A stretch of 64,000 nucleotides of DNA from Phallus indusiatus (lineage: Eukaryota > Basidiomycota > Agaricomycetes > Phallales > Phallaceae). The position numbers were made by a program, and so were the translations under genes. Numbering within the stretch: position 1 is the first letter of the stretch; every line of letters begins with the position of its first letter. Location: NCBI GenBank assembly GCA_027605045.1, contig JAQFWX010000011.1, positions 310,001-374,000 of the forward strand. Reading direction: 5' to 3'. Under the pieces are notes generated by a model. That model made no database searches. It was not told the DNA's origin and saw nothing but the letters and a program-made list of their open reading frames with translations. Shown in pieces: positions 1 to 64,000 of the stretch.

Positions 1-260
1 ATATGCTTCCTAGTCATATTCCTCCTGAAGACCGAGTGTATGTTTCTTCCACATATTACAGAAACAAAACTCAAACCTGCAGACATACAGACTGGGATTT
101 CACATACCCCCGTTTATTTCCGTTCCTCACTTACACTTGCATGTTCACGGACTTCCATATAAACCTATGCGTAAACACAAATATCCCATTGTACCAGGCG
201 TAAATGGAAATTCAAAAGGACGGTCATATTTCGTAACTCTTTCGCAAGCTATTGAGATAC

Positions 261-430
261 TGGAGAAAGGCGGGACGATTACTTTAGGGGCTTGTTGATA
301 TCCTAGCTAATACTTGTCATTTAAATCAGTCATCACGATAAAGCCAGATGCTCTCTGGATGCGACGCGCGTTTTTATGATCACAATATATGGTGCGCCAC
401 AGTACTGTCATGTATCTATTTCATGGATTT
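261..430 (+). repeat. Dispersed direct repeat, copy 1
   Basis: The block beginning TGGAGAAAGG at 261 recurs at 1955-2115 in the same orientation. Shared anchors are the stretch around GGGGCTTGTTGATATCCTAG, a CAGATGCT..CTGGAT segment and GCCACAGTACTG. Small insertions and substitutions separate the copies, so the duplication is old. Function is unknown. Confidence 0.6.
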
Positions 431-1149
431 GAATAGGAATCTTTCGCTGCACATAGTTGACTCCAATAAAGAGAATAAAAATTGGAATGCGTGAAAGAAG
501 AGGAACTTAAGTTAACCATCTGCGGTGGCATATGTCATGAGAACCCGATCGAGTTGATGCTCCTTTGGCATTTAGCGTGGCGATAACGACTCATTGGAGC
601 CAGTTCATGATCAAGGACAATCTCAAAAGAATCAAATTGTTTGGAACGAACAAATCCTGTAAATCGTCAGATTTAATAAATCGCCGACATCCTTGACAAG
701 CCAGTCTATTCGAAAAGCTATAATGACACCGCTGAGTTTATAATTCACTTAAGAATTCTCATGAAAGGGGGAAAGAAAGGACAAACAGGTGACCGATAGG
801 AATATAAAACAACTGCTGAGCTTCGTAAAGCATCCAGTATGTTTCACCATACTCACACTTAACGGTCGTGTATAAATCATCTCAGGAGTTTGTAACGTTA
901 AAGCAGACTCAACTAAGCTTTACCGTGAAGAAACATCGCTTCGAAATTCAAAATATCCTCAACAGAGCAAAACAACAGGTGAGAGTCTCCATTCATTCCG
1001 AAGGAAAGTCCTGGTCCACATATCTCCGGATCGTAAAAGACAGCAATAGATCCTTGGTTTGCGGTTTGTATTTATTGTTCCTAACTTGTAAAATAAATTC
1101 TAACCAGATAATCTCCTAGTTAAATTCGCACAAATCTGGAAAATCGTAT

Positions 1150-1492
1150 CTTTAATCCCAAATGTAAGAGCGCAGTTTTGTATTCTCACTAGTACCTTTA
1201 ATTACCCGTCTTTCAGATTCTTCAATGGATGGTGCTTGGGCTCACAATATCAAAGAATTACCTAAAAAAACTGTTATTCATTCATGATCACGAAAATGAA
1301 GTGGACTGACTGTCTTATCCCTGATCCCATATGTAAGAGCGCAGTTTTATATTCTCAATAGTACCTTTGATCATCCGTTTCTTAGATTCTTCAAATAAAT
1401 GGTATTCAGGATCACAAAATCAAAGAACTCTTTGAAACATTGTTGTCTATTTATGAGTATTTAAACGAAGTGGATAGACTGGCTGTCCTCAG
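1150..1492 (+). repeat. Tandem duplication, period about 169 bp
   Basis: Two adjacent units start near 1150 and 1320. ATGTAAGAGCGCAGTTTT occurs at 1162 and again at 1331. The similarity then runs through a TTCT-A-TAGTACCTTT segment, AGATTCTTCAA, ATCACAA-ATCAAAGAA and GAAGTGGA. The units are perhaps 75-80% identical by eye. No open frame spans both. Confidence 0.65.
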
Positions 1493-1954
1493 AGACATTC
1501 AAGTGACCAGTTGAAGCTTCTCATCGACAAAACTTGTGAATGCACTGAATTCATACAAAACTACACAGAAAATCATGCAGGTATTTACTTTCCTTTTATT
1601 ACCAAAGCTTCAAAGTACAAGCCATGTGATATTTTGTCAGCCATGAAGTTTTTCAAAGGGCCTATTTTTGATGAAAAGATTTCGGGATTCAAGAAATCGT
1701 TCGACCAAATCAAGGAAAACAATCGGGACCTTTTTTTGCTTGACATAGCGTCAAACATCGGTATAGTTTTATTGTCCCCAGTATGAACTTGATTCCTTAC
1801 ATATTGTTGTCAGAGATTTCCGGACGTCTTGATGGCATACAATACGCCAGTGGTGTTGGGCTGGTTAAGGGGAAAAAATGCTGCCGGGGACTCGCCAAAC
1901 ACTCATAAAAGAAATAGAAGAATGGTATGCCCCCAGCCGAAGATTGTGTATACG

Positions 1955-2115
1955 TGGAGAAAGGCTGGACGATTGCTTTAGGGGCTTGTTGATATCCTAG
2001 AAGATACTTATTTTATTCTTCTAATCAGACCAGATGCTACATCTGGATACATTACAATACATGATGTGCCACAGTACTGCTATGTACCTAGTACACTTTT
2101 GTACATTGACCTGAG
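1955..2115 (+). repeat. Dispersed direct repeat, copy 2
   Basis: Second copy of the repeat at 261-430, same orientation, 1.69 kb downstream. The two copies flank the 169-bp tandem duplication, so the whole 261-2115 block could be the remains of one element. No terminal inverted repeats, target-site duplications or transposase frames were seen. Confidence 0.6.
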
Positions 2116-2352
2116 CTGGATCTGGATACGAATCTTGAGCTGTACAAGACCCAAGGGAGAAACTCAAGATACATGAAGGAGGACCTCTTGGGGAAATTAC
2201 CATGAGAAATCACAAAATGATGACTTCTCGTATGATCGCAAAGATATGCCCCATGCCGTAATAAGGTCGGTTTGGTTTTGTACCATTACACAGGTGTGTC
2301 ATATGAAATTGACCCACGAATAGTGGAACACAAGAGGTGTGTCCAAGCAGAT

Positions 2353-3360
2353 TCATTGGATCACTTTGTGCTTGAATTTCTTTGTCGCGCGGTCGCTCGC
2401 CCGAAACGCAAATTGACTGCCATATAACTCAAATTCGAGAGTTGGCTCGGCATCTGGATTGTCGTCCGGGTTCGGTGATTTTGGGGAAGCATACAGTGGG
2501 ATTTTGAACACAAAAGTCGAATTTACTTTTGGGATTACTATATGGGAATCAGGTTAAGTAGCTTAGAAAGCCAAGACGGGTCTTTCCTACCTTTTAGTTG
2601 GTTCTTTGGCGTTATAACTTTGAATGTATTCTCGGTTTCTTCTATGACAATTCCGCCGACTCCCACGAGCGAGGCGTTCTTTGCACTTCGCACTGTATCA
2701 AGAATAAACCAATGATAACGGAAACATGATGCCAATGAAGGGAACGGACCTGAGAGAATACTTCCGTGAAAATCTGCCTTGACAAGTTTTCCTTGCATGT
2801 TTTGTACATTAGGCATACGATGAGCTCCTTTGGGAGGTTGAGCAGGAGGTGGTGGCAATGCCAACAATTCGGAAATGTATCCCCTCCATAAGGCATGTAA
2901 TGGCAAGAACAACTCATAACTGCCAAGTACAATTAAAAATTGAAAGGAAAGGAAATAACCACCTACACTTACGATCTCTCTTCCGGTTTTAAACTCCATA
3001 TTCCTGTGGCGGCAGCTCTCTTCCGACTGATCACTCGTGTTTTACGTCGAGCTTTGTCGAGAGCTTGACGTGCCTTACGTTGATCAGCCAATTCCTTAGC
3101 CCGGCTCTTTTTCGCAGGATTCTCGAGCGCAACCTGCCGGTTTTGAATTCTGTTGGTATAAACTACATCTGGGTTGGAACGTCCCTCCGAAATTATTGAA
3201 TGAACGTATGTCGGCGCGAAAGGCGCGGATGTAGTAAATCTGAGATGTTGCTCTTTCTAAGCTGCTGTCAGACACATTATTAATGGAGTGAGTAGAAATA
3301 AACCTTCGATTTGGTTACTTCTGGAACCTCTTGATATGGATTTACTGTAACAGTACTCAT
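2353..3360 (-). CDS. POP4: RNase P/MRP protein subunit Pop4 (Rpp29)
   Basis: Protein subunit of the RNase P and RNase MRP ribonucleoproteins, acting in tRNA 5' processing and rRNA maturation in the nucleus. Five exons on the minus strand: complement(2353..2537, 2591..2692, 2750..2919, 2973..3256, 3304..3360), giving 265 aa. All junctions are GT..AG and the frame closes exactly. The N-terminal half is very basic (about residues 40-110, rich in K, R and A). The C-terminal half carries the UPF0086/Rpp29 fold, seen as GKLVKADFHGSILSV, then a SLVG(V)GGIVIEETENTF segment and the closing LYGSQFAFRASDRA..KKFK. The ATG at 3360 follows no usable upstream in-frame start. It is divergent from the SCP2 gene at 3542, with 181 bp between the starts. 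Length is usual for fungal Pop4. Confidence 0.93.
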
Positions 3361-3541
3361 TTCGATATGATCGTCTAGTTATCCTCGTGAATACTATATT
3401 TGTGACCTGCGTGATGCGTAACACTTGGCTGGGAGTAGCTTTGTTAATCACATGGTAAGTAGTTTAAGCAGGGTATTGTAACTGGCTGCTTATAACACGT
3501 CCTCACGACCAGGTGTAATTTCATTCTTGCGGTCTGCCAGC

Positions 3542-4259
3542 ATGTCCGACATTAATATTCCTGGATTTCAGGTCGGTGTAACCACATATTGATTGACCGC
3601 AATTCTTTTGTGCTGATAGCTCATTGTCGTGTGCTACTCATAGTCTTCTGAAGTTCTTGTTGGTCTAGCTAAATCTTTCGATGGGGCAAGCGAAACTGAG
3701 AAAAAGCAGATGATCAAAAAGGTCATTAGGGCACCTTCTCTGTAATATATTCAGCTGAAATATCTCATTCTAGACGAACGGAATCTTTGAGATTCGTGTC
3801 ACCAATTCTGAAGACAAGGAAGCCATATGGACAATTGACTTGAAGAAGAACGGAACTGTTACCAAAGGGCCTGCAAAACCTAAAGCAGACGTAACCCTCA
3901 TATTTAAGGGTGCGTATTCAAGTTTCTATGATCCATGCTAATATCATTGAACTGAGTTGTAGATGACATATTTGTCTCCATTGCCAACGGCAAGGTCTGA
4001 CTATCGTTATTATTGTGCATTTACAAGCTTGTTGACCAGTTTGTAGTTGGACGCTCAAAAAGCATTCTTGACCGGCAAATTAAAGGTGAATCGTAGCCTT
4101 CATTGGCCGAATCCAGGCTGACTCTTCTCCAGACAAAAGGCAATATCATGTTGGCTACCAAACTTGATGGCGTCTTAAGCGTATGTTGTATCCACTTTCT
4201 ACGTCGACATTTGCTTCACATATTTTATCTAGGCTTCCAAAGCTCGCGCCAAACTATAG
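3542..4259 (+). CDS. Peroxisomal SCP2 sterol-carrier domain protein
   Basis: Single SCP2-domain lipid-binding protein of 122 aa, the size of fungal POX18/SCP2-type proteins that bind acyl-CoA or sterol in peroxisomes. Seven small exons: 3542..3575, 3669..3721, 3774..3909, 3963..3994, 4047..4085, 4133..4180 and 4233..4259, all GT..AG with exact frame closure. The SCP2 core is visible as IFEIRVTNSEDKEAIWTIDL, KPKADVTLIFKDDIFVSIANG, and TGKLKTKGNIMLATKL. The last three residues are AKL, a peroxisomal targeting signal type 1, encoded in a separate 27-nt final exon. It is convergent with MGM1, whose stop lies 147 bp downstream. Confidence 0.93.
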
Positions 4260-4405
4260 ATATTTTTGCAGAGTGTTAACATTACTTATTTTATCATTAA
4301 TATTTGTCTATGTGTACAGCGAGTGGTGCATGCGAAATGATATAAACATGATGTTTAGAGTAGTATGTGAGATAAAAGAAAAGTAAAAGTTAAACGAGTG
4401 GTATT

Positions 4406-7400
4406 TTATAAGAAGGAAGAAAATAACCCTTGAGAGCGTCGTTTTTGAGGCTGAGCGTCTTTTCGTAGGTTAACCAAACTCTGCAGGGATTTCATTACCT
4501 ACGGGATGATATCAGTCAACCTTGGTAACTTTCGAACGATTTAGAAACACTAACCTCTTCAAGTTTATCCTTCCGTTCTTGCAAATCCAGATGTCTTCTC
4601 ACCGCAGGATTCTCACGCGCAAATTTCAAGATCTCGTTCCGGTCCAAATCATATATCAACCGTGAATCGATCTCTCGCGGGAACTGTTTGAATGACAGAT
4701 GGTTCAGCATGAAATTGACTGTATAAACAATTACACCATACCTGATAGAAAAATTGCTCCAAAAGTTCGATATTGATAAATAAGGAAGATGTATAAGCCA
4801 ATTTATTCGCGACCACATTCAAAAATATTTCAGGACAGAATTGACTATTCTCCGATCCTTTCTTGCATCGTTTTGATCTAAGTGCAGCGAGCCGCAATTT
4901 GAGAATGCCCAACCGGTCACTGTACAGAATCGCATGCCGGGCTAACATAAACAAACCATCACGTCAATAACGAGAAAAATGTCAATGAATAGAATCACAA
5001 CGAACCGTCGAGTAGTTGAGCCGGCGTATACCGGTAGTCTTGCGTTTCGATCGAGTCGTCAGCGATTTCACTCACCGCTGAATCCGTATTCTCTGCAGCC
5101 AGCAGCTTAGCCTTTCTCTCCGCCTGCTCTTCCTGAAGAGCCTTCACATATGTCATCAAATTCGACAACCGACGACTTCCACCGACCCGTTTCCTAATTT
5201 CTTTCACTTTCGTCTCGCACATATTCATCTCCTTCTCGAATAGGTCAATTGCCTTCAGACGCCCGACTTGCCACTCCTGCGGTTCGACTTCAACTTCGTA
5301 TTTAAATGGCTTGATGCAATTCTCCACTTGATCGGCCGTAACACCTACTCGATCCCGTAAAATCATGTGTGAAAATTCCATTAGTCGTTCTGCAGCATCC
5401 GGATGGTGCGTAAAAGGCTCTTCGCTCGCGATAGATTCAATCAAAGTTCGTAGACCTTCAGCTACGAGATTTGTAGAATCACGCCCTATACCCGATTTCG
5501 TCAACAACGACGACGCAGCCTCAAGTTTGTATCGCCAATACGGCTCGAGATTTTCGGGTTTAACTTTTGGATCAGCACCTAGCGCCGTTAACTCTGGTGC
5601 ACGTTTGTCAGACCAATATAATTGTTCCAAAATGTCCATCGACTTTTCGTCTAACATGGCTTTTAATTTGTCTCGAATTTGAGGCTTGCTGAATTGGGTT
5701 GTGTAATTTTTGAACTTGACTTTAAGAGCGTCCATCGTTTCAGCGACATACGATTCTGCGGTGATCCGTCGGTCGTTGTATTGGACCTTGAATTGATACG
5801 TCGCATCTTCTAACTCGAGTTGAACAGCGTTCGTGATGCCATGAAGAGAGGACGCCATGGATGATTCAAGTACATCCATGAGACGTCGCTTCAACGTGTC
5901 TGTTCCAACGAGAAGCGAAGTTGACGCTCCGAAATGTTCTTTATGAGCATGAAAGTAGTCCGACTCTGCTTTTCTCACGAGAGCGCTGGAACCTGAGTTC
6001 TTCAGAGCGGATGTTTTGCAGACAACACCAACATAACCGAGGTGAAGTGGATATCTGTTCCCCGATAAAACGGTTGCACCAGTTTCTGGAGGTACAAGGT
6101 CCATTTTCGTGATAACACCAATCGTTCGCAGTCCCAAGGGGTCGACTTTACGACTTGCTCGTAAAGCAGGTGAATTGGCCAAATCGACATCCGCCGCGCA
6201 AACAGCGAGAATGATATTCGGCTCGCGAATATACTTATCACAAAGCACGGATATTTTCTCTTTCAGTAATTCTGGCTGGTCCATGGAAGCAATTTGAACA
6301 TAACCAGGAAGATCAATGAGAGTTAAATCTGGAACGTATGGACTGTGTATCCGCAATTCTATAGGGTCATTTGAAACCGCTTCGGAAGCGGGAACGGCGA
6401 GATTAAGGTCTGTCAAAGTTCGTTGAATTTGGGAAAAGTCGTGGATTTTGCCAAGTCCAAGAGTAGGAAATTCTCCATATTCCTCTGCCTGACCGTTCGG
6501 AGAAGGGGGGCTGTGAATGAGGGTTAGCTCGATCGGCCGACGAGTAACCATGTTATTGCCCCTAAAACGAACCGCATCAGTAAGGCCTTACAATGCAACA
6601 CAATAGTATAACCCACTTTGGTAGAAACTCATGTCCGACGATAGTTTCCAAGACAGAGCTTTTTCCAGAGCTTTGGCTTCCGATGACGACAATACTGGGT
6701 AACTTGAGGGCATCGTTTTGATCAATGCTAAGGAGGATACTCCGAATTTCGATTAGTTTGCGGGTAAGATGCATCAGTTCGTCAGATCTGCCTTCATTTC
6801 TTCGTTCCGACTGAACTGGATCACTCGGGGAGGAGAGTGTGGCAGCGATTAAAGCTGCAATAGCGGTCTTTTCTTCGGGCGTGGGCGGTTGGTTCTGAGA
6901 ATCGCTCTCCGAATTCTTATCCTGATCATTCTGGTTTTCATGACGACTGTTTGAGCCGCTCAACAGGGTTTTGAGAAACTGTGGTGTCTCGAGCGATGGC
7001 ATTTTGACTTCAGCGACTCTGGACTTTACTGACTTTAGGCCGTCTGCGGCAGCGTCCCAAGCGTCGGTAGCAGTATCCTGAACGGTATTTAGCCACTGTG
7101 TCGATTGTTTCCTGAATTCTAATATGTCTTGGATAAGCAATGATTTATTCGAAAAATGGCGAGAACCCACCTTCAAACTTGTAATTTGCATATCCAAATG
7201 CACCAGCACCCACTGTCGCACCGGCGACTGGCACTCGAAAAGCGCGTAGCATGAATCGAGGAATTGCAGTGTAAGATATTGCACGAACGTGCATATGACG
7301 CAGAGGTATTGGATGAATTTTGCCGTGATGTCGGAGGCGCAGAGACGACATGACCAGGGAAGACATATGACTTCGTCGTCGAACGGACAGCAGTGTCGTA

Positions 7401-7429
7401 GATGACGATGACGACCACCTAGAAGCCAT
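4406..7429 (-). CDS. MGM1: Mitochondrial dynamin-like GTPase Mgm1/OPA1
   Basis: Inner-membrane dynamin that fuses mitochondrial inner membranes and shapes cristae. Six exons: complement(4406..4498, 4555..4683, 4742..4941, 5006..6561, 6617..7118, 7171..7429), 912 aa. The N-terminus is Arg/Ser-rich (presequence), followed by a Gly/Ala membrane segment around residues 68-85 as expected for the long form. GTPase motifs: P-loop GSQSSGKSS, switch region [14 protein letters not shown] and TKMD. The middle and GED-type helical regions follow and end in a basic tail. ATGs at 7453 and 7495 are also in frame, so the start is uncertain by up to 22 residues. The penultimate intron removes an apparently open 59-nt stretch and restores a conserved FFYQFPREI segment. 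It is divergent from ILV5, with 258 bp between starts. Confidence 0.93.
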
Positions 7430-7687
7430 CGTCGTTGGTCGACGAGCTAACATAATATCCGTCGCCGCCTTCCTCGTCCAAGGGACCATCATCAAAGCCG
7501 AGGTTGAAAAAGGCGTTCAATGTCGACGTACGCGAAGACTTAACGGCACTGACTGACACCAAAGCGTGGGAAAGAAGTGCAATCCAATCGACTGCAAGCA
7601 ACGTCTCGCTTAACGAGCGCCAGTACATAACCCAGGTCCAAGTCATTTTTTTGGGGATCTTCCAAGCTTGTCTCTTTCCCTGCAGTC
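7430..7687. promoter_or_regulatory. Bidirectional promoter MGM1/ILV5
   Basis: Only 258 bp separate the divergent start codons of MGM1 and ILV5, so both promoters must lie here or inside the 5' ends. No clear TATA box was seen. Both products go to mitochondria, but co-regulation is only an inference. Confidence 0.5.
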
Positions 7688-9310
7688 ATGTCCTCTCTCG
7701 TCTCCCGTTCTGCTCGTGTCGCTCTCCGCAATGCTCCCCGCGCCGTTGGCGTCACCGCCCGTCCATTCTCGGCATTGTCAAAGTCGACTGTGCAAGCAGC
7801 TCGACGTGTTGCACCTACTCAAGCATGTCGTTTTTCTTTTCTTTCTATCGCTTTTATTAACATTGTCGTAGTTTGTTCGTGGTGTAAAAACCCTTGACTT
7901 TGCTGGCACAAAGGAAGTCGTTTACGAACGAAACGACTGGCCATTGCCAAAATTACAAGAATACTTCAAAAACGATACTTTAGCCCTCATTGGTTACGGC
8001 TCGCAGGGACATGGTCAAGGTCTTAACGCCCGCGACAATGGTCTAAATGTCATTGTTGGGGTACGTAAAGACGGTGAAAGCTGGCAGCAAGCTATCGAAG
8101 ATGGATGGGTAGGTTATATCGTACGTTATTTGAGGACGATCATAAGCTGACTTGCATCTCGTTAGGTCCCTGGAGAGACATTGTTCCCCATCGAAGAAGC
8201 AATTCAACGTGGTACAATTATCATGAATTTGCTTTCGGATGCTGCTCAGTCTGCTACCTGGTCTACCGTTGCACCTCTCATCACCAAAGGCAAAACCCTT
8301 TATTTCAGTCACGGATTCTCTGTTGTTTACAAGGACGACACTCACGTCGTTCCTCCCCCCGACGTTGATGTCATTCTTGTCGCACCCAAGGGTTCGGGGA
8401 GAACTGTCCGTACCCTATTCAAAGAAGGCCGTGGTATCAACTCCAGTGTCGCCGTCTGGCAAGATGTCAGTGGAAAGGCGAAAGAGAAGGCCATTGCCCT
8501 TGGTATCGGTATTGGCTCTGGATACCTTTATGAAACTACCTTTGAAAAGGAAGTTTACTCAGACTTGTACGGTGAACGTGGTGTTGTAAGTAAAATGCGA
8601 CTATCCTGTTGTATCCTACATTTACATTTTTTTTCAGCTTATGGGTGCTATTCGTAAGTCAATAAATAAGGAAGCCTACTAATTCAAACTAACGATGCAT
8701 ATAAGAGGGTCTTTTCTTGGCTCAATACCAAGTATGTATATTCTGAACTTTCAAACGCCCATCTTTAACGCGTTATAGGTTTTGCGGAAAAATGGACACA
8801 CGCCCTCCGAAGCATTTAATGAAACTGTTGAAGAAGCAACACAGTCCCTTTATCCTCTCATCGGTGCTAAGGGGTGAGTGTATTTCTTCAATTACTAATC
8901 ATCTAAATTGATGTTTCTTCAGAATGGTAATTATCCCAATTTATGAAGTTGTCGAGATTGTCTTTGCTCATCAGGAGTATTAGGACTACATGTATGCGGC
9001 TTGCTCAACCACCGCCCGCCGTGGTGCTTTAGACTGGGCACCCATCTTTGAAAAGGCTAATGTCCCAATCTTCGAGAAGCTTTACCAGAGTGTAAGAGAC
9101 GGAACCGAAACTCGCAAGTCTCTCGAGTTCAATGGCAGAGCTACCTACCGGCAAGATCTTGCTCGTGAGCTTGCTGAGATTGATAGCCAAGAGATATGGC
9201 GTGCAGGTAAGAGCTCTTTTGAAAATTGCGTGTATATAAGCAGATCTCTGAATTGCATTTAATCAGGCAAAGTTGTTCGTTCTTTACGTCCCGACTACAA
9301 GAGCGAGTAA
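7688..9310 (+). CDS. ILV5: Ketol-acid reductoisomerase (acetohydroxyacid isomeroreductase)
   Basis: Second enzyme of valine, leucine and isoleucine synthesis: NADPH- and Mg-dependent isomeroreduction of acetolactate or acetohydroxybutyrate in mitochondria. Nine exons: 7688..7822, 7872..8108, 8166..8585, 8638..8653, 8706..8731, 8779..8873, 8923..8926, 8984..9206, 9267..9310; 399 aa. The N-terminus is a Ser/Arg/Ala presequence. The nucleotide-binding motif [12 protein letters not shown] and the catalytic-domain segments [24 protein letters not shown] and [12 protein letters not shown] are present. Exon 7 is only 4 nt (A ATG) and is needed to keep the frame and to encode the conserved KGMDYMY. 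Intron 1 has no GT donor in the right phase; the best fit is a GC-AG intron (donor GCATGT at 7823). A weaker GT option is at 7808. Confidence 0.95.
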
Positions 9311-10178
9311 AAAAATGTGTCTGTGTCTCAAAAGCAGCTTTAGTCTGCACCGTGCATAAACATATACATATGCGTTGTATTTAGATATATTCCATTTTTT
9401 GAAGATTTTGTTTGATTTAGAGATATACTCTACGAGGTCAATCGATATTGAGGTTGCAGCTGATGTACGGGGGACTGATAAGCGCGCATTGCTAAAGGTC
9501 CAGCACAGCAACGTACAGACATAGATAAAGAGCATACTTCCGTAGTCTTTCCAGATGTCAATCAAGCATATCAGGATGGTGATAAGAAGACAGGTGCCTA
9601 CGAGAATTCCAATTGACACCTTGGCCCTGCGGGAAGTCTCATCCGTGTCGCACAGGACGCTCGCCGGAAACTACTCGATCCCCAAAGAATTCATTCAAGC
9701 TGAATATAGCGGCATCCCAGTTCAATTCGATTGATCAAGTATCAATCGTGAAAGAAGGGGCAAGAATAAACCTGGCTTCAAGTTCACATGAAGGTGATGC
9801 GATAAAGAATGGGTTTATTTGCGACAAGAACCTTGAAGGAGAAATCGTCTGACTTGTATTTGAAATTCCCATTGCCCGCGGCGCGTAGTCTCGCGCAGTG
9901 TGCACAATCGTGATGATCATTCCGGGCCTGAACGAGGGGTCGAATCGTCGGCGTGCGCTTAGTGCGATTAGTCGTCCGTTGGTTGATTTGTCATGCTGGC
10001 ATCACAAGCGCCCAACAAAAGGCCAAAAAGGACAGCATCCAAAACCCCAAAGGAAAGCTAGTTTTAATTTCAAAGGCCACGGAAAGAAAGGTATTTTCAC
10101 ATCGCTCTTTACTCTCTCATTCTTTGCTTCATTACTTTTTCTATCGATTCCAGAGTGTCCACTAACCACTACCACTCG
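9311..10178. other. Intergenic between ILV5 and LCB1
   Basis: 868 bp with no supported gene. A minus-strand open frame at 9284-9619 has a hydrophobic stretch (two short membrane-like helices) but starts with GTG and could not be joined to an upstream exon in frame. The last 100 bp before the LCB1 ATG are pyrimidine-rich, as is usual for a fungal core promoter. Confidence 0.5.
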
Positions 10179-12162
10179 ATGGCCGAACTTCCTACTCCAT
10201 CCATAAACCCTGCGCTCGCACCAGTCTTTTCATTCTTACAATCATCTTATGCATTTGCTGAGGGAACATGGAACAAAATTCCTGGTTCCGGTATGATTGG
10301 GCGATATATTCGCTCTTCGCACAGAAATGACCCCGGTCGTACGATCCTTGAAATTCTGCTGGTTCTTTGGGCAATTCGTACTCTCCTGCAGAGTCGCACA
10401 AGAAGTGGCGAAGATAATTATGTCAAATTGAGCGAAAAGGTAATTTTCAAACTCTTACCCTTGTTGACGATTCAATATTGACAGCTTATGAACTTCAGGA
10501 AATTGACGAGCTTGTAGATGAATGGATACCAGAGCCTTTAGCTCAACCTCTCAGTAACAACGAAGTCAATGAACTCACCAATTTACCTATCATTCAAGGC
10601 TCCAGTGGTCCGAAACCCAAACTTGTTAACAATGGTGGAAAGCAGGTTTTCAATCTTGCCAGTTACAATTTCACGGGCCTGGCAGGGGACGAGAGAGTTA
10701 CCGCAAAAGCAATAGAGACATTGAGGAAATACGGTGTCGGAAGTTGCGGTCCTCCAGGATTTTATGGAACCATTGGTATGGAGAGTTCAAAATTTCACTT
10801 GAGAAATTATGTTAACTGTTGTCCTTTTAGACGTTCACATGGAACTGGAACAAAACATTGCTTCATTCCTGGGCACGGAATCGGCTATTATTTATTCACA
10901 AGCATTCTCTACCATTTCATCCGTTATTCCAGCCTTTTGCAAACGTGGAGATATCATAGTCGCGGATCGAGGTGTTAATTTCGCTGTGCACAAGGGCATA
11001 CAAGTGTCGCGGTCTACAGTACGATGGTACGACCATAACGACGTGAAGAGCCTAGAGGAGGTATTGGACAGCGTTGAGCGGGAACGGGTCAAAAAGCGGC
11101 TACCTTTAACGCGTCGCTTTATTGTGACTGAAGGTATATTCGAGAATGATGGCGCTATGATTGATTTGCCCAAGATTGTAAGCCCCCCCTCCTCCGATAC
11201 CATCTGAAGGTGTGACATCAACTGACACCGTGTTGATTTTTACAAGATTGCATTGAAAAACAAGTACAAATTCCGTCTGTGTCTCGATGAAAGCGTGTCA
11301 TTTGGAACTGTTGGCCGGACCGGACGTGGTTTAACGGAGCTGTACAATGTACCGGTAAGATCACCTTAGTGCTAAATGGTGTGATACTAGCCTCATCGAG
11401 CTAATGCGCATTTTTTGAATTCAGGCGACGGAAGTCGATCTACTGGTGGGATCTCTCGCTATTGGGCTTTGTGCGACTGGTGGTTTCTGCGCCGGAACAA
11501 GGCACGTTGTCGACCATCAGGTACAGTATAGCTTTCTCTTGTCAAAATGGAGTGTCACATAACTAATGCTTGGCTTTTGTTGTCGTCTCCAGCGCATTAA
11601 CGGCACCTCATTCGTGTTCTCTGCTGCTATGCCAGCACTGCTAGCGGTCAGCGCCTCGGAGGGGATTCATATTCTTACGCACAATCCTACAAAACTGACA
11701 ACACTGCATGAAAACACTTGCATCTTCCGATCAATCATCGACAAAGTCGAGGGAATACATATACCATCTCATCCTGCATCGCCTCTGATCCATATTCAAC
11801 TAGCTGGGGGAGACATCAAGGGGGCTATGTCGCCGTTATCTCCGATCGCATTACGAAGAAAGGTTAATTTGACGTTAGGTCAGCTGCCGAAGTTGTCAAA
11901 CCCCCAATCGGTTTTACCCGGGAACCCGATACAATTTGACATTGAGAACGAGGAAAGAATCCTACAGGAAATTGTGGACGAAGCACTCAACCAGGGTGTA
12001 CTCATTACCCGCGCGAAGAGACTTCGGGGACAGGAGGTTGTCGAACCGCGGCCTGAAATTAAGATTGCGATGACCAACGCTCTTACACGGAAAGAAGTGG
12101 AAAAGACCGCGAATGTGATTAAGAATGCCATTGTCAAAGTTTTGAACAAGCGGAGGAAATAA
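10179..12162 (+). CDS. LCB1: Serine palmitoyltransferase subunit 1 (LCB1)
   Basis: Non-catalytic partner of the ER enzyme that condenses serine with palmitoyl-CoA, the first step of sphingolipid synthesis. Six exons: 10179..10439, 10499..10775, 10831..11177, 11247..11354, 11425..11520, 11593..12162; 552 aa. A membrane segment lies around residues 48-65 ([15 protein letters not shown]). The alpha-oxoamine synthase fold follows with [41 protein letters not shown] and LDESVSFGT. At the position where LCB2 carries the PLP-binding lysine, this protein reads [15 protein letters not shown] with no lysine, as expected for LCB1. The start was chosen as the first ATG; codons upstream in the same frame lack ATG. 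The C-terminus is basic. Confidence 0.95.
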
Positions 12163-12589
12163 ATACATGTCTAGAGATTGCGATAATTATTTTATTAGTT
12201 AGAGATCATTAACATTAATGTCAAACTATCACACTGCATGTAGCCCATCACATTAGGGCGCTAAACGTGTGACATTGTTTGAATGCGTCACCTGCGCTAA
12301 GCGCTCATTAAGCCGTGCAATTCTCTCTTGCTTCTCCTCAGTCATGTCTAAGGAGAAGTTTGAGCTCACAAAACTTCAAATGTCTGGAGAACACATCGCC
12401 ATTGCTATTCATCCCAGACAGGGATCTTCCGAAACATCAGGCAGCCCACGTAAGTTGAATTACTCCGGCTGTGATTTATTGTTGGCTTATTTTTACAACG
12501 TGTTGTTCGCATTTTTTTTAAAAAAAATTCATTTCCTTCTCTCCTTCCTTCCATAATATTTCATCATACCTTCGCTTTCGTTTTCACCA
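12163..12589. other. Intergenic; possible alternative first exon at 12343-12450
   Basis: Downstream of LCB1. An ATG frame at 12343-12450 ends in a good GTAAGT donor. It could splice to the first AG at 12674 and stay in frame with the Ser-rich membrane protein, but that would need a 224-nt intron, long for this region. The T- and CT-rich stretch at 12490-12585 instead looks like a core promoter for the ATG at 12590. Confidence 0.4.
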
Positions 12590-14217
12590 ATGCCCACGTC
12601 CTCCGTTGATTCCTCATCTCCCTCGTCATCTCCTTCGTCGTCTTCACTATCGATACCAACTCCAACACTAAAAGAGCCGGCTCCTTCTACAAGTAACAAC
12701 GCTGCACCAGCCTCCCCGACTCCACCAGCGAACGGCGGCGGCGGAAGCAGCGGTGTCACACCACCTCCTTCATCATCAAGCTCATCCTCGTCGTCCTCAA
12801 GTTCTTCATCTAGCTCCTCGTCAGGATCTTCATCTTCATCGACACCTGCGGCATCACCGCCGCCACCATCATCGTCAAGCAACGGTAACACAGGTTCTTC
12901 TACAGGCAGCTCCTCAGCCTCATCCGGATCTAATGCGTCTCCGACTCCCCCTCCTACCTCTGCTACTGCCGCCAGCTCCACCAGTCAATCGCTTAGTACA
13001 ACCGTTTTTCTTACAACGTTTGTATTTTCGCCAAAAACCCTCAGATTTCTCAAACATTCTAATTATTTTTTTTTCTCTGTTTCAGATTGACCAATAGCCA
13101 GGGTGATGTAACGACAATTACTAGTACTTCGTCGAGTCTAGTGCCTGTGCCCGTGTCTGGGGGTCGTACGACAAGCGCAGCCAGTAGCAGCCCGCCTACA
13201 GCAACCATTGTCGGCGCAACTGTTGGTGGTGTTGTTGGATTGATTCTATTGGCACTTGTGATTGCGTTCTGTGTCCGACGCAGACGCAACAGCTGGAAAG
13301 ATGAATTCGACGGCAATTTCGACCCTGATCGAACTACGTCAGTTCCAGGCCTTTATGGCGCCAGTCAATATAGGGATGACCCTGATCCAGCTCCACCGCC
13401 CAGCCGTCCAAGCCGTGACGAGCTGAGACAAAAGTCGTTCAACCAGCCTGCTACAGCAGGTGGTATGCCAGATGTTCATGTAGAACCGTTTGTTCTGTCT
13501 GGTCCTGGTGGTGGTTCTCCACCTCCTGTATCTTATCCGCAGCAACAAGCGTACTTCGATCCTCGTGGGCAATTCGTTCAGCAACAACCACAACAACAGC
13601 CGCCTCATTTACAGCCACAAGGATATTATGGGCAGCAACAACAGTATCGTCCGGCACATAATAATTCTCTCTCTGCGTCCACAATAACACATTATACAGG
13701 ATCTGATACTGGGTCTGGTGCGTACCTTCTTGATTCGGCTGGTGCAGGAGTTGCGGCTCGTAACCCCAAGGAGCGTGAAGCCTTTGGTGGTTCACGTACC
13801 GCATCCACCGGTACATCAGGTGCATCAGCGCAATCATACCCTCCAAGCTCTCCACCACCGGGTCCAGTTAGTGTACAATCGGGTTCTAGTGCAAGCGGGA
13901 AACAAGCTGCATATGCTAATCCATATATTGTTGCGAACCCACCGCCTAGTCCTCCTCTTCCAACTGGATCGCCTGGAACTCCTAACCCTCTTGGATATGG
14001 TGGTGCTGCTGGTCCGCTTCGTGTTACCAATCCATCAAGACAGGACTCTGGACATTCTGAAGTGGGCAATATTAACACTACGACACCACGCACTAAATCA
14101 CCCACCGGAGATACCTCTTCTAACGTACTTGTCCATCGGGACGCTGGTCGCGTACCCAATTCTGAATCCATTCGTTTAGATGAAATTCCCCCAACCTATG
14201 ATAGTATTGGAAATTGA
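12590..14217 (+). CDS. Ser/Thr-rich single-pass membrane protein with PPxY tail
   Basis: Two exons, 12590..13017 and 13086..14217, 519 aa. Residues 1-190 are almost entirely Ser, Thr, Pro and Ala, with a long Ser run near residues 64-88, as in O-glycosylated wall-exposed stalks. One membrane helix follows at about residues 205-227 (ATIVGATVGGVVGLILLALV), then RRRR, which fixes the remainder in the cytoplasm. The cytoplasmic tail is rich in Pro, Gln and Gly and ends IRLDEIPPTYDSIGN, containing a PPxY motif of the type bound by WW domains of Rsp5/NEDD4 ligases. The layout resembles Mid2/Wsc-type wall sensors, but no cysteine-rich domain and no N-terminal signal peptide are seen. The family is not recognised. 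The start is uncertain. Confidence 0.65.
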
Positions 14218-14726
14218 GCAAATAGTCAAAGCCTTCAGAGCTGACGGACGTTATTTGCCCTTTTTGCCTTTTTTTTAACGAAAACACCCATTTTTTTTTG
14301 TTATATATATTATACTACCCTTTCGTTATTTTCGCTAATATCATGCCCAGCTCCTTTGCAAGTTTTCATAACAATGGACAATGGATTTGCAATGGATACT
14401 GGATACAATTACATTCGTTTTCTTGCCAGAGTCATGGTAATTCGAAGGACTTTATACTTTTCAGTTACAACCAGATACCCCCTGACTGGTCTTGCTTCAG
14501 GATCGATGTAAATGAATTTGCGGAATACAGTGAGGAAACGAGTGACGGCGGGCTGGTTGCAGACATCTCCAATGTTGATATTGAATATTGAAGATCTGAG
14601 CTTTGGATCTTACCAATTTAACTCCTTTCATCGCTACTCATATTTGTCCTTCACGGGTTGTAATCGAATTGAACTCCTGATTGACCGCCTCAGATTCATA
14701 TACACTTCGCTGTATCTCTACCCTAG
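14218..14726. other. Intergenic
   Basis: 509 bp, AT-rich immediately downstream of the Ser-rich membrane protein (likely 3' UTR). Nothing else could be supported. Confidence 0.5.
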
Positions 14727-15085
14727 ATGACTTTTGCAGTTACCCAAACCAATGAGACTCACGCCAACGCGACCCAAACCAACAGAAGCTATAGCCAGTC
14801 AGATGTTCAAACCAACAACGCGCCCCAAGACGCATTCCCCGGCCTTCTTGAACATTATTTTGAGCCGAAGGAGGAGAAGGGTGAAACCTGGGTACGTTTA
14901 GATGTCACGTCGCTGTTTCTTCACCTTGACAGATGTGCTCGTTCCAGAACTACTACCCATTGACGGTCATAGACCACTTCAATTTCACTCCCAAAGAAGG
15001 AGAGCAAATGACACGCACTCAACCAGCTCCGTCACTTGCAAACCTAATCCGACAAACGGTCAGTAAGATGGTCCCGCAAAGCTGA
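14727..15085 (+). CDS. Small hypothetical protein
   Basis: Two exons, 14727..14891 and 14933..15085, joined by a 41-nt GT..AG intron; 105 aa. The N-terminal half is rich in Thr, Asn and Gln. The middle reads LEHYFEPKEEKGETW and the second exon begins MCSFQNYYPLTVIDHF. No signal peptide, membrane segment or known motif is visible. Support is the clean intron with phase agreement and the ATG start; there is no family evidence. It could also be a fragment of a longer gene. Confidence 0.4.
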
Positions 15086-16568
15086 CTAGAAATGCAAAAG
15101 AAGTGAAACTGGGGTCACTTTCGTGCAGCTTTCAATCGTATGGTCAATCGGGTCTTTCATTTTGTTGTGTTCCACAGTTTCTTTGTTAGTTCACGATGCT
15201 GGGTAACAAGCCATGAACCAACCGGCCGAACGTGTCGGTCTGGCAATGCCACGAAAAACGCAGCGATTTACATTTGCTAAATCTTCAAAGGTTACGAACG
15301 TACGTCCTGGTTTTTTTTTCTATTTCTGGTGCTTCAATTTATTGTTTCTTCCAGAAAACGCGTCCTTTGATTAATTGTCATCCAATTATGCTAGACCACC
15401 TCTGTTCCAGATTGCTTCATTGCCAGACTATCGTGACGGAGCAAAGGAATCAACAAAAGTTGGGTCCACAGAACAAATGCATAAATAAAGATAATTACGT
15501 TTATTGAAGAGGCACTCAATTCTTTGAGAGTTGCTCCGGGCTAAAGAGGCCGGAGAGGCCATCCTAGTCAAGTAAACAATAATCAATTGTGTTCCGGAGA
15601 TGTAAGCTGATTGCTTTATAGGGTTTACACTTAGACGTTGCAAAAAAGCATATAAAAACCGGATGAAGAGACTGTTTCCGAACAGCTCAGTTTCGCATCG
15701 TTCTTCCTCGGTCAACTCACAAATTTTCAGTGTTTTGAGCAATTTCTCCGTTGTGCTGTGGGTAGCATGTGCGCACTGAGTGGCATAGTAAATAATGTAA
15801 GTTCCAAGGCGCTTTTAAACCGTGTGCTTAAGTTCTTGGAGATTATAGAATTAACTTATTCTCCGGCTTGTATATAGCAAGGTGGCGGAATAGTATAAAC
15901 AGTTCATAAATCACATGCCCGAGAGTTGAATAACATTGGTGATCAGTCGTAAAAGGCGTTGATTCTCATCGTAAGTGAACTGCTCACTTCTGCTGGCGGC
16001 TCAGTCCCTAATTAGACCAAACACGAAAACAACGGTTTGATCGGGAAAAACAACATTTAACATTGCTTATTTTAGACAACAAATGTATTTTCTCACACAG
16101 GGGTCGATAATAAGGACCGCAAAAATTCAATAGTATCAGGCCTAGGAAAAACGGGAACAATAACAAGAGTCTAGGTGTGTGGACAAATTACTGACGCGTG
16201 TTTTCCTTTTAAAGTATCTTAGACCCTCACTCTGCAAACACAAACGAAGCCTTGTCAGGTCGAAAGCCTGATGGATTGGCCTTCGACGTGATGGGCCTCA
16301 AACGCGTCGACGCCATCCACAGATCTCCCTTTGAGCGATCCCGATTTTTGGTCAAATTATTCGAATTTGGAAAGTGGCTTGTATGCCGTCTTGTTCTGTT
16401 CTTAATTTCACCTAAGGACGGCAGCATTACGCGGACACTTACCTTGGTTTATACATCGCCGTTAGGCACGGTGCATATAAAACCCCCCACTTCTTTCTTG
16501 TTCGGTTTACAATAAGAGTATCCTCTTTACCGCGTTCATCTGCCAACAATTGTTTACCCCCCACCGGA
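15086..16568. other. Long intergenic region
   Basis: About 1.48 kb without a supported gene. A minus-strand open frame at 15428-15742 has no splice or family support. A TATA-like element near the 3' end is listed separately. Confidence 0.45.
16476..16482 (+). promoter_or_regulatory. TATA box of the gene at 16569
   Basis: TATAAAA lies 87 nt upstream of the ATG at 16569, followed by C-rich then pyrimidine-rich sequence. The position is typical for a fungal core promoter. Confidence 0.5.
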
Positions 16569-18959
16569 ATGGTTTATTTTTTCAACAACAACGATCAACA
16601 TGATCTTTTTGAATTACCTCCGAGAGCTCTCCATTACGAGGACTTCCAGAACTATTATGGGGATCAGCCTGCTCAGAAATCTGGGTTATCTACTCGTCCC
16701 AATCGTTCTGAGCATATACCCTCCACCGCGTCAACCTCTAACTTACAATGGCTCTCGAATGAGGTGTCGTCTTTGGACTCCTTCCCCGCCAATACAGGAA
16801 TTTCCCCGATTTCTTATCCAACCTCACAAACCTCACAATCAATATATGCGTCACAGTCGGATTTCTATCGCGCACCTAATGTTTCCTCACAAGCCACGCA
16901 TCCGCCACCCGTTCCGACAGAGATTGATTACTCCTTTCTCGCAAATGTAGATCCCACGCTTCTCAACGCGGATATTCTAAACTGTAGGTTACTTTCAAAT
17001 TTTGTTTTCTCGTTTTATTGAATTAATCACACCCCTTAGCTTTAGCTATGAGCGGCTCTGTATCATATACTCCCGAGTCGGCCGGGAACAGTTCTCTCTT
17101 GAGGAAACGACCCCTCTCAACCGGACCTGATAACGCGTTGTTTGACGCGTTTTCAAGTCGGAAACGTCGAAGGATCGTCAATGATAACTCCAAGAGCTTA
17201 CCTAGTATGTTAATAACAAGCTTTTTTTTGGCATAATCTCTCTTATTCAGAAATTGACGCGTTGTTCAAGTCTCAGATGTTTATTATCCCGCGAATGCTT
17301 ACAATAACTACAACAATAACCTCACCACCAATCATCCCAATGACCTTTGTAAGTAATTTTTGCTCTTAATACCTTTATCTTTATGGATGCTGAGTATGAT
17401 ATATTTTCTTTCATACACCAGTGGCATTACCGGTTTCAACTTCCCGTCCCAATGCGACGCCTTTGTCATCCTCGTATCCCAATCCGCAAAACAGCTATGG
17501 TATGGCTATGTTTCGTTTAGTATATGTCTGTCGTTTGACCCATGTCCAACAGACGCGTCTTATTCATTACCTGCTCTCCCAGCTATGACGTACAATACTA
17601 CGGGTGGGACTCAATCTAGTCCCGCGGCCTCTTATAGAACGCTGGTGAACGACACGACGTGGTGGGATCCAAATGCACAATTAAATCCCCCTACCCCGAA
17701 CTTTTTGCCTGCTCCTTCGACTATCGTTGTTCCGACCGCCGCCTACTCATCTGGAATTCAACTCAGCTCAGATGATTATCCCGAATATGATGAAGGCACC
17801 GCCAACAATACCTTGGATTTGGGATTGAGTGCCGATGAAAATGGGGATTTGTTTAATGGTCCGTATCACGCGTATATCACTTCGCACCATCCACTGAATT
17901 ATCATGTGCAACCGCAGGAACGTCCTCATTACCATATTCCACGTCGCCTCCTGATTTAGAAAACGCACCATTTTATTGGAGCACGGATGTTCCAGGCAGA
18001 GACAACTTTTATAACACCACCTGTAAGTGTTTCTTCTTCAATAAGCAAAGGTTCGTTCAATTAATGAGTTTTGTATGTACAGCTATTGCTTCGGTTGCCT
18101 CGGGATCAAATGTTGTTCCATCGTCTGCGACAAACCCGGCCCATGAAGAGGTAATTCACACAAACGTGGTTGTAAACAGTAAGTTCCCAAGTTTATTTTT
18201 GATATGAACAGTCAAATTGATCTGGTTGTAAAAGACACAACCTTCTCGAGTGTTATCGATCTTCATCAACACTCTAGTCCCACCCACAAGATACCGACGA
18301 CTGGGAATGACGCAAATGCGACTATTCCCAACGTTAGTGTGCCCTCGACATCGGGGGCACCGAATGTTGATCCACTCGCGATCACATACGAGATTACCGC
18401 ACCTTCCCCACCATCTTCTTCTACCCCGTCTGCCATCCCTAAGAAAAAGCGCTCAAGGAAATTCGAATCTAAACCGGCAGTAGACCAATGGATGTGGTAC
18501 TACAAAGACGACTTGTTTCACTGCCGGTACACAGGTCCGGATCGTCCGAAAGGGTGTGCATATTGTGAAGCCGGCCCGCCACAAGTTTTCAAAACGGACT
18601 CTATAAGAAATTTCGAACGGCATATTAGGAGGCATGCCAAAGCTGAGGCAAGCATGCAGGACCTCTCGCAACACGAGCGAGTGGCCATGAATGCTCTCGC
18701 AGCCTCGGGAAAGCTCAGGGTGCCGGCGAGATGCGATTTAGAGGACGAGAACCTTGTTCACTGTGACTATTACCGTCAAAACGGTCGTCGCTGGGCTGCG
18801 ATGACAATGGAGAGAGCAGAAAATTTGGAGCGGAAACATCGGAAGAAATATCATGATGTTGGATGGAAAGAAAAGCGTCCGCCACAACCCCGTCCACAAC
18901 CCCGTCCGCCGCCCTGTCCGCAGTCGTCAAAAAAGCAGAGTAAACGGAGGAAGGCATGA
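16569..18959 (+). CDS. Zinc-finger-like nuclear protein, putative regulator
   Basis: Eight exons: 16569..16983, 17040..17204, 17277..17348, 17422..17499, 17553..17858, 17918..18022, 18083..18178, 18235..18959; 653 aa. All splice junctions keep phase. The first 400 residues are low-complexity (Ser, Thr, Pro, Asn, Tyr) with a basic patch SSRKRRRI near residue 175. After a KKKRSRK stretch comes a folded segment with one atypical finger: HCRY..GCAYCEAGPP followed by NFERHIRRHAK. A second, weaker copy reads VHCDYY..ENLERKHRKKYH. The C-terminus is a Pro/Arg repeat ending in a Lys/Arg tail. Together these suggest a DNA-binding regulator, but the family is not recognised and the function is inferred. 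At exon 2 a second acceptor at 17046 would drop two residues. Confidence 0.65.
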
Positions 18960-19524
18960 CCACCGTATCGTTTCATTGATCAGCGCTGCCGTAGTCAAAA
19001 TCATTTATTTATTTTTCTTCCTTTCTTTTTGCGTTAGTGTTTTTGTATAATAGAATAATCCTGGCAATCATGTACAACATACTTACCATCATGTATTTAC
19101 AATCAGAGATTTTTTTAAAATTAGTACACTGACTTGAACCAACAACATACCATTTCTTCCCATCCCCATCGTCGTATGTGTTCATCTTTGTCTTGCCATC
19201 CACAAGCCGTGACAGAAACAAGAAGAAAGAATTCAGCTGAGTATTGTTTGGCAACAACAAGGCCGTCTTATATGTACATTAAAGCCGAAACAAAAACAAT
19301 TAACAAAGGCTCAAAGGGCGTGTTTAGTCGTGTATCGATCGGGCAGTGAGCCCTTGAAAAGATGCTTTTGTGAAGTTCGTCATGCCAAGTACGAGCGTAC
19401 GTTGGTCACGTTTGTGATTATCTAAGCCTCATCTTATGTCACATGATAAACGTCCAACAACGCGTTATGTAAACTACACCTACTACGGGACCTTGGCGTT
19501 CGCGCGCGGTCGCAATTCCCTTCG
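18960..19524. other. Intergenic
   Basis: 565 bp, AT-rich after the zinc-finger-like gene, then GC-richer with CpG-containing words (CGCGCGCGGTCGC) just before the ATG at 19525. No gene or RNA recognised. Confidence 0.45.
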
Positions 19525-20978
19525 ATGACGATCGAACCTAATGCTTATTCTGAACTTGTTGATTCTCTGCGGGAACAGCTCAAGCTTCAACAAGCCATAA
19601 ACTCACAATATGAAGTCGACGTTGAGGCTCGAGACGAGCTTGTTTCGATGCTGCAGACACGACTTAAATACTCCGAAGACGTGATCGTTCAGCATTGTGC
19701 GGAATTGGAGAATAGGCGGATGTCGAATAAAGCGATGTGCTCCACCATTGCTAGGCTGGAGAAACTTTGTCGGGGGCTGGAAGAAGAGCTGGAACGGAGT
19801 CGTGAAGAAAGTCGAATTATTCCGGATGTTCCTGTCGAAGAAAGTGAAGATGATGCGAATGGGAGTCGAATTCAGGATGATCGTCGGGATACCCTACTGG
19901 AGCAGCAAATAGAAGAGTTGACGCAACAATTGAAGAGCAAAGAAGCGGAAGTTGACCTTCTTAATCAAGAACGCCAGTATGCTTTGGATAACACATCCCG
20001 TCTTGAAGGATTGTTACGGAAACGAGATGATGAGTTGGAGGAAGCACGAACGCGGATTGTTGAAAGCGAACTCGAAGCTGGGGAGTTACACTCTCAGAAT
20101 TCATCTGCAGCCCGAGAATACGCTTGTGCATTGGACGAACAGAAACGACTTTATAACGAACTGGAGCAGCGGGAAGCTATGACAAAATCACAGCTGGAGC
20201 ACGTAATCAAAGAGAAGGCTGAAAGAGACGTTGCGATACGTACTCTTCAGGAGAAGACGACCCACCTTACGAACGAAACCGAACAATTGCGAAGACAGGT
20301 TCATGTTTTGAAGCAGGAGAGTGCTGATAAAGAGGTCAAGATTGTTCAGCTGAACAAGCAAAATCAACAACATCAAGAGGACAAAGCTGGTCTTAATATG
20401 GCACTAGATGCTAAGCAACAAGAACTGGAACTTGTATGTTTCAATTGTTTTTATAGTAAACTCTGTAACCTAATATCTTTTTTTTCTGTTTCGCTTAGAT
20501 GAAACGTAAACTGCAAGTTAAAGGTACTGCAGGCTCAACACCGGCGCATTCTCGTATTTCTGCCATCTCAGAATCGTCGGGTAGCCGTCGTGGATCATTG
20601 GGCTTTGCAACTCCTGTGCATCGTCGACCAAACTCAGCAATCGGCATGTCTCACTCAAGTCAAGCAGCTACACCTAGCACCAAAGCTGATACGGTCACGG
20701 ATGATCTGACAACTGTGAAGCCGAATAAAATCGGTCTTCCCATAAACGGGCCGTCTTTGAATCCTTCAGTCAGCTTCAATCTTCAAGCAACCCCCGGACC
20801 GCGTTCTGCAACGCGACATCACTTGAGAAGTGTTAATGGGGCCCCGTCGAATTCTGCATCACGTTATAACCACCATCGCCGATCCTCCTCCGCTACTTCT
20901 ACTTCTTCAAGTATCGCATCTGGAAGTGAAAAAGAGAATAATCGGACGAAAGCCAGTCGTGTCTCTGTTCCAGCTTGA
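19525..20978 (+). CDS. Long coiled-coil protein
   Basis: Two exons, 19525..20433 and 20499..20978; 462 aa. Residues 5-300 are an almost unbroken coiled coil rich in Glu, Gln, Leu, Arg and Lys, with heptad-like spacing and repeated EEL/EQL units. The C-terminal 160 residues, nearly all of exon 2, are basic and Ser-rich, with short motifs such as SRRGSLGFATPVHRR and ATPGPRSATRHH that look like phosphorylation and microtubule- or DNA-binding linkers. This architecture suits a cytoskeletal or spindle-pole scaffold, but no family signature is seen. Starting at the first ATG after a GC-rich stretch is reasonable; missing upstream exons cannot be excluded. Confidence 0.65.
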
Positions 20979-21325
20979 AGATACAAATTTTTTTAATAAT
21001 TTTTTGGACTGCTGGCAGCTGTTTTCTGTCAATGGGGTGTCAAGCTAGGTCTTTCATAATCACTCGCCGTGTGCGATCGTGAACACACTATCAGCTTTAA
21101 AACGTATAGGAATTAACATTGTATTTTACTTGTGCACGGTAGTTATCAGAACCATTACCCTATACTTAATTATCCAACAAAGGGAAAATAATAAAGGGGG
21201 GGGAGAAAGCAGCTCAGCAGGAATGACGATAGCGATACATGATATATGAAATAAAAGATACAAACAGTGGAAGGACGACGACGGGCAATGTTTAAGCATG
21301 AATAGAATGGGGGTTTTTGAGGGGT
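20979..21325. other. Convergent intergenic region
   Basis: 347 bp between the coiled-coil gene and the minus-strand gene ending at 21326. AT-rich, probably holding both 3' UTRs. Nothing else seen. Confidence 0.5.
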
Positions 21326-23335
21326 TCATAGTGAGAGGTCAGATAAAAGCAGCCTGACGGGAGATATGGGACGGTCTATAAGCCGGAGATTAGCCCAAGC
21401 ATCGGACGCCGGGGATAATATCGAGGACGCTTGACGGAATTGTCGGAGCTGTGACTGTGTCGGTGCATGCACTCGAAAAATAAGCGCATACTTGGAATAA
21501 TCTCGGGCAGAAGTGAAAGTAATATCAGTCTTTGATTTGAGGTAAGATGTCAAGTCTATTGGTTCGAAATTGCGAATCTAGATTGGAGATTCATGTCAGA
21601 CGTTTGAAGACTACTGAGATATACAAAAACTTACTAAAGAGGGCGGAGCTATAGGAAGGGAAATGGGCACGCTGTGATCAGCGCGCAATGTTATAGAAAA
21701 GCCGCCTTCTTGAGGCCATTCGATAGCGAGACTGTCAAAAATTTCTTCTCGAGATTTATCTTTGGGATACTTGGCCAAATCAGGTAACACAACACAGGCT
21801 AAAGTACAGCTGAGACAAGGAAGGGACGGGCTGAAGTGCTTGATCAGCTTATGCTGCTATGCTGCAAAATGAGCTCTCACTTACTCAAAGGTATTATGGC
21901 GATTCGCCCAGCGGTGTAATAGGCTGAGTTCATCTCCATCAAACTCGACGGTCATAACATGACTGAATGAGCGATTAGGAGGGTAATATAAGCGGGTTTC
22001 CTTAACAGCGTCTGGACGGTGAGAGTAAGTTCGAGAAGATGTTTCTGCAACGAGCGGATATGAGCTAGAAGTTGCATTGCGATCATCATCTGTATTGGTA
22101 GTACGTTCCCCCGAGTCGAGTTTCAGCCGTGTAGGCGGTCTTCCATCATCACGATTTTCGCTAGACGATCGGGCTCTTTTCAGATGTGAGTTTGATAAGG
22201 AAGATGATGATGGACCATCAAATTTGTCAGACATGAATAATCCTTTGACATTCTCATATCTCGGAGATATAAAGTCCTGCACCAAGTTGACGAAGTGAGC
22301 AGCAATCTGACTTGCAGATTCATCTCGTGTCTCGCTGTTTGACGACACGAGAAAATCCTTGAAGCTATTTGCCAACCCATCCTTCTCCCGTTTAGGAAAC
22401 TTGAAAGTAGGCCCTGTTTTTGTGAGATCGGGTGGTTGTTCTTTCTCAACTACATTTCTTTTGAAATGCTAAAAAAAGGATTCGTAACTTGTTCTATTCT
22501 TGAGACAAAACAATTGGCTTACCATCGACGTGGGTTCTGGGAAATCACATGCAGTTGATTGGGAAGGACCAGCTATAATGTCGCCATTTTGTATCGTTGC
22601 TGGAGAACGAGCCGAATGCGAATACGACACCTGGGAAGGCAGGCTGAGTGATGATGCACGCGAAGTTACGGTTTCGTCAGGTTTGACACCGTTGATCATT
22701 TTGGTTGGTATACTACCTGCCGCGACGGAGCGATGTGGGCTCGAATTCAGACTTTGTTTTATAGGCATGCCAGGACCCATTGTTGGACTTGCCAAACCAG
22801 GGGAAGATGAGACAGACTCTGTTGCCATAGATAGTGCCGGTACATTCTGGGTTTTCGATACATCTACTTGAACATTCTGTGATTGTTTTGTCTTTTTCCA
22901 GTTTTCCTTGTCGGCTTTGGCAAGCGATAGGAGGCGGCTGGTCCTGGAAGAGTGTGCCTTTGGATTTGAAGCTGGCAGACGTAGCACAGAAGGGGGTGTG
23001 CCTGTATTGGCAACTTGATAATGAGATGTTAACTGAGGTGAAGAGGCAGAAGCATGTTGACTAGAAGAAGTGAGCCCTGGGACGGTCGTGTTCGCGGTTT
23101 GACGTGTGGTCGCGTCTGCTGGTGCTTGGTTTGGTGCTTGGGGCGATGTCATAAGCGGCTTCCGTGCACACTTCTTCGGTAATCGCTTGGCACTCACGAG
23201 AACGGAATTGGCACAGCTAGAGTTTGCATCAAATTTTGGCAATACCAACGGAAAGAGTTGGCAAGTGGGAGGAAAGGGCCCAACTAGACAGTTGTGACAC
23301 GGCAAGTCACGCGACGGATTGAATATGGCATACAT
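21326..23335 (-). CDS. Hypothetical protein with Cys-rich N-terminus
   Basis: Four exons: complement(21326..21577, 21635..21809, 21885..22468, 22523..23335), 607 aa, frame closing exactly. The N-terminus has a compact cysteine set (CHNC, then PPTC, NSSCANS and KKCARKP within about 50 residues) that could bind zinc. A Ser/Pro/Thr-rich region follows (about residues 70-260), then a helical segment around AHFVNLVQDFISPRYENVKG and a conserved-looking C-terminal part with YYPPNRSFSHVMTVEFDGDE, IEWPQEGGFSITLRADH and DITFTSARDYSKYALIFRVH. I do not recognise the family. The start ATG at 23335 is the first in frame; a TTG 33 nt upstream is unlikely. Confidence 0.65.
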
Positions 23336-24219
23336 ATTGAAGCGACATTTAGAAGCGTGAAGAACCAATCAAGAATATGTTAGAGACATGCTAAACATGA
23401 CGTGCAGTGTCAGAGCATGACAGGTACAGACAGGTACTGACGGAGATTAACTTAGATTGACAATGCCATTGTTTAAAATTAAGCAAACAATTAAAAGACC
23501 CTGCAAATCGAAGAGAAGCAGATACCAGACATTACAAATTATGGTATACAGCCGTTGATGCAATGATGAGCCAACGCTAGCATGAAGACAATGCATTAGT
23601 TTATATCATATATCATATGTCATACATCATCATTGAACTTTTCTGTATATACTAGGGAAACACAGACTCACAGGACGACCATGATCGGAGGTCTCATTAA
23701 CGAAAAACGAGGTACACGTGGAGACAGATTCCCTTGAAAGAATCACAATCTGAAAAAGATGGGCTGAACCATAACATTAATGCATAATAAAGAAGGCATG
23801 ACCGTCGTCTTCGAAGTTGTTCGCAAATAGTATTAGTGGCAGGAGCCGAGCACATGTGCCTATCGAGGAGTGGACTGAGAAATTCGAATCGTGTAATGAC
23901 TCCAGAATATACTGATATCTTGTTAAACATATCGTGCTGAACAATTCATTCAAATTCGTTCGCTGTGTTTGTGCAAAGTGCGTGACTGTTCGTGTGCGAT
24001 TACATAATCCGTGATAGCCTCGCACGTTGTCTTGACAGAACGCCTAAAAAACTGCTTACGTAAAGCAAATTGGATATTCTTTTCCCCTGGCCGCTCGTTG
24101 GTCTTCTGTCCCGGTCGTGCGTGAAAAAGAAACTGGGGCGGGTCTTCAGCTTCAGCTTCACCTACTTGAGTAGTTTGGGCTCGTTGATTTAGTTGTCGCC
24201 GCAGTGTTCGTCAAGCAGG
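23336..24219. other. Divergent intergenic region
   Basis: About 0.9 kb between two divergent starts. It contains an AT-rich low-complexity run at 23600-23632 built from ATATCAT/CATCAT words. No gene or RNA recognised. Confidence 0.45.
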
Positions 24220-27200
24220 ATGTCGTCAACCGTGGCTCTTCTTCCCATTGGTCCCCGACGTTCTGATGTCAGGATGCATTCCCCGCCCCAGTCTGCGTCT
24301 CCTCTTCCCAATACTCCCCAGTCACCACATTTGTTTTCTCGTACTTCTCTCGCGAAAGGCAACATTGGATCTCTCCAGAAATCCCCCGCATCGTCCCGCA
24401 GAGGAACCGGAAATCTCGCTTTGCAGGCCAGAGATTCTGTAGCTATTCGCAAAAGGACTCTGAGTACAGGTGCAAACTCTGTGCGATCTGCTCGGCAGAG
24501 TACACGAAAACCACTCGAAGACTCTTCAAAAGTGAATTCTTCTTCCTTTCTTTTTTCTCTTTAGTTTTTAACAAAAATTACGTTTTCCCCAGCCCGACGC
24601 GTCTCCTTCAACCAGCCACCGAAATGAGAACAGCTTTCGTTCACATTCTCCCGCTAATACGCACACGACACAAACCCAATCTAACCCACCTCTCTCTCGC
24701 AATGTACCATCACCTACACCCTCAGCTGCGTCTTCCTCTCCTTCCCAATTCTCCCACCCAACAACTCTCGGTCGTCCTGTTAATTATAATGCCCCGCCAT
24801 CGTCGTTTCACACAAGGGCAGCTACACACGTTCCCCATAATTCTCAAGGCACAACTACTTCTGCATATCCACCTTCTTCCTCTCATTCTTCTCGCTCGTC
24901 ATCTCCTTCCCCAGAACCGTCTCGGACGCCTTCTCCGGCATTACCCCCTGAACAACCAACAAAGTCTAATACTTCATACAGTCCCGCTCTGGATCTGGAT
25001 CCGGATGATGTCAATGCACGATTACGCCTTCTAGTTAATAATAGTTATTATCTCCCTCCTGCGCATACCAAACCCGAGTTATCGCCTATATACCTTTCCC
25101 CGAAACCGTCTCCCCCAAGCACCTTCAAGGATTTTTTCCGCGTTGGTAAACGGAAAGACAGGAAAACACCAGAACCGAATCCTACTTCTTTGAATGCAAA
25201 AAGGCCTGCTCTCGCAAATGATATACCAGCAACACCTTTTGATACCCGCTTTAAAGGGGCACGACTGGGCGAGGATTTGGATCTGTCAGCTGTAGATGAT
25301 ACGAGTAGAAATCGCGTGGTTGTCGTTAGGGAAACTGTTGACGACCTGCCTAATCCCGTTGTTCGCCAGCCGTATCGTTCAACTTCGTTACCGACACCAC
25401 GGACTCAATCCAGAGCTACAGACTCATTTTTCATCGACCCGACCACGCAGTATGATATACCACCACCCACTCATTACCCATCATACGCGAAGTTGGGGCT
25501 TGATACCGCCGGTATTACTGGTAAGGCTGAGCTTGACCAGTTTGTTCCGCCAGGAGAACCGTGGAGTCCTACTGCGTCACAAAGGACGACCATGGTAATG
25601 GAATCGCAAGAACGAGTATGGCGTAGGGCGTTGTTAGAACAGGCTGTCGATTTGAGTCTTAGTTCGGGTACAAGTAGTGAACCCAATCAATCAAATCGAA
25701 GCACACAGGACATGACATTCGCTCTTCCACCTCGGCCCAGTAGCGATGATAGCATATATTCCAGTAGTTTTGCAACTTCGCGAGGTAAAGCGACCCCATG
25801 GCGCAGGGAGATTGGCGCTGTCAATTTGCCGACATTTTCTGCAGGTCTTTCATCTGGCGAAGAACACCCATCTCTCCCAGTTAATCCCTTGATCAAAGAA
25901 AATACTAAGCCTGCGCCGAAACCCCTGGTCCTCGGTGAACAAATCGTGCCTAGTATGGAGACGCTGGATATAGATGCGTTCCATCGACAGCACGGGTTAC
26001 GGATTCACCCGTCGGTATTTCCGAGCATGTCTTCGTCAAATTTGCCAAATACTCTGTATTCGTCCCGATCAGCGCCAGTAACACCTCTGTCAACTGATTC
26101 GCCCAAGAAATACGATAGTAACCCGAGACCAACTTTGACAACATTGGACGATGTGTCCCAGGAATTCCTTCCCGGACAAGCAACCATCAAGAAATCCCTT
26201 TCCAGTCCTCTCCTTTCCGATATGCACGAAACCGGAGTGGAGGTAGAAGACCAACGCTCCTCAGCTAACAATAATAGTGTTGTTAGTCTGGAGAGTAACG
26301 GTCATGTTGCACCATCCCTTATTTTACAGACACCACATGGTGTCGTATCCGTCGTTCATTCCAATGCGTCCAGTTATGCTACCATATCCCAAGCATCCCA
26401 TGCAGACGATGATACATATGATGCCGCCCGACCTCCTGGTCAGCATCCTTATATATATGATGATGGAAATAGCTTAGACCAGTGGTCCGCGGATAATCAG
26501 TCTATGCAAGATCATGGAGATAGTCGTCCTTCGTTTGATTCGTATGGAGCGAGTCGTGTCCTCAGTCCAGATGTTATTCCTCGCCCTGCGAGAGCTTCTT
26601 CCACGTTTGGTTTTCGTCGGTCTTCCACGTCAGTTTCGAATGCACCTTCTCGCCAGGCTACTGTTCGTGAGTCTATCGAGGTTGACATCACAGGTGATCC
26701 TATGGAACATTTGTCAATGATGGGTAGCCATCGAGCGCATTCACCGGGTGCCGACTCACAAGCACCATCCATTCGAGGCTACCCTTCACCCCTAGACCAC
26801 ACGTTCTATGATCCGGAAGTGATGTCTGCCAAACCACCCTCGTTCGTATCGCAGGCGCAGACATACATCTCGACGAAAACAAGAATGCCGCTAGTTTCTT
26901 CAGAGACAGAACTCGAGCTGACGACGTCTACCGCTGTTGGAACGTCTACAGGGCAAGAGTCAGAAACGCTTGCACCCATCTCATTTTTTGATAATGTTCA
27001 GCGCCAATCTTTTCTTAATAGTGCAGACGACAGTACATCATCAGAGTCTGATATTGATATTGATGAACCTACTGATGATCAGACTGTCTTCTATGAGGAG
27101 ACGAAAGTTGCACCACAAAGACCGCGGCAACCGTCCGAAAGGAAGAGCTTTAATGCGACCCGTCCGACGATACCTGCGTTTGCAACGCAGTTCCGGAATG

Positions 27201-27751
27201 CATCTCAGCCTCAATTACCTATATCCCGGGGGATGAGCAAAGATAAATCAGACGACACCGCCTCACTGGTGTCGTTCGTTCGTCCTTACGATTTACTGGA
27301 TCGCAAGAAGCCTGTTTCAAATTCCTCATTTACTGGCCCGCCTGTATCAAGCAGTGGTTTGCTGTCGCAATTCAAGAGTCATAAAAACCCAATTCTCAGT
27401 CGTTATAAAAAGCCTTCCACCGCGCCTTCCGTAATTCATGGATTCGACCCGACACGATATCCTCCCGGTTCAACATTTGCGTTTATGTCTTCTAGTGTTG
27501 AACCGTCATCTTCTGATCATGGGCATGGTAGTGTTGAGTCGGAGCCGGTCTCCCATAGCAGACTTGCCTTCCAGCGCAGTCTTCCTTCGATTAATACCTC
27601 GACCTCTTCGTTAGGGCGATCAAGTATGCAACATGAAGCACTTCGGCAGTGGGATGGTTTGGTATTTCAGCATATGGAAGCCGAGAAGGATCGCTTGCGG
27701 AAGATCGCGAATGCAGCAAGGGAGAAAGCTGAGGCTGAGAGCATCTATTAA
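24220..27751 (+). CDS. Large Ser/Thr/Pro-rich disordered protein
   Basis: Two exons, 24220..24531 and 24593..27751; 1156 aa. The first 300 residues are low-complexity (Ser, Pro, Thr, His). A basic-aromatic segment, PSTFKDFFRVGKRKDRKTP, lies near residue 285. Scattered conserved-looking islands follow, including EPWSPTASQRTTMVMESQERVWRRALLEQ-type helical sequence near residues 430-455 and TPWRREIGAVNLPTFSAG. There is a short terminal coiled coil (ALRQWDGLVFQHMEAEKDR) at the end. No membrane segment or signal peptide. The composition suggests a regulatory or scaffold protein, heavily phosphorylated; the family is not recognised. The single intron has a pyrimidine-rich acceptor. Confidence 0.7.
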
Positions 27752-28074
27752 CATTATAAACTGATATCATTTTTTTTCTTTTTCTCTCGAACTTCGATCT
27801 TCTAGTAACTTTGAAACTGTCTTTCCTTTTTTTAACGGGGGCGTAATTGGTATCTGAAGAGAAGCTTCCTATTAGTAGGAGTAACTGCATTAATACAAAT
27901 GAGAATTTCTTTTCTATAATTTATCAAACATCCCTCAGTCGCGCAGCTACTTCTGTACTAGTGGCAATTAGCGATGACGCGCGCGTGACATCTAATTTGT
28001 GACACGTGCCGGTAATAACCGCGCGCCGTCAAGCCATCGTTGAGGTTAATCTCCTCTTTGAAACTTTCCCATAT
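27752..28074. promoter_or_regulatory. Promoter region of the CS-domain gene, with E-box
   Basis: 323 bp. After a T-rich 3' UTR come two GTGACA words (27986 and 28000) and a CACGTG hexamer at 28003-28008 in a CpG-rich patch about 70 nt upstream of the ATG at 28075. CACGTG is the core site of bHLH factors, but occupancy is unknown. Confidence 0.35.
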
Positions 28075-29857
28075 ATGACTACCTCATTTGAAAGACTGCA
28101 GCGTTATTCATGGCATCAGGTTTGTATTTACCCTTGAAAGAAGAGCTGGTTTTCGTTTCTCTAATTCATAATCGCTTTTGCAGTCGCATGATCAGGTATT
28201 CTCTTTCTCATTGCAGCTTGTTGCCAGCACCTTATAACAACGTTGACACTTGTGCCTTTTGCTAGGCTACAGTGCTTCTTATCGTTCCATACGAAGCACT
28301 TCCTGAAGATATTTCTGTAATGGCATTCAATACTGCACACTTTCTTTTGCCCGCTGACAGCATAGCTAGGTTATAATCGAACAGAACTACCTTGTGGCTG
28401 GAGTTAGGGGACAACCCGCAATTGTCAAGGTCGGCATTAAAATTTTAGCCTGTTATTCAGCGTATTCATCACATTCCACCCTTATTCAGGGTCAACTCTA
28501 CGGTGCCGTAGATACAACAAACTCTTCTTGGCAGCTCGAACCCCGGTCAACTCGTCGAGGGCGCACGATATCCTCAACATCTTCTCGTTCTTCATTTGCT
28601 GTTGTTTCTGATCATGATCTATCCTCTTTTACCGTTTCGTTGGAAAGCGGCCGTGAGTTGGAATCTGACGACTACGCGGATCTTGTTCATTCCCCTGCCC
28701 TGTCCTCCCCTTCTACGGATGAAAGGGCCCTAAGCTCTCGCAACCGTGACGACTTTGTTATGCCACAGATACCCGGTATTTTTTCCACCCAAATTGGTCC
28801 ATCAGTTACGTCTTCGTATTCGTCTACCGAATCACTTCCCCATTCGGGGCGTTCCGGTCGCTTACTGACTTTGCATTTGGAGAAGAGTACGTTTGTATTG
28901 TGTTGGCGTGTCTCTCCGTACTTTCCCTAAAACTGCTCCTTAGGTCAGTCGGTCATTTGGCCTTCTCTTATCATAGGTCCTGTGCCACCGTCGTTGTCGC
29001 CACTGATTCCTCTGCCGGAACGATGGAGGGATCTTGAGTTGCGAAACAGCGAGGAGCGCTATAACATGGATTCCACTAGTTTAAGTTTAATGGCTTTGGA
29101 CTTGCTTGATATTCGTCAGGAGCGTGTAGATGCTTTCGAGTACTTGGTGTGAGTTTTTTTCGAGAGCAATTATCATTATGAATCCCCATATAAATGATTT
29201 TTTAGACGGGCATGGCATCAATCACGCACACCAGTGTCTACACTGCGGCTTGTTACTAATTATATCCCGCTTCCAGAGGACGATTTACCTGACAATATTC
29301 GAAATACACAACCATACTATATTAATCGAATCGGTGGTTCTGCTGGGTTGGCCCAGCTATACCTCGAGGCTGGTCAACTTTATTTGGAAGGCTCTGCATC
29401 TTTAATTTTGGCATCATCTACACCCATCGCTTTATCTTCTATTCGGACGTCCGAACCTTTTATACACCCATCTGCTCGAGAGACTGGAACAGAAACATGG
29501 AGAAAAGATAGAGACGCTGCCCGGCGTTTCTTTAGCCGTGCTCAAGTATTGGACCCCACTCTTGAGATGCCTGTGTTGCCATCTGACAACGAAGAACTAA
29601 AAAGCAATGAATATCAAACCAAGGAAGGCGTCTCCAGACCAACTGTGCGGAAGAAAGGTAGCATTGAGGATCACCATGAGCTGCAGAACTCACCTGTCAA
29701 ACGATTGCAAAAGGCGAAAGACTTGGTTGATCCTTACGTGGAATCAGAAGAGAACGATATGTGGTATCTTTATTTGCCAAGCGTCATCGGCGCCGTTCTT
29801 GCTGTTGGCGTTGTTGGCGTACTGAGCTTCTCATCTTGGAGGAAAAAACAGAATTAA
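28075..29857 (+). CDS. Tail-anchored CS-domain (p23/NudC-like) protein
   Basis: Seven exons: 28075..28119, 28184..28195 (12 nt), 28266..28316, 28370..28429, 28490..28886, 28944..29148, 29206..29857; 473 aa. Residues 10-75 fit the CS/HSP20-like fold of p23, Sgt1 and NudC: YSWHQSHDQATVLLIVP, then DISVIIEQNYLVAG and LYGAVDTTNSSWQLEP. A Ser-rich linker follows, then a region containing ERWRDLELRNSEERYNMD and helical segments with AQLYLEAGQLYLEG, reminiscent of a TPR-like helix pair. The last 35 residues hold one membrane helix (YLYLPSVIGAVLAVGVVGVL) and a short basic tail, so the protein should be tail-anchored facing the cytosol, possibly as a chaperone adaptor on ER or mitochondria (inferred). 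Splitting the CS domain over four tiny exons explains why it is easy to miss. Confidence 0.75.
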
Positions 29858-30088
29858 ATTGGATCTTTCCCCCTTATCCTTCCTTGCTTTCTCGGTTTAA
29901 TCACCTCACTTTTTTGGCCTGCATTCATAGCGATATAAAACGTTTTATGACTTTTTTCTTGTTGACCTTTTATTTGATCTCTTTTCACTTGTAATATAGT
30001 CTCAAAGAAATCTAAGGCCGCTCGGCTATTTATAGTATTCGAGTATCTGGTCGAACTACGGAGCGTTTAAACCTTGGCCTAAGCTCTC

Positions 30089-32851
30089 ATGGCCACTCCC
30101 ACTATATCCTCCCTTATAGACCGAGGGGATATTCATAAATCCTGCAAGTCCCTCGAAACTGTCGCATCTATATTAGTCACTTATACTGAAACGCTCAACA
30201 CCCTTGTCTCGATCAATAAGAAACTCGCCAAAGCATTAAGAGATACCGCCGTCATCAAAGGCACTAACGGAATTCCTGGTAAGCTGATTGGAACTCTTAA
30301 AGAAATAGAACATTGGCAAACTGGGTCACTGCTATGCTTCTTTAAAGCCAATGCTTTGAATGCCAGTGCATGCATATTTGAAGCGTTGTACGAAGTTGAT
30401 ACCAAGTTTGTGAAGATCGCCGATAAGGAAGTGGACACATTAGCGGATGATATCAAGAAATGGTTCAAGAAATTAGCGGTCAGTACTTGTGATAGCCATA
30501 CATCTGTCTATGGTATGCTTAAATAAACTACACATGTAGAAGGAAGAGAAAGCTCATGATGAACGGCTGGCGAGTGCTAGTGCAAAATTGAAGCAGGCCG
30601 GTTAGTATAAACCGCGCTCATTAAGAACGCGTTATTCAAAATGTATTTAGGTCAAGCATACGAGAAGAAATCTAAACGAAAGGATGCAGATTTATCAGAG
30701 GAGCATAGTCGCTACTTGGCTGTCTTGAACACTCTTGGACCAGAAATGACTCAAGACAAACAGTGCGTCAATCTAGCCAATTTATGAACAGTTCATCAAC
30801 ATTATTTTCAAGGAATCATGCTATATTCGTAACCAATCGACACACAACGTTAATATCTCAAGTAGCGGCATCAATATCCAGACTCGCTGAAACAGAATGG
30901 GGTCGTGCTTGCGAACACGTACGCAAATTTGCGCCATTTGTGGGTGGCATTGGGGAGTGTAGGGCGCTCTGTGAAGGAGGTTGGAATGGTGACCTTCCGG
31001 CTGATTTGCCTGACGAGGGTGTGGATACAACAACTTCTTCAAATGATGAACCAACCAAGACAAAGCAAGATATTGGCCCTGATCTGATTTCTGGTTTACC
31101 ATCAACACCGACGGCTCTTGAACCCATTTCCTCTGACACAATTTCTTCACCCCAGAACGTTCGCTCACGATCTAATACTCTCCAGGTAATAGATAACACA
31201 CCAAAGCGAGATATATCTCAATCTCCTAGACAGACTCTCTTGTCTGCACCCGGGCGTGAGGATTCTGATGATAAGCGACCTTCCCCGGAGCTCTCTACAC
31301 TTGCCAGCACAGTTCCTCCTGACCCACCTACTGTGCAACGGTCCCCATCTCCATTTGACTACAGAGCTGGAACTATCACAGAGGAGCCTGAACAATCTGA
31401 ACAATTGGTATGCATCGTACTTCCGATTTCAGGGTACAAATGATTTTCTCATATCTATTTAGTCAGAACAGCAATCGACGAGAGAACCCAGTGCGGGCTC
31501 TAGTTCCAAAGAATCTAATCCCCAAAGTCAAGTCTCCAATGTGCCTCCCGGGGCTTTGTCTCCGTTTAGTAATAGAGTGCAGAAACTTCAGCCTCATCCA
31601 TCCCTAACGACTAAAGCGAATATTGACCCTATCGGAAAGCCTGCGTCGGTGTCAAATCAGTCCCGACCACTACCATTGCCCTCTCCAAAGGCAATCCGCC
31701 GGGTCGATTTGGAAAGAATGGAAAGCACGGACTCACTGACTAATAGAGTTGCAGCAATGAGGGATCGATATGACTCCAGAATGACGGTATGTACACGCGA
31801 AATCCGTCTTTGCAACTGAATATGATGATACGAACTGACTAAAATGTTGACAATTCTCCTTCAACAGGATGCTACTTCTGACCAAACACCTCGCGATTTT
31901 CCTCGTCCTAGTCAAAGAGTATCTGAGCTTGCAACTCGTTACATATCTCCGCCACTGGAGCCTAAAAGTCCGACGTCGTTACAAACGGGATTGGCTCATA
32001 GCGACCATTTCCCAACGTTTCAAGAACGGTATAGTCATAGTGGCGCTAAGTTCAGCAGGACCGTCGCAAGTAAACCTACTCCCGAGTCTTACAGACAAGT
32101 ATTGGAGCAAAATCCTCTTGCTGAGTATGAAGATGAAGTCTTGAAATACAGCGGAGTAACCTTGCAGGACCGGGATGGAGGATATCTTCGTAGACCTCTC
32201 GGCGATGAACGCTTTCAGATGCCCCGAACCGAATCGGCCTATTATGATGAAATGGGGGTTCGAACTCGTGATAACCTGATTCCTGGAACGCAAGAACTAC
32301 GTGCGAGAGAAGCTCTATTATTGGAACAGGAGCGACGAATTGAAGTAGAGCGAGAAAGATTATTATCAATGAGGGAATCTGTAGCTGCAGATGCCAATTC
32401 GCCATATGGCAGACGATATACCGAGTCGCCGCGCCCGTTCAGCTCTAATCAAGTGATTACACCTGAAGACCACCCATCCGACTGTGAATGTATGAGATGT
32501 TCTCAGCTGTACGTAACCAATGCTAGCCGTCAAGGGTCTAATCAACCCCTTCCGAGTCCGCTACGGCCTGGTGATACAGGGAGGCGACTAAGTGCCGGAC
32601 CTTCCCCCTTGTTAGGACATCCGGGGAGAAATATAGGAATGTCCATTGGAAATATATCAAGTCCCACCATCGCACATATGAATGTGCCTCCAGAAGACCC
32701 TACGCGTGGCGGACGGCGTCGTAGTTTTGACAACACGAACAATCGGAATCTTCAGACAAAGGTAACTGTAAATGACCAAATTTCCCCGCGCGATGGTCGA
32801 CACCGTAACGCGAAGAGCCAAGATTTTTTCACGAAGATGTTTATGCACTGA
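30089..32851 (+). CDS. BAR/IMD-like domain protein
   Basis: Six exons: 30089..30478, 30540..30600, 30651..30762, 30813..31407, 31463..31786, 31868..32851; 821 aa. The first 250 residues are helical and basic-charged, with the long-helix pattern of BAR or I-BAR (IMD) proteins: SLETVASILVTYTETLNTLV, KKWFKKLAKEEKAHDERLAS, then KQAGQAYEKKSKRKDADLSE. The rest is disordered and Ser/Pro-rich, with a short coiled coil (REALLLEQERRIEVERERLL) and a CxC..C patch (DCECMRCSQL) near residue 700. BAR-type proteins bend membranes, and fungal IMD proteins such as Ivy1 act at the vacuole. Assignment is by helix pattern, not by a definite motif. Confidence 0.6.
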
Positions 32852-33294
32852 TACCCTTTGTACCTGTACCTTTGTTTTGTTTTTTAACGACACATTTACG
32901 ACCATTGTTTATGATTTTTTTTATTACGCTATCTTATCTACTTACCGGAAGCTAAACAGAAGCAATTTTACTTTTATATGAATTCAATTGAAATAAATTC
33001 ATATTGAGACAATGGTTTGCTCCCTTTATTACATTTAATGTCACTGAGATATTACTTTGAATGCGGCAAAATTACAATTGATAAGGTTGTCGGAAGAAAG
33101 AGAAAAATGAAAAAGAAACTATGCCGAAGGAAACTGTCAGATGCAGAGTTGACGAATGTCGTGAAAAATGCTGTACTAGTGGTGAGATATGGCCAAATCG
33201 GTTCCGCGAAGAGTGTATGAAACAACGAAAAAAATATGATATCGATCTTGAAGGACTACGGGAGGGAAACGTGCTGCACATCATGCATCATGCG
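32852..33294. other. Convergent intergenic region
   Basis: 443 bp between the BAR-like gene and MED19. AT-rich, likely both 3' UTRs. Short open frames here have no support. Confidence 0.45.
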
Positions 33295-34551
33295 TCATGT
33301 TCCGTGGGGAGTCGGTTGTTGTAGAGGTAACGGTGGTGCCGGCTGAGGGGTTCCCGATCCCTGATACGCATCATAACTGAATTGAGGCAATCATTACGGA
33401 TAAGAAGAAACATACCAGTCGCCGTTTCTTTGGTGGTCTAGGCTGGCCGTTTGATACTGCCGAGTCTGGTGTTGGCATTTGAGATGGAAACATGGGCTGC
33501 AAATCCAGTTCTCTCTTTACTCCCCTCTGATCGGGAGCTGTTGCCGCGACTGGCGATGGCGTAGCTATAATTACACCATTCGTTTGCGAAGGTTTTGTTG
33601 AAGATACGATTGGAGTTGACACTGTCGGAGTTGGAGTTGCTCGTCCTGGGATTGAGCCGGGGTGAGGCGATGGCCGATTAAGTGGCTTTGGTTTAGTTAA
33701 CGGTGTTCCTGCCATATTACGAGCAACTGGACCGGGTGTACCGACCGCTCGCGGGGTTGATATAGAGGTGACAGCTGGTGTCGAGGCCGCCGAGCCAGAC
33801 ATTTGAGCCTGCTGCTGTTTCTGACGCTCCTCCTTTTCGGCTTTCCGGCGTTCCCGCTGTAAACGTGCTGAGAAAAATGAGATCTGTTAGGACCGGAAGG
33901 CAATACCTTCAAGCGTTTGGCTTCTTTCTCTTTTGGATCTGCGCCCTCGATGGAGGCTTTGTTATAAGTGGGAAGACCAGTCGGAGAGACATAAAAAGCT
34001 TCGCGCAGTGTTTTCTGATCAAGGAGTTGTATGTGTGCTTTCTGTTTTGGGGGAGCTTTCAGTAGATCTTGAAAATATTGATCCTTTTTCATTGGATGCT
34101 TTCCTTAAAGATTGATTTAGGATAGATACGACTAAAATTCAGACATGTAACCGCACCAGGGATTCCCTTTATGAGATGTTTGTAATTGTCCTTTTTCTTT
34201 TTCTTTTCCCCAGTCTCTCCCTCCTCTTCTCCGTCTTTGGCGGGAGTAGCAACAACACCTTCCTTCTCCTTGCCTTTGCCTGTTGACAAGTCTTGATCCG
34301 ATGGGAGGCGCAAGTGCGGTCTCACATGTTTGTCATACGCAGAGAGCAATCCGAATACACCGAGGAGGTCCTGAGTACAATGTAAATATTGTTTTGGACG
34401 GGGGAGTGCTATAGATCACAAGGTAATTGTGAGTAAAATAAATGCTGGTTGGCACAAGGAGGTTATTGAGCTTACATTGTGGCGCTGGGAAAACGGGGGG
34501 GAAATTTGACGGGCCTGCTTGCGCATTTGGATGTGAATCCAATCCGTCCAT
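33295..34551 (-). CDS. MED19: Mediator subunit 19 (Rox3-like)
   Basis: Head-module subunit of the Mediator coactivator of RNA polymerase II. Five exons: complement(33295..33360, 33416..33856, 33907..34103, 34157..34408, 34476..34551), 343 aa, exact frame closure. The Rox3/Med19 core is clear: TQDLLGVFGLLSAYDKHVRP near residue 38, KDNYKHLIKGIPGKHPMKKD near residues 98-117 (split by an intron in the PGK codon region) and YFQDLLKAPPK. A basic stretch, RERRKAEKEERQKQQQ, follows, then a Pro/Ser/Thr-rich tail ending in KKRRL and a Gln/Pro segment. Without the last intron the frame would run a further 13 codons to a stop, so the C-terminal 21 residues are a little less certain. Confidence 0.88.
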
Positions 34552-34957
34552 TCTGCCAGAAAAAAAAGCCAAAATGGAGAAAATAATTCACAAAGAAACC
34601 AAAAAAGTGCGGAAATCGACTTTTGGCTTGTGAAGATAGAGAAAGAATTGAAAGCAAGGGCTATTTTGGAAGTCCGCCGCTTGTCCATCTTAGCACATCA
34701 ATCATAGCCTGCTTAGTTAATTCAACCTTGGGGGGACGGCCGCTATTCTTGCTGTCCGAATTCTCACCAAAAGTTCGGTTTACATGTAGGACGATTATCT
34801 TGCCGAAGTTACTCAGGAGTGAATCCGAAACAGCGTTGTGCGTTGTTCGACGACGACGAGTTCGATTGCCGGACAGACGGCCCACGGGTTTAATTGCCAC
34901 GCGTAACGCATAACGCGCGTGACGTTCGACGCCAACGAAGACGACCCTTACAGGAAC
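34552..34957. promoter_or_regulatory. Divergent MED19/ERG28 promoter region
   Basis: 406 bp between divergent starts. An ACGCGT hexamer occurs at 34899-34904 inside a CpG-rich run close to the ERG28 start. No TATA box was seen. Confidence 0.35.
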
Positions 34958-35597
34958 ATGCTCGGTGCTCGTGAGTTTACATTCACTGCGAGGTCTCATG
35001 CTTTTCATTCCCAGTTTAATCCGGCATTGTCAGTTTTACCAACCGCGTCTGGTTTTCTCCCCAAGTGGCAGTTCTTTGTTGCCGCAACGGCGTTGTTCAA
35101 CAGCGTCCAAAACTTATTTGGCACTACATTAACAAAGCAGGTGTACGCTGGTAAACCGGCAGAAGGTATAAACAATGATTTTGCATTCTTTTTTAATTAT
35201 TCTGATGCCACGTAAAAATACCCCAAGTTACCGGTTTACAGGCTCGCACCTTTGCTAGCTGGACACTCGTGTCCGCGATAGTACGACTTTACGGCGCGTA
35301 CTACATTCACGAAAAAGCGTACGTGGCTTGTCACCTTTTTTGGAGTCTACAATGCCCTAATTGCGCACTACAGTGTATATGAATTGGCAATGTGGACATA
35401 CGCTGTTGCAATGCTTCATTTCGTTTCAGAATGGCTAGTTTTTGGTTCAGCTAAACTCAGCCGAGGTCTAATTGGACCTCTAATCATCGCACGTGAGTTA
35501 ACTCAAAGCTCTTTTTCGGGACTTATGTTAAACCGAATTTGTAGCATTGAGCCTTACTTGGATGGTTGCACAGTATGATCATTACGTTCAAAATTAG
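34958..35597 (+). CDS. ERG28: Ergosterol biosynthesis scaffold Erg28
   Basis: ER membrane scaffold that holds the C-4 demethylation enzymes of ergosterol synthesis together. Five exons: 34958..34970 (13 nt), 35034..35165, 35228..35318, 35374..35492, 35545..35597; 135 aa, the usual length. Family segments: LPKWQFFVAATALFNSVQN, VYAGKPAEVTGLQARTFASW, AIVRLYGAYYIHEKAVYELA and FVSEWLVFGSAKLS. At least three hydrophobic helices are present. The first exon codes only four complete residues. The stop is 46 bp from the stop of convergent CTU2, so the 3' UTRs must overlap or be very short. Confidence 0.93.
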
Positions 35598-35643
35598 ATC
35601 CCGCCTTCTTTTCAACATAAATCATCCCTTCAATTTTCCGATT

Positions 35644-37372
35644 TTAATTCATTTCTACTCCTGGAGAGTCCTCTAACAAAAAATCTCGTATCTGCTCTTC
35701 CATTTTTGGCCGAGACAGGCAGGATTTCAGATTAGAATCTGCCCATGACGGCAAGAGGACATGGCGATTATCTGTGCCATTTACCGTTGTTTTACCGCTC
35801 CTACGATTATTTCGACTGCTTAATGTTGTGTTGCACGCGTAGCATAGATTTGGGGCTAATTGAGATGAATCCGACTTCTCATCGTTAATTGTGCTGTCCT
35901 CTTTTAATTGGCGAATCGAAACACGCTCTTTCCACGCCTGATTGCCGCCTTGCGTGGGTCTGAACTCGAAATATCAGCCCCTCCGGATTGGGTCACTAGC
36001 ACTGAAACAAAGGGAATCCTACCTTTCGCATAATACACATCGTTCACCTGTTGAGTTGGATACCAGCTTGTTACACGTGCGAATGATCGCATTGACGGTC
36101 GAAGGATAATCGCGTTCCAGCCCATATATGAAATCTACCAAATGTTGGATATACCTATCAATATGAAAAATATTCGTACCTTTCGTTAGACCTCCTATGC
36201 TCTCTTTGGCGTTCGAGTGTGGGGATAAAAGAGTCCGTCGATTGGGAATCACAGACAAGTCCCGCCAGTGTAAGTATGCAGCGCATTCTTTCATAGAGAT
36301 TTCCCGTAAGGGGAGGACAAAACGAACAGTGTGCAGGTCTTGATCCTTCCAGTCCTCCCCTTTCTCCAGACCGATTGTAAACCCAGAACCGCTGGCCACG
36401 GATGTAATAAGATTGACGCTTAAAGCAGTGAGGGTTGTGCCCACGAGAACATGAGAGCAATTATGAGACCGTGCTGTCTTTAGAAGAAGTAGCCGCACAA
36501 GGGTTTTGATTGCGCTCTCTCGAGAAGAAGGTGTTGGAAGCGATGCGATGAAGTTTTTCAGAGACGAGCTTGAGCTCGAGGGAGTGGGTGATTGAGATAT
36601 TGGGAGATCTAAATTAGAATTAGATATTCCTATATAGCTCTACACAAAAGGATGCAGCCGGACATACTTTCATTCGACAAATCGACCATGATGCCTGCAT
36701 CTTGGAAACAGTCATCTAGCCGCAAGGGAAGAAAAAGAACATCTTCATCAAAATCCGCCACGAGGGACCTGACTTCGTCGGTTGAATCTTCCGTCTATAC
36801 CAACAATTAGTTTCGACTATAGAACACCCTAACATAATCTCAACTCGCATCGTAACACGCACTACAATCGATGTAGCATATAAAGATTCTTTCCCAAGGT
36901 CGTCCTCTCCTTCGAGGATGCTTGCGACCACCTTTAGGCCCGCCAGGAACCGCAGAGGCGAGATAGCAACGTTTTACAAGATCGATCAGAACCGTAGATC
37001 CTATTCCACCAGAAAATCCTATCAAGAGATCTCCAGGTGCTTTCAGCGACCCACGAGCAAGACCTTCGTCTAAGAAGTTTATGGTAGAATCTAATATTCC
37101 TCGAAATTTGGCGATCAATGTAGGCTCAAAGCATTCCCTAAAAGGACGTCATAAACATGAGTGGATAGTTCTCAGTGATATACAGGCGTACTTGCAGTAA
37201 GCAGCGTGCCGAATTACTAGTCTTCCGCGATTTGTCTTGCACTTCACACAAATTCCTTTAGGAGCAAACCGCCTCCGCCCTGCATATTGATTTAATATCT
37301 TATATTTAGGTTTCGTCGACCAAACTTACGAGGCATGACATCTTCATTTTCCAACGGTGTTGAACAAGACAT
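35644..37372 (-). CDS. CTU2: Cytoplasmic tRNA 2-thiolation protein 2 (Ncs2/Ctu2)
   Basis: Partner of Ctu1/Ncs6 in thiolating the wobble uridine of tRNA Lys, Glu and Gln. Seven exons: complement(35644..35959, 36023..36134, 36180..36608, 36668..36787, 36845..37137, 37192..37279, 37330..37372), 466 aa. The N-terminal zinc-type motif reads CVKCKTNRGRLVIRHAAYCKECF. The ATP-pyrophosphatase-like loop reads LLIGFSGGIGSTVLIDLV. The middle has SHNCSHVLVGTTLTALSVNL and FVLPLREISMKECAAYLHW. The C-terminus carries CVLCERPTQGG..AWKE and a further CYAC pair. The exon 3/4 junction (donor GTTGAG at 36844) is the least certain boundary, because two other donors in the same phase exist nearby. Confidence 0.88.
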
Positions 37373-37470
37373 TTAATCGAAATTTAGTTACGTAATGGTA
37401 AACCCTACTGCTGAGGTAATGAAAATCATAATGGCGCAATCGCTCAAGTCACTAGGGACAAACTTGAACC
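37373..37470. promoter_or_regulatory. Very short shared promoter, CTU2 / fusion gene
   Basis: Only 98 bp separate the divergent ATGs of CTU2 and the cystathionine beta-lyase::mevalonate kinase gene. Core promoters must overlap. No clear TATA. Confidence 0.45.
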
Positions 37471-40400
37471 ATGAGCAGATTTCATGCAAATTATGACCTT
37501 CCTACGCCTGCGCCAGATTCGCCACTAGCGAGGCGAAGACCATACCACTTCTCTACCCAATGCGCCACGGTAGAGAATCCCTCTCAAAAGGACCAGTACA
37601 ATGCAAGTTCTGTTCCAATATACCAAACTGCGACTTTCAAAGGAATGAATGGCGAGTACGATTACACTAGAAGTGGGAATCCTACGAGAAGTCACCTGGG
37701 TTCGATTTACTCCTTTATTTCCTTAGAGAGTAGCTGACGCCGTCTAATGTTGTGCTACGTGTAGAACACCATTTGGCTAAAATAGCATCGGCGCGGAATG
37801 CTTTTGCTGTTTCATCCGGAATGGCATGTTTGGATATCATTATACGTTTACTAAAGCCTGGAGATGAAGTTATTGCTGGGGATGACTTGTATGGTGGCAC
37901 GAACCGTCTCCTTGCCTATGTCAAAGACCATGGAGGTATCATCGTCCACCACGTTGATACCACGGACCCCACTTCCGTCCGCCCTTTTTTGAAGAAGGGA
38001 AAAACGGCAATGGTATTGTTGGAGAGTCCAACAAATCCACTGCTGAAAGTTGTAGATTTGGCCGCTATCGCTCGTGACGTACATGAGCATACACCGGACG
38101 CAATTGTTGTCGTTGATAATACCATGATGAGCCCGTATCTCCAGAGACCACTAGAACATGGTGCAGATATAGTCTATGATAGCGCAACTAAATATCTGAG
38201 CGGGCATCATGACCTTATGGCTGGTGTTGTCACTTGTGATAGAGAAGATCTAGCTAAGGTCATTATGAGTTTTTATTCTGGCATCTTCAAGAGCTTACCA
38301 ACGGTTTTTTACATTACAGAGGATTGCGTTTACTATCAACGCAGCAGGAAATGCGTTATCGCCCTTTGATTCGTTTCTTCTTCTCCGTGGTACTAAAACC
38401 CTTGCCATTCGCATGGATAGGCAACAGGCCACGGCGATTCAAGTAGCCGAATACCTGAATAAGATCGGTTTCCTGGTTCATTATCCTGGACTTCAAAATC
38501 ATCCGAACAGAGAAGTCCACGAGCGGCTGGCGAATGGTTCCGGCGCTGTTCTGAGCTTTGAAACAGGCGACAAGGAGTTAAGTTCGCGCATTGTTGGAAG
38601 TACGAAGTTATGGGGTATAAGTGTCAGTTTTGGTGCCGTCAATTCACTTATCAGCATGCCATGCGTTATGTCGTGCGTAACTCATTACTTATCTGACACT
38701 ATATCGGTACTAATCCCCTTTTATATATCGGCACTTTGATACAGACATGCTTCTATTGACGCTAAGACACGTGCGGAGCGTGGTCTTCCCGAGGACTTAA
38801 TTAGGCTATGTGTAGGCATTGAAGATCCCACGGACCTGATTGAAGATTTGGAACAAGCCATGCTCGAGGCGGGTGCTATCAAGCAAGCTGAGAATGGTCA
38901 GCTTGAAATCAACCAGAAAGGACTCGCGCACGCGTTAAAAGAATTGCAAGATATCGCAGTCACTCGTCATAACGAGTCACGAATTAAAGGTCCATGGTTG
39001 GTATCGGCTCCCGGAAAAGTAATCTTGTTCGGTGAACACGCCGTCGTCCATGGCGTTGTGAGTTAATTGTCACTTGCTGTGTTCTTAAAGGTTGATTTTT
39101 TGTTACGATAGACTGCAGTGGCTGCATCTGTTGATTTAAGATGTTATGGACTGATATGCCCAAGAGACGACGGCAAACTATCGTTGCGCCTTCCCGAAGT
39201 TGACGACTTTTCGCATACCTGGGATATCAGCGCTCTACCTTGGGAATCTACTTCAAATGTTCAACATGACAGCGCCAATATATCCGCCTTGGATCAGACA
39301 CTATTGGATGCTATCTCATCTAAAGCCTTGCCCACATCTCTTCAAACAGGCCAATCTCGGGCGAAAAATGCTGTTATCGCGTTCCTATATCTGTATATGT
39401 CGTTAGCGGACGGTGTCAATAGGCATGTCGTTTTTAGGCTTTTCTCGTGATCTCGTAGAAAACCTTTAATTTAGGCCTAGCGGCGATTTTTCGACACGAT
39501 CCGTACAACCAATTGGTGCGGGTCTTGGTTCATCCGCGTCGTACTCAACCTGTCTTGCTTTATCCATGTTACTTCTACACCAACGGCTACCAGCGTCAAC
39601 ACTCTATCGATCTTCTGAAAATACTGAACTACCCTATCAAGGCCGACGAGCTATTCCCCAGTCTACGGCGGAACAAATCAACCGATGGGCATTCATATCT
39701 GAAAAGGTGCTGCACGGGAATCCGAGCGGAGTGGATAACTCGACCGCAGTATTTGGTGGCGCAATCGCATTCACGAGAGATGGGTTTGGGAGAAAAGCAG
39801 GAATGGTTCAGATTCAGGGGTTCGTCTTGCTTAACTGCATTTGCTCATCACCTTCATGCTCACGGGGCGTTTGCAGATTTAAATCCCTCAGATTTTTGCT
39901 AACGGATTCTAAGGTCTCTCGTAACACTAAATTATTGGTTGAAGGTGTGGCAAAATTAAAACTGCGTGTAAGTTTCCATCGACTGGAACGTTCTTTTGGC
40001 TACATTTAAGCTTTCCTTAGGAACCGGATGTTGTAAATGGAATTTTGGATCAAATTCAAAGTATTAGTGAAGAAGCTCAGAGGGCATTGTCAGACTCGGA
40101 GCTTCCCAGAGAAAAGCTTATATCGGTTTTGTCTGTGAGTTGGGTACGAATTGGGCTGTTCTGATATGTCTCATAACGCTTTAAATAGAACCTGATTGAA
40201 AAGAATCACCGTTATCTGGTGTCGTTGGGAGTATCACACCCTTCGCTGGAAAAGATACGAGAGATCACGGCCAATGCACCATATGACCTGAAGACGAAGC
40301 TGACTGGTGCTGGCGGAGGAGGGTGTGCTGTTACCCTCATACCAGACAGTATGTGTTTGGAAAGATGTTTTCCATGGATATGACAAACTAAACATCGGGC

Positions 40401-40644
40401 AGATTTCGAAAACTCTTCTCTTGAAAAATTGAAGCAGGATCTCGTTGATGCCGGCTTTAATCCATATATCACTTCTGTCGGTGGCAGTGGAGTAGGAATC
40501 TCGTCTATTTCAAGCCCGACACGCCCATTGACACCTCCTGAAACATCTCCTGAAGAGATCTCCCTCAAACAACAGTTTGAAACTATACCTCAAGGAGAGC
40601 TAGTCAAATGGACGGCTGGCCAAGGAAGCTGGGCATATGTCTAA
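37471..40644 (+). CDS. Cystathionine beta-lyase :: mevalonate kinase fusion
   Basis: One gene with two enzymes in one frame. Ten exons: 37471..37699, 37765..38258, 38320..38672, 38745..39057, 39112..39422, 39475..39819, 39877..39967, 40021..40134, 40189..40348, 40403..40644; 883 aa. Residues 1-405 are a Cys/Met-metabolism PLP enzyme (STR3/MetC type): YDYTRSGNPTRSHLE, YGGTNRLL, and Schiff-base lysine 219 in SATKYLSGHHD. Residues about 442-883 are a GHMP kinase of the mevalonate kinase type: VSAPGKVILFGEHAVVHG, PIGAGLGSSAS (579-588), HGNPSGVDNS with Asp654, and GAGGGG (790-795). The junction lies inside exon 4; a linker of about 36 residues carries no stop and no methionine. Intron 5 fits only a GC-AG donor (GCATGT). 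The first half makes homocysteine from cystathionine; the second phosphorylates mevalonate in sterol synthesis. Confidence 0.9.
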
Positions 40645-40971
40645 TTATGACCCGGCAAGGGAGATCTCAACATTTCCCGTGACAACCTAATGCACATCCT
40701 TTTATTATTGTATTGTATTACATAGACATCTTTCCGTTGCATTTCATCCATTGCTGTTCTTAATCACCGCCTGTGCCAGCGTGATGCATGTTGTCCAAGC
40801 CACTAAGCCTTTTGAGTTCCGCTCCCTGGCATAGGGTTATTCACAGGGGCTGCCACCTCAGGCGTGTCGGACTGAGCGAGTTTATTAGCCGACATTACCT
40901 ACAACCTGATGCTCCTGGCAGAAACATTCAACTGACCGTCACAATCGTTTACTTTTCTTGAGATTGGACAA
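40645..40971. other. Intergenic
   Basis: 327 bp between the fusion gene and the uridine kinase gene on the same strand. Holds a 3' UTR and a promoter; no distinct motif seen. Confidence 0.45.
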
Positions 40972-43253
40972 ATGGAATCATCAGACTCTGACGCTCCCGT
41001 GCAGGTGCTTCGTGTCAAAGCCAAAAAGAACACCGTTCTGCAAAGCCACGGTCGTCGACCCTGGTAGATATTTTCTAAAGTCACATCTTTTATGTTCCCC
41101 GACATTTCCTAGGTATGGAGAGGATGGTAAACCGTTTACCGACGCTTTTGTGATTGGCATAGCAGGTAGATCTTTTCGAATATAGATTTTTTATGTCATT
41201 AACTCTTCTGCGAAGGCGGTTCCGCAAGCGGAAAGGTCATTGCCTTTTTTTTTGTGATGCCCGAGTCATTGCTGCTAGTGCTGAAACTCAACAGACACAC
41301 GTCGCCGAGCAAATCGTTCGTTCGTTGGGTTCAATACCGACTGTCGTCATTCTGTCACAGGTGCTAGCAATGTGCTTGACAAAGTATTGTAAACACCGCC
41401 ACTGAACCACGCGTAGGATAGCTTCTATAAGGAGCACAGTCCTGAAGAACTGGAATTGGCATTTGCAAATAATTATGACTTTGACCACCCCGATGCCATT
41501 GACATGCCCATGTTTGCTGCCGTAAGAACCGTCCAATTCGAGTATTAAACAGAATTTTCTCATTTTGTTCTTATCCAGTGCTTAAGGGATTTAAAATCGT
41601 GTAAACAAACTAATATACCCGTATATTCCTTCAAGGAACACCAAAGGCTTTCTGAATCAAAATACCTGTACGGTGCCGCTATCATCGTCACCGAAGGCAT
41701 CCTCGCGTTGCATGACCCTGCCATGCGCGCCCTATACGACCTAAAGGTATTTTTACTATGTCACATGATACCTTTACAGCTTGTCAACCCCTTTATTGCT
41801 TAGGTATTTGTTCAGTGCGACTCGGATCTTATGCTGGCACGTCGTATACGGCGCGATGTCTCGGAGCGCGGTAGAAGCGTTGAAGGCGTCCTAGAACAGT
41901 ATGTATGCCGAGTTTTTCGGATACACCCATGCCCAACGATAACTGCTAGATATTTGCGATTTGTGAAACCGGCATATGACAACTTTGTCGGGCCTTCTTC
42001 TAGATATGCCGATATAGTCAGTCGTTGCCAAACATGCTTCAAAAAAGCTCATAAAGACTTTGCTTCACAGATAGTTCCGGGCGCTGATAACGGCGTCGCC
42101 ATAGATTTGATAACCACGCACATCCACAAGAAGTTGCAGGACCGAGCTCGTCAAATACGGCCTAAGATAGCCCGGGGACTCTCAGGAAATCAAACTGGAG
42201 TCCACACCCCTGGAACGACTTCAGATCTTTTGGATCTCACTGCAATTCAGAAAACGCCACAGTTAGACGTATGTTATAACCAGGATAGAAAACCATTGCT
42301 GAAGAATATCGTAGGGTATTTATACAATTCTTCGAGATAAGAATACCACCAGAGGCGATTTCATCTTCTATGCGGATCGCTTATCTACTTACTTAGCAGA
42401 AAAGGCTATGGAATTGTTGCCTTTCAAACCGAAGACGGCGGAAACACCTGTGAACGCTGTTTCGCCTGGCAAGGAGCTGGATGTCGAGGTAAGTTTTAAT
42501 ACTCGCTATAAGTTCTCTAATCAATTCTACAAAACCCGTTGCAATAGTGCATTTGCGGCGTAACAATTCTACGGTCGTAAGTGGTTCTCAATACGAATAA
42601 AATGACGTTTTTCTGATTTGTTCAGAGGCGGGCCTCTTGAACGCGGCCTTCGTCGAGTCATACGAGATGTAGCTTTGGGCTCTCTTTTGATTCAGACGGA
42701 ACCCAAGTCAGGAGAACCACTTCTCCTTCATTCTATGCTACCAAACTGTGTTAAATTTCGGCATCTTGCACAAACGACATGGGTGCTTCTCCTGGATGCC
42801 CAGGTAATGCCTACCTTTTCCCTAAGTGTAATTTACTTCACCATCTTGACTACTGCTCCAAAGATTGGCACAGCAGCGTCGGCTATGATGGCGATCCGAG
42901 TACTCCTGGACCATGGTATCAACGAGGATAGAATCATTTTTATAACGTTTATTGTTGCACTGGACGGTGGTATATCTGTGCTTCGAAAAGCTTTTCCCAA
43001 AGTCAAGATTGTCACTGGCGCGGTAGACTCGAAATTGCGTATTGGTTGGTTAGACGAGAAAGAGGAAGAAGGAAAAGGGAGGAATGTTTGGGTTATTGGT
43101 GAGTTATCCTTGTTTCAGGAACTAAAGCCGACGTTGACTATCTCTTGAAAGAACCTGGAATGGGTCAAATAGGTATGTGAGACAAATATATGCTGGACCT
43201 TTCTCCTTCACCATATAACCATAATAATAATAGGGGATCGATATTATTTATAA
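40972..43253 (+). CDS. URK1: Uridine kinase with UPRT-like C-terminal domain
   Basis: Pyrimidine salvage enzyme phosphorylating uridine and cytidine. Fifteen exons: 40972..41063, 41113..41165, 41216..41235, 41295..41360, 41417..41521, 41579..41746, 41804..41898, 41950..42016, 42071..42268, 42315..42488, 42548..42573, 42626..42803, 42864..43098, 43152..43172, 43234..43253; 505 aa. Kinase domain: P-loop GGSASGKT (split by introns), DSFYKEH, YDFDHPDAID, EGILALHDP and RRIRRDVSERGRS. The C-terminal half is the uracil phosphoribosyltransferase-like domain: RGGPLERGLRR, IGTAASAMMAIRVLLDHG, ALDGGISVLRKAFP and the closing EPGMGQIGDRYY. This is the usual two-domain eukaryotic form. Exons of 20, 21, 20 and 26 nt make it hard for gene finders. 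Downstream it is convergent with the cyclin gene. Confidence 0.93.
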
Positions 43254-43736
43254 TTTTTTGCATACATCAGCAGCATGGACTTGTCATGTCGTATACTAAT
43301 ATACTATAGCGTTTATTGCCTTGTGGTGATTACTACCACGACGTTGTCCATGCGTTTCTGGAATCAGTGTCGACGACGAATGAGCATATAGGGTTTCATG
43401 GAAATGTTCTACATTTTGAACAAATGCAAATAGTCGGATTACATTACTTGTACAATCTACCACCTACGTGTGCATATCGACAAAATAGAGTTCCAGATGC
43501 GGCTGCTGTGGAGAGGCAATGACAGTATTAACGAAATACTCGAACACAAAGAGATTGAACACAACGCAAATATGTGGAATGAAAAAAAAATGTGGGCGAA
43601 GAGGAATTGTGCAATGAAACCAAGTGATAATTAGAACGCAAAATGGTAGAGGGAAAACAAAACGAATTGGCAGCAAAGCGATAAGAAAGCGATTGAGGCA
43701 GGGTCTTTTAGATATAAGCCCAGGCTGGTACTAAGC
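43254..43736. other. Convergent intergenic region
   Basis: 483 bp between URK1 and the cyclin gene. An open frame at 43316-43522 starts with TTG and has no support. Nothing else seen. Confidence 0.45.
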
Positions 43737-45567
43737 TCACTGCTCTTCATCCGCTTGCAGCGCCCATTGACGCGCATAGCTGCTTGCCTGCACAAGATTT
43801 GTCGGTAAGTCAAATTTGAAGCCGGGAGGTAAATACGCACCTTCAAAAACTTCTTATTAAGATACTTTTTGTATAAGTAAAGCGTCGGAAAACTGTCTTC
43901 TCGGAGCTTGTCGACAAGGAGATCCAGTCCAGGCTTGAGTTGTTTTTCGGTATAGTCGGAGTAATAGACAAAAGCTTCGGTCTGAATAAAGTGAGATACA
44001 ACTCGCTATATGTTCTGGTGACAACTTACCCATTCTCCTCCAAGCATGATCCGAGCTCCATACATACCGATGGCAGCAATCATACTTGGTTTTACCTTGA
44101 GAAACCGGTGATCAAGGAGTGTTACTTCCATCAGAAACTTGCTCAAAGTCCTGGTTTGTAGATCATAACTATCTGCTTTCGAGATCCTCCTCACCCATGA
44201 ATAAGGCGAACAATAGGAGGAGATACGGAAGTCGAGGGTCTGGAGAATAATACGTTCGCCTTTGAGAATCTCGTCTTTCCGACAGCTGTTCTCAGTTACG
44301 AAAACAAATTCTTCCACGCTATGACGTGAGAAATTAGACCAAATAAATACGTATATAAGAAGTTCCAAACCTGGGTGCCAAAATCTCCTCATACTTCGCC
44401 GCTATGAACATAGCCGTAACGCCAACAAGCTGAAGCTTTACCAAGCTTACAACTCGTTTCGTCAGGAAACGGTCAACAATGTTGATAGCAATCCAAAGGG
44501 TTTCTGGAAGAAGACCGTAACGCAGATGAAGCTGAAGGAGCCAGTCTACAAGGGTTTGACGCATGTCCCATGTTACTTCGGTTTGGCCGTCCATATACCG
44601 TTCACCAGGCATACACTCAGTCTCCAATTTACTCATATATTCAAAAATCTCTTGGGAATATTCCGCAACCAAGGTCGTATCAAAGTCCGGGATATTGTTT
44701 TCATCGACATAAGTATCTTTGATGTGTTGAAGTTCGACGCGTGTCCTTGGAGATGGGGGTGCAGGCCATGGTTGATCATGAATAGACTCAGGTTCTGGGG
44801 ATCGCACGGGAGAAGATATTAGTCGGACGGGAGAGGTAACAGGTGATGGTGAGCGAGCAGGGGTACGAGGACGACGATCGGGGAGTAATTCAGAACTCCG
44901 GTGATCGACACGAATCATATCCTCGACTTTATCGACACCTTCATCATCGGAAAGAACCTGGATGGAAACCTGGTCCTCGGCAACTCGCTCGAGAGCTTCA
45001 ATTTCCATTCCCTCATTTATCTTGCTGACATTTTCTTCTGGTAACGCAAGTATAGATCCAGGAAGGAGGGAAGGCTTGTTATTGGCAGTGTTGGTGCGAG
45101 GAATGCGAGTGGCTGGCTTGTTTGCAAGCGTAGAAGTGAGGGCGGGTTGTGCAGGCACTCTTTGAGGTGCCGTAGCAGCAGCGAGAGAGGAAGACCTGCT
45201 ACGTTTGATAACACCATTTTGGATGACATTAATGGGAATGTTTGCATCCTGTAAGTGATGTCAAATTTGGTGACACGTTAAAAACTCATCGTACTAACCT
45301 TCCGGTGGTTAATTGTAACTTCGCCCAGAGCAGATCGTTGTGTACCTGCAGCAGTAGGTGCTCCTTTGGTTGAGATAGGGATTCTTTGCGCTCCACCAGG
45401 GCCGGGGAAAATAGACAGTTTAGATTTGGTGAGAACAGGCCCTTGGGCGTTGGCGTTCTCATCCGCGACCTTGACTCGCTGTGCGCGACGCCCTGCAAAC
45501 TAAAACAATGATTGAAGAAATAGTTCAGAGTGATGCGTTGCAAAATACGTACTCGACTTGTTGCCAT
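43737..45567 (-). CDS. B-type mitotic cyclin
   Basis: Activator of the Cdk1 kinase in G2/M. Six exons: complement(43737..43787, 43841..43981, 44030..44318, 44371..45248, 45299..45499, 45553..45567), 524 aa. The first exon codes only MATSR. A destruction box, RSALGEVTIN (RxxLxxxxN), lies near residues 57-66, as needed for APC/C-mediated breakdown. A disordered Ser/Pro region with several SP sites follows. The cyclin box reads MRQTLVDWLLQLHLRYGLLPETLW..AINIVDRFL, then LVGVTAMFIAAKYEEILAPSVEEFVFVT. The second fold contains KADSYDLQTRTLSKFLMEVTLL. Order and length match fungal Clb/Cdc13 cyclins. Confidence 0.93.
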
Positions 45568-45928
45568 CGAAGGAATGAATAAGCCCTAAGAAAGAGATGG
45601 AGAAAAGAAAAGAAGGAACAGCGGAACAGATGCGTCGACGGGAACAAAAAACGTCGGAACTTTTTTGACGCGTCCTGTCACGTGATGTACAACAAATACT
45701 TTTCCTTAATAATGACCGGATTGCATAAGCGCTGGACGTCATCGGGCTTGGACTGTTCCGGGAAAAGGACCTCACAAAGTTTCGAACAACACAAGAGCAG
45801 GACTTTCTAATCAAGAACAATGCAATGCAGTCTATTACAGGTAAAAACATGCAATCGTAAAATAATGACAAAAAGGATGCCTTAGATGTCCAAAGCTATT
45901 GAACAGTCCGTAAAAAATGAAGGGCTTT
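45568..45928. other. Intergenic between cyclin and surface-protein genes
   Basis: 361 bp on which the cyclin promoter and the 3' UTR of the next minus-strand gene must lie. Apart from the two hexamers noted separately, nothing was recognised. Confidence 0.4.
45668..45684. promoter_or_regulatory. MCB-like and E-box motifs upstream of the cyclin
   Basis: ACGCGT at 45668-45673 and CACGTG at 45679-45684 lie about 100-115 nt upstream of the cyclin ATG. ACGCGT is the core of MluI cell-cycle boxes bound by MBF in fungi. The link to this cyclin is inference from position. Confidence 0.35.
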
Positions 45929-46724
45929 TTACATAGTCAAAAGAGCACCAGCGGTAACTCCACACAGTATAGTGAAGATAGTAACGGTGTTAGAGGTGCT
46001 AAATCCTAGCCTTTGAGGAGATTGGGCACTGGAGACCGCAGCCGTACTAAGGAACTGACTGAGACCGAGTATAGTACCAGACGAGGGTGGTGGCGGTGGC
46101 GCCAGTGTATTGAAGGTCGGTGTGAATGTTCCTGTAAGTATTTCTGTTGCCCCATCTACAACAGTTGTGAAAGTAAAGAGAGTAGTTCCCTCCCCAACTG
46201 GTATAGTAGTTTGAGGCGGTGCTCCAACAGGGCCAACCGGGGGAGCTACTGGGGCCGGTGGAGGGGTAGTCGAACTGTGAGAATAAATGTTAGCACAAGC
46301 AGAAAGGCACCCATCTCGAGGAGAAACTGTACGTAGTAGTTGAGGTACTGGTAGGCGTTGATATTGAGGTTGTTGAGGTTGCTGTAGTTGCTGTGGTTGC
46401 AAGAGGTGATGTGGTGGGTACTCCGGGTAGTACAGGTGCACCCGGGGGAATAGATTCACTGTCATAAGAATAAATACATATAATAGCATCATATACGATG
46501 ACCTACATTATGCTAACAGTGGGAATCCCTTGGATATTGAGGGTGGAAACCTCGATTATTGATCCTCCGGGCCTAACAGTAAAGAAACATCTAATCAGTG
46601 TCGAGACAAACTAATTAGAAGCTGGAAACGAACACATTTGGATCAGCCACGGTAACTGTCTGTGAGTACACTTCTTTTAGTGAGAAAAGGAATAATAACA
46701 GCGAAACAATTGCATTTTCGTCAT
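45929..46724 (-). CDS. Secreted Ser/Thr/Pro-rich protein, probably GPI-anchored (frame broken near start)
   Basis: Four exons: complement(45929..46274, 46333..46458, 46507..46572, 46634..46724), about 209 aa if one missing base is allowed. An N-terminal signal-like stretch (NAIVSLLLFLFSLKEVYSQ) is in frame with the rest but has no ATG of its own; the ATG at 46724 is one base out of frame. One extra A in the A-run at 46715-46718 would join them and closes the whole model. The mature part opens with TVTVADPNVPGGSIIEVSTL, continues in Thr/Ser/Pro-rich sequence with PPPPP runs, and ends in a hydrophobic tail, SNTVTIFTILCGVTAGALLTM, of the GPI-signal type. Probable cell-wall protein; family not recognised. 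Confidence 0.6.
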
Positions 46725-46833
46725 GATTGAACTGGGGAAAAAAGAGTGTTGATATCGTTCAGGGAGAGGCGTCTTGACACGCGGAATACTTATGTAAGGC
46801 AAATGTCACACTCCACCTCCCAGCGCAGCAGCG
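46725..46833. promoter_or_regulatory. Short divergent promoter, surface protein / RAD51 paralogue
   Basis: 109 bp separate the two divergent ATGs. Both promoters must overlap here. No TATA box was seen. Confidence 0.4.
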
Positions 46834-48115
46834 ATGCATCTGGCGGACCTGCATCCTATCGTAGCTACGGATGTTATCGACGCCTTAACAAGGAATGGAA
46901 TTTCTACTGTGGAAGAGATTGTGTTCAGTCCAAATGAAGAAATACTCAGGAAAATGGCAAACTCGCCTCCCCTGTCAGCTCAACAGCTCGAAGAACTCAA
47001 ACGAGAAGCTACACAAAGACTTTCTGCGTTGGGGACTAAAGCGAGCAAACTGTTCGCTGATGAGCAAGGATTAGAACTGAAACGCGAAAAATGCTTCAGC
47101 GGTATTGCGTCTCTCGATGAGTTATCTGATGGCTTTGGCATATATGGCGTCGTCGAAATAGCGGGGAGTAAGAAAAGTGGGCGAACCGTGAGCCATCCCG
47201 CAAAAAGTTTGGAAGACGACAAAGGGGTATCGTCAATATAGGGTCTCGTTCTAAATGTAGTTCTTCGACATATGGCTTCATACCCACTTCAAAAAACCGT
47301 GTGGTTTGACGTTGGCGGTGAATTCGACATAGAACGCACACATACGATTTCAGCTACGTATGGGGTTGGTCCGGGCTCAGTTGTGAGTAATGTTGTTATC
47401 CTCTGCTTGAATGCTACTTTTCTACCATGCTAGACACCCGAAGCAATATTGGAAAATTTTACTGTTGTTACTTGTTTTGAACTCGCAACCGTTAACGAAT
47501 ACCTTCGACACTTAGAAAACTCGCTCCTAGTAAGAATAGTCTCATTAACGCTTCGCAGGCTTTTTACATATCTTTCAGGCAGAACCTCATGACTCGCGGA
47601 CGCGTTTTATAGTCATTGATTCATTGACACCGCTGTTAGCTCCACTGCTGTCTGCTTCGCCTTCACAAGGTACCTCCTTTAGGTTACCGATCTAGATAAT
47701 ACTAAGCCTTCATTGAGGATATGCTACTATGACTACACTGATTCGCCATTTGACATACCTGACTCGAACACGCTCCCTCACTGTTTTGGTATATATATAA
47801 AGTTCTGCTCTAGTTCGAATGTCTCACCTTTAACAGGTTATCAACGACGCCGTCCAATCTTCCAAAAATGAACCGTTGAATGTCACAACAAAATCCGCTT
47901 TCGGACCTCTGTTGACATTTCTTGCAGACGAAACCCTATTCTTGTCTCGACTTTCCTCAGCTCACGGTGACGAATTGGCTAGCTCTAAGACTTCTTTTAC
48001 GGCTGAGATCCTTCATTCCCATAATCATGTGAGTATCAACGGAATAGACATTATGCAAGATCTTCAATGGCTTGTTTCCAGCTTTCACAGGGTAGAAGAT
48101 GCTACTTTTCAATGA
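46834..48115 (+). CDS. RAD51 paralogue, RAD51D-like
   Basis: Member of the RecA/Rad51 family acting in homologous recombination. Exons: 46834..47187, 47242..47382, 47434..47529, 47579..47669, 47718..47788, 47837..48115; 343 aa, close to RAD51D length. The N-terminal helical domain (LTRNGISTVEEIVF) is followed by FSGIASLDELSDGFGIYGVVEIAG. The Walker A site reads GSKKSGRT: the invariant lysine is arginine. The Walker B strand reads RFIVIDSLTPLL, followed by LTVLVINDAV. RAD51D is preferred over XRCC2 because of the N-terminal domain and its spacing to Walker A, but a Rad55/Rad57 or other paralogue cannot be excluded without a tree. It is divergent from the surface-protein gene. Confidence 0.75.
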
Positions 48116-48302
48116 GTGAGGGAATTTCACTAGAGCCCTAGGACATCATATTTTATTGATAGTTGAATATAACTCAGACTAATACCGTTTATAAGGATAT
48201 ATTTTATATGTGAACTAGATTGAAATTGGACTTCCAGTTCGTAGTTACGCGTTCGCGCTGCAGTGAACTCCGACATCGATTGGGCGCCAAAGAATACTTT
48301 TT

Positions 48303-48407
48303 ATGCTACTCAGCTTTGTCGCGGGCTGCACTTTGCCAGTTCGCACAAACCAGCGTCCTCTCTCCGTCTTCTTCAGTACCACTCCTTCAAATTTTGTAAA
48401 GAAAAGA
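48303..48407 (+). other. In-frame N-terminal extension of OLA1
   Basis: An ATG at 48303 is in frame with the OLA1 start at 48408 and adds 35 residues: MLLSFVAGCTLPVRTNQRPL then SVFFSTTPSNFVKKR. The extension has no acidic residue and several Arg, Lys and Ser, as in mitochondrial presequences. It may be translated into a second isoform or may just be 5' UTR. Confidence 0.4.
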
Positions 48408-50439
48408 ATGCCTCCAAAGAAGGCAGCGCCGGCCGAAAAAAAAGTGTTACTTGGGCGTCCAAGTAATAATTTGAAAATCGGTATCGTTGGCAAGTTTTTT
48501 TTTTCTCCCGAAAAATAAAACCTAGGCCATTTCTTATTCTAAAATGACTATACTAGGTCTTCCTAATGTAGGAAAATCATCGTTTTTCAATGTACTGTCG
48601 CAAACTGGTGCGCTTCACCGCGGATAAAATTTTCATCCAATTCTTAGTAGGGGTACTAGACCTGGGGAAAGCGGCCAATTTCCCATACGCAACCATAAAC
48701 CCAGAAGAAGCTCGTATTCCTGTCCCAGATGCCCGGTTTAATTGGCTTTGCGACGTCTACAAACCAGTATCGCGTGTACCCGCATTTTTGACGTGTATTG
48801 ATATTGCTGGACTCACAGCTGTACGTAAGGCAAGACTGATTATTACGTTGACTATCCTAATTTTTTCTGTACTCAGGGCGCATCTACTGGAGCTGGTTTA
48901 GGAAACGCTTTCTTATCACATGTTCGAGCTGTGGATGGCATCTTCCAAGTTGTCCGTGCTTTCGACGATGCAGAAGTCATTCACGTTGAAGGAGATGTCG
49001 ATCCCCTCCGCGATATGGAGATTATTCAAAAAGAGTTGCAGTTGAAAGATATTGAATGGGTCGAAAAAGCTCTTGAAGCGTCGCGAAAGATAGGCCGTTC
49101 TTTAGGCACCTCAAGTTTGGCTGGTCGACAGCGTGCGGAAGAAATTGTATCTCGTCTTCTCCTTCCGTTCACAAGGTATAAACTGATATTCTTCGAAGGC
49201 AACGCAAGAGAAAATTCTCAAGCTTTTGAAGGACGAAGGCAAAGACGTTCGAAAGGGCGATTGGAATAATAAAGAGGTGAACGCTTATTCTGAGTTCAAT
49301 CTTTACTTTTTTGTGTTTGAGGATGACAAAGAGTGCATACACTCGAAATCTTAACCCAGCTCATCGAGGAGGGAGTAACGCCCCATGTTCCATTGAGATG
49401 ATTTCCTTTACTGATTTCCGTTTGAATTTTTGCTCTTTTGAATTATAATACTGACTGTTGTTTTGTCTATTAGGTATGTCAGCCTAAATCCATTCTACCG
49501 CAGCGGGATGAAGAGTACATGTACTCGATTTCTCAACCCAGCTCGTTGAAGAGGGAGTAACGCCCCATCTCTTGAAATCATGAGAATTCTGATTCATCTC
49601 TCTTGAGATTATCCCTACCGGCTGCTAATCTATGTTCTATGTTTAGATTGACGTTGTCAATACTCTTTCGCTTCTCACAGCCAAGCCTGTCACCTACCTT
49701 GTTAATCTCAGTGAGAAAGACTATATTCGAAAGAAAAACAAATGGTGAGCTACCACTGGTTGCGCTGCTTCGGCGCGTATTTTAAACCACCTTAGGTTGC
49801 CCAAGATAAAGGCATGGATAGATGAGCATAACTCCGGTGACCCTTTGATTCCATTTTCCGTCGCCTTGGAAGAAAGGCTTCAGACCCTTGAACCGGAACA
49901 GAGGGAAGAAGAACAGAAGAACATTGGCGCGACGAGTGCTTTAGGTAAAATTACTCATGCCGGTTATTCTAGCTTGGATGTAAGCATTGTACTTGAATGG
50001 TTTTGGGTCCCCACGCTGATCACTTTGATAGCTCATTCGGTATTTCACTTGCGGTCCGGATGAGGTTCGGGCTTGGACTATCAGAAAGGGGACAAAAGCA
50101 CCTCAGGCTGCTGGTGTTATCCAGTAGGTTCTTCGTATGTGCGGACTATGAATTGCAATACTTATCTTCAATAGCTCCGATTTTGAAAATAAATTCGTGT
50201 GCGGGGAAATTATGAGCTATGATGATCTCAAGGAATACGGCAGCGAAGCTGCTGTCAAAGCTGTTCGTATATTCTTATTCACTGAAGTGCAATAGTAATA
50301 AGTATTTAGGCTGGAAAACTACGGCAACAAGGTAAACCCTACGAAAGTAAGTTTCTGCAATGTTCTCAACCAAGGTAATGAACTTACGCCAATTGATGCA
50401 GTGGTGGACGGAGATATTGCCTACTGGAAGTCAGGATGA
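48408..50439 (+). CDS. OLA1: Obg-like ATPase 1 (YchF family)
   Basis: Conserved P-loop ATPase linked to translation control and stress response, in the cytosol. Eleven exons: 48408..48489, 48557..48607, 48660..48820, 48877..49146, 49199..49276, 49647..49744, 49796..49979, 50032..50123, 50175..50262, 50310..50346, 50402..50439; 392 aa, the family length. Motifs: G1 [38 protein letters not shown], and NLSEKDY in place of the NKxD motif, which explains ATP preference in the family. The C-terminal TGS-type domain ends AYWKSG. Intron 1 is a GC-AG intron (donor GCAAGT at 48490). Intron 5 is 370 nt, far longer than its neighbours, and carries a duplicated element. The exon 4/5 border is slightly uncertain. 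Confidence 0.94.
49320..49592 (+). repeat. Duplicated element inside OLA1 intron 5
   Basis: Two copies of a 57-nt block, at 49331-49386 and 49512-49567, share CTCAACCCAGCTC-like and GAGGGAGTAACGCCCCAT segments. Each opens with a palindrome: GAGTACATGTACTC in copy 2 (perfect, 14 nt) and GAGTGCATACACTC in copy 1 (near perfect). Each copy is preceded by GGATGA (49321, 49506) and followed by CTGA (49411, 49589), which resemble C and D boxes of small nucleolar RNAs, about 88-95 nt apart. No terminal stem was found, so this is only a candidate structured RNA. Confidence 0.55.
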
Positions 50440-50701
50440 AGTTAACAAATGTGTATGTATGTACTTAGAATGTAACCGTAAATGTACATTGTATACAACC
50501 ATTGCAATTTGCGTCTCGTCCAACTTGACGTAGCTTACCTAACGGATCATGTGACTGAACGCGTAGTAGAATTCAAATTTCCCTGTTCAGTTCCGTGTCC
50601 TTCGACGTTGTCCAACCTTGTCCTCCCTCACGCTTCTCCATTATTAAGTACCCCGGTAGAGTGGCTTATATTTTTATTTACGACCACCTCATCATTTCGT
50701 C

Positions 50702-52126
50702 ATGACCCTACGACCTCGCCAAAGCGTTTTAGATCTCTTTGATCCTTTAATTTCTTCTGCTTTACGGGTTCCGTTGCCAGATTCCCCACCGCAAACTCCA
50801 GGATGCCTAGACGAACAAACGAACCAAGAAAGCAAGCTGTCTGAGGATCTTATGGGTCTCTTCTTCGATCATTTTTCGGAACGAAAGGGTTCCATCCCTT
50901 CGAGGACGCAGACAAGCGGACGGCTGGTGGACATTGAAGAGGAAGTCGTCGAATCCGAAGTTATTAACATAGAACTCTTTCAGCATGAAACCTGCGCCTC
51001 AATTACGAAAAATGACCTCACGGGTGGTATCGCGGCGTCTCCTGGCGTAGAGAAGATGGATAAACCGGAACATATCGCAACAATCATGCCCATACTTGTC
51101 TGCCCTGATACAACTATCCACTCAGAACCACTTATCTTGACATCACAGGCGTCGCCTCTTGACAACGAAGAAACCATAACAAGCACCATCGGTCATTTAA
51201 ACCCTCCGCAACCTCGCGATCGACGTCGTTCCTCGATTGATATATCGAGGTCATTATCATCATTTTCCTTAAGCGTACAGGAGCTTCCGGGTTCCAATTC
51301 CGATCTGATTAAGGAGGAATTGTTCCCTCTATCGGTATTCTCGGAAGAAGATTCGTTCCAATCTCTGGATGAAATCGGCACATGTCCGTTCCCTCTTCAA
51401 AGAGCACAGGAGGCCACAATTCTGGCTACCCCTCATAGGTCAAGTAAGCTTGTTCTCGGCTTCTATCATTCCATGGTACTGATTAGGCAACTTTTTCATC
51501 GCCACATCAGCTGAACTCGGAAAGAACACCCGTAAAAATACCAAGGAATTCGACGAGGAAAAGCCAGAAACATCTTCGAATAAGAAAGAGCATTCCCTCT
51601 CCCAATCGCAGACCCAAATCGCACAGAAGCGACACCTAATCGTTTGAAAGACACTTCAAATACTCAGACCGTTGACAGAAGCTTGAAAGCCTCTTACAAA
51701 AAACCGGTGTACGCAGCAAGCCCACAATTCGACATCGTGGTCCCGGCGCCAAGAAAACCAAAAGTATTTACATTGAACCGCCACCAATCATCCAAGCCAC
51801 ATACTAGTCTGCTGAGCGCTGCCAAAACCGATGGGAAAGAGGACAGCATTCCGACGATCACTTCGAGAGTTTTGCCCAAGCCACCATTGGAGAAAACCAG
51901 AAGCACTGGAAGTGCACCGGATAAGACACTTCCCCGACCGCAAAAGGTGCCAATTGTGAAACATCCAAGTGCGCTTGAGAGCAAAATTCCAAGTCGTTCT
52001 ACGGCGATACCACCCGAGAATACAAGTCAAACCCAGACCAGATTGGGCGCCACAATTAAGACATTTGGGGGTGCCTCCCGCATTGCGGTTCCCTTGAAGA
52101 AAGGAGTTCGAAGGACAGCATCATGA
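50702..52126 (+). CDS. Hypothetical disordered protein with basic tail
   Basis: Probable three exons, 50702..51443, 51511..51531 and 51612..52126; 425 aa with frame closing. The first 245 residues are acidic and Ser/Thr-rich, with LDLFDPLISSAL and SEDLMGLFFDHFSERKGSIP as the most structured parts and a phosphosite-like run RRRSSIDISRSLSSFSLS. The second half is basic (pI clearly high), Lys/Pro/Ser-rich, ending GGASRIAVPLKKGVRRTAS. No family recognised. The middle of the model, a 21-nt exon between two introns, is inferred from frame only; a longer exon 2 starting at 51487 is equally possible. Confidence 0.5.
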
Positions 52127-52395
52127 GACAGTAATTATTGTTCAGAACGATGATTTTCAAATATATAAATAAAACGGAATTTGGCATATAAATATACAAA
52201 TTGCAGAGAAGTCTTTGTCTCTCAGGCTCATAGTAAGATCCCCTGATTTGAGTTTGCCGGATCAAGTGGACGTAAACGGCAACGCGAGTCGAAGGTCACC
52301 GCCGCGTCACTGCACTGGTCCTCGGCTATTAATACAACTCAATCTCTCCAGTTTCTCTATCATTTTTCTGTATATCTCTCTTAATTCATGCGGAT

Positions 52396-55300
52396 ATGTC
52401 CCCGCAGAGAAGAAAATTGGGTCGTGTTTTGAAGACTGCTGCTCATTCGGCAACGCGTCTCAAACCTATACGTATACGAGTCCACAGACACACTAGTTTC
52501 GCGCCTGCACCAGGAGAAAGCCCTCTTGTGATCTTGAGAGTGCAAGTTGTAGCAGGAAAGGATATTCCTTCAAGAGACAAGAACGGTGCAAGCGACCCGT
52601 GAGTAATCTCAAGGTCGCATGCATCAATATTCATAGGCATTCATTTTTTCTCCAACAAAAAGGTTTGTCGTGGTTTCACTAGCACGACAACGTCAACAAA
52701 CGACGGCCGCAAAGCGCACTCTCAATCCAGTATGGGATCAGAAAGAGGCAACATTTGATTTTCCTATTTACCGCTCACTAGCAAACGTGCTTGGTGCCTT
52801 GGAGTTGGTCTTGTGGGACAAGGACAAGTTCAGGAAAGACTACCTTGGAGAGGTCGCTCTACCTATAGAGGAATGGTTCAAAGAAGGCCAAGCAATCTCC
52901 TTTACTGATTCAAAGAATGAGGTACGCAATTTATTAATTTATAAACCAGTGGACTGCTGACGTTTTTATTGAACTATAGCCTTCATGGCATCCTATTGTC
53001 TCAACTAAGCCCTCAGCGCATTCCACAGGATCTCTATTCGTAAAACTGGGCTTCATTATGCCAGAGAATGTTGTGCCGGCTGCTGCTAGTTACGATGCTC
53101 TTTATGAAGAAATCTTGGAGGCCTCAGGTTACGCAGTGAGGTCCTTGCATAGTGCTGCTCCAGTACGGAACCTTTCATAACCAAGTTGCATGATATTAAA
53201 CTTCGATTTTAGACAATCGGTATTGGTACTATCCGCTCGGGAAAAGGAGGTCCGGCATTCGTAGACGACGGTTTGAGCTCAGAAGGCGAAGGAGACTCGG
53301 AAATCGAAGAACCAGATACGCTAGACCATACATCCCCTATCACAGAGATAACCACTTTAACAACGGTTACTGAATCCGTCTCAGAGCCACTCACTCCATC
53401 AACGTTAACCCCCCCTTTGATCCCTTTGGCTGATTCACAACTCAAACCTCCAAAACCGACAACTAAGTCACTCTCGGTTGCCTTGTTACCTAAGTTCAAT
53501 CGTAAGAATACGTCGACATCGATTCAAACCGAACTCACGGTCGCATCCGAAGCCCCTCGTTCTCCGATATCTCCTGTCGATCCAAGCCAGAAGAGCAAAA
53601 AGCTCAAGTTTCGTAGGTCGTGGTCAGCCAAGAAAATCGAGTACAATTTGTCCACTAGTAATGACATAATTGGCATTGTTATGTTAGAGATCAATTCTGC
53701 GGATGACCTCCCAAAGCTTAAAAATAGTACGTGAAATTTTTGATTTATTTCCTTAAAAACTTTGTTCAAGCTTGTTCTAGTGACACGCCTCGGTTGGGAC
53801 ATGGACCCTTTTGTGGTCATATCGTTTGGCAAGAAAGTGTTCCGAACACGGGTTATTCGACATTCATTGAATCCAGTATGGGACGAAAAGCTTCTTTTTC
53901 ACGTTCGGCGTTACGAAACGAACTTCAAAGTAAATTTCAAAATTCTCGATTGGGATAAACTTTCCGGGAATGACCAAATATGCTCTACGACGTTGGATGT
54001 TACTGAGCTTTTGGATAAGGCCCCTAAGCCTGATCCTACTACCGGTCTTTATCCTTCCGTCTCTGAACTGGAGCATAATATGCTAGAGTTTTCGCTACCT
54101 TTGACGCCGGTTAAGGAAGTCCAGTGGGAAACTAAGCACCAGCCGAAAATCAATATTCGTGCTAAATATCAACCTTATGCTGCCGTTCGACAGCGGTTTT
54201 GGAGGGAGTATCTGGGTCAGTATGCTACCGACGACATGCTTTCTCACCTAGAGATTTCATCCATGCTGGATTCCTTGGGCTCCACTCTGAGTAAAGAAAC
54301 ACTAGACAGTTTCTTAACCAGACACGACCAATCCGTTGATGGTGAGTTATCCATTGACCAAGCTATAATTTGTTTGGAACAAGAACTCTCTCGCCCCACT
54401 TCCGAAAGGAAGCCTGTCAATCGAGACGAAACCACTCAAATTGAGGTTAGTCCATCGATCACCCCTGCCTTGACGAATTCGTCTTCTCCACCAACGCTGC
54501 ATTTACTGGATTTTGCTGGACCTGATCTATTCCAATCATCATTGATTGATCACTTTGACGTCGATACACTGCAGCCACCACAACCAGTTTCCACGGAGCC
54601 CGCTCAACGACCCCTTCAAGAAGTTGTATCTCAAACATCTTCCATTTCTGATGTAACATCTGATCGCAAACCGCCTACAACTCCCTCTGCAAGTGTTCAG
54701 GCCGGTTTGACTCCGGAATCGTCTGCCAGTTCATCGGAGACCGAAGATCTTGGTCAAAGTTTCGATGCAGTTGAAAGGTTATCAATATTAAAACGTGTCC
54801 GTTATGCCACCGACCCCGTCTAAAAAGCAAGGCAGAAGCTGACATAGTAACCCATATTGCATTATGTGCTTCGAGAGATTGGGGAAGAGTGGATCGTATT
54901 ATGGTTGGTAACTTCGTAACTGCCAGTCAAGCCCAGCGAAAATGGTATACAAAAGTTATCGCTAAGGTATCCAGCGGTGCATATCAGCTGGGAGCGGTAA
55001 GCCATTTACTTATATGCCAGTGCATTGAAATGACAACGGTGATTTCTAGAACTCGGCAAACATTATTGTACAGAACAGATTGACAGGCCAATTGGAAGAG
55101 GAAAAGATGCAAGTATATGTAAGGCTGGGAATTAGGTTGCTCTACAAGGTATTGTGTGTCCAAAGCGAGGCGAAAGTTTACTTATTATTTATAGGGTGCG
55201 AAAGGTAGAATGGAAGGAGCTCGAGGTATGCTGCTCAATAATTTTGATTTGATAGGTGTCTCACCCAATTGTTTAGCCAGACGCATGCTAAAATCTATGT

Positions 55301-56257
55301 CAATCAAACAAGGTCTAAAGTTTGATTCTCCCGAGTCGGCCCGAGAGATACCAGCTTTCATCGAGTTCCATAAGCTTAACACTTCGGAAATTCGAGATCC
55401 GTTGACCTCGTTCAGTACGCTCCTGTTCGTTTTCTTCATGCTCCCGGATACTTACATGATATGCAGAGACTTTTAACCAATTCTTCTATCGAAAGCTCAA
55501 GGAGGGTGCCAGACCACTAGATAGTCCCGACGATCCTTGCGTACTCGTCAGCGGGGCTGATTGTCGCATGTTGGCATTTGACTCGGTAAACGAGGCCAAG
55601 CAAATTTGGATTAAAGGACGCGAATTTACAGTTGCTCGGTTGCTCGGTGATCGATATAAGGACGACGCAGTCAAGTATTCTCACGGCTCTTTGGCAATAT
55701 TTCGTCTTGCGCCGCAGGATTACCATCGTTTTCATTCTCCTGTGGACGGAACAATTGGCGAGATGACGTACATTTCAGGAGAGTACTATACCGTTAATGT
55801 TAGTTTTTCCCCTTACGTCTCTATTCACTGACTGACCACAAAGCAGCCACAAGCGATCCGTACAACATTGGATGTCTATGGAGAAAACGCCCGCAAAATT
55901 GTTCCAATACATAGCCCCAAATTTGGCAAAGTCTTTGCCATATGTGTTGGTGCAATGATGGTGGGAAGTATTATTACTACTGCTGAGGAAGGTGAGCAGG
56001 TTCAGCGAGGACAAGAGTTTGGCTATTTTGCGTTCGGTGTGTTGTTATCTTGCTTTCCATCGTCAATTATCTATAACATGCTGTATGAAATCTTTACAGG
56101 TGGCTCTACTATTGTTCTCCTTTTTGAGAAGGGCGCAGTGCACTGGGACGAGGATCTGCTGATTAATTCTCGTGCCTCGCTAGAGACCTTGGTCCGCGTT
56201 GGTATGCGTATCGGCAAGGCTCGTTGCCCGAAATCGACCCCTGACCCACAAAGTTGA
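52396..56257 (+). CDS. PSD2: Phosphatidylserine decarboxylase 2 (C2-C2-EF-PSD), one-base frame break
   Basis: Makes phosphatidylethanolamine from phosphatidylserine in endomembranes. Exons: 52396..52598, 52663..52921, 52980..53162, 53213..53726, 53781..54996, 55050..55148, 55195..55225, 55277..55414, 55467..55798, 55847..56036, 56100..56257; about 1107 aa. First C2 domain near residues 45-150 ([20 protein letters not shown]), second C2 ([15 protein letters not shown]), an EF-hand loop [12 protein letters not shown], a [11 protein letters not shown] zinc-like segment, then the decarboxylase with the self-cleavage motif FGGST. Within exon 5 the frame shifts by one at 54773-54778 (GAAAGG): upstream reads FDAVER, downstream [11 protein letters not shown]. 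One extra base restores a single frame throughout. A phase-0 intron from the GTTCAG in the preceding linker is a weaker alternative. Confidence 0.9.
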
Positions 56258-56582
56258 TACGAGTCGTCTCCTAATTTTCATGACTAGTAACATTATAAAA
56301 CATCTATCACGATATAATTCGACCTAGGCATTGCTTAACATCCATCTATATTATAACATCGCAATCTTCTCTCTTACCTCACTTCAGTTCAATGCAATTT
56401 CTGTCATTCTTAATTTCGCTTTCCTAATACTCGTCATCTCATCTTTTGGAAATATTTATAAAGTTTGGTCTAATAGAAATTATAATTTCCGTTTCGGGGC
56501 TATGTAATCAATATGTAATTGAATTTTATTGGTCAGCCGCGACTGCGGCGGTTGCTTCATCCCAAAAGGTGTACCCCGAAGA

Positions 56583-57469
56583 ATGCGACGTCTTGCCACC
56601 TTCCGCGCGCTGGTACACTATGGTAAAAGAGCTATTCGGTCGTATTCCACGTCTCCGTCATCAGCGAATGGGGCATACGCTAGCTCAGAAGGCTACATTC
56701 ACCTAAATTGGTTTGAGAATGCGTTTCTCGCCGCCGGCTCGATGCTTGCATCCTTCAATAATCCGCGTCGGGCAGGTGTGTTCCTTTCCGAATACTCTTG
56801 TAACGTAACTTAACCCGCTGATTACAAAAATTAGACATGATCTCTGCTTTGAGTGAAACCACGGCTGGTCCAGCTTTGCCTCGCCTGAGGGATGTCATGA
56901 TAAAAAGTGCGGAGGGAAGACAGATATTGAAGGACCGACCTCGCCTTACTTCCGAAACAATTAACATCGAATCACTAAAAAACCTGCCCGAAGGATCCTT
57001 TGGGAGAGCGTATTTGACATGGTTAGAACGGAATGGTGTAACTCCCGATACAAGAGAGCCTGTATGGTTTGACAGACATTTGCGGGTATATCACAAACTG
57101 ATATAAATTCTCTCAATTTAGGTTCTATACATTGCCGATCCTGAATTAGCATATGTTATGCAGCGGTATCGAGAGTCTCACGACTTTTATCATTGTTTAT
57201 GTTCCATGCCCGTAACTGTCAGTTCGGAGCTCGCACTCAAGTATTTCGAATTTGCAAACTTTGGGCTTCCTGTCGCCGCCATATCTGCGTTATTTGGGCC
57301 GTTCATGTTGACGTCGCAGCAACGGACAAGGCTTTTCAGAGATTATGTTCCTTGGGCCCTGAAGTGCGGAGCCTCCGCTAGATGTCTGATTGATGTGTAC
57401 TGGGAGAAACGTTGGGCAATGAACGTCGATGAAATGAAAAAGGAGCTAGGGATTTGGGATCCCCCGTAG
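56583..57469 (+). CDS. COQ4: Ubiquinone biosynthesis protein Coq4
   Basis: Mitochondrial matrix-side protein needed for coenzyme Q synthesis and assembly of the CoQ synthome. Three exons: 56583..56775, 56835..57085, 57122..57469; 263 aa, the family length. The N-terminus MRRLATFRALVHYGKRAIRS is a classical presequence. The body has HLNWFENAFLAAGSMLASF, LYIADPELAYVMQRYRESHD and the zinc-type motif HDFYH within ESHDFYHCLCSMPV, as in the family HDxxH..E pattern. The C-terminus ends ELGIWDPP, typical for the family. The intron at 57086-57121 is only 36 nt. Confidence 0.94.
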
Positions 57470-57543
57470 TCATGTTGCCGAAGAAGCGTTTCAAGGAGTC
57501 CGACCGCGAAAAGGAGCGTGTTGCAAAACTTAAAAATGTTCTC

Positions 57544-59663
57544 TCAAATACACGAACGTAAAAAAGATACGGATGAAATATTGCATCCGTTGAGAGTTAA
57601 CTTTGTATTTATAACCAAACCAACACACTGCCACATCATGTTATATATAATACACCAAAGTAATTTAAAGCCCCCCTCAATCAAGTATACTGATTGTACA
57701 ACAACTTGAAAAGCAGAGCGAGGCTCGCCTAAAGTATGATGGTGCTTGTCAGCTCGGAGCTTCTGCGCTAAAATCTTCTTCTCGGGGATAAAGTCACCGT
57801 GGAAGCCATAGGGAACTAGCAAATGTTAGAGGTGTATTTCTAAATAAAATTTTTCCCAGGATGGAGCAAACCTCTTTGTGGCAGACGGACTTTACCAACG
57901 ACGACAGACATATTGGCTGCATCAATAATCCACAATTCGCTAACAGCATTCTCGTTAGGCCTGCCATCAGACCGCAATTGTCGTTCATCGAACACATAAG
58001 TCAATAAGTAGCCATCCGCTTCATGCTGAGGATTTTTTTCGGTACAAACGAGCATTCTTGCCCATAGTGGTGTTCGTCGAAGACAAATATTTTATCGGGT
58101 CATCAGGATTCAAACGGTTGTCCTCAATAATGTCCTGAACAGATCGTTTGTCCACCATGCCATCTTTCATTTCTCCATTTCTGCCTTTGTCAATTAAATG
58201 TTTAACATCCAGTCGTGCAAGGCAGTCAACTTTAGCAACGCCACCAAGAGACAGATCAAAGGATCCTTGACGCAGAGTGCAGCCATACATATACCTTGCA
58301 TATTGCATGCTAAAGGCATAAGACATTGAGGGAAACTCGAAAGGTATGGATGATAATGCAAATGCCGAACTTGGCTCGGAATCGGGAGAAGAAAGATTGA
58401 ACCGATAATAAAACAAGTGGCAAATACCCTCGTCGGGCGTTGGGGCAGGAGCCGGAATGTTACCCGCCAGATACATTAATTTGGGTGTCTTGAACCTGCA
58501 TACTAGCATGTTAACGAATTCAATTTCACCATCGATTTCGGACCAGGTATTTGCTGTGTGAAATATGACACAGGCTTCGGATTCAAACCATCTAATTTGT
58601 TTCGGAGTGTGACGGGGGAAAATCCCGAACCGACTTTTAGACTTTGAACTAAAGTTAATTGATGGATTCCTCTTTAATACGTTTAGAGGGTTCATTGTCA
58701 AGGGTAGATCCAAGATGACAGTATGTTTTAGCGAGACGCCAAAATCATGCATGAGCTTCGGAGACTTAATAGATATGGGTTCTACGAGGAAAGAAGGCAG
58801 AGAACGCTTGGAACAATCGGGAGGGATAACGGAGTAGCGAATATAGGGGGGCAGGAATGAGCAGCCAAAAAAAATTAATTCGGAAGTGATAGGATCTACG
58901 CGAGGCTTGACAGAAAAGTGAGTTAACTTTCCTGCAAAAATATACACTCATCAGACTTACGTGACCAGTTGCCCATTCTTCGAAAATCGATAATTTCCTT
59001 ACTTCTTTCCCAGCGGGTGTGATCGTATATTCGCACCATCCAATAGTTTCTAAAGAGGGTAACTCGACCTGTAAGAACGGGCCACTTTCACAGGTTGCCA
59101 GAACTGTTGAGTTATGGTAAATAATGCTTGTGTTGGCAACGGAAAGCCGAAAGACACGATATTTAAGACATAGTAAAGCGGCCTTGACTACATCGAAAAT
59201 AACATATATTGGATTGCACATTGGAGAGATTAGAGTCGTGATTGATGGAAGTAGAGTTGAGCCATAGCTGAAAGATATATTCAGTTACAAATTGACACTA
59301 CAAAAATTAATAAAAATCCACCTTCTTTCTGCTAGGAGAACATCTGTTACCAAATATTTGTTGACGAAACATGGCTCGACGAGATTCCCTTTACGCTTAA
59401 ACCACACACCGCTCAGCATTCCATCGCCATCAAACCTAGTGATTGACTGGAAGTGAGTGAGACCTATTAATCTCAGCATGTTTTCAACCGTACCAATGAT
59501 ATCGCTGCTCGTTTTCTTGTAGATGACTAGGGTTAGAGCCGTTTCTGATGTATTGCCCACCCCATAGTTCTTTTGGTATGCTACCCGTAAAAGAACAAGT
59601 CGTCAATTCGTGTTCGTCTTTCACAGGAGAAAAATTGCCTGTCAAGAAGGGATGAGAGACCAT
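57544..59663 (-). CDS. Carotenoid oxygenase family protein (two one-base frame breaks)
   Basis: Non-haem iron dioxygenase of the RPE65/carotenoid-cleavage family. Exons: complement(57544..57815, 57872..58905, 58961..59267, 59322..59435, 59494..59663). Iron-ligand histidines are visible in ATGHPRVDP, MHDFGVS, IFHTANTW and PYGFHGDFIPE. The N-terminus has GNFSPVKDEH and YIRNGSNP, then HWFDGDGML across an intron. In exon 4 the reading frame changes twice: at the T-run 58090-58093 (before IFVFDEHHYGQECSFVPKK) and at the 7-T run 58033-58039 (before NPQHEADGYLLTYVFDE). One extra base at each run restores one continuous frame and exact phase at the next splice site. The gene may therefore be intact, with assembly errors, or newly decayed. 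It is encoded next to COQ4, tail to tail. Confidence 0.8.
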
Positions 59664-59985
59664 AAAGAAATACAACACTGAGTGTTGAATATGCTGACAT
59701 TCGAGTGATGTAAAATACTTTACGCATACCCGGATGATTAGTTATAGCTGACAGGACCGTTTCCAAGGCCGCAAAACGGCCTATTTAATCTCTCTTGATT
59801 GAAGATGCACCATGCACCCGTTTCATATGAGAACGCTGAATACTTGAACACCACTGTCGCCGTTCACGTTCCAATATAACAGCGAAACGCCTCAGCCATT
59901 CCGATTAATTGGGCGCTTGTTTATAATTTTTGATTCGGACTTCGTTTCTGACGGGAAAAGACAACTTCTTCAGAGCAAAAACGCA
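59664..59985. other. Divergent intergenic region
   Basis: 322 bp between the carotenoid oxygenase and the small acidic-protein gene. An upstream minus-strand ATG frame at 59697 (MSAYSTLSVVFLYG) is out of frame with the oxygenase. No TATA or other motif stands out. Confidence 0.4.
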
Positions 59986-60465
59986 ATGGAAGACCATGGC
60001 AAAATGGAGATCTTGGAAAACGAGGGGGAAATTGAGTACAATGACGGTGATGGAGAATATGCCGAGGGAGGGGAAGAAGAGGACGAGCTGTATGACGATG
60101 ACGATGATGCCAACCAAGAGGCTGAAGAAATGGCAAAACGTTTAGGAGATGCACTTTGGGCGGATATTAGTAAAGCATTTGCCGTTACAACGACGATTCA
60201 GCAACAGAGCAGCGCTGTCGAAGCGCACAGCGAAGGATGGGTTGATGAAGAAATCTTGGTAGACGCTGTTCAGGAGGTCATTGATTTAACGGAAGTCCAT
60301 TCAGAATTGCTCCAGAAGCTGTCCGAAACGCCGGTCCCAAATAGCGAAGACAACCTTTACGACGCATTAAATGATATTCTCCACAGTAGGCATATTGCAG
60401 TGGAGCAGGCCAACGCTCTTGCAGACCTTGTGCAATCCATCGTTCATAGCGACTTCTTTCAATAA
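59986..60465 (+). CDS. Small acidic protein
   Basis: Single exon, 159 aa. Residues 1-45 are strongly acidic (Asp, Glu, Tyr, Gly, with EEEDELYDDDDDANQEAEE). Residues 46-159 look helical: GDALWADISKAFAVTTTIQQ, EEILVDAVQEVIDLTEVH, then NLYDALNDILHSRHIAVEQA and a short end SIVHSDFFQ. No signal peptide, membrane helix or known motif. The composition suits a chaperone- or complex-associated subunit; family not recognised. ATG chosen as the first in frame; upstream codons in this frame begin with TTG. Confidence 0.6.
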   Translation: MEDHGKMEILENEGEIEYNDGDGEYAEGGEEEDELYDDDDDANQEAEEMAKRLGDALWADISKAFAVTTTIQQQSSAVEAHSEGWVDEEILVDAVQEVIDLTEVHSELLQKLSETPVPNSEDNLYDALNDILHSRHIAVEQANALADLVQSIVHSDFFQ

Positions 60466-61152
60466 CCGCCTCTTCAATCCGAATTTGGAAATCTATGTCT
60501 TTGTGGACATGTCTTGAGGTCATTTGGATGTATTCGTTCGCGTGGTTGGCCACTTCTGGCCCCCATTTCTATTGTTTCCCAAAGATTCTTCGAAGTTACT
60601 AGCCACCTACGATGTCATCTGACAACACGTCTCTCTCTCGGCCCTGGGCCATACCTTGTCCTTATCTTCCGAGATTAATGCAGTTTCGTACCACCATATG
60701 CTCACTCGGCATTCCACCTTGATCATTGTTTTCCGTTTGATTTCTGCCTCCCTCAATTTTTCAACTTGCGTCTTTGAATGAAAGCAGTCCCATTCACAGG
60801 CGGATGATGACTCATGAACCTCATGGCTTTCGAAACTAGGAGGACTCCTGAGTACTCCATTCTGATCATCCACTCCAACCATTTCCCAAAGCGGAGGGCC
60901 TTCTAAACCGAATCGCGTGACGTCACGTGAAGAGTCGATGCATGATGAATATGTTAAATGATAGGCATTCTACTGAACTTCTATTTAGATTCTATCGCGT
61001 ATGAAGTTTCATTCATTGATCACATTTGAGTCGTTAGTCACCTGCCAGATCACGCAGAATGTATATAAACCCTCGTGGCCGCTGAACTATGGAAATCTAC
61101 TTTCAGTTGTCTCGGCGTTGCTACCAGTGACTCGGAGCTGCTCAACTCAAAG
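60466..61152. other. Promoter region of the beta-mannosidase gene
   Basis: 687 bp. Contains TGACGTCACGTGA near 60918-60930 (a CRE-like TGACGTCA followed by CACGTG) and a TATA box near the 3' end. A minus-strand ATG frame at 60607-60882 (91 codons) has no splice or family support. Confidence 0.45.
61062..61069 (+). promoter_or_regulatory. TATA box of the beta-mannosidase gene
   Basis: TATATAAA lies 91 nt upstream of the ATG at 61153, at the expected place for a regulated, TATA-containing fungal promoter. Confidence 0.6.
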
Positions 61153-64000
61153 ATGCTCGCGACAATCTTGTGGACCTCCGCGTGGATAATCGGCGCTCTA
61201 TCTCAAAGTCAGAACACTATAACTGGGTCTACCTTGAGCCGTTCCTTCAGTCTAAGCGACCTTGACTGGACCTTGAAGAATGAAAATGGAACCATCGTCA
61301 TTCCAGTATGGTCAGAGATCAGTCCGGACTACATAATCTGATTTGATTTTATAGGGAAAAGTTCCCTCTCAGGCTCACCTTGATCTGTTAGAAGCTGGAA
61401 TAATTACCGAACCTTTGCTAGAGATAAATGGTAGCTAATTTTGTTTGGAATCCCTACGTTCTTGTCCGAAGACGCCTTTTCGTAGACTTTACTCAACGTT
61501 GGGTTTGGTTCGACAACTGGACATACACCGCTGATGTTACCCCTTTTCTCTCTACCCTGGAAAAAGAACCTCAGGATACCATCCTCCTCTTCTATGGGCT
61601 GGATACGGTTGCGAATATCGTACGGAAGGCGGCTTTGAGCTTCTTTAATCCTTCTGACGTTTAGTATTAGACCCTGGGCGGACATCCTGTTGCTTGGACC
61701 AACAATCAGTTTAGACAGTTGAGCTTTAGCATTTTGGTTCTCAATATCCGCTCTAAGCTCTGACTGAAGATATACTTTTAATGTGACGGACATCATTTCT
61801 TCTCTTACATCTGACGGAGAATTTGTCGAAGAACATCGCGGACCGACAAACAAGAACTTGACTATAGCTTTGGAATCTGCTTATTGGTATGGACTTAATG
61901 TCAGTTCCCGACCCGATACAGAATTTCTCGTGGATAGTGGAGACGTAAGTTGCGAATTCTATTTTGGGGTTTTGTGTTAATGACGTCTATTAGTTCGAGG
62001 TTCCTTGGGTTCGACAGTGGATTCGCAAAATTGCTTCTGATGTAAGTGATCACGTTTTTCGTAAAAAAAAAAGTATATCAAAGGCTGTTTTCGTCAGTTC
62101 GGTTGGGATTGGGGACCCGCGTTCGTTCCTTCAGGCATTCATAAACCGGCCGTGAGTCTATTGCATACGATCAGGAACATGTTACAGGTTATAATATATA
62201 TTCCTTTCAGTATTTCATTAGCCTTCCAGCGGCAGAACGGGACGCCACTCCAGCATTATTTCTCGAAGAGTCTTCCATTGAGATTCACAAAAAAGGCCAG
62301 GTGCCGTCCATAGAGCCAGATCCATCTGCGGACTGGGTTGTCAACGTAACTCTAGGCTTGCGCTCCACTGCCAATGTGACTCCTACGATGAAAATATCCG
62401 TGCCTGAGTTGGGCTTGACTTCGAGCCCAATTCCTTTGAAACCGATTTGGGGAAATCAAGATTCGGCCGAATTTGTTTCTGGGACGTTGACTGTTCCAAA
62501 TGGCGTTCCAGAATTATGGTATCCGCATAACCTTGGAACTCCTAAGAGATACAACATTACTGTCGAAGTGAACCCAGGTGGCATCAGTTTTACGAAGACT
62601 AGCGGCTTCAGGACAATCGTTTTGGTTCAGCAGCCCGTGCCCCAGTCTGACATAACGGAAAGAGGGATTACCCCAGGTGATCAATTCCATTTCACCATTA
62701 ATGGAAAAGCCTTCTATACCTCTGGAACAAATATCATACCTTTTGACCCATTCTATGCTAGGACGACCACTGCCCAGGTATGTCAAGAGCTCAATCACCC
62801 TCAGACGACACCTAAATATCTGTTCTGCTAAATAGGTATCATGGGTGATACAAAGTGCTGTTAAATCCGGTCAAAATATGGTATGGATTTAAATCATATA
62901 TGCGTCTTCTGTGCTCAATCTCGACCGTCGTAGTTACGTGTTTGGGGTGGAGGCGTAAGCAAAAATAGAATGGGGATGTGTAGATAGAAAACTCACCAAT
63001 ACTCCAGATCTACCAACCTTCCGATGAAGAGACTGGGACGTATAACTTCTATGAAATATGTGACGAGCTAGGTATCCTTGCTTGGTGCGTAAATATCTGT
63101 GCTTCTTATGCTGAGTTAAAAATTGATTTCGCTATGGAGGTCCGAGCTGATATTCTCTGACTCGTTATATGCCATAAACGACTTCCTTATCGATACCATA
63201 AAGACGGAAGTGCAGCAAAATGTCCGGAGAATCAACCGACATCCGAGTCTTGCGCAATGGGCTGGGGGAAATGAGGTTGGTCTTTCACTGTTGGTACGGT
63301 TCTGACAATGACCTTCGTCTCATGAGCTGTAAAGATAGAAGGAATTGTGGAAGGCGCCAATGTATCATACGCCAACGGAACACACTACCTTGATGAGGTT
63401 GGTAATTCAAGCATCACTGAGCATACAACATGACGGCTTACGGTGAATAGTTTGTATTTCTCTTCCAAGATTACCTCCACGACGCTGTCCTATCGGAAAC
63501 CACATCAATCGCGTATACCGACTGCAGTACTACATCTGGATATCTGTCTCTAAATCCTTACATTTTACGTTTCACTAATACAACCCCCGGTGAAATATAT
63601 GGAAACTCGGAACGCTATAATTATGATGCTAGCGTTGCGTTCGATTATAGCACTTATCCAGTATCTCGGTGCGTTTTTTCGGCCTTTTTGCTTTCAGAAA
63701 GTTTTAAGTGAAGTCGTTTTTATTAGCTATGTCAATGAATTTGGGTTAGAGCAATTTTATCTCTTGTTTTATTTACGCATTGATGATTTCTCTAGATTCC
63801 ATTCAATGCCGTCATTCTATAGCTGGGAAGAAGTGCTTACTTCTCCCGAAGACTTTTCCTTCAATTCTACTGTTGTTGTTTCTCGTGATCACCACCCTCC
63901 AGCTGGGGATTTGACATGGCCCAATCCCAACGCAGTCCAAGGCCAGCAGCAGATGTCCGACGCAGTACAATTGTGGCTGCCGGTGCCAGGAACCGCGGAT
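61153..64000 (+). CDS. Secreted beta-mannosidase, GH2 (3' partial)
   Basis: Exo-acting hydrolase removing beta-mannose from mannan- and galactomannan-derived oligosaccharides; part of plant-polymer breakdown. Exons: 61153..61305, 61355..61430, 61486..61619, 61671..61717, 61770..61944, 61994..62041, 62098..62151, 62211..62777, 62836..62880, 62934..62954, 63008..63084, 63140..63275, 63335..63397, 63451..63668, 63727..63744, 63796 to the window end. The signal peptide is about residues 1-19 (LATILWTSAWIIGALSQ). GH2 landmarks: ENWTYT-like DNWTYTADV, FGWDWGPAFVPSGI, LRVWGGGIYQPSDEETGTYNFYE and the acid/base glutamate 511 in WAGGNE at the end of exon 12. Then EFGFHSMPSFYSWEE. Several N-glycosylation sites. 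The catalytic nucleophile region lies beyond the window. Confidence 0.92.

Follow-up and report, generated by a model that had tools for sequence, protein, structure and literature searches.

A fusion of cystathionine beta-lyase (CBL) and mevalonate kinase (MVK), metC-MVK, was described in 2012 in Ganoderma lucidum and other Basidiomycota (Liu et al. 2012, PMC3342255). The available part of that paper reports metC-MVK in 12 basidiomycetes, Laccaria bicolor excepted, with a mean length of approximately 886 aa and a 16-residue insertion in the MVK of 7 of 12 fungi. In those basidiomycetes, metC-MVK is given there as the sole MVK and as the single best match to CBL. A second paper from 2012, as far as its available text goes, states that basidiomycete STR3 orthologs are extended at the C terminus by approximately 450 residues that resemble MVK and that this STR3-MVK fusion occurs in all basidiomycete STR3 orthologs examined except that of Postia placenta (PMC3468542). 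In the available excerpts of other papers, the fusion is reported in Lignosus (PMC4129116) and a unigene with both domains comes from Pleurocybella mycelium (PMC3720577); PMC3852974, in the part available, treats cystathionine beta-synthase, a different enzyme. The literature searched, with most subscription journals outside its scope, yielded no experimental test of the fusion.

Here, we describe a gene of this kind in a 64,000-nucleotide stretch of Phallus indusiatus DNA. The whole of this stretch is referred to as the window, and all coordinates are given within it. A preliminary description of the locus had read it as one gene in which CBL and MVK are joined and had implied that such a gene was new. 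The first part is borne out by an 883-aa gene model and by its relatives; the second is not, because the fusion was published in 2012. The CBL-MVK fusion has been known since then, and this locus is one more example of it. On the strength of its predicted protein, the gene is very probably orthologous to the metC-MVK (STR3-ERG12) fusion of Basidiomycota, encoding a bifunctional enzyme whose covalently linked halves act in the two pathways.

Gene model and relatives

The gene lies at 37471-40644 on the forward strand. Our splice model has ten exons, closes in frame with one stop, and encodes 883 aa (95.8 kDa), as the preliminary description had proposed. The predicted protein comprises CBL (residues ~25 to 398), a linker of ~43 residues (~399 to 441), and MVK (~442 to 838). 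In the splice model, exon 1 (37471..37699) carries the start codon at 37471 and CBL residues 1 to 77, exon 2 (37765..38258) the CBL core with the PLP lysine Lys219, which structure match and alignment also place there, and exon 3 (38320..38672) the CBL C-terminal domain. Exon 4 (38745..39057) holds the last part of CBL, the linker, and MVK motif 1, SAPGKVILFGEH (residues 446 to 457); its single open frame and the profile scores mark it as the fusion junction. The remaining exons encode MVK: exon 5 (39112..39422; splice model and alignment with relatives), exon 6 (39475..39819), which contains GAGLGSSAS, Glu643, and Asp654 (splice model, structure match, and alignment), exons 7 (39877..39967) and 8 (40021..40134), both from the splice model, exon 9 (40189..40348), which contains the GAGGGG motif at residues 790 to 795 (splice model and alignment), and exon 10 (40403..40644), where the splice model places the end of MVK, a C-terminal tail ending in WAYV, and the stop. 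All ten exons are on the forward strand.

Eight of the introns are GT-AG and one, intron 5 (39423-39474, with AG/GCATGT at its donor), is GC-AG. We adopted the GC donor because it restores residues that are seen in relatives, whereas models with GT donors are 7 or 10 residues short. Those models, of 876 or 873 aa, were ruled out by five aligned relatives that have at least 7 more residues at this place. A gene predictor that accepts only GT donors would drop at least 7 residues at this intron.

Relatives were sought with residues 400 to 876 of the 876-aa model as the query, which gave 1354 matches among 8000 scored candidates, and the best 120 were analysed. The preliminary description had raised the matter of other proteins with both domains, and PF01053 and PF00288 do occur together in 119 of the best 120 of the 1354 matches. 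The remaining one, P0089, begins inside the CBL end. The top match among the best 120 is a Clathrus columnatus protein, likewise a fusion of 883 aa, with 92.5% identity over CBL and 79.6% over MVK. This similarity probably places the window in the Phallales. Also among them is a Postia placenta protein (P0021) that lists both domains, unlike the exception made for this species in the available text of PMC3468542. In a further listing of relatives, 12 of 120 among the matches listed run on into MVK motif 1.

No complete stand-alone MVK of a named basidiomycete was present among the best 120 of 5066 matches (Inonotus P0153, 308 aa, left out). Four candidates were rejected: the sequence of Lentinula detonsa P0159 begins within the CBL end and that of Phaffia P0201 within MVK, and Rhodofomes P0146 and Ceratobasidium P0171 are both marked partial by the source. 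MVKs without PF01053 are found in Mortierella, Umbelopsis, and Rhizophagus among the same best 120 of 5066 matches, to be compared with the statement, in the available part of PMC3468542, that MVK elsewhere in fungi is confined to Ascomycota. Three further records, P0136, P0151, and P0152 (Lentinula aff. detonsa, L. detonsa, and L. guzmanii), are fusion-like, at 720 to 739 aa, with no PF00288 listing; GAGGGG and GAGLGSSAS are missing from them and GNPSG and SAPGK are kept. These may reflect errors in gene prediction or the decay of a second copy.

Junction and linker

Translation of 38745-39057 runs without a stop from the end of CBL through the linker into SAPGKVILFGEHAVVHGV of MVK. Only the coding frame of exon 4 is open, and each of the other two frames contains several stops. 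Between residues 380 and 470, the sole Met is Met398, where the CBL half ends, and the linker has none. This translation upholds the preliminary description, which had exon 4 joining the end of the lyase to the first GHMP motif through a linker with neither stop nor Met.

Three proteins, P0261 (Vanrija humicola), P0251, and P0254, continue from CBL into MVK motif 1 and cease to resemble the protein described here after the HGV at which exon 4 ends, which suggests a shared intron at that point. We take Vanrija to belong to the class Tremellomycetes, and these proteins suggest that the fusion extends to that class.

The locus could make two enzymes rather than one, either by cleavage of a precursor within the linker or by initiation of MVK at an internal Met; we consider this quite improbable. 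Met398 is present in the fusion protein and would offer such a start, but a Met at this position recurs in only 4 of the 120 listed relatives. Over positions 399 to 445, a Met is present in 26 of the 120 and absent in 94, a distribution that speaks against an internal start being conserved in the linker. The linker is also far less conserved than the domains (mean majority fraction among the 120 listed relatives, 0.50 for the linker, 0.85 for CBL, and 0.78 for MVK), but the fusion itself is kept in 119 of the best 120 matches. A spacer ahead of the C-terminal end has a majority fraction as low as that of the linker in the same 120 relatives. In a structure model of the Clathrus ortholog, part of the linker (417 to 438) has pLDDT <50, a value that says little because several domain segments, such as 25 to 84 and 339 to 352, are likewise below 50 and the pTM is modest (0.54).

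The two halves and their copies in the genome

Each half scores above the curated cut-off of the corresponding equivalog model: 551.7 bits with TIGR01329 for CBL (cut-off 487.5) and 210.8 bits with TIGR00549 for MVK (cut-off 163.05). In the CBL half, K219, D194, Y119, Y65, R67, and R379 are all present; we take K219 to be the PLP-binding lysine and the others to be neighbouring active-site residues. No substitution occurs at the scored CBL positions among the 120 listed relatives; each position has 1 to 9 gaps. K219 and D194 are found in 118 of these relatives, with gaps in the remaining two. In the MVK half, the GHMP motifs are present, including GAGGGG, and K450, S586, E643, D654, T699, G790, and G793 are identical in all 120 listed relatives. 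The first four of these are presumably the catalytic Lys, Ser, Glu, and Asp of MVK. The key residues named in the preliminary description are all in place, with Lys219 in SATKYL, Asp654 in GNPSGVDN, and GAGGGG where the model puts exon 9. Judged by conserved residues and profile scores, both halves look catalytically intact.

The nearest solved structure to the N-terminal half is PDB 1ibj (E 8e-106), which we take to be Arabidopsis cystathionine beta-lyase; unlike the fusion, it has 464 residues and no MVK. For the C-terminal half, the closest are PDB 1kvk (E 6.6e-71) and 2r3v (E 1.1e-70), presumably rat and human mevalonate kinase, which are not fused and whose match stops before the fungal C-terminal tail. 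This tail (40600-40644) ends in W(L/A)YV, with a Trp at position 880 in 120 of 120 listed fusion relatives. We rejected the tail as a fusion-specific feature: the strict pattern is found in 114 of 120 and the loose pattern in 120 of 120, yet MVKs of the Mortierella/Aspergillus type end, by eye, in Trp-containing aromatic motifs. The Trp-containing tail may be an older feature of fungal MVK.

The assembly has 206 contigs with a total of 67.2 Mb. Many of its PF01053 loci occur in contig pairs, as expected of two haplotypes. A six-frame search of the contigs with an MVK model, which weak exons may escape, found no second MVK gene. Its matches were the fusion gene, a galactokinase-like pair of loci, one of them scoring 158.8 bits with a galactokinase model (below the cut-off, on a partial ORF), and a homoserine kinase; the PF00288 matches at contigs C62/C135 and C34 are not among the MVK-model matches of the genome. 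With a CBL model, the fusion gene is by far the strongest match (229, 162, 52, and 52 bits for its exon pieces). Second is C173/C131, with 141 bits at best in its C173 copy, which scores best with a gamma-synthase model, below the cut-off of that model on a partial ORF. Because the search reads exon by exon, no match in the genome reaches the whole-protein cut-off, the fusion gene included. Further PF01053 loci, at C111/C72, C140/C65, C75/C151, and C56/C1 together with weaker ones, may provide further CBL activity. On the question of separate ERG12 and STR3 genes, which the preliminary description had posed, the answer is thus divided: there is no second MVK in this search and no comparably strong CBL, but other PF01053 loci exist.

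It is very unlikely that one half is catalytically dead and acts only as a scaffold or regulator. Such a role would fit the linking of two unrelated steps without obvious catalytic logic, but the scored catalytic residues of both halves are invariant in the relatives that cover them, both halves exceed their equivalog cut-offs, and no other MVK was found in the six-frame search of the genome.

The fusion gene is seen once in the assembly because the second-haplotype contig (C9), 99% identical over window positions 30000-37167, ends at ~37167, approximately 300 bases upstream of the gene; one allele is missing. This replaced an earlier reading of the single copy as a hemizygous gene. The junction is consequently known from a single assembled copy but has the support of relatives in many genera. 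The neighbours are a CTU2-like tRNA thiolation protein ORF (PF10288) at 36019-36639 on the reverse strand and, downstream, a uridine kinase/phosphoribulokinase family ORF (PF00485) at 41549-41803 on the forward strand. An assembly or gene-model artefact that fuses neighbouring genes is extremely unlikely, coverage by one haplotype notwithstanding, and is refuted in substance by independent orthologs, given that proteins of many genera among the listed relatives share the domain order and the junction and that independent publications, in their available parts, report the fusion (PMC3342255, PMC4129116, PMC3720577, PMC3468542).

Function and comparison with known systems

For a covalently linked bifunctional enzyme, one transcript would yield one polypeptide of approximately 96 kDa. 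Its N-terminal half would cleave cystathionine to homocysteine for methionine synthesis, its C-terminal half would phosphorylate mevalonate on the way to isoprenoids and sterols, and the linker, which is poorly conserved, would serve as a flexible tether. The CBL and MVK reactions share no metabolite, so the benefit of joining them more likely lies in co-expression, shared fate, or quaternary assembly than in channelling. Normally, CBL of this fold is tetrameric and MVK dimeric; therefore, the fusion could form larger assemblies.

In Basidiomycota, the fusion might go further and physically couple the control of methionine/SAM supply to isoprenoid flux. The CBL and MVK sites could, for instance, share an oligomer and the state of either could affect the other, such that sterol C-24 methylation and sterol precursor supply would vary together. 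We regard this coupling as unlikely. The fusion is a widely kept oddity of Basidiomycota in which enzymes of two unrelated pathways are tied together, and a functional tie would connect sulfur amino-acid metabolism directly with sterol metabolism in mushrooms.

The gene has CBL and a C-terminal MVK in common with the STR3 orthologs described in the available part of PMC3468542, and no difference from them was found within that text. Compared with metC-MVK as presented in the available part of PMC3342255, it has the same domain order and a length of 883 versus approximately 886 aa, and no essential difference was found; as with metC-MVK, the search of its genome found no other MVK and no better CBL match.
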